Positions 1 through 35,227 of a stretch of 35,227 nucleotides of DNA are shown here, piece by piece. Under the pieces are notes generated by a model, which was not told the origin of the DNA, made no database searches, and was given only the letters and a program-made list of their open reading frames with translations. This DNA comes from Candidatus Margulisiibacteriota bacterium (lineage in GTDB: Bacteria; Margulisbacteria; Riflemargulisbacteria; GWF2-39-127): NCBI GenBank assembly GCA_003242895.1, contig QKMY01000033.1, positions 1 to 35,227 of the forward strand, read 5' to 3'. Within the stretch, counting starts at the first letter, position 1. Every line of letters begins with the position of its first letter. The translations under genes and the position numbers were made by a program.

Positions 1-244
1 AATATCTTTATGTCTTCGGGTAATTAGCTTTAAAATTTGATATGCTTTACCTTTTGTTCCCCTTTTTCTCTGTTCCATTTTTCTATTTAGGAATTGGCGT
101 CTTAGAACCATCTTAGAACCTAACGTTGGGGTCCGATAATAATGTGAAATTTATTTATTCATCTTTCGATATATTTACAGAAATTCAACAAATGACCGCG
201 TCTCGTTTTAGTAATCCAAAGTTTCATTATCACGGAGCGTAATT
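1..244. other. Leader region upstream of the first gene
   Basis: No gene is visible in these bases. Two tandem 11-base units, TCTTAGAACCA and TCTTAGAACCT, lie at 100-110 and 111-121. The bases just before the first ATG read CACGGAGCGTAATT, giving a GGAG ribosome-binding site about 8 bases from the start at 245. The tandem units could be a regulator-binding site, but I see no clear -35/-10 pair to anchor that. Confidence 0.4.
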
Positions 245-1294
245 ATGCATAATAAATATATTCGCATTAATGATCACACAACAGTTGATAGGCGGCATGC
301 GAAGGCAGTCAAACAGGCATTATTAACAGCAACTATATTGTTTTGCACATTTGTTACAGTTGGTTTAGGAAAGGCGGAAACTAATGTATCAAATGGCCAT
401 TTTTCCAGTCTGAGCGCTTCTAGTATAAATAAGCCTAACGGAGACATCGCAATCCCGATTGATATAAACAAATGTTTAGCTGATTTAATAAAATTCTTTG
501 AAAAAAAAGACAACCATTTCCAAGATAAAAATGATAAAAAAAATATTTTGATTTCCTTAGAAGAATTAAATACAGCCAAAAAAAAACTATCCCCTGAAGG
601 AGCTAAATTCGGAGAAGCCCTGCTTAACAATAAGGCATCGATTTATAAAACTTTATCTATAGTCAAAAATGAAAATTATTTTGGGTTGTCAAATAATAAA
701 CAACTTTCGCTACAAGACTTATATACTGCGGCCAACGCCTCTAAAAACAGAAAAAACCTCAGCCAAAAACAATTAAAAGCATTACAAAATTTTGAATCCG
801 GAGTGAAAGCATACAAGACTGAAAAGGAAATTGAAACCGAACTAATAGCGTTATTTGCTAAAAAAGAAGATACTAGAAAGACATTAAACTATTTTGCTCA
901 TTTAGAAAAAGAAGGGCCTTTAAAAGGGCTACTGGTACCGAATCAAGACGTTTTCCCTCTACTTTATAGAGAAATGAAAGACAGCACGGCAGGAAGATGG
1001 AGAAATAAGAACTCCGGGTACTCAATTGATGATAACAGTTCAAAAAGCAGCACAAGAATATTCCACCAAAATCTAGCGAACGCACTTATTACCCTGGGTT
1101 ACGGACAAGATCCTTCAGGAAATGCGAATACTGTGATCTCTGACAAAAACCCATATGGAATAAAGCTTGCCCTCAGGAAGTTTCAGCAGTCCAGAGAACT
1201 ACCAGCTTCAGGCCTTTTCGACTTTGATACATGGAGAGCAATGATCAACGCCCTGGCAAAACAAATTCAACGAAATAAAATATCTAAAGTCTAA
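245..1294 (+). CDS. Secreted protein with C-terminal peptidoglycan-binding-like domain
   Basis: 349 residues. A basic N-terminus is followed by a hydrophobic stretch at about residues 25-44, which fits a signal peptide or membrane anchor. The middle (about 70-230) is lysine-rich and helical-looking with no recognised motif. The last 75 residues (about 270-340) resemble a PG_binding_1 repeat: a position-counting run with LITLGYG, then GIKLALRKFQQSRELPASG, then DFDTWRAM, the usual pattern of three helices ending in a Thr-Trp/Leu turn. Role inferred: an envelope protein docking on peptidoglycan. No catalytic domain is visible, so it may be a structural or adaptor protein. The start is supported by a GGAG site 8 bases upstream. 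The fold assignment is moderate; the function is unknown. Confidence 0.7.
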   Translation: MHNKYIRINDHTTVDRRHAKAVKQALLTATILFCTFVTVGLGKAETNVSNGHFSSLSASSINKPNGDIAIPIDINKCLADLIKFFEKKDNHFQDKNDKKNILISLEELNTAKKKLSPEGAKFGEALLNNKASIYKTLSIVKNENYFGLSNNKQLSLQDLYTAANASKNRKNLSQKQLKALQNFESGVKAYKTEKEIETELIALFAKKEDTRKTLNYFAHLEKEGPLKGLLVPNQDVFPLLYREMKDSTAGRWRNKNSGYSIDDNSSKSSTRIFHQNLANALITLGYGQDPSGNANTVISDKNPYGIKLALRKFQQSRELPASGLFDFDTWRAMINALAKQIQRNKISKV

Positions 1295-1374
1295 CCCCAG
1301 CAGACAACAACGCCCCAGACAACCCTTGCTTACCAACGTCCGGAGCAATATGACTATCCTTTCATTTTAATTAT

Positions 1375-1878
1375 ATGTATAATATAAACAACAGCATATT
1401 AACTTTTACAAATAAACATATAGGACGGTGTTATTTGAAAGGCAATCATTGCCCCATTTCAGGGGTACCAGTTGATAGTAATTGTATTAGGCTAACAGCT
1501 CTTTTAATTTTTGCATGTACTTTACTGTACATAGTAACATTATATCCCGCAATAATTTTGTTTATTCTTATTGATTTCTTTATAAGAGCAGCAAAAATAG
1601 GCACAAGCCCGTTAGCAAGTATTAGTAAATTTATTTTATCATTATTTAAAATAGCCAGACAAAATGTCGACGCGGCACCAAAACTATTTGCTTCAAGAAT
1701 AGGCTTGCTTTGTTGTATCATTATTCTTCTAAGTCACTTAATAAACAGCCATACTATCATATACATATTCTCGTTCACCCTTCTTATCTGTGCTTTTTTA
1801 GAATCATTTTTTAACTATTGCGTAGGCTGCAAAATATATTCCTTAATTAATTACCTGAAAGGTTACTTAGCGGGCTAA
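1375..1878 (+). CDS. DUF4395-family integral membrane protein
   Basis: 167 residues from the ATG used here. The sequence has the marks of DUF4395: CPISGVPVDSNCIRLTALL near the N-terminus, an early pair of membrane helices (about residues 40-70), a cytosolic turn with the family-like PKLFASRIGL, a second pair of helices (about 108-145) and the closing ESFFNYCVGCKIYSL. The paired cysteines in CVGC near the last helix are typical. The family's function is not established. The start is uncertain: the ATG at 1375 has no good ribosome-binding site, while an in-frame TTG at 1435 sits 6 bases after AGGACGG and would give a 147-residue protein that begins right before the conserved CPISG segment. That alternative may be the real start. 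Confidence 0.75.
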   Translation: MYNINNSILTFTNKHIGRCYLKGNHCPISGVPVDSNCIRLTALLIFACTLLYIVTLYPAIILFILIDFFIRAAKIGTSPLASISKFILSLFKIARQNVDAAPKLFASRIGLLCCIIILLSHLINSHTIIYIFSFTLLICAFLESFFNYCVGCKIYSLINYLKGYLAG

Positions 1879-1885
1879 TCAACTA

Positions 1886-1899
1886 ATACCTATTGGTAT
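1886..1899. promoter_or_regulatory. Palindrome resembling the GH13 operator
   Basis: ATACCTATTGGTAT has the same ATACC-4 bases-GGTAT frame as the two perfect palindromes near 19,424 and 19,505 (ATACCGATCGGTAT), but the central four bases differ. It lies just after the stop of the DUF4395 gene and about 230 bases before the methyltransferase start. It may be a weak site for the same regulator or a chance hairpin. Confidence 0.25.
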
Positions 1900-2131
1900 G
1901 TTAATATTAGCTTCATCAATCTTAATCTCATATATTTAATCAATACCTTGTCAATGCGCATATCAACAACTGTTCTTACATTATATGTATAACGAGTGTA
2001 CCTGCATATTTGTATGCTCCTGGTTAATCTACGATTGCCCTGTAAATCCCCTAAAGTTCAATATCCCTAGTCATATTTTAAATGATATAATACTATATTC
2101 ACTAGATCATTTGTTACCCTCGGAGATAATT

Positions 2132-3256
2132 ATGGAAAAAATCACATTAATTGCAACTGCAACCATGGGGCTGGAAAGTATTGTAGCCAGAGAGCTAAAA
2201 TATCTGGGATACGGGAAAACGACTACTTCTGACGGCAAGGTAGAGCTGGAAGGAACGCTACAGGACATATGCACTCTAAACCTACGGCTAAGATGTGCAG
2301 AAAGAATCCTGATTAAGATTGGCGAGTTTGAAGCGACTACTTTCGATCAGCTATTTGATAGAACACAGGAACTTAACTGGAGTAAATTCATCCCAAGGAA
2401 CGGGCAATTTCCAATTTCCAGAGTTACTTCAGTAAAATCGACGCTCTTTAGCAAGTCAGATTGCCAAAGTATTGTAAAAAAAGCTATTGTAAAAAATTTA
2501 CAAAAATCCTATAACCTCGATCGTTTACCGGAAAATGGTCCGGCATATTCGATACAGCTGAGAATTCTCCGGGACATTGTTACTATTTCCATTGATACGA
2601 GCGGAGAAGGGTTACACAAACGGGGATACAGAACAGATACCAATATCGCACCGATAAAAGAAACGCTTGCAGCAGCACTAGTATTGCTAAGTGACTGGAA
2701 AGGAGGAGAAAAACCGCTCTTAGACCCTACCTGCGGCAGCGGTACAATTCTCATCGAAGCCGGAATGATAGCAAAGAATATCGCCCCTGGACTTAAACGA
2801 ACATTCATATCAGAAAAATGGCCGCTATTACCGGGATCCCTCTGGACCGAAGAACGGGAAAAAGCACTGAAGGCTCAAAAGCTGGAGGCTCCATGCAAAA
2901 TCTATGGTTCCGATATAAACGATAAAACATGCAGGGTCGCAAGGGAAAACGTCAAGAATGCCGGACTGGAAGAGAACGTTAGCATTCAAAAACTACCACT
3001 CACGGAAATTTCACCACCAAGCACCAACGGAACAATAATCTGTAATCCTCCCTATGGAGAACGTATTCAGGAAAAACAGGAAGCGGAATCTCTATCAATT
3101 GAAATGGGCAGGATATTTAGAAATACTTTCACTAACTGGTCATATTTTATAATTACACCTGATACCAATTTTGAAAAGCTATTCGGAAAAAAAGCAACAA
3201 GAAACAGAAAACTATTTAATGGTGGAATCAAATGCTACTATTATCAGTATTATTAA
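2132..3256 (+). CDS. THUMP-domain class I SAM-dependent RNA methyltransferase (RlmL/YpsC-like)
   Basis: 374 residues from the ATG at 2132, chosen because CGGAGATAATT places GGAG 6 bases ahead. The upstream in-frame extension to 1985 has no family similarity. Residues 1 to about 150 contain the N-terminal ferredoxin-like and THUMP region that binds RNA (ATATMGLESIVARELKYLGY at the start). The C-terminal half is a Rossmann methyltransferase: the SAM-binding DPTCGSGTILIEAG at about 199 and the catalytic NPPYGER at about 304, typical of N2-guanine methylation of rRNA. Length matches the single-domain YpsC type rather than the long RlmKL fusion. Predicted role: m2G methylation of 23S rRNA (family knowledge). 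Target not provable from sequence. Stands alone, no operon partner. Confidence 0.9.
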   Translation: MEKITLIATATMGLESIVARELKYLGYGKTTTSDGKVELEGTLQDICTLNLRLRCAERILIKIGEFEATTFDQLFDRTQELNWSKFIPRNGQFPISRVTSVKSTLFSKSDCQSIVKKAIVKNLQKSYNLDRLPENGPAYSIQLRILRDIVTISIDTSGEGLHKRGYRTDTNIAPIKETLAAALVLLSDWKGGEKPLLDPTCGSGTILIEAGMIAKNIAPGLKRTFISEKWPLLPGSLWTEEREKALKAQKLEAPCKIYGSDINDKTCRVARENVKNAGLEENVSIQKLPLTEISPPSTNGTIICNPPYGERIQEKQEAESLSIEMGRIFRNTFTNWSYFIITPDTNFEKLFGKKATRNRKLFNGGIKCYYYQYY

Positions 3257-3336
3257 ATTAACCTCAACCCCGATAAAGTCAAACCACAGGTTAATTTATT
3301 ATGGCATCCTTTTTATCAGGTCCAACACCTTATTCA

Positions 3337-3813
3337 TTATTCATTTCGCTTATCATAATAGTCTAAAATCCTATTAACACGCAACCAATTATATGTCTGC
3401 AATAATAACAACGGTACATTTATCATGCTGCCTAAAGCAATTAATCCAACATTCTTAACATTTGGCCCTACAGTAAAAAAAGTACTGGCAAGTAGCAATG
3501 AAGGAGCTATCCAGGTAACAGAATGCACTGTAAAATTATATTTAATTTGGTTCCTATATTGTAATAATCCTTCAATATTATTTGATGGCAGTTTGTATTG
3601 AGTTCTATTCAGCGTAGAGATTAATATTTTACCAAGTTTTTGTATTTGCATATTTTGTAACGATCTTTCTAACAGACCTGGTGGTGCAATCTGATTTTTG
3701 GCTCGGGCTTTTTCCTTAGTAAAAGGCACCTTATTCCACGGGGGCAACACAGGTACGGGATTAATATTGTCCCGTATAACGTTTTTTGGCAATGCCATAA
3801 GCTTCTTATTCAT
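3337..3813 (-). CDS. Hypothetical membrane protein
   Basis: 158 residues, with a good start: GAGGATG lies 5 bases before the ATG. The N-terminal 100 residues are polar and basic with proline-rich VPVLPPWNKVPF. Two hydrophobic segments follow at about residues 98-117 and 122-140, then the basic tail YNWLRVNRILDYYDKRNE. The last segment (N-x-P, then Q-x-YN-x-x-R) faintly recalls the C-terminus of small membrane acyltransferases of the CrtO type, but the N-terminus does not fit, so I do not assign that function. Transcribed away from the CPBP protease gene. Confidence 0.6.
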   Translation of the reverse strand: MNKKLMALPKNVIRDNINPVPVLPPWNKVPFTKEKARAKNQIAPPGLLERSLQNMQIQKLGKILISTLNRTQYKLPSNNIEGLLQYRNQIKYNFTVHSVTWIAPSLLLASTFFTVGPNVKNVGLIALGSMINVPLLLLQTYNWLRVNRILDYYDKRNE

Positions 3814-4057
3814 TTTTCATCCTCATATATATTTATTATAGTCGCCTGCTAAATATTACCGAAATCTGTCACCAGCTACCTTATATATGAAAAAATAGTT
3901 ATTAATTTCTATAAATTATCTTGCCCTCAATCAATGTTTCATAAACATTAACTTCGTATAAGACTTTTTTCCGGGGTAAAAAGCGAGGAAGAACCGGATA
4001 GATCCAGCCTGACCATTTCGGTATACGCTTGACTTAGGGTACCACCTGTAATAACGT

Positions 4058-4103
4058 CCCCCCAAAAAGCAACACTCCGGAGTTGCAAAAAAAAAGGGGG
4101 GAG
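4058..4103 (+). promoter_or_regulatory. Leader hairpin that can mask the CPBP ribosome-binding site
   Basis: A run of six C (4058-4063) can pair with the six G (4096-4101) that form the ribosome-binding site GGGGGGAG. Between them an inner hairpin, GCAAC/GTTGC (4069-4073 with 4082-4086), is flanked by A-runs. Folding would hide the binding site of the gene starting at 4111. Just upstream, around 4036-4060, the sequence AGGGTACCACCTG...GTCCC loosely recalls a T-box motif but lacks its central GGT. Seen in sequence; regulatory use is inference. Confidence 0.45.
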
Positions 4104-4110
4104 AAGTTCA

Positions 4111-4824
4111 GTGACAGAAATCGATGAGAGCAATAAGGAAACAAACCTGGCATTCTACCGAAAAGAACAGACCATAGAGATTGCAGTCTTTCTTTTCCTG
4201 ATTATTCCGTCTATGACGCTTTCTTTATTTGCTGCGAGTCAAGGACCTAGCAGTTTTGTATTGACCGCCGTCGCAACTATTTTCCGGGATATGGCACTGG
4301 TAGCCCTGATAATATTTTTTGTCTGGCGAAACAGAGAATCGTTAGGAATGCTTGGCTTGGTATCCAGAAATGTATGGACCGAATTTGCAATTGGCGTTGG
4401 ATTGTTCCTCCCTATGGTTTATTCGGCCGGATTGCTTATTCAAGCGTTAAAAGCTGCCGGATTTACTTCGCCATCTGCTCCGTTACCTGCGCTGCAAGCT
4501 ACCGGAAGTATTTTCGAAATAATTCTGGGTACTATTCTGGTTGCCATTGTAGCGTTTTCTGAAGAAACTATTTTCCGGGGCTATTTGCTTCTTAGGTTCA
4601 ACAATATTTTCTCCTCCAAACTTATGTCAGTTTTCCTGTCAGCATTTATTTTTTCATTGGGACATGGCTATGAAGGGACTGCAGGGATGGGGACCGTCGG
4701 GTATCTTGGTATTTTATTTGGACTGATCTATCTATGGCGAGGCAGCCTTATCGCCCCAATGGTGATGCACTTTCTGCTGGATTTCATCGGACTTATCCTC
4801 TTCCCGTTATTGGGAGGGAAATAG
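4111..4824 (+). CDS. CPBP-family intramembrane glutamic protease (CAAX/Abi type)
   Basis: 237 residues starting at GTG, preceded by a strong GGGGGGAG site. Multiple membrane helices run through the protein. Family motifs: motif 1 EETIFRGYLLLRF at about 151-163 (the paired glutamates and the Arg), motif 2 with the histidine of HGYEG at about 185, and motif 3 with the histidine of MVMHFLLDF near 220. These are the expected catalytic and metal or water-coordinating residues of CPBP (Rce1-like) proteases. In bacteria, members process prenylated or bacteriocin-related peptides, or have unknown targets. No bacteriocin genes adjoin it. Convergent with the YihY-like gene, with only 21 bases between stops. 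The leader may regulate translation. Confidence 0.9.
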   Translation: MTEIDESNKETNLAFYRKEQTIEIAVFLFLIIPSMTLSLFAASQGPSSFVLTAVATIFRDMALVALIIFFVWRNRESLGMLGLVSRNVWTEFAIGVGLFLPMVYSAGLLIQALKAAGFTSPSAPLPALQATGSIFEIILGTILVAIVAFSEETIFRGYLLLRFNNIFSSKLMSVFLSAFIFSLGHGYEGTAGMGTVGYLGILFGLIYLWRGSLIAPMVMHFLLDFIGLILFPLLGGK

Positions 4825-4845
4825 CTGCGATTCTAAAAACTCAAT

Positions 4846-5715
4846 TTATACTTTCCTGTCTTCCAGACCTCTTCGTGAGCCATAACTGATTGCGTAGAAC
4901 TTCGTAAACTCTGCACCTAATAAAATAATCTGGGATGCGTAATAGATCCACAGCAAAATAACCACGATGGATGCTGCTGCTCCGTAAGTAGAGCTAACGC
5001 CACTGCTGCCAAGGTAAAACCCGATAAGGAACTTACCGATAGTAAAGAGTAGCGAAGTAATGAATGCACCAACCCATACGTCCCGCCACTCGATATCAAC
5101 GACGTCAGGGAGATACTTAAAGATCAAGGCAAAGAAAATCGTAATTATTCCGAGAGAAATAACGAAATTTAAAATAAATAATAACACATCAGCGCCGGGA
5201 AACAGTCCGCTGAGGTAACTATTAAAAGCAGAAAGAGCAGCGCTGATTAAGAGTGACACCAGGAGCAGAAATCCCAGGCTTAGGACCAGACCGAAGGAAA
5301 GCACACGCTTTTTAATCGTTCCCCATATTCCTCCGCCTGATTCTTCTGGTCTAATCCCCCAAACAATGTTGAGCGCACTTTGCAGTTGCAGGAAAACTGC
5401 GGAAGCACCAAGGAGCAACGTAGCAAAGCCAATAATCGTAGCAAAAATACTGGCTGAAGGCTGTTTTTGTGTATGAATGAGCATATCCTGGATTACACCG
5501 GAACCTTGTTTTCCTATGAGGACCGAAATCTGCTGCACGACCTGTCCTTGTACAGCTTCCTTTCCAAAGACCAGACCTGCAATTGCGACAGCAATTAACA
5601 ATAACGGTGCCAAAGAAAAAAAAGTGTAAAAAGACAATGCAGCTGCAAACATGCTTGAATTGTCCTTACTCCATCCCGAGAAGGTCTCTTTTATGACCGT
5701 CCAAAATTTCTTCAT
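4846..5715 (-). CDS. YihY/virulence factor BrkB family membrane protein
   Basis: 289 residues, the usual length of this family (once annotated RNase BN, an assignment later withdrawn). The N-terminal WSKDNSSMFAAALSFYTFFSLAPLLLI is the family signature. About six membrane helices follow, with VFLQLQSALNIVWGI and a C-terminal YGAAASIVVILLWIYYASQIILLGAEFTKFYA, also characteristic. The function is not established; a transport or envelope role is usually supposed. The start has AGAGGTGATGTTAC before ATG. It is divergent from the flavoprotein gene at 6093. Confidence 0.92.
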   Translation of the reverse strand: MKKFWTVIKETFSGWSKDNSSMFAAALSFYTFFSLAPLLLIAVAIAGLVFGKEAVQGQVVQQISVLIGKQGSGVIQDMLIHTQKQPSASIFATIIGFATLLLGASAVFLQLQSALNIVWGIRPEESGGGIWGTIKKRVLSFGLVLSLGFLLLVSLLISAALSAFNSYLSGLFPGADVLLFILNFVISLGIITIFFALIFKYLPDVVDIEWRDVWVGAFITSLLFTIGKFLIGFYLGSSGVSSTYGAAASIVVILLWIYYASQIILLGAEFTKFYAISYGSRRGLEDRKV

Positions 5716-6092
5716 GTAACATCACCTCTCTTCTCGATGAGAATAATTCCTTGATATGTATTTTCAACCGATTATTTAGTTTTATTGAGGAAAATTGTCA
5801 ATCCTGTTATTAACAGATTAATACATCAGAAAGGATATGCCTGACTCTCACCAAAAGAATAAAGTAGTATCCAATCTCAAATTAAACAATAATAGTAATT
5901 TTTAAAAAAAAGAAAGGAGTGTCGCGGCTGAGCTCAATATGTTCATAGCTGCATTGGTTATGTAGGGGGCTTTTTTATATCCTCATGATGACAGTTGAAA
6001 CTTCGGCAGTTACCTCTCTCCTAGGAACGATGACCGGTCTTACTAAAATCCCAACACTATTCGCATTAAGATCATTCATATATAATTGAGCC
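5716..6092. other. Divergent intergenic region
   Basis: 377 bases between the YihY-like gene and the flavoprotein gene, presumably holding both promoters. The only notable element is at about 5913-5980: an A-rich run with GAAAGGAG, an eight-codon open frame (ATG at 5939), then GGGGGCTTTTTT. It looks attenuator-like, but the stem before the T-run is weak. I see no gene. Confidence 0.3.
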
Positions 6093-7790
6093 ATGGAAAA
6101 AACCTGCGATGTAATAATAATCGGGGCCGGGCCGGCTGGAGCACAGGCTGCCTATAATTTTGCCAAAAATGGCTTTGAAACTATCATCCTCGAAAAACAA
6201 TCTTTGAACAGGGAAAAAATCTGCGGCGGCGGCATCTTCGTCCAGGAAATAGTCGAATTCGGACCGCTGCCTGACCAGGTTATCGAGCGCTCAATCCGTA
6301 CATTACGGTTCAACTCGCCACATTATAGCCGGAACGTTCATTTACCGGACAATATGCCGGCAGGAGTAATTGTCAAACGTGGTCTCTACGACTGCTATTT
6401 ACAGGAACAAGCAGCTAAAGCAGGCGCGCGATTCTGCGAGCTGGCTTCGGTTATCGACATCAATTACAGAAAAAACGCAGTTGAAGTTCAAGTCAGCACA
6501 AAGGAAAAAACCTCAACGATCAAGGCCCGCTTATTAATCGATGCCAGTGGCTGGTCGTCCCTGGTTGCCAAGAAGAGTAACAGAGCTATGAACCCAACGG
6601 ACTATATTGCTGCCTACAAATGCTGGCTCGAAATGCCGCAAGCTTCGATAAACGAACATTATGGCGATTCGATTGAATTCTTTTTTAATTCTGAAATTAT
6701 ACCGGATGGCTATATCTGGATATTTCCCAAAAGAGACATCCTGGATGTCGGCATCGGCTGTCTAGCATCTAATGTGCAGCAGAAAAAAATCAATTTAAAA
6801 ACCGCACTCAGCACTTTTATTCAAAACCACCCTCTCTTGAAAAAAGCAGCCCTGACTCATAGCCAAGGCGGGTGGATCCCTTGCCGAATACACCCTTCTC
6901 TCGTTTATGACAGAACACTACTGGTAGGGGATGCCGGAGGAATTTCCAGCCCTTTACACGGTGGCGGGATCTATTATGCCAGATATTCCGGAAAATGGGC
7001 GGCTCATTATGGGTCACAATATCTCCTTACCAACCAAAAAGAGCATTTAGCAGATTACGAAAGCAAAATGATAAGCGAGCTCTACGAGAAAGACTTCAAA
7101 TGGGACGAAAGAATGCGCCCGTTTTTAGGCGATAACGAACTAGTGGACTTGCTGGTCAATTCAAGGCATAAAAATGTTGACAGATTTTTTGTCGACCTCT
7201 TTACCGGAACTGTTCCACATAAAAAGGTCTATAAGTTAATCATCGAAACAATGCAGGAAATTATTGCCACAGAGAATCCAATCATACAGAAAGATGATAA
7301 ACGAACGTATATCCCGGTTCCCTCGCACTTAACGATTGACGCGTTCCATGGAATTAAGCCTAAACGGATACTATTAGCTATCTCGTACTGCTTAAAAAGC
7401 AACCTCTGCCCTGCCGGGAAGTTCAGCGATAAATGCATCCAATGCAAGCTCTGTCCGGTATCTGAGCTGATTGATCTGGCACAGCAGCATAGCCTCACTC
7501 ATTATATTGTAACGACAAGCGGCAGCTTCATGAATTATTTAGACCATAACCATACAGGCTTCGATAGGTTATTGGCGATTTCCTGCTCTACCGTCGCAAA
7601 CAAGATAGCGTTATTGGTAAACAGAAAATATCGTTTGGAAGGATACACCATTATTCTAGGCGGCGAAGTCTGCACAACCGAAAAAGACTACAGCCATAGC
7701 GAAAATGGCAGCAAACATTCTCAGACATGCTTAGACATGCCTATCATGACAGAGTTATTATCAGATATCGCACATGTAACCGCAAAATAA
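6093..7790 (+). CDS. Geranylgeranyl-reductase-family flavoprotein fused to DUF116
   Basis: 565 residues, about 150 longer than a plain geranylgeranyl reductase. Residues 1-370 are a group-A flavoprotein fold: dinucleotide motif GAGPAG at 11-16, the FAD-ribose Glu in ILEK at about 34, CGGGIF near 44, and the second FAD motif VGDAGGISSPLHGGGIYYA around 277. This family reduces prenyl double bonds in lipids, quinones or chlorophyll. Residues about 410-555 look like DUF116: SNLCPAGKFSDKCIQCKLCP with four closely spaced cysteines, then alternating strand/helix pattern. DUF116 is uncharacterised; the cysteines suggest metal or Fe-S binding (inference). It is 82 bases upstream of hypD, same strand, so cotranscription is likely. 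Substrate unknown. Confidence 0.82.
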   Translation: MEKTCDVIIIGAGPAGAQAAYNFAKNGFETIILEKQSLNREKICGGGIFVQEIVEFGPLPDQVIERSIRTLRFNSPHYSRNVHLPDNMPAGVIVKRGLYDCYLQEQAAKAGARFCELASVIDINYRKNAVEVQVSTKEKTSTIKARLLIDASGWSSLVAKKSNRAMNPTDYIAAYKCWLEMPQASINEHYGDSIEFFFNSEIIPDGYIWIFPKRDILDVGIGCLASNVQQKKINLKTALSTFIQNHPLLKKAALTHSQGGWIPCRIHPSLVYDRTLLVGDAGGISSPLHGGGIYYARYSGKWAAHYGSQYLLTNQKEHLADYESKMISELYEKDFKWDERMRPFLGDNELVDLLVNSRHKNVDRFFVDLFTGTVPHKKVYKLIIETMQEIIATENPIIQKDDKRTYIPVPSHLTIDAFHGIKPKRILLAISYCLKSNLCPAGKFSDKCIQCKLCPVSELIDLAQQHSLTHYIVTTSGSFMNYLDHNHTGFDRLLAISCSTVANKIALLVNRKYRLEGYTIILGGEVCTTEKDYSHSENGSKHSQTCLDMPIMTELLSDIAHVTAK

Positions 7791-7872
7791 TCTTGATGAG
7801 TGAAGCAAACCAATTTCTTAAAACTTGATTTTTGAGGAAAAAGAGAGTATCGTTATCGCAGGTTTTCTCAAA

Positions 7873-8997
7873 ATGAAATATACATCGACCTTTCACGATA
7901 TTAATTATTCAAAAGCACTTATCGCCGACTTAAAAGCCGAAACGCATAAAGACAGGCACTACCACTTCATGGAATTCTGTGGCGGACATACCCACAGTAT
8001 TTTTCGATTCGGATTAGAAAGTATTCTTCCTGATCAGATTAAAATGATCCACGGACCAGGCTGTCCGGTTTGCGTTTTGCCTATCGGCAGATTGGACATG
8101 GCAATTAAGCTAGCCCAAGAAAAAAACATTATCCTCTGTTCATATGGTGACATGATGAGAGTTCCGGGTTCAAAAAAAACAAGTTTGCTCCATGAAAAAG
8201 CCAAGGGCGCAGATGTGAGAATGGTCTACTCGTGCCTGGAAACTATTCAAATCGCACAGGAGAACCCTGAACAAGAGGTTGTTTTCTTTGCAATCGGTTT
8301 CGAGACCACAACTCCACCAACAGCAGTAGTGCTCAAACAGGCAGAAAGTCTTGGACTGAAAAACTTCAGTGTTTTTTGCAATCATGTCCTAACCCCGTCA
8401 GCTATCCAGAATATCCTTGAATCACGCGATGTGCGTGAACTTGACTCGGTCCCGCTCGACGGATTTGTTGGTCCGGGCCATGTCAGCGCTGTTATCGGAA
8501 GCCAGCCATTCGAGTTCTTTGCACAAGAATACCAGAAGCCTGTTGCTATTGCGGGCTTCGAGGCGGGAGACCTGCTTGAAGCGGTCCTAATGCTCGTCAG
8601 ACAGGTAAATGAAGGCCGACACGAAGTTGAAAATGCATATCCCCGGCTGGTTACCAGAGAAGGGAATATCAAAGCGAAACAACTCGTCGCAGAAACATTC
8701 GAACTACGCAAAGTGTTTGAATGGCGCGGATTAGGTCAGGTACCTTATAGCGCATTACGTATCAAGGCACAATTTGAAAATTTCGACGCCGAAACCAAGT
8801 TCCAAATGCAACCGATCAGTTCCCCCGATCACAAAGGCTGCGAATGCGGCACTATACTTCGAGGATTGAAACTGCCGACTGAATGCAAACTATTCGGCAA
8901 GCTCTGTACACCTGAGTATCCGGTTGGCTCGTGCATGGTTTCCCATGAAGGCGCCTGCGCGGCGTATTTTAGATATGCTACCCATCTAAATAAATGA
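7873..8997 (+). CDS. hypD: Hydrogenase maturation factor HypD
   Basis: 374 residues, the family length. HypD, with HypC and HypE, assembles the Fe(CN)2CO group of [NiFe]-hydrogenases and carries a [4Fe-4S] cluster. Visible motifs: CGGHTH at 36-41, GPGCPVC at 61-67, then FETTTP, the GPGHVSAVIG segment, VAGFEAGD, VENAYPR and the C-terminal cysteine set (CECGTILRG, LFGKLCTPEYPVGSCMVS, EGACAAYFRY). The start at 7873 is chosen because MKYTSTFHDINYSK aligns with the usual HypD N-terminus; a longer frame from TTG at 7825 has no better ribosome-binding site. Its stop overlaps the next start by four bases (ATGA), showing translational coupling to hypX. No hypC, hypE or hydrogenase subunits are in this window. 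Confidence 0.96.
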   Translation: MKYTSTFHDINYSKALIADLKAETHKDRHYHFMEFCGGHTHSIFRFGLESILPDQIKMIHGPGCPVCVLPIGRLDMAIKLAQEKNIILCSYGDMMRVPGSKKTSLLHEKAKGADVRMVYSCLETIQIAQENPEQEVVFFAIGFETTTPPTAVVLKQAESLGLKNFSVFCNHVLTPSAIQNILESRDVRELDSVPLDGFVGPGHVSAVIGSQPFEFFAQEYQKPVAIAGFEAGDLLEAVLMLVRQVNEGRHEVENAYPRLVTREGNIKAKQLVAETFELRKVFEWRGLGQVPYSALRIKAQFENFDAETKFQMQPISSPDHKGCECGTILRGLKLPTECKLFGKLCTPEYPVGSCMVSHEGACAAYFRYATHLNK

Positions 8998-10691
8998 AAA
9001 TATTATTTCTTACCCATAGTTTTAATAGTTTAGCCCAACGACTTTTTGTGGAACTCAAAAAACACGGGCACGAAATGTCTATTGAATTCGATATCAACGA
9101 TTCCGTTTCAGTTAAAGCAACGGAACTGTTCCAACCTGACATTATCGTAGCTCCCTTCCTTAAGCGTGCTATTCCTGAAACTATCTGGAAAAACTATATT
9201 TGCCTGGTAGTTCATCCCGGAATCAAGGGAGACCGTGGCCCTTCAGCGCTTGACTGGGCAATAATGAACAGTGAAAGCGAATGGGGAATTACAGTCCTCC
9301 AGGCAAACGCCGAAATGGACGGCGGAGATATTTGGGCCACACGCACGTTCCCGCTGCGTAAAGCCTCAAAAAGCAGTATCTACCGGAATGAAGTAACCGA
9401 AGCAGCCGTAACAGCCATTTTGGAGTCACTTGAAAAATTCGAACAAGGAGATTTCGTCCCTGCCCCGCTCGACTATAATAAGAATGAAATACGCGGGCAG
9501 TTTCATCCGTTGATGAAACAATCCGATCGCGCAATTGATTGGAAAAACGATACAGCCCAGCGTATTGTACAGAAAATCCGTTCCGGAGATGGCGTGCCGG
9601 GCACGCTTGGCACGATTGCAGGTCTGGTTTGTTACTTATATAATGCCTGTGAAGACCTGACTATGCAAGGGACTCCAGGCAAAATCATTGCTCACCGTAA
9701 TGGGGCAATCTGCGTCGCTGCCATTAACGGCGGTGTCTGGATAACCCATATGCGAATTGATTCGGGTGAACGAGGATTCAAGCTTCCGGCGACAATGGTC
9801 CTTGGTGATCGGCTACAAGGAATTCCGGAGTTTCCTGAACCAACCGAGTACGGCGTGAGCATCGACAGTTTCCAGGGGATCTCGTACCAGGAAACCGATG
9901 GCGTTGGATATCTGGCATTTAACTTTTATAATGGGGCGATGAATACACACCAATGCCAACAATTATTACAAGCCTACCGCATCATAAAAAAAAGGAATAT
10001 TAGAGTAATCGTGTTAATGGGCGGGATAGATTTCTGGTCGAACGGTATTCATCTTAATTGTATTGAAGCTGCACCATGTCCGGCGGACGAATCACTAAAC
10101 AACATTGAAGCAATTAACGATATTGTAAGGGAAATCATTCTTACAGAGGACCAGATTACTATCTCGGCGCTACGGGGAAATGCCGGTGCAGGCGGCGTAT
10201 TCATGGCCCTCGCCTGTGATCATGTATGGGCCCGGGAAGGAATTATCCTTAACCCCCATTACAAGAATATCGGCAATTTATTTGGTTCCGAATATTGGAC
10301 ATACCTGCTTCCCAAACGAGTTGGTCTAGACAAAGCCGGAGAGATTATGTCGAACAGACTCCCGATTGGCACACAAGAAGCAATTGACGCAGGGCTAATA
10401 GATGTGACGTTAAGTACCACACAGGAAACATTCCGGGAAGAAATAACAGCACAGGCAAAATCACTGGCTACCGGTCCTGCCTGGGAGGAAAAACTAAAAA
10501 TAAAACTTGCCCGCCGGGCTGCAGATGAAACAAATAAACCCTTGGAGCGCTACAGAAAAGAAGAACTGGCCCGCATGAAGCTCAACTTTTACGGATTTGA
10601 TCCGAGCTATCATGTAGCGCGCTACAACTTTGTCCATAAAATACCGAAATCCCGTACCCCCTTGCATCTGGCAATCCATCGAGACAGATAA
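8994..10691 (+). CDS. hypX: HypX: formyltransferase/enoyl-CoA-hydratase fusion for CO ligand synthesis
   Basis: 565 residues with the two-domain plan of HypX (HoxX). The N-terminal 1-290 is a formyl-THF-type transferase: VVHPGIKGDRGPSALDWAI with His74, and VLQANAEMDGGDIWA with Asp109, followed by an OB-like part. The C-terminal domain (about 305-470) is crotonase-like: LAFNFYNGAMNT, the oxyanion regions VLMGGIDFWSNGIHLN and ALRGNAGAGGVFMALACDHV. In characterised HypX, formyl-THF is converted through formyl-CoA to CO, which becomes the active-site CO ligand when hydrogenase matures in the presence of oxygen. Coupled to hypD by a four-base overlap. Suggests an oxygen-exposed [NiFe]-hydrogenase elsewhere in the genome (inference). 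Confidence 0.93.
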   Translation: MKILFLTHSFNSLAQRLFVELKKHGHEMSIEFDINDSVSVKATELFQPDIIVAPFLKRAIPETIWKNYICLVVHPGIKGDRGPSALDWAIMNSESEWGITVLQANAEMDGGDIWATRTFPLRKASKSSIYRNEVTEAAVTAILESLEKFEQGDFVPAPLDYNKNEIRGQFHPLMKQSDRAIDWKNDTAQRIVQKIRSGDGVPGTLGTIAGLVCYLYNACEDLTMQGTPGKIIAHRNGAICVAAINGGVWITHMRIDSGERGFKLPATMVLGDRLQGIPEFPEPTEYGVSIDSFQGISYQETDGVGYLAFNFYNGAMNTHQCQQLLQAYRIIKKRNIRVIVLMGGIDFWSNGIHLNCIEAAPCPADESLNNIEAINDIVREIILTEDQITISALRGNAGAGGVFMALACDHVWAREGIILNPHYKNIGNLFGSEYWTYLLPKRVGLDKAGEIMSNRLPIGTQEAIDAGLIDVTLSTTQETFREEITAQAKSLATGPAWEEKLKIKLARRAADETNKPLERYRKEELARMKLNFYGFDPSYHVARYNFVHKIPKSRTPLHLAIHRDR

Positions 10692-10758
10692 TAAAAAAAC
10701 TGTTATTATAGCCAGATTAATTATAGAAAAAGCAACTAAGAGAAAGGTTACGAATTAT

Positions 10759-11265
10759 ATGTCTGAAATTAGTGAAAAGGATTGGATAATCTATTGCGAT
10801 GGCAATAATATGCAATTGAAAAGTTTTGCCGGGCTGCACAAGAATAGCTACAACATAATATTATGTCCGTCCGGGAAAGAGGCGATAGAACAATTCAGGG
10901 TAAATATAGGCAAAATCAAGACAGTCCTTTTGGATATTAATCTGCCCGACATGTCAGGTCTCGACGTTTTTGATGAGATAAAAAGAATGAGTTACGATAT
11001 CCCGGTTATTCTGACAACTGCTGACCAGTCAGAAGCCAATGAACTAAGCGTATGGAGAAAATACCGGCCATTTAGCTATATCCTAAAAAACACATCTGCA
11101 GCACCTGAGTTTATTAAGGCCACGCTTTCAACCGCAATTGACGGATATAACCAACGATTAGCAGTAGAGAGGTTCAGAGAATCCGAAACCATTAGCACCG
11201 TGACCCAAAAACTACATAAACAGCATGAAAAACAAATTAAAGAACTCCAGAAAGCTGCGCTATAA
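10759..11265 (+). CDS. Orphan receiver-domain protein with C-terminal coiled coil
   Basis: 168 residues from the ATG at 10759; the earlier frame start at 10630 lies inside hypX and is not credible. Residues about 8-130 form a CheY-like receiver: acidic residue Asp14, phosphoacceptor Asp59 in VLLDINLPDMSG, Thr86 in ILTTADQ and the conserved Lys110 in SYILKN. No DNA-binding output domain follows; residues 130-168 are charged and heptad-like (FRESETISTVTQKLHKQHEKQIKELQ in two pieces of a likely coiled coil). It begins 67 bases after hypX on the same strand and may be cotranscribed. The partner kinase is not in the window. Confidence 0.85.
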   Translation: MSEISEKDWIIYCDGNNMQLKSFAGLHKNSYNIILCPSGKEAIEQFRVNIGKIKTVLLDINLPDMSGLDVFDEIKRMSYDIPVILTTADQSEANELSVWRKYRPFSYILKNTSAAPEFIKATLSTAIDGYNQRLAVERFRESETISTVTQKLHKQHEKQIKELQKAAL

Positions 11266-11337
11266 TTTCCATCATAGTAAGAAGCATGGCTTTTCGGTTC
11301 TAAGGTACAAGAAAAAGATCTATTCATAGAAAAAAAA

Positions 11338-12222
11338 ATGTACAAAGAAATCCAAGCAAAAACCGCTCTTCACAAACTAAACAGCGACTACCTACCCTTT
11401 AATTGGGACCTCAACATCTACCGGGGCTGCGGACATCGCTGCCAATACTGTTTCGCGTTATATTCACACAAGTACCTGGAATCTACAGACTATTTCGGTG
11501 ATATACACGTAAAAACAGATATCGCCCAAGTACTCGAACAGAAAATTTGTAAGAAGAGCTGGAAAAAGGATATTATCAATCTCGGAGGAGTAACCGATTC
11601 CTATCAACCGGCAGAAACACAATACAGACTAATGCCCGATATCTGGAAGCTGCTCATCAAATACAGGACCCCCGCTATAATCTCAACCAAATCAGCCTTG
11701 ATCATGCGCGACATTGACCTCATAGCTGAATTATCACAGATTACCCCGGTAAGCATTGCCGCGACGATCATAACCACCGATGAAAACCTCCAAAAGCTGG
11801 TGGAACCCGGAGCTAGCAGCATCAACGATAGATTCGAAATGCTAAAAAAAATGAAAGAAAAAACTAATGTCAGCATCGGCATTCACATGATGCCGATATT
11901 GCCAATATTAACTGATAGCATGGAGAATCTTGAAGAAATATTTAAAAAAGCAAAAAGCATAAGCGTCGACTATATTATTACCAGTTCTTTAAATCTGTAT
12001 ACTGAAACCAGAAAAAACTATTTCGGGTTTTTATCACGGCAATTCCCTGACATCCTCCCTGCCTATCAAGATATTTTCTCAAAAAAACAAAATTTTTCTG
12101 TTTACAAAAAAGAGCTCTACGAAAAACTAAAGAAACTAAGAAATAAATATCAAATACCCAGCCATTCAAAGATCTTCGACAGGAAATTCGAAAGGGAAAC
12201 CCATCAGCTTTCGCTTTTTTGA
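11338..12222 (+). CDS. SPL-family radical SAM protein
   Basis: 294 residues. The N-terminus has NIYRGCGHRCQYCFA with Cys31, Cys35 and Cys38 in the CX3CX2C pattern that holds the [4Fe-4S] cluster. The context, a Pro/Asn-Trp-x-x-N-x-Y-x-G-C opening and ISTKSALIMRDIDLI later on, matches the COG1533 group (spore photoproduct lyase-like). True SplB repairs the spore photoproduct in DNA, but most relatives outside spore formers have no assigned substrate. The position just upstream of recQ, 179 bases apart and on the same strand, is compatible with a DNA-repair role but does not prove it. Ribosome-binding site weak. Confidence 0.87.
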   Translation: MYKEIQAKTALHKLNSDYLPFNWDLNIYRGCGHRCQYCFALYSHKYLESTDYFGDIHVKTDIAQVLEQKICKKSWKKDIINLGGVTDSYQPAETQYRLMPDIWKLLIKYRTPAIISTKSALIMRDIDLIAELSQITPVSIAATIITTDENLQKLVEPGASSINDRFEMLKKMKEKTNVSIGIHMMPILPILTDSMENLEEIFKKAKSISVDYIITSSLNLYTETRKNYFGFLSRQFPDILPAYQDIFSKKQNFSVYKKELYEKLKKLRNKYQIPSHSKIFDRKFERETHQLSLF

Positions 12223-12401
12223 AATAGTGGATTGCTCACAGTTGATCGAGAACGCACGCCGATGCATTATTGACGTTAACTATTATTTGAACTATACTTT
12301 GTGGTACGTAAACTTATCACAAGAAACAAATCTCGGTCAATAAAAGCAAATATTTCTCAGGCGCATTATAAAATATATAGTTTATAAAAAAGGATATTAC
12401 C

Positions 12402-14588
12402 ATGCAAAACAACAATAAGTGTCAGTCTCTCTCACTTGAAAGCCAGCTCAAAGAACATTTCGGGTTCAACAGTTTCAGGCCATACCAGAAAGAGGTTGTT
12501 TCACTGATAATGGAGGGAAAGGATTTAGTTGCCATATTGCCTACCGGGTCCGGTAAATCGCTGTGTTACCAGCTGCCAGCAGTTTTAATGCCCGGCACTG
12601 CTATCGTAGTATCTCCATTGATAGCCCTGATGCAAGACCAGGTGAAAGGCCTTGAAAAAAACAACATTAAGGTCGCCTATATTAACAGCAGTTTGAGCAA
12701 CCGGGAGATCAACGGGATACTGGCAAATCTAAAAGAGTACAAGCTGCTCTACATAGCGCCGGAACGTTTCTCTTCCCAGTATTTTGATGAGATTATCAGT
12801 AACGCGGCAATTTCGTTTATCGTTGTTGACGAGGCGCACTGTATATCACAATGGGGCCATTCTTTCAGACCGGAATATCGAAATCTCTCAATATTAAAAG
12901 AAAAATTCCCGGCAAAGCCCATTGTTGCTTTCACTGCCACCGCTACACTCCATGTAGAGGCTGACATTATCGAACAGCTCAGACTTAATCACCCGGCACT
13001 CGTAAAGGGAAGCTTTGATCGCCCTAATCTCACATTGAGAATTAATGAACGTCTCGATAAAACTTCACAGCTGCTGGAGTTTTTGAATGCCCATAAGGAT
13101 GATTCCGGAATAATCTATACAGCAACCAGGCAAAAAGCCGAAGACGTCTGTGCATTGCTGCTCAGCAAAGGCTATCTTGCCGAAAAATACCATGCGGGAA
13201 TGAATAATGAAGACCGTTACAACGCCCAGAACAGGTTCATTAAGGATGAATCACGGATTATCGTAGCAACCGTTGCTTTTGGCATGGGTATTGATAAGCC
13301 TGATGTACGTTTCGTGCTGCATCTGGAAATGCCTAAAAATATCGAACAGTATTACCAGGAAATCGGCAGGGCTGGGCGTGACGGACTACCCGCTGAATGC
13401 CTTATGCTCTATTCTTCTGCTGACGTGGTTATCTACAAAAAATTCATGATGGATAACCTTGACCCTCAGGTCAAACTGCAATTACAAAGAAAACTCGATC
13501 AGATTTTTGCTATGTGCATGTCGCTTAATTGCCATCGGAAAGACATTCTCAGTTATTTCGGTTCTGAATATTTAGAGGATAATTGCGGTAACTGCGGGAA
13601 TTGCCTCAATGAAGTTGAAAAGATCGACGGCACATTAATCGCGCAAAAAATTCTCTCCTGTGTTGCCCGGCTCAGGCAGCAGTACGGCATAAATTATGTC
13701 ATCGAAGTCTTATCCGGGTCAAAAAAAAAAGAGATATTTGAGCGGGGCCATGAAGAACTCAGTGTCTACAATCTAATGCCTGAATTTAATAAGAACCAAT
13801 TGCGGCATTATATCCATTCGCTGATCAATATGGGATATTTAGTCGTAGAAGGTGAATATCCGGTTCTCAGATTAACCCCAGGTTCTAAGGAGGTTCTTGC
13901 CGGAGCCCGCACAGTTTACTTTAAGCATATAGTTGCCCGCAAAGAAAAAAAGAAAGCAAAAGTCTATGGGGCTGCGTGTGATCCGGTATTGTTCGATAGC
14001 CTTCGCGCAGTACGCCTGAACTATGCACGAAAAGAACATGTCCCGCCGTTCTGTATTTTCGGGGATAAAACGCTGATCGAAATGTGTACATTCTTTCCGC
14101 AAAATATTGACGAGATGCTCTCAATCAACGGAGTTGGTAGCGTTAAGGCAGACAAATATGCTACAGGTTTCATAGAAGTGATCCAGGAATACTGCTCGAC
14201 AAATAATATAGCAAAAAATCACACCTCCCCTGCCTTTACGCCTGCCCGGGTTAAAGAAAAGCCGGAATTGAGCCGCAAAACGGAAGAAATTGCAGCCTAT
14301 TTAGACTCAGGACATACCGTGCCGCAGGTTTGCGAAAAATTCGGACTTAAAGAGCCAACAATTTTAGAACATTTATACAAACACGTTCTACTCGGAAACA
14401 AAATAAAAACAGAGGCCCTCAACTCTTTTTTAACCCTGTCAGAACAAGAAACGAAAAATGCTTTCGCGGCATATACCAAGTTTGGCACAGAACGACTGAA
14501 GCCTGCCTTTGATTATCTGGAGCAAAAAGTGAGTTATGATGACTTGAAGATAGTCAGAATATGTTTCGTAAATAACCTGCTCAAATAA
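12402..14588 (+). CDS. recQ: ATP-dependent DNA helicase RecQ
   Basis: 728 residues. Helicase core: motif 0 FGFNSFRPYQKEVV, Walker A LPTGSGKS at 47-53, motif II DEAH at 143-146, the aromatic-rich CISQWGHSFRPEY, motif III FTATAT, and motif VI YQEIGRAGRDG. A zinc-binding RQC segment follows with the cysteines of MCMSLNC and NCGNCGNC, then winged helix, then an HRDC domain (about residues 530-600, LFDSLRAVRLNYARKE and the hairpin INGVGSVKADKY). The C-terminal 100 residues look like an HTH_40-type helix-turn-helix (ETEEIAAYL-like, VPQVCEKFGLKEPTILEHLY). It unwinds DNA 3'-5' in recombination repair. Start supported by AAGGA 8 bases upstream. Convergent with the next gene. Confidence 0.97.
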   Translation: MQNNNKCQSLSLESQLKEHFGFNSFRPYQKEVVSLIMEGKDLVAILPTGSGKSLCYQLPAVLMPGTAIVVSPLIALMQDQVKGLEKNNIKVAYINSSLSNREINGILANLKEYKLLYIAPERFSSQYFDEIISNAAISFIVVDEAHCISQWGHSFRPEYRNLSILKEKFPAKPIVAFTATATLHVEADIIEQLRLNHPALVKGSFDRPNLTLRINERLDKTSQLLEFLNAHKDDSGIIYTATRQKAEDVCALLLSKGYLAEKYHAGMNNEDRYNAQNRFIKDESRIIVATVAFGMGIDKPDVRFVLHLEMPKNIEQYYQEIGRAGRDGLPAECLMLYSSADVVIYKKFMMDNLDPQVKLQLQRKLDQIFAMCMSLNCHRKDILSYFGSEYLEDNCGNCGNCLNEVEKIDGTLIAQKILSCVARLRQQYGINYVIEVLSGSKKKEIFERGHEELSVYNLMPEFNKNQLRHYIHSLINMGYLVVEGEYPVLRLTPGSKEVLAGARTVYFKHIVARKEKKKAKVYGAACDPVLFDSLRAVRLNYARKEHVPPFCIFGDKTLIEMCTFFPQNIDEMLSINGVGSVKADKYATGFIEVIQEYCSTNNIAKNHTSPAFTPARVKEKPELSRKTEEIAAYLDSGHTVPQVCEKFGLKEPTILEHLYKHVLLGNKIKTEALNSFLTLSEQETKNAFAAYTKFGTERLKPAFDYLEQKVSYDDLKIVRICFVNNLLK

Positions 14589-14610
14589 CCCAACGTAAGC
14601 GCCACCAAGG

Positions 14611-15414
14611 TTATTTGAAGCTAACACCCAGGGCTGCTGAAATAAACATAGTCCCGGCAAGATATCTGTCTTTCAGATGCGTTCCGAGTTGGAGCATAGC
14701 ATAGCTATTATCATCTTTCTCGAAAACGTTCTTCATTATGTATACTCCAGACAGCTTTCTGCTTGAATAGGCACTACTCGAGACCTTGTTAACAAAATAA
14801 TTGATTCCAGCTATAGCATTGCCGAATTCGTTCAGCAGATAGACTTCCTGAACTTGGGTACTGTCACATCCTTTTGTGATAGCCCCGGACTGAGGGTCGA
14901 TATAATATCCTGAATAAAACATATCACAATAAGCGCAGACATATGAATAGGAGAAGATAATTGAGTTCAGTTTTGCCCGGAGAGAAGGAGTAATTGCTGC
15001 CCGGACACCAACTCTATCCTTTGCCTTAATCGCGGTTTTAGCCGTATTATCAAACCCGCTGTCAGGTCCGGCAACAGAATAGAACCCATAGCCAAAGGTT
15101 GTATAAATCAGATATGGTCCGGCAACTGCCGAAATGCCAAAAAAAGGATAGGGCTCGTAATTACAAAAAATCCCGCACCATTCATCAGTGGGAGTTAATA
15201 AATTGCGAACGCCAAGTTCCACTTTGCTGTTATTCCATATATCAGAATTCGCCGTCGCTGAGCTAATTTGATAATAAAGTCGTGAATTAAGTGCTAACGC
15301 CGGTGGATTATACGCACCATAGACTGCATGCTCTGTAATCATCTTTTCCTGAGAATAGGCGTGGCATGCGGATAAAAGCACAAATAGACTCATTAAGGCC
15401 ATTAATTTTGACAT
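14611..15414 (-). CDS. Secreted protein, probable beta-barrel or outer-membrane protein
   Basis: 267 residues from the ATG at 15414, which follows GAGGTG at good spacing; a TTG five codons upstream is less likely. The N-terminus is a signal peptide, MSKLMALMSLFVLLSAC, ending in a lipobox-like LSAC (Cys17), although cleavage after the Ala/Ser of HAYSQ is also possible. The mature part alternates aromatic, glycine and polar residues (VELGVRNLL, YPFFGISAVAGPYLIY, RVGVRAAITPSLRAKL, YAMLQLGTHL) and ends in AALGVSFK, with a terminal aromatic followed by Lys; this resembles a small outer-membrane barrel. It has cysteine pairs (CGIFC, CAYC) of unknown purpose. No family recognised. Convergent with recQ, 22 bases apart. 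Confidence 0.7.
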   Translation of the reverse strand: MSKLMALMSLFVLLSACHAYSQEKMITEHAVYGAYNPPALALNSRLYYQISSATANSDIWNNSKVELGVRNLLTPTDEWCGIFCNYEPYPFFGISAVAGPYLIYTTFGYGFYSVAGPDSGFDNTAKTAIKAKDRVGVRAAITPSLRAKLNSIIFSYSYVCAYCDMFYSGYYIDPQSGAITKGCDSTQVQEVYLLNEFGNAIAGINYFVNKVSSSAYSSRKLSGVYIMKNVFEKDDNSYAMLQLGTHLKDRYLAGTMFISAALGVSFK

Positions 15415-15694
15415 ACAAGGACACCTCAAAGGATTGTTATTAAACTATTATTATAGATAGGTTACTTTCTATTTATTTTCTAACTATAACATATTTATGA
15501 TAGACTGCAGCATAGCTAAAAACTATAAAAAATATCGATTGTCAGATTTCTTCATTTGAAACATTTGCCATTCGAGATTACAATAGCAGTTGTGATGTAA
15601 AATTTTTTACTACACTTAAATCAATGTGCCTCTTGAAAAATATACATCACTACCCTGCCAATCACACTATTTACACAATTGTGAGGATATAATA

Positions 15695-16891
15695 TTGTTA
15701 CAGCCATTAAAAAACCATAAAAAAGAGCTGCTATTATTTATTGCCGGAATTGCACTCATCGGGTTTGGAGAAAGCATTGTCAATTCTACCCTGAATAATT
15801 TCTTAAACGATACGTATAAGATCTCAAGCATCCAGCGCACGCTTTTGGAGTTCCCACGAGAACTGCCCGGTTTTCTGGTAGCTTTTATTTCTGCGGCACT
15901 CTTCTTCCTTCGAAGCCGAAGGCTCGCAGTACTCGCCGGCTTACTCGGGAGTATGGGACTTTTACTGATGGCTTTTTTCCCAACCACATTTTCAATTTTC
16001 TTTATCTGGATATTTTTCTTTAGTGCCGGACAGCATTTGCTTCTGCCGCTTACCAGCAGCATCGGCATGGAACTCGCACATTCAGGTCAGGACGGGAAAC
16101 GGCTCGGACAAGTTAATAGTATCAGGAACTTCGCCACTATCATCGGCAGTTTCTTCATTCTCCTGGGATTCAAATACCTCCATCTGAACTACATGGCTTC
16201 CTTCATAATTGCGGCATTCGTCTATCTTGCTTCTGCGATTTTCTTCTATTTGATGGACCCCGGGAAATCACACCCGCCCGCGCTCCGCTTAAAATTACAT
16301 AAAGAATATAAACTCTACTATTGGCTTGCGGTCCTGTTTGGAACCCGGAAACAGATTTTTTTGACCTTCGCACCGTGGGTCCTGGTAACGGTCTTCCACA
16401 AACCCATAACGGTTATTGCAACCCTTCTAACGATCGGAGGGATCGCGGGAATTGCCTTCCAGCCGTTGCTAGGCAAAGCCATCGACAAATTAGGAGAAAA
16501 AACGGTCCTGATACTGGAAGCCGTCTTGCTGATTTTCGTCTGCTTCGGGTACGGTTTCGCAAAAGACATTTTTTCGGAAAATGTCGCATTTATTACTGTT
16601 TCGATCCTGTTTGTCGTCGACCAACTACTGATGTCTGTCAATATGGCACGGGCAACATATCTCAAGAAAATCGCCATACACCCGGACCACATCACCCCGA
16701 CTCTCACGATGTCCGTTACAATAGATCATATTTTCTCTATCTCAGTGGCCATTCTTGGCGGGCTACTATGGATGAAAGTCGGATTTCAGTATGTATTCCT
16801 TTTCGGAAGCTTCATCGCGATTCTTAACTTTATATCAGCGCTACAGATACGTATTCCAAAAAAAGAACAAATATCAGCTCAAATAACGTAA
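15695..16891 (+). CDS. MFS transporter
   Basis: 398 residues from TTG at 15695, which follows GAGG by eight bases; a longer frame from 15626 adds a polar stretch unlike a transporter N-terminus. About 12 hydrophobic helices are seen, with a central basic loop near residues 200-215. The N-terminal LLFIAGIALIGFGESIVNSTLNNFLND and the intradomain FLRSRRLAVLAGLLGSMG (motif A-like) and GKAIDKLGEKTVLILEAVLL (repeat of motif A in the second half) support a major-facilitator fold. The substrate cannot be told. The next gene starts 13 bases after its stop, so they are probably cotranscribed. Confidence 0.88.
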   Translation: MLQPLKNHKKELLLFIAGIALIGFGESIVNSTLNNFLNDTYKISSIQRTLLEFPRELPGFLVAFISAALFFLRSRRLAVLAGLLGSMGLLLMAFFPTTFSIFFIWIFFFSAGQHLLLPLTSSIGMELAHSGQDGKRLGQVNSIRNFATIIGSFFILLGFKYLHLNYMASFIIAAFVYLASAIFFYLMDPGKSHPPALRLKLHKEYKLYYWLAVLFGTRKQIFLTFAPWVLVTVFHKPITVIATLLTIGGIAGIAFQPLLGKAIDKLGEKTVLILEAVLLIFVCFGYGFAKDIFSENVAFITVSILFVVDQLLMSVNMARATYLKKIAIHPDHITPTLTMSVTIDHIFSISVAILGGLLWMKVGFQYVFLFGSFIAILNFISALQIRIPKKEQISAQIT

Positions 16892-16904
16892 AAATAATTA
16901 ATAT

Positions 16905-17786
16905 ATGACAAACGATATACATCTTATTTATAAACATCTGAAAAAAGAACTGACACCCAAAAAGCTGGACGGTATCACAGCGAAAATCATATCAGCATAT
17001 AAAAACAAACAATATGACCTGCTAAAAACGCTTGCCGAAAAAAACAAGCTCTCTTTCGACAGAGAATACGTAAATAAACTATTTGCACAGCTCATCAGGC
17101 TTTACCATCCGGACAAAATCATCACAATTCACAACGAAATCGATGCTGCCTATAAGAACACGAATGTCAGCCTGTTGAAATTTTATACCAAGATCTATTC
17201 GGACAAACCAGAAACCCAGGAACTTTATATTGATTACTATGAAGAGTACGGGATAAATGAAGAAGATTATATAAAATTCGGCATTCATATCGCCGACGAA
17301 TCAGAAATTTTTTCCGATATTGATGACATAACCAATAGTTACGAACCGGAATTATCATTTTCTGAAGCCGTGAACAAAGAATTGTGCAGAGACCTGGGCT
17401 ACGACTGGAATATCGGAGACCTCCACCGTCTCGAAGGAGATCTCGAATTACAAGGGTTGAATATAAATGATTTGTCGGGCATTGAAGACTGCATCAATAT
17501 ATCGAGCCTGAACCTTACACATAACAAATTGACCGATGCCGACGCCTTGAAACACCTAATAAACCTGGAATCCTTATTCCTGTCAGAAAACCAGATCGAA
17601 GACCTTTCTTTTCTGACAGGGTTAGTTAACCTGAAAGAACTTGATCTTTCCTTCAATAGTATAAGAGATATTACTCCCCTGCTCTCACTACAGAACCTGC
17701 ATTACGTCAATCTTATCGGCAATTCTATTGATGATAATGCTGTAATCGAAAAACTTAGCAATCAAAATATCACCGTGATTAATTAA
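16905..17786 (+). CDS. Leucine-rich-repeat protein with a J-domain-like N-terminus
   Basis: 293 residues. The N-terminal 100 are helical and include LIRLYHPDKI, where His-Pro-Asp at 68-70 sits between a basic helix and an amphipathic helix (HNEIDAAYKNT), as in a J domain that stimulates DnaK-type chaperones. A middle acidic linker follows (about 100-165). Residues about 170-293 carry at least four LRR units of the SDS22/internalin-like 22-residue type: ISSLNLTHNKLTD, LESLFLSENQIED, LKELDLSFNSIRD, LHYVNLIGNSIDD. The LRR gives a protein-binding surface. The J-like assignment rests on HPD and the helical context only. No ribosome-binding site of its own is visible; likely translated from the MFS transcript. 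Confidence 0.75.
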   Translation: MTNDIHLIYKHLKKELTPKKLDGITAKIISAYKNKQYDLLKTLAEKNKLSFDREYVNKLFAQLIRLYHPDKIITIHNEIDAAYKNTNVSLLKFYTKIYSDKPETQELYIDYYEEYGINEEDYIKFGIHIADESEIFSDIDDITNSYEPELSFSEAVNKELCRDLGYDWNIGDLHRLEGDLELQGLNINDLSGIEDCINISSLNLTHNKLTDADALKHLINLESLFLSENQIEDLSFLTGLVNLKELDLSFNSIRDITPLLSLQNLHYVNLIGNSIDDNAVIEKLSNQNITVIN

Positions 17787-17837
17787 CACCCACACCAATT
17801 ACCACACACAAGTTTTCAGGGGATGAAAATAATATAG

Positions 17838-17867
17838 TTGACAGAATCGCACTTTTTAGCTTATAGT
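17838..17867 (+). promoter_or_regulatory. Sigma70-type promoter of the DEAD-box helicase gene
   Basis: TTGACA at 17838-17843 and TATAGT at 17862-17867 are separated by 18 bases. Transcription would start near 17,874, giving a leader of about 185 bases before the helicase ATG at 18058. Confidence 0.6.
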
Positions 17868-17945
17868 GTGCAATGTTTTATGAATGTAATAAATAAATTA
17901 TTGTCAATCCATTTTCTAATTTCCCCCGCATTACGTTATCCCCAA

Positions 17946-18001
17946 AAGATCAGTAACCTAATGAAGATTAGGAATAATAAATTATTTAACCTGTTGATCT
18001 T
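17946..18001 (+). promoter_or_regulatory. Structured 5' leader element of the helicase mRNA
   Basis: An outer stem AAGATCA (17946-17952) with TGATCTT (17995-18001) encloses two hairpins, CCTAAT/ATTAGG (17957-17962 with 17967-17972) and AATAAT/ATTATT (17973-17978 with 17981-17986), making a three-way junction. It lies between the promoter and the ribosome-binding site. Long structured leaders are common on cold-shock DEAD-box genes, so temperature control is a reasonable guess, not a demonstrated fact. Confidence 0.45.
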
Positions 18002-18057
18002 CAGCATTCAGAATCAATTACGGATAAATCTAATTTATCGAAAAAAAAGGAGTATAT

Positions 18058-19257
18058 ATGAGTTTTGAAAAATTTAATTTAGCACAAGGAATTATGGCCC
18101 AGGTAGAAGCACTAGGATACACAGTTCCAACCCCAATACAGCAGCAGGCCATTCCATTGGTGCTTGAAGGCAGAGACGTTATGGGACTAGCCCAAACCGG
18201 AACAGGAAAAACAGCCGCTTTTGCGCTGCCATTACTGCAACGGCTACTACCAGGGAAACGCGGACAAGTCCGTGCATTAATCATTGCACCAACCAGAGAA
18301 CTTGCAGAACAAATCAATACTGCAATCAAAGTGTTTGCAAAACAGACCGACCTACGTACTCTTGCGGTTTATGGCGGAGTAAGCACCTATCACCAGATTG
18401 CGGCCCTCAGAAGAGGCGTGGATATCCTCGTAGCATGTCCTGGCCGGTTACTTGATCACCTGGAACAAAGGACCGTAGATCTATCCCACGTCGAAACCCT
18501 CGTACTGGATGAAGCTGATCATATGTTTGATATGGGATTTCTCCCGACCATCAGAAAAATACTTCGGTATGTAAAAGATAGCCGACAAACACTGTTGTTT
18601 TCAGCAACAATGCCTTCGGATATTCGACGACTGGCTAACGATGTACTAAACAACCCGAGCCACATTCAAATAGATCATGAAGCTCCGGTAGACAATATTT
18701 CTCATGCACTATTCCCGGTTGAACAGCACCTTAAGACATCTCTGTTACTAGAAATTCTAAAGAGTACGGCAACCAAGTCAGTTCTCGTTTTTACCAGGAC
18801 CAAACATCGCGCCAAAAGCCTGGGTCAAAAACTACAGCAAAGCGGCTTCAGCGCTATTTCGCTCCAGGGCAACCTCTCGCAAAACAAACGACAGGCTGCA
18901 CTTGACGGATTTCGCAGCGGTTCCTTCCAGATATTGGTCGCAACCGACATAGCAGCCCGGGGCATTGATGTGTCCCAGATCTCCCATGTTATTAACTACG
19001 ACATTCCAGACACACCGGAAGCGTACACCCACCGGATAGGTCGTACAGGAAGAGCAACCCGAAGCGGAGAAGCCTTCACGTTCGTAACCAAAGAAGAACG
19101 CAGCATTGTCTACGCACTGGAACGCAATGTAGGCGCAGAGCTAATATGCCGCACGATTCAAGGCTTTGATTATAACGCAGTTAAGTCACCGAGTTCTGAA
19201 TTCGGCCGACCTGACAGACGCCCTATGCAAAGAAGAAAATTTGCTAGCGCAAGATAA
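18058..19257 (+). CDS. DEAD-box ATP-dependent RNA helicase (RhlE/CshA-like)
   Basis: 399 residues. All core motifs are present in order: Q motif (F4, then TPIQQQAIP near 25-33), motif I AQTGTGKT at 45-52, Ia PTRELAEQ, Ib CPGRLLDHL, II DEAD at 151-154, III SAT, IV LVFTRTKHRAK, V ATDIAARGIDV and VI HRIGRTGRATRSG. The C-terminal tail after about residue 370 is short and basic (FGRPDRRPMQRRKFASAR), giving extra RNA contact. It remodels RNA duplexes in ribosome assembly or mRNA decay. AAGGAG is 7 bases before the ATG. Transcribed alone, with its own promoter, leader and terminator. Confidence 0.96.
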   Translation: MSFEKFNLAQGIMAQVEALGYTVPTPIQQQAIPLVLEGRDVMGLAQTGTGKTAAFALPLLQRLLPGKRGQVRALIIAPTRELAEQINTAIKVFAKQTDLRTLAVYGGVSTYHQIAALRRGVDILVACPGRLLDHLEQRTVDLSHVETLVLDEADHMFDMGFLPTIRKILRYVKDSRQTLLFSATMPSDIRRLANDVLNNPSHIQIDHEAPVDNISHALFPVEQHLKTSLLLEILKSTATKSVLVFTRTKHRAKSLGQKLQQSGFSAISLQGNLSQNKRQAALDGFRSGSFQILVATDIAARGIDVSQISHVINYDIPDTPEAYTHRIGRTGRATRSGEAFTFVTKEERSIVYALERNVGAELICRTIQGFDYNAVKSPSSEFGRPDRRPMQRRKFASAR

Positions 19258-19286
19258 TTAACAAGAGCACCGTCAATAATAACAAC

Positions 19287-19330
19287 AAAAAGAGGTTGTT
19301 CATAACAAAAGGTTATGGATGACCTCTTTT
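19287..19330. terminator. Rho-independent terminator after the helicase gene
   Basis: A long inverted repeat starts at AAAAGAGGT and ends at ACCTCTTTT, with ATAAC/GTTAT pairing near a short AAAA loop. Because it begins in A-run and ends in T-run it could act on both strands, but only the plus-strand gene needs it. Confidence 0.8.
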
Positions 19331-19405
19331 CTGATTTAAGCCGGCGTTAAATACCAGGCAATTCAAATGCTTCCGCATGCATACCACAAAAGAAAAAATA
19401 CTGGC

Positions 19406-19434
19406 TTGACGCCGCCTATACCGATCGGTATAAT
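19406..19434 (+). promoter_or_regulatory. Sigma70 promoter of the GH13 gene
   Basis: TTGACG at 19406-19411 and a perfect TATAAT at 19429-19434 with a 17-base spacer. The palindrome at 19417-19432 covers most of the spacer and part of the -10, the classic place for a repressor. Transcription would start near 19,441, leaving an 89-base leader. Confidence 0.75.
19417..19432. promoter_or_regulatory. Operator palindrome O1, inside the promoter
   Basis: TATACCGATCGGTATA is a perfect 16-base palindrome. The even-centred ACCGATCGGT core is typical of TetR-family operators (family knowledge). Its overlap with the -10 box predicts repression by blocking polymerase. No regulator gene is adjacent. Confidence 0.7.
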
Positions 19435-19498
19435 AAAAAATATCGGAGGTAATATTCCCGGAAATTAATAACGAAGCCTATTTTTTTATGCTTCCACC

Positions 19499-19512
19499 AT
19501 ACCGATCGGTAT
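19499..19512. promoter_or_regulatory. Operator palindrome O2, in the leader
   Basis: ATACCGATCGGTAT repeats the core of O1 exactly, 81 bases downstream centre to centre and 17 bases before the ATG at 19530, just ahead of the ribosome-binding site AAGGAG. Two identical sites suggest cooperative binding or a roadblock. Confidence 0.65.
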
Positions 19513-19529
19513 ATCAAGGAGACAACATT

Positions 19530-20894
19530 ATGCAACACTGGCTTGACTCAACGCTTTTTTATCATATTTACCCACTGGGATTCTGTGACTGCCCGGAACA
19601 GAATGATTACAGTAAGCCGGCAGTTCCGCGTCTGGAAAAAATAATGGATTGGGCAGAGCATATCAACCGACTGGGAGTAGACGCACTTTACCTGGGCCCG
19701 GTTTTTGAATCCGCGACTCATGGCTATGATACTACCGACTACTACTGGGTTGACCGCCGGCTGGGAAACAAGGAATCACTAACTTCTCTCGTAGCAAAAA
19801 TGCACGCGCAAGGAATACGGGTTATCCTGGACGGGGTATTCAACCATGTGGGCCGGGACTTCTGGGCATTTCGTGACGTATGTAATAATTTACAGCAATC
19901 CCGGTACTGCGATTGGTTCGACAGACTGTCCTTTGCACATAGAAGTCCATATAATGATCCGTTTACCTACGAAGCCTGGCAAGGTCATTATAATCTCGTT
20001 AGTCTCAATCTAAAGAATACCGCAGTAAAGGAACACCTCTTCCAAGCAGTAAGGGAATGGATAACCACCTACAACATTGACGGACTACGACTCGATGCAG
20101 CCGATTGCCTGGACCTTGGTTTCATTGAAGAACTCGGGGCTTTTTGTCGCCGTATCCGCCCGGATTTCTGGCTTGTAGGAGAGGTCATCCATGGCAATTA
20201 CACAAAATGGGCTAACGATAAAGCCCTGGATTCCATTACAAATTACGAATGTTATAAAGGTCTTTTTTCCAGTCATAATGACAAAAACTATTTCGAGATT
20301 GCTTCTTCCTTAAAACGACAATTCGGAGAAAAGGGCATTTACAAGCACCTGCAGCTCTACAACTTTGTCGACAATCACGATGTAAACCGGCTTGCCAGTG
20401 TGCTCAAAAATAGCGGAGATCTCTATCCGCTTCATATTATATTGATGACAATGCCAGGAATACCCTCCATCTACTATGGCAGCGAATGGGGTATAAAAGG
20501 AGAAAAAGAACAGGACAGCGACGCGCCGATGAGGCCAAGCAAAGAGACTCTCGATGCCCAAAAAACCAAAAAAAAATACGAGCTCGCAGAGACAATCAGC
20601 AGACTGGCAAAAATACGCCGGAATTCCCCTGCCCTTAAATATGGGAACTATGAGGAACTTCTGGTAGCTCACGAACACCTGGCTTTCCAGAGAAAATCAG
20701 AGCAAGAAACAATAATTACCGTAATTAACAGCGCAGAAAAAAAAGTCTCCGTTAATCTATCGGTTCAACAACCAAATGGAACCCAGCTCGCAGACTTACT
20801 CAATCAGGGAAAGGGATATATCGTAAAAAACGGAAAACTGCATATCCCGGAGGTTTACCCACGATGGGGCTGTATTCTTAAAGTGTTAGCGTGA
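19530..20894 (+). CDS. GH13 alpha-amylase-family glycosidase
   Basis: 454 residues from the ATG at 19530, preceded by AAGGAG; an earlier in-frame ATG at 19488 would run through the operator and is rejected. A TIM-barrel GH13 enzyme with all four conserved regions: I DGVFNH (101-106), II GLRLDAAD with nucleophile Asp189, III VGEV with acid/base Glu218, and IV FVDNHD with transition-state Asp283. The N-terminus FYHIYPLGF and the short all-beta domain C (about 375-454) are normal. No signal peptide, so it acts in the cytoplasm on maltodextrins or similar alpha-glucans; exact specificity is open. It is monocistronic and apparently controlled by the paired palindromes. Confidence 0.93.
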   Translation: MQHWLDSTLFYHIYPLGFCDCPEQNDYSKPAVPRLEKIMDWAEHINRLGVDALYLGPVFESATHGYDTTDYYWVDRRLGNKESLTSLVAKMHAQGIRVILDGVFNHVGRDFWAFRDVCNNLQQSRYCDWFDRLSFAHRSPYNDPFTYEAWQGHYNLVSLNLKNTAVKEHLFQAVREWITTYNIDGLRLDAADCLDLGFIEELGAFCRRIRPDFWLVGEVIHGNYTKWANDKALDSITNYECYKGLFSSHNDKNYFEIASSLKRQFGEKGIYKHLQLYNFVDNHDVNRLASVLKNSGDLYPLHIILMTMPGIPSIYYGSEWGIKGEKEQDSDAPMRPSKETLDAQKTKKKYELAETISRLAKIRRNSPALKYGNYEELLVAHEHLAFQRKSEQETIITVINSAEKKVSVNLSVQQPNGTQLADLLNQGKGYIVKNGKLHIPEVYPRWGCILKVLA

Positions 20895-20923
20895 AAAACT
20901 AATAGAGAAAAAGCCATCAATCG

Positions 20924-21238
20924 CTAATCTTCGAGTCTTTCCAATTTGAAGACCACCGGACGTACTCCGTCAGTACAACAGGCGATCATGGCATTTTCAT
21001 CTTTCATCCACCCGGCAAAAATACCGGAGGCAAAGTTCCCTCCGGTTAGTATCACAACAACATACCTGACAATATCGTTCCAGGCCCAGTCACAAAATCC
21101 GGCTGGCTTTTCGAACCCGGCTATAAACGATTGCCCGACCTGAAAACTCGGACACGTGCTGATCTCGCTCTGGCAGTATTCTTTTGCGATATCCTGGTTC
21201 AACGTTTTTTTTATAACGGTTATCTTGCAACGCGGCAT
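20924..21238 (-). CDS. TIGR04076 family protein
   Basis: 104 residues. It matches the small TIGR04076 family in length and in pattern: opening CKITVIKKTLNQDIAKEYC, then CPSFQVGQSFIAG, then the hallmark GFCDWAWNDIVRYVVVILTGGNF and closing MIACCTDGVRPVVFKLERLE. Conserved Cys, Trp and the CC pair suggest a metal or redox site, but the function is unknown. It is the first of a minus-strand series only by position; the amidotransferase gene upstream ends 36 bases before it. Confidence 0.88.
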   Translation of the reverse strand: MPRCKITVIKKTLNQDIAKEYCQSEISTCPSFQVGQSFIAGFEKPAGFCDWAWNDIVRYVVVILTGGNFASGIFAGWMKDENAMIACCTDGVRPVVFKLERLED

Positions 21239-21274
21239 GAAATATTCCTTCCTGTATTTTCTAGTGGAGCCTAT

Positions 21275-21976
21275 TTATGCGGTAATCACATAGAATTCTT
21301 CTTTATCCATCTGTTTCCACAACAAGCTCGAAGAAAGAGGCTGAGACGCGATTATTACTGAATTTTCAGACTGGGTTTTGAAGAGTGAATAATAATCCGG
21401 CTCTTTAGAAAAATCCCGGTAAGCATACATTTTTTCTCCGTCACTGAACAGGCAATTCAGTGCAGAGTAACTATGAGTATTCTTGATGAGCGCAACCGTC
21501 TTAAGAAAAGCTGAGCCAAGATCTGCAACATCAGAACTCAGAAAGTGCAGAAAAAAAACTTCGGTATCGAGGGCATCTTCGCGCAATCCGGGAATGGTTA
21601 TGTCCTTGAGGAGCCCTTTATAATCATAAACGGTGCCGTTATGTGCAAAAACCCTGTTTTCGTAATCAAAGGGATGGGCATGCCGGGTAGAGGTAGTGTT
21701 ACTCCAGGCTGATTTACGCAAATGAAGTATCATTACCGGAGACTCTCCGGCTTTTTCCAGGATATCCAGAAAGGGTTCCTGTTCATCAAGTATATTGAGG
21801 CCGCTTTTGTGGACCACTAATTTACCGTTATCATAAAAGGCCAGTCCCCACCCATCTTCATGTCCGGGAGAATCACCGGCAAGCACAGTACCGGTCCGGG
21901 CAAGATCGCAAAAATTATTTATGATTTTCTGGTGCTTTAAGTAGTTAAAATTGGTTATTCCTAATAATCGGCACAT
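21275..21976 (-). CDS. Class II glutamine amidotransferase (YafJ-like)
   Basis: 233 residues. After removal of Met the N-terminal Cys2 (MCRLLG) is the nucleophile of Ntn-type glutaminases. Supporting segments: GHEDGWGLAFYDNGKLVVHKSG, MILHLRKSAW with the glutamine-binding Arg, and the oxyanion FAHNGTVYDYKGL. There is no synthase domain; stand-alone GATase_4/YafJ relatives include enzymes of gamma-glutamyl metabolism or of unknown role. It is three bases downstream of spmB, so it is likely in the same transcript as spmB, spmA and the LD-carboxypeptidase. Confidence 0.9.
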   Translation of the reverse strand: MCRLLGITNFNYLKHQKIINNFCDLARTGTVLAGDSPGHEDGWGLAFYDNGKLVVHKSGLNILDEQEPFLDILEKAGESPVMILHLRKSAWSNTTSTRHAHPFDYENRVFAHNGTVYDYKGLLKDITIPGLREDALDTEVFFLHFLSSDVADLGSAFLKTVALIKNTHSYSALNCLFSDGEKMYAYRDFSKEPDYYSLFKTQSENSVIIASQPLSSSLLWKQMDKEEFYVITA

Positions 21977-21979
21977 AAT

Positions 21980-22510
21980 TTAAAAAAGCACCTTTACAAT
22001 AATAACAGCAACAACAATCCCGATAAGATCAGCGGTAAGACATACCGGGACCAGATAGCGGGTTTTTTTGATACTCACTGCGCCCAGATAAACAGAAAGC
22101 ACATAAAAAGTGGTTTCGGCGCTCCCCATAATAACAGCGGTCATCGTAGTTGCCATCGAGTCAGGCCCGGTAGTTTTGACAATATCGGTAAATAAAGCGG
22201 TTGAAGCACTGCCGGAGAGCGGTTTGATAATACCCATGGAGATAACTTCTATCGGGATATGCATAAACGAAAACACACTATAAAAAATATCCCTGATATA
22301 TTCAAATGCGCCAGACGCCTGAAACCCTTTAATCGCAACAAAAATGGTTAGCAAATAAGGGAAAATATTAAGGATTATTCCCGGGCCTTCTTTGGCGCCG
22401 GCAACAAAAGAGTCGTACACGCTCACCTTTTTGAAGGTACCGTAAAGAAGGGTAAAGAGAATAAATCCCGGGATAATAAGTAACGAGATATAGCTGATAT
22501 AGTGGATCAT
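21980..22510 (-). CDS. spmB: Spore maturation protein B-like membrane protein (SpmB)
   Basis: 176 residues with a nucleoside-recognition (Gate) domain: FVAGAKEGPGIILNIFPYLLTIFVAIKGFQASGAFEY near the N-terminus, then IKPLSGSASTALFTDIVKTTGPDS and MGSAETTFYVLSVYLGAVSIKKTRY. Five or so membrane helices. In Bacillus, SpmA and SpmB are required for spore core dehydration; homologues are widespread in bacteria that do not sporulate and their role there is unknown. Start codon overlaps the spmA stop by four bases. Confidence 0.93.
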   Translation of the reverse strand: MIHYISYISLLIIPGFILFTLLYGTFKKVSVYDSFVAGAKEGPGIILNIFPYLLTIFVAIKGFQASGAFEYIRDIFYSVFSFMHIPIEVISMGIIKPLSGSASTALFTDIVKTTGPDSMATTMTAVIMGSAETTFYVLSVYLGAVSIKKTRYLVPVCLTADLIGIVVAVIIVKVLF

Positions 22511-23082
22511 TTAAGTATTTTCCTGAAACTAAAAAGGATAAGCAGCGCGGTAACAGCTGAAATAACTGTAGCAATTAATACAGGAAGGACAATAGCCGCA
22601 GGGTTTTTGGCACCATATACGGCAAGGATACCGATAACCGAAAAAGGGATCAGCTGAATGCTGGCAGTGTTGATAATAATAAAAACCATCATCTCAAAAG
22701 TGATCGTTCCTTTGTTCTCGTTAAGCGTATCCAGATCCTGCATCGCTTTGATGCCCAGCGGTGTCGCTGCGTTACCCAACCCAAACAGGTTCGCAAGAAC
22801 ATTAAGCGTAATTGGGGTAATTGAAGGATGATCTTTCGGAATATTTCGAAAAAGCCTTGAGATAATTGGCCTGAAAATATGAGCTATCCGATAGATTAAC
22901 CCCGAATCTTCCAGAATCCTGGTAATTCCCATCCAGATCGAAACAATTCCAAGCAGAAAAAGCGATATCTCGACCGCTGATTTTGCTCCCTCGAATATTG
23001 ATTTGGTAAATGGTTCAAGGTTGCCGGTAAAAATAGCAAAAACGATGCTGACAGAGAGCAGGGCCAGCCAGATAATATTCAT
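22507..23082 (-). CDS. spmA: Spore maturation protein A-like membrane protein (SpmA)
   Basis: 191 residues. N-terminal MNIIWLALLSVSIVFAIFTG and the Gate-domain signature VEISLFLLGIVSIWMGITRILEDSGLI, then HPSITPITLNVLANLFGLGNAATPLGIKAMQDL, which is almost the family consensus. Usual partner of SpmB; the two probably form a membrane complex. It overlaps both neighbours by four bases (spmB start, LD-carboxypeptidase stop), so translation is tightly coupled across the three genes. Confidence 0.94.
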   Translation of the reverse strand: MNIIWLALLSVSIVFAIFTGNLEPFTKSIFEGAKSAVEISLFLLGIVSIWMGITRILEDSGLIYRIAHIFRPIISRLFRNIPKDHPSITPITLNVLANLFGLGNAATPLGIKAMQDLDTLNENKGTITFEMMVFIIINTASIQLIPFSVIGILAVYGAKNPAAIVLPVLIATVISAVTALLILFSFRKILK

Positions 23083-23945
23083 GGATGAACTCCCGGAAAA
23101 GGCATTTCTGCAATAATAAGACTTTTCGTATGCGTATTCAATTCGACCTGTGCGCCAATAGGCGTAGTGATTTTATTCTTTACATGGCCAATAAAGGAAG
23201 AATGAATAACCGGGAAAGTTATTTCCATTTGCGAGGAAATAATCTCATAAACCTTAGCATTTTTGATGCCGCGAAAATCCCCCAGGATAATCCCGTTTAC
23301 CTTGCTCAGCTTGCCTGCCAGTATCCACTGGGTAAGGTAGCGGTCAACCTGATGCAGCTTTTCGTCCACATCCTCAAGAAAAAGTATGGCATTTTCAGTA
23401 GAAATCTCCCAGTTTGTATCGATAAGCGCTGTCAGGGTTATCAGATTACCTCCCTTGAGAACCCCGCTGGCCGTTCCCGGATTATAGACTTTGACCGGAG
23501 CGCCTTTAAGGAGATTTTTTTCGGGATACCCATTAAGAGCATTCATAAATGATTTTACGGTAAAGCTGGTAGGCGACCCCATATTCCACACCATCGGCGA
23601 ATGCAGCGTAATCATTCCGGTACGTTCGAAAATGGGGTTGAGCAGTGCACTTAGATCGCTGAACCCGGCAATGATCTTGGGATATTTTTTAATAAGCTCG
23701 AAATCAATGTAGGGAAGAGCTTTCATTGCACTGTACCCGCCGCGTTGTGCCAGAACAATATCAACGTTAGGATCAGAAAAGGCCTGATGGATTTGCCGGG
23801 CTTTTTCCTGTGGCGAGGGAAATATACTGACAAACTCAGGGTTGCAAAAAGTGAACCCCAGTTTTTCAAGCTGTTTAATCCCGTCTGCATGGTCTTTTTT
23901 CTTTTTTATCAGATAACTGGGAGTAATAATGAAGATATTTTTCAA
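23079..23945 (-). CDS. S66 family LD-carboxypeptidase
   Basis: 288 residues. S66 peptidases cleave the L-D bond to the terminal D-alanine of muropeptide tetrapeptides (LdcA) or hydrolyse microcin C (MccF). Visible: VLAQRGGYSAMKALPYIDF, the Ser nucleophile in GFSDLSALL, TLHSPMVWNMG, the catalytic Glu in LFLEDVDEKLHQVDRYLTQW, and the catalytic His in SFIGHVKNKITTPIGA. The Ser-Glu-His set is complete. Without a signal peptide it acts in the cytoplasm, as expected for peptidoglycan recycling. First gene of the operon with spmA, spmB and the amidotransferase; divergent from the cell-wall amidase. Confidence 0.93.
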   Translation of the reverse strand: MKNIFIITPSYLIKKKKDHADGIKQLEKLGFTFCNPEFVSIFPSPQEKARQIHQAFSDPNVDIVLAQRGGYSAMKALPYIDFELIKKYPKIIAGFSDLSALLNPIFERTGMITLHSPMVWNMGSPTSFTVKSFMNALNGYPEKNLLKGAPVKVYNPGTASGVLKGGNLITLTALIDTNWEISTENAILFLEDVDEKLHQVDRYLTQWILAGKLSKVNGIILGDFRGIKNAKVYEIISSQMEITFPVIHSSFIGHVKNKITTPIGAQVELNTHTKSLIIAEMPFPGVHP

Positions 23946-24130
23946 ATTAAATCTCCTGAATTCCTAAAACACTTCAGGCATTATAACATTATATAATTTG
24001 AAATTGAAGAAAGTGGTACGTTTCACCCTCGAATTCCGGAAGATAGACTAATGACAGTTTACGATTAGGAAGGCAGAGCATATACTTATAACTATATCCA
24101 TCAAAGTATATCTTACAAAATAGCCAGCCA

Positions 24131-24168
24131 ACCGGCATCTATTGCGGATTTATTCCGGCAATACCGGT
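24131..24168 (+). promoter_or_regulatory. Leader hairpin upstream of the amidase gene
   Basis: ACCGG (24131-24135) pairs with CCGGT (24164-24168), and ATTGCGG (24141-24147) with CC-G-GCAAT (24055-type arrangement at 24155-24162, one bulged G), around a 7-base loop. A run of six T follows at 24179-24184, ten bases after the stem. The gap is long for a terminator, so it may be a weak attenuator or merely a stable leader. The amidase ATG is at 24216. Confidence 0.35.
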
Positions 24169-24215
24169 CCCAGTATACTTTTTTGATAAATCAGGCTTGG
24201 TTAAGGATAGAGTAA

Positions 24216-26012
24216 ATGTATTTCAACAAAAACAAATTATTCCTGCAAAAATCTCAGTTAATCGCTTTTCTATGTGGTTTTTTTGCCATTACTGCCTGTG
24301 TTAATTCGATCACCGTTATCACTCCCGGCCAATCCGAGATTATTAATGCTCCCTCAGTTATAGTACTCGGACAATCAGATCCGAAACACACCCTTTTTAT
24401 TAATAACAAACAGGTCCAAGTCCATCCTAATGGCAGCTTTGTTACTACAGTTCCGGTACGCCCAGGAATGAATAAACTCTGGTTTGAGGCTGGAAAAGAG
24501 ACAAAAGAAATTATAGTCTATCAACCAACCCCTGAATACTCCTTCACTGCCAGGCCCTTGCGGATTTCAACAATCAACATGGTTCCCGGACAGGAAATGG
24601 AATATCTGCCTGGCGATATTATAAAAATCGCATTCAGAGGATCTCCCGGACATAAGGCGAGCGCAAAGATCGGATCAACACATATCCCCATGCAGGAGAC
24701 ATTATCGTACAAAAACATTTCCAAACCCGTTTTTTGTGAAAACCAGCCAATAAAAGCGGAACAGAGCACCGGGGTATATCAAGGAACGTACGCTATTCAG
24801 CCAACCGATCACTTTCAGAAAACAGCTATAGTTGTTAAGCTAACCTCCGGCAATGAAGAAGTGTCCCAAACATTACCCTCGACCTTAACAGTGCTATCGG
24901 ATGCATTTCCTATTGTCGCGCAAACCAGCACCCAGAACGCGGTTGTTCGAACAGCTCCGGATGCCAACCGGCTGACTCCACTTCCCCAAGGGGTCAAAAT
25001 ACATATAACCGGGAAAGTTGGCACATATTACCGGTTTCAGATGGGAAAAAACAGGGACGGCTGGATAGAATCCCGGTTCATCGAATTATTACCGCCCGGA
25101 ACATCGCTGCCGCACAGTGAACTCTATCAGGTATTTTTGGACCAGAGCACACAAAACATTATTATCAAGATACCGTTAAAAGAAAAGCTTCCTTACATAT
25201 TAGATCAAACTGACCAGTCCGGCCTAAAGCTGCAGCTGTTTGGAGCGTTGATCAATCTGGATTTCGTCCGGTATCCAACCGGGAACTGCGCTATCGATAA
25301 TATTACCTGGAATCAGAGCGGACCTGATACCTGTGAGATTAACATTCGACCGGGGTTTGCGGCACTTCATGGGTTTGAGGCGGATTACGAAGGAACTACC
25401 CTGGTCATAAAACTAAGAATACCTCGCACCAATACCGCGAAGGGAATCCTCTCCGGCAAAACAATTACCATCGATCCCGGACATGGGGGAGAAGCGGCTG
25501 GCGCTATAGGGCCAACCGGAGTCAAAGAAAAAACAGTTAACCTCGCCATAGCTGCATTTTTAAAATCGGAACTGGAACAGTTCGGCGCAATTGTCGTCAT
25601 GACACGAACAACCGAGGATGAAAACCCCTCATTTGAACAGCGCGTAAACGCCGCTAAAGATGCCAAGTCTGATGTGCTGATCAGTATTCACAATAATGCC
25701 TTGCCCAATGGCCGTGATCCCTATCTTGAGCATGGCTCAAGCACCTATTATTATCATCTCCAGGCACTCCCGCTGGCCCGGGCAATACAGCGCTCTCTCC
25801 TGCAAGATCTTGGATTGATTGATTACGGAGTCTATTGGGGCAACCTGGTCCTGGCCCGTCCAACGAACCCCGTCGCTGTGCTGGTTGAAGTCGGGTTTAT
25901 GATCCATCCGGAAGAATATCAGAAGCTCATCGATCCGGCATTCCAGAAAAAATCGGCAACTGCAATCAGAAAAGGACTTGAGAATTATTTTTCCAGTGCA
26001 CAGAAAAAATAG
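24216..26012 (+). CDS. N-acetylmuramoyl-L-alanine amidase (AmiC-type) with SH3-like domain
   Basis: 598 residues. The N-terminal hydrophobic helix ends in a lipobox-like ITAC (Cys28), so it is probably a lipoprotein or a secreted protein. Residues 30-110 look like an Ig-like fold, about 230-290 are a bacterial SH3 domain (AVVRTAPDANRLTPLPQGVKI, then GWIESRFIELLPP), 300-400 resemble an AMIN-type beta domain, and about 408-595 are Amidase_3. The zinc site and catalytic residues are visible: DPGHGG, the Glu in VKEKTVNLA, the His in SIHNNA and the Glu in EVGFM. It splits the amide between MurNAc and the stem peptide during cell separation or remodelling. AAGGAT lies seven bases upstream. Divergent from the LD-carboxypeptidase operon. 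Confidence 0.94.
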   Translation: MYFNKNKLFLQKSQLIAFLCGFFAITACVNSITVITPGQSEIINAPSVIVLGQSDPKHTLFINNKQVQVHPNGSFVTTVPVRPGMNKLWFEAGKETKEIIVYQPTPEYSFTARPLRISTINMVPGQEMEYLPGDIIKIAFRGSPGHKASAKIGSTHIPMQETLSYKNISKPVFCENQPIKAEQSTGVYQGTYAIQPTDHFQKTAIVVKLTSGNEEVSQTLPSTLTVLSDAFPIVAQTSTQNAVVRTAPDANRLTPLPQGVKIHITGKVGTYYRFQMGKNRDGWIESRFIELLPPGTSLPHSELYQVFLDQSTQNIIIKIPLKEKLPYILDQTDQSGLKLQLFGALINLDFVRYPTGNCAIDNITWNQSGPDTCEINIRPGFAALHGFEADYEGTTLVIKLRIPRTNTAKGILSGKTITIDPGHGGEAAGAIGPTGVKEKTVNLAIAAFLKSELEQFGAIVVMTRTTEDENPSFEQRVNAAKDAKSDVLISIHNNALPNGRDPYLEHGSSTYYYHLQALPLARAIQRSLLQDLGLIDYGVYWGNLVLARPTNPVAVLVEVGFMIHPEEYQKLIDPAFQKKSATAIRKGLENYFSSAQKK

Positions 26013-26028
26013 TCGATAACCGAGGCTG

Positions 26029-26403
26029 TCAGCCAGCCGGGACATCGTTTACCTGTTTTAAATAAAGGTAATTCATTAATTGCTCGAAGTTAAATGGTTT
26101 GTACAGTATTTCATCAAACCCCAAACTCAAAAAATGGTCTCTGGAGTGAACCTCGTCCTGCGAGGTAGTCGCTATTATTAGAATAGCTGGTTGTTTTTCC
26201 CGGATAGTTTTATTAAGTTCCGCCATATCGATTCCAGGAATCGGGATATCTATAACCGCTGCTGCATAGATGTTCTCCTGAATGCAGGCAAGGACACCTT
26301 CCAGCGATCCAGCACAATCAGCTCTCACATTAAGGTGCTGAAAAACATGACTCGTGCCTTGAGGTATGGATTTGTTATCCTCAATGATTATAACCCTTTT
26401 CAT
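26029..26403 (-). CDS. Stand-alone response-regulator receiver
   Basis: 124 residues from the ATG at 26403; a GTG three codons upstream is also possible. A single CheY-like domain: acidic Glu8-Asp9 in IIEDNK, phosphoacceptor Asp52 in VIDIPIPG, Thr79/80 in IATTSQ and Lys102 in LYKPF. There is no output domain, so it acts by protein contact. It is convergent with the amidase gene (16 bases between stops). No histidine kinase is present nearby. Confidence 0.9.
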   Translation of the reverse strand: MKRVIIIEDNKSIPQGTSHVFQHLNVRADCAGSLEGVLACIQENIYAAAVIDIPIPGIDMAELNKTIREKQPAILIIATTSQDEVHSRDHFLSLGFDEILYKPFNFEQLMNYLYLKQVNDVPAG

Positions 26404-26490
26404 CAAAAACACTTCACTTTCATTCGATAATTAAAAAAACCGCTTTTTCCGGTTAATGCTAATTGAATTATAACGGAGTCTATCTTTTTT

Positions 26491-26634
26491 TCAATTCCGG
26501 TCTTTGCTTCATTTCCCATGCTTAATCCTAACAACTAATTCTGAGGAGTCAATATCACACTCCCGCCAATTGACTGTTTGGCTGACATGCACTCCGGCAG
26601 AATATGCAAGGGACAGCAGAATTGAGTCACTCAT
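26491..26634 (-). pseudogene. Tyrosine recombinase fragment
   Basis: Reading the minus strand from an ATG at 26634 gives SILLSLAYSAGVHVSQTVNW, then RECDIDSSELVVRIKHGK, then a TGA, then SKDRN and another TGA. This aligns with the core of IS91-associated and Xer-type integrases; the intact recombinase at 30006 has AVAYSSGLRVSEVVNL, VKDIDSDRLMLNIRKTKGG at the same place. The catalytic Arg is His here (GVHVS against GLRVS) and the in-frame TGA replaces an expected Gly codon. It is a decayed piece of about 48 codons. The upstream N-terminal part is not recognisable with confidence. Confidence 0.7.
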
Positions 26635-26961
26635 TGATCGACAACAACCCTTGTTCAAGCATCTCAATAAAAGAATTTTTCAAACGGTCAGATACTTATA
26701 GGATTAAAGTCTTCAGGATAAATCTTTCGACAAGCAGCTTAACCGGCACGCGATTACAGTTTAGGAATAATAGGTTCTGCCATTTGGTTCTCAAGCGTTT
26801 TTCCAATAGCAAAGCCCAGCTCATTTATCCAAAAAAAAATCACGATAAGTTCGGAAAACATACTAAATTCCACATTTATCCACCAAAACACTTCGCATAT
26901 GATTTAGTTATGTTCAATTGTTGACTGGTGTTGGATTACTAACAAGTTGCATAGTTTGGTC

Positions 26962-26980
26962 AGATTATTTTTTCGCCGAC
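26962..26980 (+). repeat. Left inverted repeat of the PARIS cassette
   Basis: AGATTATTTTTTCGCCGAC. Its last 12 bases, TTTTTCGCCGAC, recur perfectly in inverted orientation at 29472-29483, and 16 of 19 positions match over 29472-29490. The two copies enclose exactly the two PARIS-like genes. Confidence 0.6.
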
Positions 26981-27011
26981 TGGCGGTGTCATGCGCGTCC
27001 GTGCGCATGAC
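26974..27011. repeat. Paired hairpins downstream of the ariB-like gene
   Basis: CGCC-GACT-GGCG (26974-26985), then GTCATGCGC (26988-26996) pairing with GCGCATGAC (27003-27011) around the loop GTCCGT. The second is a perfect nine-base stem, GC-rich in an AT-rich setting, 15 bases beyond the stop of the minus-strand gene. There is no T-run on the minus strand after it, so it is not a canonical terminator; it may be a boundary element. Confidence 0.6.
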
Positions 27012-27025
27012 GGATTTATAATAAA

Positions 27026-27961
27026 TTAATGCAGGAGAGACAAATACATAGAAAGTGATCGAGGCGTTTCTGCATATTGAGACAAAAGAGAAATAGCATT
27101 AACATAATCAAAACTTAAATTACATTTATATCTTTTATCAAACATCTTCGAATCTTTTTTACACACTTCATTTTTCAATTTTTTTAAAAAAGATATAAAA
27201 AACATAAGTTCAAACTTACCTCTAAAATATTTTCCCTTATCATTCTTATTAAAATAAATTATCTTAAGTTTTATTTCGGCAGCAGCAATTTGAGGAGCAT
27301 CCTCAAATATTTTTCTAATTATTGATATCTTTTTTAAATCATTTAAATCACATAAACTCTTCAAATCATCTTTCACTAAGAACCTAAAATAATTCCTCAA
27401 AGAATCATCAATTTTCAAATAAGTTTTGGATTTAGTTTTTAATCTCAAATCCGCTTGTACTGCTAAAAAAGCATTTAAAAGCAAAGTATTATCATGAAAC
27501 TTCTTTATTAAATTTTCATATAATTTCATTATTTTAATATAATCTTTGCTGTTTTCTTCAACTCCAAATTCATGAAGAATTACTTTTTTTATTGAAGAAT
27601 TTTGAACATAACAATTTTCAATTGAATAATATGGGAGGATATAAATAGATTCATCAAGCTTTTCACAAACGTAATCCATATCAACAAAATAACAAATACT
27701 AGCATCACGGTATCCCTCAATACGGGACATCATTTTATTAATATTAATCACATTTTCCCTACCGCCACAGATAAAATCCTTATACACTCTTCCTGTTTTA
27801 ATCTCTATTCGATTGCAATAATACTTAATATCATCCTTACCTTCAAAAAAACAATACAGGATATCACTATCAGGTTTATATGCTGATGCGAACTGAGTAA
27901 AAGCAACATATTCAGATTCGACTTCTGCTCGCATTTTTTCTAACATTTCATCAACAATCAT
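27026..27961 (-). CDS. ariB: DUF4435 TOPRIM-like protein, PARIS AriB-like effector
   Basis: 311 residues. DUF4435/TOPRIM marks: FFEGKDDIKYY with Glu40, CGGRENVININK near 66, the Asp pair of YFVDMDY (Asp94, Asp96), and ILPYYSIENCYV at about 109-120. These are the metal-binding acidic residues of a TOPRIM-type nuclease. In described PARIS systems AriB is held by AriA and released when a phage trigger protein is sensed, then cuts host tRNA and stops growth (family knowledge). It is coupled to the ATPase gene by a four-base overlap (ATGA). The coding DNA is much more A+T-rich than the 6-26 kb genes, pointing to transfer. Confidence high for DUF4435, somewhat lower for strict PARIS membership. Confidence 0.85.
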   Translation of the reverse strand: MIVDEMLEKMRAEVESEYVAFTQFASAYKPDSDILYCFFEGKDDIKYYCNRIEIKTGRVYKDFICGGRENVININKMMSRIEGYRDASICYFVDMDYVCEKLDESIYILPYYSIENCYVQNSSIKKVILHEFGVEENSKDYIKIMKLYENLIKKFHDNTLLLNAFLAVQADLRLKTKSKTYLKIDDSLRNYFRFLVKDDLKSLCDLNDLKKISIIRKIFEDAPQIAAAEIKLKIIYFNKNDKGKYFRGKFELMFFISFLKKLKNEVCKKDSKMFDKRYKCNLSFDYVNAISLLSQYAETPRSLSMYLSLLH

Positions 27962-29328
27962 GCTTTTTCCTTTACATACAAACTCATTCCAGACGCATAT
28001 TTATCAAGATCGTTATTAAATATAAAAGGCGAATGAGTAACTGATAATAAAAATATACATTTATTAGAATCTACAACATGGGGAAGTAACATTTTTTGCC
28101 ACTCTAACGACAAAGACAACTCTGGTTCATCAAACAATACTACCAAATTGCTTTTATCTTCTAAATATAACTTCGAAAACAGAGATATTATCTGCTTCTC
28201 GCCAGAAGAAAGCATACTTAAAGAAACTTGGCAACCATCTTGCTTTTTTCTATAAATATTAACATCAACAGAGCTCTCGTCATATATAAATTGCTTATCA
28301 TTTAAATATTCATTACAAACTGACACGAACTTTTTTACAGAATCATCTAAATGCTTGTGTTGATCATAAATATCAATCAGTTTCAGAATAAAATACACCA
28401 AATGTTGTTTTTTCTTTAAACTATCTTTTTTTTCTAATAGATTCAATATAGTATTTCTATCTTGATCTGATAGATTATTTCCAACTCGATGAATAATAAT
28501 TTTTACCGTATTTTCATCTAAAGCATCTATAGCCTTGTCGTCAATTGCAGGAAACCCTCTTAATAATTGAGATAGCATTTCTCCGGTTAATTTTGAAAAT
28601 CCAGATATAGTTGATTTATTTATTAGCTTCTCAATATTACCTATACGTAACTCCACGTCTTCCATACCAAAATGAATTAATATATCTTCACTAATTTCTA
28701 TATCTTCTTCTATTTCATCAGTTATATAATCATCATCAAAAGACTGATGGCCAACCCGCCTTCTAAATTTGCCTAAATTTTTTAAATCCTCTTCAACCCT
28801 GCGATAAGTGGGAAAATACAAAACTGAAAATTTTTTCGAATCGATAATCGCTGCACATTGTTTGAAATTTTCAAACAGAGGCTCAGATGCAAAATACATC
28901 AATTCACGAGCCATAATGCGTAAAGGGGCAAACTGTCTTACTTTATTAACAAGAAGATACTGGATTATTTTCTCAATAGAAGTATCTTTCTCTTCAGTTA
29001 TAAATTTTTTTATATCATTAATATTTATACCTTCAAAAAAACTTTTAGGTATCCTTTTATTATTACTTCTTTCTAACATTTCTATATAGTTTTCCAATTC
29101 ATATTTCTTAAACTTTATAGTCTTATTATCATCAAAAACCAACATTACACTTTCAAAATTAATTTGAACCAATTTATGATATTTTTGGGTCAAAACAAAA
29201 TACATAGCATTTAAAATAGTTGTTTTACCTAAACCGTTTTCACCTATTAAAATTTTCACATTATCTTTGAACTTAATATCAACATCGCGAAAACCAAAAA
29301 GTTTTGTTATTACAAAGCGTTTTATCAC
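27958..29328 (-). CDS. ariA: AAA/ABC-type ATPase, PARIS AriA-like sensor
   Basis: 456 residues starting at GTG, with AAGGAG six bases upstream. An SMC/ABC-type ATPase head split by a central helical insert: Walker A GENGLGKTT at 29-37, a long middle region (about 90-330), the ABC signature LSSGE at 373-377, Walker B LVVLFDEPE (Asp400, Glu401) and the switch His432 in THSPFIF. The order ATPase then DUF4435 gene with coupled starts is the AriA-AriB arrangement. AriA is thought to assemble into a multimer that sequesters AriB and senses phage anti-restriction proteins. A generic OLD-like or AAA_15/AAA_21 protein is the alternative, but the DUF4435 partner makes PARIS the best reading. Confidence 0.87.
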   Translation of the reverse strand: MIKRFVITKLFGFRDVDIKFKDNVKILIGENGLGKTTILNAMYFVLTQKYHKLVQINFESVMLVFDDNKTIKFKKYELENYIEMLERSNNKRIPKSFFEGININDIKKFITEEKDTSIEKIIQYLLVNKVRQFAPLRIMARELMYFASEPLFENFKQCAAIIDSKKFSVLYFPTYRRVEEDLKNLGKFRRRVGHQSFDDDYITDEIEEDIEISEDILIHFGMEDVELRIGNIEKLINKSTISGFSKLTGEMLSQLLRGFPAIDDKAIDALDENTVKIIIHRVGNNLSDQDRNTILNLLEKKDSLKKKQHLVYFILKLIDIYDQHKHLDDSVKKFVSVCNEYLNDKQFIYDESSVDVNIYRKKQDGCQVSLSMLSSGEKQIISLFSKLYLEDKSNLVVLFDEPELSLSLEWQKMLLPHVVDSNKCIFLLSVTHSPFIFNNDLDKYASGMSLYVKEKA

Positions 29329-29424
29329 TACATTCTCCTTAACAAAATAGTCGATTACTAAAGCGTATGATTCAATACATTAATATATGATTATAATACT
29401 AACAAAATGATTATATCTTTTCAA

Positions 29425-29468
29425 TAAAAGAAAAACAAAAAGAGATTAGGCGTCCTTGCCTAAGCTCT
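29425..29468 (-). terminator. Minus-strand terminator upstream of the ariA-like gene
   Basis: AGAG-A-TTAGGC (29441-29451) pairs with GCCTAA-G-CTCT (29458-29468) around GTCCTT, with one A/G mismatch. On the minus strand the stem is followed by TCTTTTTGTTTTTC, a normal terminator tail. It would stop minus-strand transcripts coming from above 29,470, which implies there is such a transcript. The ariA-like start is about 97 bases further on. Confidence 0.6.
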
Positions 29469-29469
29469 A

Positions 29470-29633
29470 ATGTCGGCGAAAAAGACATCTATTCCAGTTA
29501 CGCCCTAGCCTCGCCGTCAACAACTCTGCGGCGGCCTCCGGCTAAACCCTAAAGGGCGCCTTGCCTCGATCTCGATGCTGTTTCTGTTCCGTCAATATGC
29601 TAGAAACAGCATAGCATATTGCTCCGCCGACAT
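29470..29633 (-). ncRNA. Candidate structured RNA or folding DNA element
   Basis: ATGTCGGCG (29470-29478) and CGCCGACAT (29625-29633) are a perfect nine-base closing stem. Inside, two hairpins exclude one another: ATGCTGTTTCT (29575-29585) with AGAAACAGCAT (29602-29612), or CAATATGCTA (29593-29602) with TAGCATATTG (29612-29621). The region is GC-rich with GGCGGCC and AAGGGCGCC pieces. On the minus strand it ends right at the terminator hairpin at 29,468. This arrangement, closing stem then terminator, is RNA-like. No known RNA family is recognised; it could equally be the end of a mobile element. Confidence 0.4.
29472..29490 (-). repeat. Right inverted repeat of the PARIS cassette
   Basis: Read on the minus strand: AGATGTCTTTTTCGCCGAC. 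It is the partner of 26962-26980 (12-base perfect core, 16 of 19 overall). As on the left side, a GTCC-loop hairpin lies directly on its inner side, here the terminator stem at 29441-29468. Confidence 0.6.
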
Positions 29634-30005
29634 CATCGGATTCGGGAACATAACAGTGGCATGATCTGCAAGCTCACCCTTCGGGCTGCGTCGCTTTTGT
29701 TTATAAGGGATAACTTGTTGTTTAGTGAGTTTGGATTTGTTCAGGCTTGCCTGCTTCGACAAACACGCTCCTTGTCGTTGACTCCAGTCAACGATGAGAC
29801 ACTTCAATCGCCGGCCCAGCGGGCACCCCGGCTCTTCGCGTCAGATATGCCACGGACGTTGAACTAAAGCGACAATAGTCGCTAGTCACAACGCTTCTGA
29901 AACTTACAACTAAACCAGCCCTTCCTAGTCTACCCCCAATAATTTAAGAAATATTCTCACTTCATTTCGATAGTTATTTATATCTATCAAATAAAGGAGA
30001 CCTAT
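29634..30005. other. GC-rich non-coding stretch before the tyrosine recombinase
   Basis: No credible gene. Several short palindromes are present: CGTTGACT-CC-AGTCAACG (29776-29793), GCGAC-AATA-GTCGC (29869-29882) and CAGGC/GCCTG near 29,742. TATGCCACGGAC at 29846-29857 resembles the outer block of the elements at 32,240 and 34,730 (TATGCCACC, GGAC). The recombinase ribosome-binding site AAGGAG is at about 29,994. It may contain the left end of the recombinase/IS91 unit. Confidence 0.4.
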
Positions 30006-30848
30006 ATGAACACTATCCAGCAAAAACTAAAAGAATATCTGAAACTGAAAGGGTATGCAAAAAAAACCCAAAAAGCATATTTTAGTGCTTTGCGTTGTTT
30101 TGAGGATTATTATCATAAAAGCCCAAAACAGCTTGGAAATATAGAAGTCAGGAACTTCCTTCTCCATCTCATCAGGATCAACAGAGCTTCTTCTACTCTC
30201 AGAATATATTACTCGGCTCTCAGCGTCGTTTACAAAAACATCCTCAACCAGCCTGAGGTCATGCTCAATATCCCTATGTTCAAAAAAGACAAAAAAAGAT
30301 TACCTGTCATTCTAAGCCGGGAAGAAATCAACAAAATACTCTCCGTAACTACTAACAAAAAGCACAGAGCCATGATTGCTGTTGCTTATTCTTCCGGACT
30401 CAGAGTCTCTGAAGTAGTTAATCTCACGGTAAAAGATATCGACAGTGATAGACTAATGCTCAATATTAGAAAAACTAAAGGCGGTTATGACAGAAGCACT
30501 ATCCTCTCGAAAAAAACTTTACATATTCTCAGAGAATACTATGCTATTTACAGACCAAACAACTTCTTGTTCCAAGGCAAGAAAAACAACCTTTTTGCTG
30601 ATGTACAACTTACGACCAGAACAATCCAGCGTGTTTTTCATCAAGCTAAAATAGCTGCTGGCATTACCAAAGATGTCTCCTTCCATTCCCTCCGTCACAG
30701 CTTTGCGACTCATCTCATCGAAGACGGCGTTAACATCCTTTTTGTTCAACGCCTGCTTGGCCACGCGCTCCTTAAAACCACACTCATCTATCTCCACACC
30801 ACCAGTCAATCGCTATCAGGCATCAACAGCCCTTTCGATAATTTCTAA
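30006..30848 (+). CDS. Tyrosine recombinase/site-specific integrase
   Basis: 280 residues, intact, with AAGGAG eight bases before the ATG. A SAM-like DNA-binding domain (1-95, typical KGYAKKTQKAYFSALRCFEDYY opening) is followed by the catalytic domain. The full residue set is present: Arg133 in SGLRVSEV, Lys158 in KTKGG, His227 and Arg230 in FHSLRHSFATHL, His253 in LLGHALLKTT and nucleophile Tyr262 in IYLHTT. It breaks and rejoins DNA via a 3'-phosphotyrosine. Its place just before the IS91 transposase marks it as the element's accessory recombinase, but it could also act on nearby sites. The first 240 bases of the overlapping transposase frame (from 30673) are just a shadow of this gene. Confidence 0.95.
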   Translation: MNTIQQKLKEYLKLKGYAKKTQKAYFSALRCFEDYYHKSPKQLGNIEVRNFLLHLIRINRASSTLRIYYSALSVVYKNILNQPEVMLNIPMFKKDKKRLPVILSREEINKILSVTTNKKHRAMIAVAYSSGLRVSEVVNLTVKDIDSDRLMLNIRKTKGGYDRSTILSKKTLHILREYYAIYRPNNFLFQGKKNNLFADVQLTTRTIQRVFHQAKIAAGITKDVSFHSLRHSFATHLIEDGVNILFVQRLLGHALLKTTLIYLHTTSQSLSGINSPFDNF

Positions 30849-30852
30849 ATCC

Positions 30853-31867
30853 ATGTTGAAAAAACCGGATATCGAAGTCGCGGATATTTTCCGTATGCAT
30901 GGCGATCAATATAGAAGCTCGCACAACCTATCCCTCTGGCAGCACAAAACTATGAACGCTATTCAACTTTGCAGGACCCCTGCTCTTGGGGCCAACTCCC
31001 AAACTGTTTGTGATTACTGCGGTACTGTAGAAATATCTTACAATTCCTGCAGAAACCGCCACTGTCCCAAATGCCAATTCCGCAGAACTCTTAACTGGAT
31101 CGATGCCAGAATAAACGACCTACTTCCGGTCCAATATTTTCATGTGGTTTTTACACTACCCGACCTGCTTGAACCGATCATTCTCATGAACCAGAAAATC
31201 ATGTACAATCTCTTATTCAAATGTGCTTCGGAAACACTCATCGAACTTGGAAAAGACCAGAAACATCTGGGCGCTGAGGTTGGGTTTATCGGCGTACTCC
31301 ATACCTGGGATCAGAAAATCCTGGAACATACCCACCTGCACTGCATCGTTCCGGGCGGTGGCTTGTCTCTTGATCAAACCAAATGGATTTCCTGTAAAAA
31401 TGATTACCTGATCCCTGTACAGGTCCTATCGGCTTTATTCAAGAAAAAGTTCCTTTATTACCTAAAGATCTTAATGAAGGAGGACAAACTCAAATATGGA
31501 CGGGGAATTGGTCAGACTGTTCAGCTGTTCAAGATTATCAGTAAATTATATAAAATTGAATGGGTCGTTTACTCCAAGCCAACTTTCAACAGCCCGGAAT
31601 CTGTCATCAAATATCTGGGTAAATACACTCACCGCATTGCTATCAGCAATTACAGAATTCTGGAACTAAAAAATAACAGGGTTAGCTAAACAGCTTCTTG
31701 GAATGTCTGTATCGTCTTCGGGTATTCATGGTACTAAACCGGAGCATACTGCTTGTGCCGGGGCCATTTTTGAAAAAACAGGATTTGATATTTCTATCTG
31801 CCCTTTTTGCGGCAAAGGATATTTGATCACAAAAAACCTTATCAGCTGGCTTTTTATTCCTCCTTAA
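30853..31867 (+). pseudogene. IS91-family transposase, internal deletion and frameshift
   Basis: From ATG at 30853 the frame runs to TAA at 31687-31689. It contains the N-terminal zinc-binding part (CDYCGTVEISYNSCRNRHCPKCQ split by motif: C-x2-C, C-x4-H-C-x2-C), the HUH motif in HTHLHCIVPGGG, and the catalytic tyrosines in KYLGKYTHRIAIS. After LELKNNRVS the family normally continues for some 60-70 residues. Instead, one base later and in the +1 frame, the sequence reads KQLLGMSVSSSGIH and ends with the usual zinc knuckle CPFCGKG and stop at 31865-31867. So a central piece has been lost and the frame shifted. Rolling-circle transposition is presumably abolished. Confidence 0.85.
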
Positions 31868-32239
31868 AGGAAACAATTTTGATTGTTATAATATTAACTT
31901 CTTACCTGCGTTCATTTGCTATCTCAGATAGCCCCAGGATAGCTATACCCTATCTCTATCGTTTTTTATCTATGCCAGACCGTATTTCAAATTTGAGACA
32001 GCATTGCTTGATCCACACGCTTGACTACTCTTTAAATTCTCCTGTTTTTCTTGATCTTCTCGCTATTCTTATCGTTACAGTCTTCAATTCACAGCCACAA
32101 AACCGATTGAATTCCCATAGCAACTAAACAGCTTTCTTGCGCGCCTCTGTTCAACGCCGCACTGAAGACATGAGAAGCGACTCCTCCTCCACGCTCACCG
32201 GCTTCTCACGATCTTCCGTGCTTTAACATTAGATGGACA
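31868..32239. other. Non-coding stretch after the IS91 pseudogene
   Basis: No gene is visible. The first 240 bases are AT-rich with no motif. From about 32,130 it becomes GC-rich, with the hairpin TGAGAAGC (32171-32178) and GCTTCTCA (32201-32208) around a 22-base loop. It probably contains the right end of the IS91-like unit. Confidence 0.4.
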
Positions 32240-32360
32240 TTATGCCACCTCCGGGTATTAAATGAGTTGTCTCCTTGCCTCAAGACCACATCATTCGCGT
32301 GCAAGAAAGTCGGCTGACATCGTGTCAGCCTCTAAGCACCGGTCGTCCTGACCAGCGCGG
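32240..32360 (+). repeat. Structured inverted element A, left edge of the HNH-YhcG cassette
   Basis: Blocks in order: TTATGCCACC (32240-32249), CCTCAAG (32279-32285), ACATCATTCGCG (32288-32299), hairpin GGCTGACA-TCG-TGTCAGCC (32312-32330), hairpin GGTC-GTCCT-GACC (32341-32353). Element B at the other side of the two nuclease genes has the first and third blocks on the opposite strand with an identical 48-base offset, and its two hairpins at nearly the same distances. So A and B are diverged inverted copies. Confidence 0.75.
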
Positions 32361-32437
32361 GAATTATAGAGTAATTTTGATATTTATAGTATTATAAAAT
32401 TTGTAATAGAAAAAGAAGCAATAGGGAAGAAATAAAA

Positions 32438-33505
32438 ATGCCAAGGAAAATGCCAGGCAATATCTTAATAATTATTCTAGGTTTAATTGTATATGCAGTA
32501 TACCTTATTATATCTGCTGTAGTTTTTTTAATACAACCAATAGTAATCATTACCATAATCTGCGGAGGAATGTTAATAATTTATCAAATTTACAGTAATT
32601 TGTATTTCAACAGTAATGATTTTAAAAATATTAAAGATAGCATTAAAGACCATACAAAAAACTGCAATGAACTAAATCATCATATTGAAGAGTTAAAGTG
32701 CTCATATGTGAATATAAAGTCATATGATTACGGAGAAAGCCATTTATATGACAATAGTAATTATAATTTCAAAAGAAAAGAATGGAGTAAAGACTTTAAA
32801 AGTAATCTAAAACACAATTGCTCTGCAACTGTCTGCAAAAATGCGAGTACTCAGCCATTTAAATATCTTTGCAAATACTTTGATATAGAAATAAACGAAG
32901 AAACATTGTCAAATTTTGAAAGTGTATTGAATGATTTTGCTGCTGCTGAACAAGGAAAAATATTATTGCAAAACGAAAGAGATTTAATATTGAACAATAT
33001 TAGCAATTCCATTCCCATATTAATATATTCTTTCAGTAAAAATAAGTTGATTAAAAAATTAGGGTTGGAAGCTATTGATTTGAGCGACTTGTACTTTCCA
33101 ATTTATACATTTCAATATGTATCACCTGGTGGAAATAGTTCTTCTAAATGCGATATAAAATTAAACATAGAAAATCTAGATAAATTTATAAAGCATCTTC
33201 ACGACTTAGTAAAATTCAGAAAAAGTATTGAAGGCCAAAGAGCATTAATGACATCAAATTTACGAGAAATAATCAAAATCAGAGATAATTATACTTGTAA
33301 GAAATGCGGATTATCAATTAATGATGAAAAAAATTTATTATTAGAAATAGACCATATCGTTCCTCTTGCGAAAGGAGGTATTACATCAGAAAATAACCTG
33401 CAAACATTATGTTGGAAGTGTAATCGCTCAAAAGGGTCAAAAGTTGAAGCCAGACAAATAATTTTCAACATGGAAAAAGGAATCATTGATAAAAAAAAAT
33501 TATAA
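32438..33505 (+). CDS. Membrane-anchored HNH endonuclease
   Basis: 355 residues. Two adjacent hydrophobic helices at about 9-31 and 34-52 form an N-terminal hairpin anchor. A long charged middle (about 55-275) has no recognised domain. The C-terminus, about 282-335, is an HNH nuclease with a zinc knuckle: YTCKKCGL, then LEIDHIVPLAKGG with the catalytic Asp-His, then NNLQTLCWKCNRSKGSK with the Asn and second Cys pair. HNH proteins cut or nick DNA. Membrane tethering of such a nuclease is seen in several anti-phage proteins. Very A+T-rich coding sequence, suggesting transfer. The next gene starts 25 bases after its stop, so the two nucleases form an operon. The ATG has AGGGAAG upstream. Confidence 0.85.
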   Translation: MPRKMPGNILIIILGLIVYAVYLIISAVVFLIQPIVIITIICGGMLIIYQIYSNLYFNSNDFKNIKDSIKDHTKNCNELNHHIEELKCSYVNIKSYDYGESHLYDNSNYNFKRKEWSKDFKSNLKHNCSATVCKNASTQPFKYLCKYFDIEINEETLSNFESVLNDFAAAEQGKILLQNERDLILNNISNSIPILIYSFSKNKLIKKLGLEAIDLSDLYFPIYTFQYVSPGGNSSSKCDIKLNIENLDKFIKHLHDLVKFRKSIEGQRALMTSNLREIIKIRDNYTCKKCGLSINDEKNLLLEIDHIVPLAKGGITSENNLQTLCWKCNRSKGSKVEARQIIFNMEKGIIDKKKL

Positions 33506-33529
33506 TGTAATTTGAGGAGCAATTTCATA

Positions 33530-34564
33530 ATGAGCAATATAAAACCTGACAAATCATACATCGATACTCTTTCACTAATCAAGCAAAAGATCAAAACTGC
33601 CCAAATCAAAGCAACATTATCTGTAAATGCCGAAATGCTATTACTATACTGGGATATAGGCAACACAATCCTCGAACAACAAAAGAAAGAAGGCTGGGGA
33701 GCAAAAGTAATTGACCGGCTGGCTGCTGATCTGCAAAAAACTTTTCCTGATATGAAGGGGTTTTCTTCGCGTAACCTAAAGTATATGCGTAAATTTGCCA
33801 ATACTTTCCCGGATAATATAATTGTGCAAGAGGTGCTTGCACAAATTACCTGGTATCACAATATTACGTTGTTGGATAAGATCGATTCTCAAAATGAAAT
33901 ACTCTGGTATGCAAGAAAGACTGCCGAAAATGGCTGGTCACGCAATATACTTGTTCATCAGTTAGAGAACAATCTATATCAGCGTCAGGCAATGGCAGAA
34001 AAAACCACAAATTTTGAGCGAACACTTTCGGCCCCAACTTCTGATCTTGCAATAGAAATCATTAAAGACCCGTACAAGTTTGATTTTTTATCCCTTGGGA
34101 ATGATGCTCATGAACGTGAAGTAGAAAAAGAACTTATTAAGCATATATCTGACTTTTTACTTGAACTGGGAGCAGGATTCGCCTTTATTGGTCGCCAATA
34201 TCACCTTGAGCTTGATGAAAAAGATTATTACATTGACCTGCTTTTTTATCATACCCGGCTACATTGTTATGTAGTCATCGAGTTAAAAATCGGCGATTTT
34301 CTCCCGGAATATGTTGGTAAGATGAATTTTTATCTCTCTGCTGTAGATGATCTGCTAAAATCACAACATGATAACCCATCAATCGGAATCATCCTTTGTA
34401 AGACCAAGAAAAAACTTACAGCAGAATACGCATTACGTGATACAACAAAACCGATGGGAATAGCCGAATACAAATTAACAGAAGCTATCCCAGATGATTT
34501 AAAAACCAGTCTCCCATCCATCGAAGAACTGGAAAAGGGGTTGGAGAATGAGCTTACAGAATAA
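33530..34564 (+). CDS. YhcG-type PDDEXK nuclease (DUF1016)
   Basis: 344 residues from the ATG at 33530, which follows GAGGAGC; a TTG six codons earlier is less likely. The N-terminal domain (about 10-150) is DUF1016_N: LLLYWDIGNTILEQQKKEGWGAKVIDRLAADL, GFSSRNLKYMRKFA, WYHNITLLDKI. The C-terminal part is the PDDEXK-like nuclease: PYKFDFLSLG, GFAFIGRQYHLEL and YYIDLLFYHTRLHCYVVIELK, giving the Asp and the Glu-x-Lys of the active site. YhcG proteins are often found in restriction-modification or other defence islands; their exact role is unsettled. Its base composition is closer to the host genes than the HNH gene is. Confidence 0.93.
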   Translation: MSNIKPDKSYIDTLSLIKQKIKTAQIKATLSVNAEMLLLYWDIGNTILEQQKKEGWGAKVIDRLAADLQKTFPDMKGFSSRNLKYMRKFANTFPDNIIVQEVLAQITWYHNITLLDKIDSQNEILWYARKTAENGWSRNILVHQLENNLYQRQAMAEKTTNFERTLSAPTSDLAIEIIKDPYKFDFLSLGNDAHEREVEKELIKHISDFLLELGAGFAFIGRQYHLELDEKDYYIDLLFYHTRLHCYVVIELKIGDFLPEYVGKMNFYLSAVDDLLKSQHDNPSIGIILCKTKKKLTAEYALRDTTKPMGIAEYKLTEAIPDDLKTSLPSIEELEKGLENELTE

Positions 34565-34599
34565 AACAAGCTTTTCAATTCGTGTTGATTTATAAGCTA

Positions 34600-34730
34600 C
34601 CACCTCAACAGCCAATCGTCCTGATTGTCTGTTGCCCCCTCTTCGACATCGTGTCTCAGAGGGCTTTGTGCGCGAATGATGTTCAATATTTTCCAGATGA
34701 TTCCTGTTAACCTCAAGTCCGGTGGCATAA
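34600..34730 (-). repeat. Structured inverted element B, right edge of the HNH-YhcG cassette
   Basis: On the minus strand: TTATGCCACC (34730-34721), ACATCATTCGCG (34682-34671, again offset 48), a hairpin with stems CCCTCT/AGAGGG and GACA/TGTC (34663-34637) and a hairpin CAATC/GATTG (34627-34613). The ends can also close on themselves through CCACC/GGTGG (34600-34604 with 34721-34725) and AACAG/CTGTT (34607-34611 with 34704-34708). It is the partner of element A. On the plus strand the hairpin loops read TCG and GTCCT, just as in A, although the flanking blocks are inverted. Confidence 0.75.
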
Positions 34731-34732
34731 CG

Positions 34733-34798
34733 GTCGAGTAGGAGGGGCATGAGCCCCGTCCTCTCACAGAACCGTGCGTACGGTTCCGTACACGGCTC
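34733..34798 (-). ncRNA. Group II intron domains V and VI
   Basis: On the minus strand domain V runs 34798-34769: GAGCCGT pairs with ACGGTTC, enclosing GTACG/CGTAC with a short GAAC loop and a two-base GC bulge; the AGC catalytic triad is in GAGCC. Domain VI follows: AGGA-C-GGGGC, loop TCAT, GCCCC-TCCT, then an unpaired A seven bases from the end, in TACTCGAC, which is in the right place for the branch-point adenosine. Both domains look intact. Confidence 0.85.
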
Positions 34799-34851
34799 TT
34801 CATGACAGTTTTATGTATTTGTTTATCCCAAACCAATGCACTTCTTTCTTA

Positions 34852-35199
34852 TCAGACACGATTTTTTTGCCCTACTGCTTCTACGAACCATCTTACCGAA
34901 AATGCCTTCTCGACTACGCTTATTCGTGACATAGCCCATGTCCCTCGGTTACGGTATACTGCTCTGCGACCGTCACTTCTGTTTATACCCATCTTCTCCA
35001 ACTTGTGTACTAGATTAATTTTCCTCTTTTGTTGCACGATTATTCGTGCTCTCAATCTTCTCCTCAAGTGTGCCTCTATTTTACGTAACTGCATTGGGTA
35101 TTGCGTCATTCCATAATAATTAGCCCATTGATTAACGTCAACTATGATTCCTGTCCAACGACAATTATTTTTCCCGTTTTTGAGAAAAAAATATAAAGG
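34852..35199 (-). pseudogene. Group II intron maturase, C-terminal fragment
   Basis: The recognisable part reads WANYYGMTQYPMQL, RKIEAHLRRRLRARIIVQQKRK, KLEKMGI, DGRRAVYRNRGTWAMS and VVEKAFSVRWF, matching the GIIM thumb/DNA-binding C-terminus of intron-encoded reverse transcriptases. It ends in TGA at 34852, about 50 bases before domain V, as usual. Upstream the frame is closed by TAG at 35200-35202 before any reverse-transcriptase motif appears, so the protein is truncated or frameshifted here. If the rest lies in another frame upstream it is not in this window. Confidence 0.75.
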
Positions 35200-35227
35200 C
35201 TAAATACAAGCCTTTAGTATGCCGTAT

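Follow-up and report, generated by a model that had tools for sequence, protein, structure and literature searches.

The closest described counterparts of the protein considered here are archaeal geranylgeranyl reductases (GGRs) with a partner ferredoxin, such as those of T. acidophilum (3oz2) and M. acetivorans, the latter of which is reported to require a ferredoxin whose gene lies in the same locus (PMC10821996). Active GGRs are described as conserving an active-site cysteine, a YxWxFP-x7/8-GxG motif and a GGG motif (PMC6309074). LipT, the GGR-family flavoprotein of the sLpl(AB)/LipS1/LipS2 lipoate pathway (PMC10332631), is another relative. The DUF116/COG1852/arCOG02078 proteins of methanogens have two N-terminal membrane segments, are encoded near sulfite/nitrite reductase or ATPase genes, and possess conserved cysteines including a CxxCxxC motif; according to the account that describes them, this motif and the further cysteines are taken as ferredoxin-like, Fe-S binding is predicted, an electron-transfer role is argued for the domain, and a fusion to a polyprenyl synthetase occurs (PMC5898192). 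Finally, HypD and HypX are encoded in proteobacterial hyp operons of the type seen in C. necator and Bradyrhizobium, which in the loci examined are free of any GGR-DUF116 gene.

The window, the whole stretch of 35,227 nucleotides analysed (Candidatus Margulisiibacteriota bacterium, contig QKMY01000033.1), contains a locus with the following features:

6093..7790, + strand: GGR-family flavoprotein-DUF116 fusion gene (single open frame, 565 aa; Pfam and NCBIfam matches)
6093..7262, + strand: GGR module, residues 1-390 (phmmer alignment to 3oz2 across residues 3-390; motif positions)
6222-6224, + strand: C44 of the GGR module, active-site-type cysteine (motif position)
6711-6758, + strand: YIWIFP-x7-GIG of the GGR module, residues 207-222 (motif position)
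6960-6968, + strand: GGG of the GGR module, residues 290-292 (motif position)
7290..7769, + strand: DUF116 module, residues 400-559 (Pfam 400-502; tail alignments to residue 559)
7791..7872, + strand: intergenic gap of 82 nt, from the end of the fusion gene to the likely start of hypD (promoter and terminator scan)
7873..8997, + strand: hypD (TIGR00075; alignment to PDB 2z1d; mechanical open reading frame from TTG 7825)
8994..10691, + strand: hypX (phmmer alignment to 6j0p; residues H74, D80, D109, Y423 and E433)

The fusion of a GGR-family flavoprotein to DUF116 proposed in the original prediction is real, as is the gene order, with hypD and hypX following on the same strand. A single frame of 565 residues matches the Pfam domains FAD_oxidored (6-159), GGR_cat (191-253) and DUF116 (400-502), all above cut-off, and belongs to the GG-red-SF family by NCBIfam TIGR02032 (220.5 against a curated cut-off of 158.8), the subfamily that also includes LipT. 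The full motif set of active GGRs is present (C44, YxWxFP-x7-GxG and GGG), so that the protein shares with the archaeal enzymes the FAD domain and every one of these motifs, but differs from them in that its chain continues into a C-terminal DUF116. LipT carries nearly the same motifs, which are thus no proof of prenyl reduction. The protein is about 27-30% identical to the best relatives found in this analysis, and in a tree its GGR falls in no supported group, while two LipTs join each other. BchP/ChlP identity was rejected (TIGR02023 189.8 against a cut-off of 343.3). The FixC model PRK10157 gives 38.5 against a cut-off of 610, a threshold also missed by proteins read as FixC in two other genomes, G006 (302.8) and G002 (275.8). 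A search of genome contigs with the fusion protein recovered only two 45-residue matches, both from Asticcacaulis.

The DUF116 module (PF01976, 42.4 bits against a Pfam cut-off of 25) extends beyond the Pfam boundaries into a tail common to the DUF116 of lipoate-protein ligases, with alignments reaching residue 559. Its cysteines are C433, C439, C448, C451, C454, C498 and C527, of which C448, C451 and C454 form CxxCxxC, and a further cysteine, C546, follows C498 and C527. The group of cysteines anticipated within residues 410-470 thus comprises five rather than the four proposed. Seven cysteine columns are common to four distinct DUF116 copies in one alignment, and a second alignment displaces the seventh in the copy that stands alone; the window module thus has the at least six conserved cysteines, CxxCxxC included, that we took to define the domain. 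The DUF116 copies are only 17-22% identical to one another. Unlike the methanogen proteins, the window copy sits at the C-terminus of a flavoprotein that looks soluble. Querying the PDB with the DUF116 half returned chance-level matches alone (best E 0.96), and a single-sequence fold prediction reached a pLDDT of 33.6, which makes it useless. Neither the DUF116 half nor HypX recovered a relative in viral scans; likewise, tblastn searches of plasmids with a stand-alone DUF116 and the window DUF116 half recovered none, a weak test at such low identity.

The two genes downstream are confirmed as hypD and hypX. HypD scores 457.7 with TIGR00075 (cut-off 192.8), and it is the only HypD match in its genome. 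In an alignment with 2z1d its Fe-binding, thiol-pair and cluster cysteines are in register (C52, C80, C83 and the C339/C354/C361/C378-type positions; cluster assignment by eye). Translation of hypD probably begins at ATG 7873, 48 nt downstream of the listed start (TTG 7825): the protein then opens with MKYT.., as several other HypDs that we read open with MKY or MRY, and the gap to the fusion gene widens from 34 to 82 nt. On the + strand the scan shows no terminator-like site in this gap; two promoter-like matches, ending at 7747 and 7761, lie just before it, in a scanned region with 24 such sites observed against 13.7 expected. The last 4 nt of hypD (8994-8997) are shared with the start of hypX. 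The alignment of HypX with the solved A. aeolicus protein (6j0p, 636 bits) covers residues 1-563 of 565, and HypX has all five proposed catalytic residues, H74, D80, D109, Y423 and E433, the published set being H74, D80, D109 and the equivalents of Y416/E426 (PMC6802093). Rfam and tRNA scans of the locus gave no match. Unlike in the C. necator and Bradyrhizobium operons, hypD and hypX are directly joined to each other and lie away from hypABFCE, which is on another contig of the genome; frame lengths had hinted at a fusion of HypF with HypE, an idea that was dropped, as that contig shows separate hypF, hypC and hypE. The genome encodes soluble-type [NiFe] hydrogenases, and a search of it for a CydA/CyoB-type oxidase gave no match.

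The window HypD is 60-62% identical to six alpha- and betaproteobacterial HypDs from HypX loci but 40-43% identical to the HypD of four genomes of its own class, and HypX is 50-51% identical to its C. necator and Bradyrhizobium counterparts, in both cases over the full length. As HypD is nearer to the HypX-associated proteobacterial form than to that of its own class, the hypD-hypX pair looks horizontally acquired, presumably from a HypX-type hyp operon. Composition cannot date such a transfer, because several neighboring genes in the window resemble the fusion gene, hypD and hypX in GC (0.44-0.46, GC3 0.45-0.49; 0.39 in a 126-kb genome sample).

We surveyed DUF116 across the window's own phylum, where it occurs in one of 74 genomes (that of the window itself), and across Pseudomonadota, where 2 of 398 sampled genomes encode it fused to a lipoate-protein ligase within LipS1/LipT-type lipoate clusters. 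Two LipTs exceed the cut-off of the GG-red-SF model (189.9 and 178.5), and LipT genes have DUF116 as a neighbor in G076, G453 and G553; in the first of these lipT overlaps the DUF116-ligase fusion gene by 4 nt. DUF116 thus has GGR-family flavoproteins as partners in two distinct settings, being attached to the flavoprotein in the window and to the ligase in the lipoate clusters; outside the window the pairing is drawn from two lineages (G453 with its near relative G553, and G076). The association with hydrogenase maturation looks local rather than general. A dedicated maturation factor would be expected to recur beside hypD or hypX, but GGR and DUF116 genes are both absent from all 12 plasmid HypX loci that we examined. 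One lineage, G453/G553, does have its DUF116 gene beside a hydrogenase/hyp cluster, about 21 kb from hypD. HypD occurs without DUF116 in five other genomes of the phylum, an E. coli control genome has no DUF116 match, and the 17 kb read in G076 contain no HypD or HypX match. The plasmid loci and the single occurrence in the phylum led us to reject the idea that the fusion generally accompanies hyp genes as an accessory. For the few pairs sampled, the survey leans against the general link between DUF116-flavoproteins and hyp genes that had been predicted; the redox role predicted alongside it is favored by the cysteine pattern and the GGR pairing, while the hydrogenase link comes down to one neighborhood. 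Delivery of a factor for the CO/CN chemistry, also suggested, found no support, the adjoining HypX itself retaining the residues proposed for making CO. Within our sample the position beside hypD-hypX is special to the window genome, and position alone does not imply a shared pathway. The fusion gene nonetheless adjoins hypD, and this placement may be meaningful.

We tentatively propose that the fusion is a two-module reductase in which DUF116 serves as a relay for the flavin, most likely a self-fed prenyl reductase, a reading that we hold at somewhat short of even confidence. Ferredoxin or NAD(P)H would supply electrons, the cysteine-ligated, probably Fe-S, center of DUF116 would pass them to FAD, and the flavin module would most likely saturate isoprenoid double bonds, a reaction for which archaeal GGRs draw on a separate ferredoxin; hypD-hypX next to it would constitute a CO-and-scaffold unit that looks acquired. 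Another substrate, for example the side chain of a quinone (MenJ-like) or a cofactor bound to a protein (QhpG- or LodB-like), with DUF116 again as redox partner, is possible but unlikely: the MenJ, QhpG and LodB models match the fusion protein significantly, attesting to the breadth of the superfamily, but with 71, 62 and 56 bits fall far under their curated cut-offs of 700, 240 and 400, and no motif of the archaeal-type set is missing. It is very improbable that the fusion feeds electrons to LipS1/LipS2 lipoyl synthesis. DUF116 and LipT do co-occur in lipoate clusters, and the glycine-cleavage operon of the window genome includes GcvH and a ligase-like gene, but the fusion gene does not lie near it, the tree gives no supported grouping with LipT, and no LipS1 or LipS2 match was detected in this genome at E<=1 (with a shortened LipS2 query and no in-genome positive control), which makes lipoate assembly an unlikely role and led us to reject LipT membership. 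The seven conserved cysteines are compatible with several chemistries, and relatives in G453 sit with sulfur-handling genes read by eye as DsrE/TusA types; DUF116 as a thiol or persulfide carrier, or as a structural metal site, in a protein that moves sulfur or just stabilizes the flavoprotein, is nevertheless quite doubtful in view of the ferredoxin-like reading of CxxCxxC and the further cysteines in the methanogen proteins (PMC5898192).

It is conceivable, though rather unlikely, that the fusion acts as a HypD reductase, with electrons passing from NAD(P)H or ferredoxin through FAD and DUF116 to the HypD [4Fe-4S] cluster and regenerating the thiols of C80/C83 (numbered from TTG 7825; C69/C72 in E. 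coli), which would serve to transfer cyanide to the iron of HypCD, with CO coming from HypX. The gene lies on the same strand, immediately upstream of the sole hypD of the genome; the donor to HypD is listed as unresolved in a 2025 review, which states, from unpublished data, that ferredoxin has been excluded in E. coli (PMC12134894); genes read as fixA-fixB-fixC-fixX, of flavin/Fe-S electron transfer, follow hypF-hypD-hypE in G002 and G006; and the G453/G553 arrangement noted above points the same way. Against this, the C80/C83 chemistry proceeds in organisms without the fusion protein, and the five other HypD-bearing genomes of the phylum, the plasmid HypX loci and E. coli all lack the association. 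The broader notion, that the fusion is the missing HypD electron donor in this lineage and makes up, with the acquired HypD-HypX, a compact unit for the CO and redox half of [NiFe] cofactor assembly, appears improbable. This proposed half sits in a genome with no detected CydA/CyoB-type oxidase. As an electron supplier to hydrogenase assembly, the fusion is a testable but unproven candidate.

HypX is known as a source of CO under oxic conditions, and the presence of an intact HypX and soluble-type [NiFe] hydrogenases in a genome with no CydA/CyoB match is relevant to the open problem of the CO ligand's origin in anaerobes. If it is true that the DUF116 partner reaches HypD, this would answer the question of who reduces HypD. 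To our knowledge DUF116 has no known function, and its pairing with GGR-family flavoproteins, fused in the window and overlapping in a lipoate cluster, offers it a concrete and testable job as a redox partner.

The original prediction had placed a prenyl-reductase/DUF116 fusion beside hypD and hypX. This arrangement is confirmed by the uninterrupted frame of the fusion gene, by its matches to the Pfam and TIGR02032 models, and by the hypD-hypX pair downstream:

6093-7790, + strand: GGR-DUF116 fusion gene, a single open frame of 565 codons
7873 (likely ATG start), + strand: hypD, downstream of the fusion gene
8994-10691, + strand: hypX, overlapping hypD by 4 nt

The fusion gene starts 377 nt past a divergent BrkB/YihY-family gene and is followed by an 82-nt gap before the likely hypD start. 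A scan of the + strand of this gap found no terminator-like site, and two promoter-like matches lie inside the fusion gene (ends at 7747 and 7761); a single transcript is possible. No isoprenoid-type gene was seen near the GGR apart from a marginal match (3337-3813, - strand; 28.6 bits against a cut-off of 27.3) to the carotenoid glycosyl acyltransferase family CrtO. Toward the contig end lies a mobile and defence island (30006-34800) with a tyrosine integrase, an IS91-type transposase, an HNH protein (GC 27%), a YhcG/DUF1016 nuclease (PADLOC PDC-S02) and a group II intron match (34733-34800, - strand). An AriB (DUF4435) and AriA-like AAA pair of the PARIS anti-phage type (27026-29328, - strand) has a GC content of 27-28% versus about 42% in its surroundings.

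Residues 3-390 of the fusion align with the solved geranylgeranyl reductase of T. acidophilum (3oz2; E 2e-30), and residues 400-502 constitute the DUF116 domain (42.4 bits against the Pfam cut-off of 25). The protein exceeds the cut-off of the GGR subfamily model TIGR02032 and does not reach that of the BchP-ChlP model. It retains the archaeal motifs that a survey of active GGRs reports as conserved (PMC6309074), namely C44, YIWIFP-x7-GIG (207-222) and GGG (290-292). Its C-terminal part has eight cysteines, five of them within residues 433-454, and seven of the eight are common to other DUF116 copies. These seven fall in common columns when the window domain is aligned with those of two Pseudomonadota genomes, G453 and G076, and with a stand-alone second copy in the window's own genome, which adjoins a CheX gene; another alignment puts the seventh out of register in the stand-alone copy. 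The window domain matches that of G453 at E 2e-5, up to residue 559 and thus beyond the Pfam domain, and that of G076 at E 0.005.

In both G076 and G453 DUF116 forms the C-terminus of a lipoate-protein ligase (PF21948 + PF01976). LipS1-like proteins are found nearby (204 and 198 bits, just below the cut-off of 230), and G453 has a LipS2-like protein (186.5 versus 270), while none was seen in the G076 stretch. We read the neighboring GCV_H-type protein as LbpA and the GGR-family flavoprotein as LipT, components of the lipoate pathway with LipS1 and LipS2 taken from PMC10332631. Both LipTs exceed the TIGR02032 cut-off (189.9 and 178.5 versus 158.8); lipT and the DUF116 gene share 4 nt in G076, and in G453 lipT lies 5.7 kb farther along. 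G553 does not count as independent of G453, because the two are syntenic and their matched proteins 81-99.5% identical. As the LipT motifs are nearly identical to those of the window protein, and a tree of 24 rows gave the window GGR no supported partner, a firm substrate call for the fusion is weakened.

A single paper in the open-licence literature searched (PMC5898192) returned any of COG1852, arCOG02078, PF01976 or pfam01976; there DUF116 is predicted to function in electron transfer, and its fusion to a polyprenyl synthetase in Pirellula is described. The redox role originally proposed is supported by the cysteine conservation and the pairing of DUF116 with GGR-family flavoproteins. Our preferred, though tentative, reading is a two-module flavin/Fe-S reductase acting on a prenyl-type substrate, in which DUF116 would serve as the relay for the flavin module. 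This relay is suggested by the conserved cysteines, by the pairing in two settings and by the ferredoxin requirement of the M. acetivorans GGR (PMC10821996). That the fusion is instead a reductase of HypD seems unlikely, though the idea has appeal because PMC12134894 describes the electron donor of HypD as unresolved; against it, class mates carry HypD without DUF116. A part in lipoate assembly would fit the GcvH and ligase-like gene of the genome, but is weakened as neither LipS1 nor LipS2 has a match there.

The proposed hydrogenase role of the fusion, in turn, is unproven and not general in our sample. We collected 12 HypX loci on plasmids, each from a different genus, out of 49 records matching at E<=1e-20, and six-frame HMM searches found GGR or DUF116 in none; a match at the Variovorax locus (E=0.0095, strand opposite HypX) was discarded as chance. 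HypD is present in eight of the 12 stretches, and seven loci are annotated with hypC-D-E ahead of HypX. Those of Acaryochloris, Mycetohabitans and Nocardia (L069, L091, L094) show no hyp annotation within 8 kb. Neither HypD nor HypX has a match in 17 kb of G076. A [NiFe] hydrogenase and a hypF-A-B-C-D-E cluster come after the lipoate/DUF116 cluster of G453 and G553, where hypD lies some 21 kb from the end of the DUF116 gene. The two clusters directly adjoin (L072 and L076 in G453; L085 and L086 in G553), and in G453 a HypC-family gene and the ligase gene overlap tail to tail by 9 nt. Two sister genomes of the window's class show another arrangement, with genes read as fixA-fixB-fixC-fixX:

L051 5781-14051 (G006): hypF-hypD-hypE, then fixA-fixB-fixC-fixX
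L052 5510-13821 (G002): the same order

The G006 fix-like genes encode ETF, ferredoxin and FAD domains, and the FixC-like proteins are related to the GGRs, scoring below the cut-off (130.4 and 128.8 versus 158.8). The FixB-like protein of both loci begins with ferredoxin domains. Flavin/Fe-S electron-transfer genes are thus found beside hypD more than once in the class, though in another form than this fusion; none were read around hypD in the stretches of two further class mates, G004 and G005. No paper in the open-licence literature searched combines 'geranylgeranyl reductase' with 'HypD', or 'HypX' with 'hydrogenase' and 'strict anaerobes'.

Among 74 genomes of the phylum, DUF116 (two copies) and HypX (E<=1e-20) occur only in the window's own, and HypD in six, all of the window's class. 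The fusion query has some match in 33 of 55 relatives; there is no second fusion among them, and matches outside the window's genome stop by residue 380. In Pseudomonadota, the other phylum surveyed for DUF116, it occurs in 2 of 398 sampled genomes, and likewise in 2 of 398 from the order of G453, one being G453 itself; the samples partly share genomes.

The genome comprises 3.35 Mb in 82 contigs, of which the window is contig 33. Its hypA, B, F, C and E, all five over their NCBIfam cut-offs, form a group lacking hypD close to the end of contig 79, and the window hypD is the sole HypD match. Contigs 43, 12 and 54 carry matches to hydrogenase large subunits, none of the three over a curated cut-off; their best models are F420-non-reducing (Vhu), sulfhydrogenase-type and complex-I subunit D, which we read as groups 3c, 3b and 4-like. 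Their resemblance to the hydrogenases of PMC6349859 suggests that the phylum may be Margulisbacteria. A joined CydA/CyoB query, run without a positive control and not covering cbb3-type oxidases, found no match, and we infer an anaerobe. The window HypX aligns over residues 1-563 with that of A. aeolicus and carries H74, D80, D109, Y423 and E433, whose equivalents are proposed for formyl transfer and decarbonylation in PMC6802093. An intact HypX stands alongside group 3-like hydrogenases in a genome that gave no CydA/CyoB match; HypX is missing from five class mates that do have HypD.

The window HypD is 60.3-62.0% identical to those of six alpha- and betaproteobacterial HypX loci, 48-49% to two from Campylobacterota, and 47% to that of G453, against 40.2-42.9% for four HypDs from its own class (a fifth, the G007 fragment, was left out). 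An eight-row tree parts it from its class with support of 100/100. HypE and HypF show no such preference (46-52% to all six compared; 38-39% to four and 32% to a partial fifth). The simplest reading of these sequence comparisons is that hypD and hypX would have been acquired jointly from a HypX-type operon, with replacement of the native hypD. The fusion gene probably has a different origin, GGR-DUF116 being absent from the proteobacterial HypX loci.
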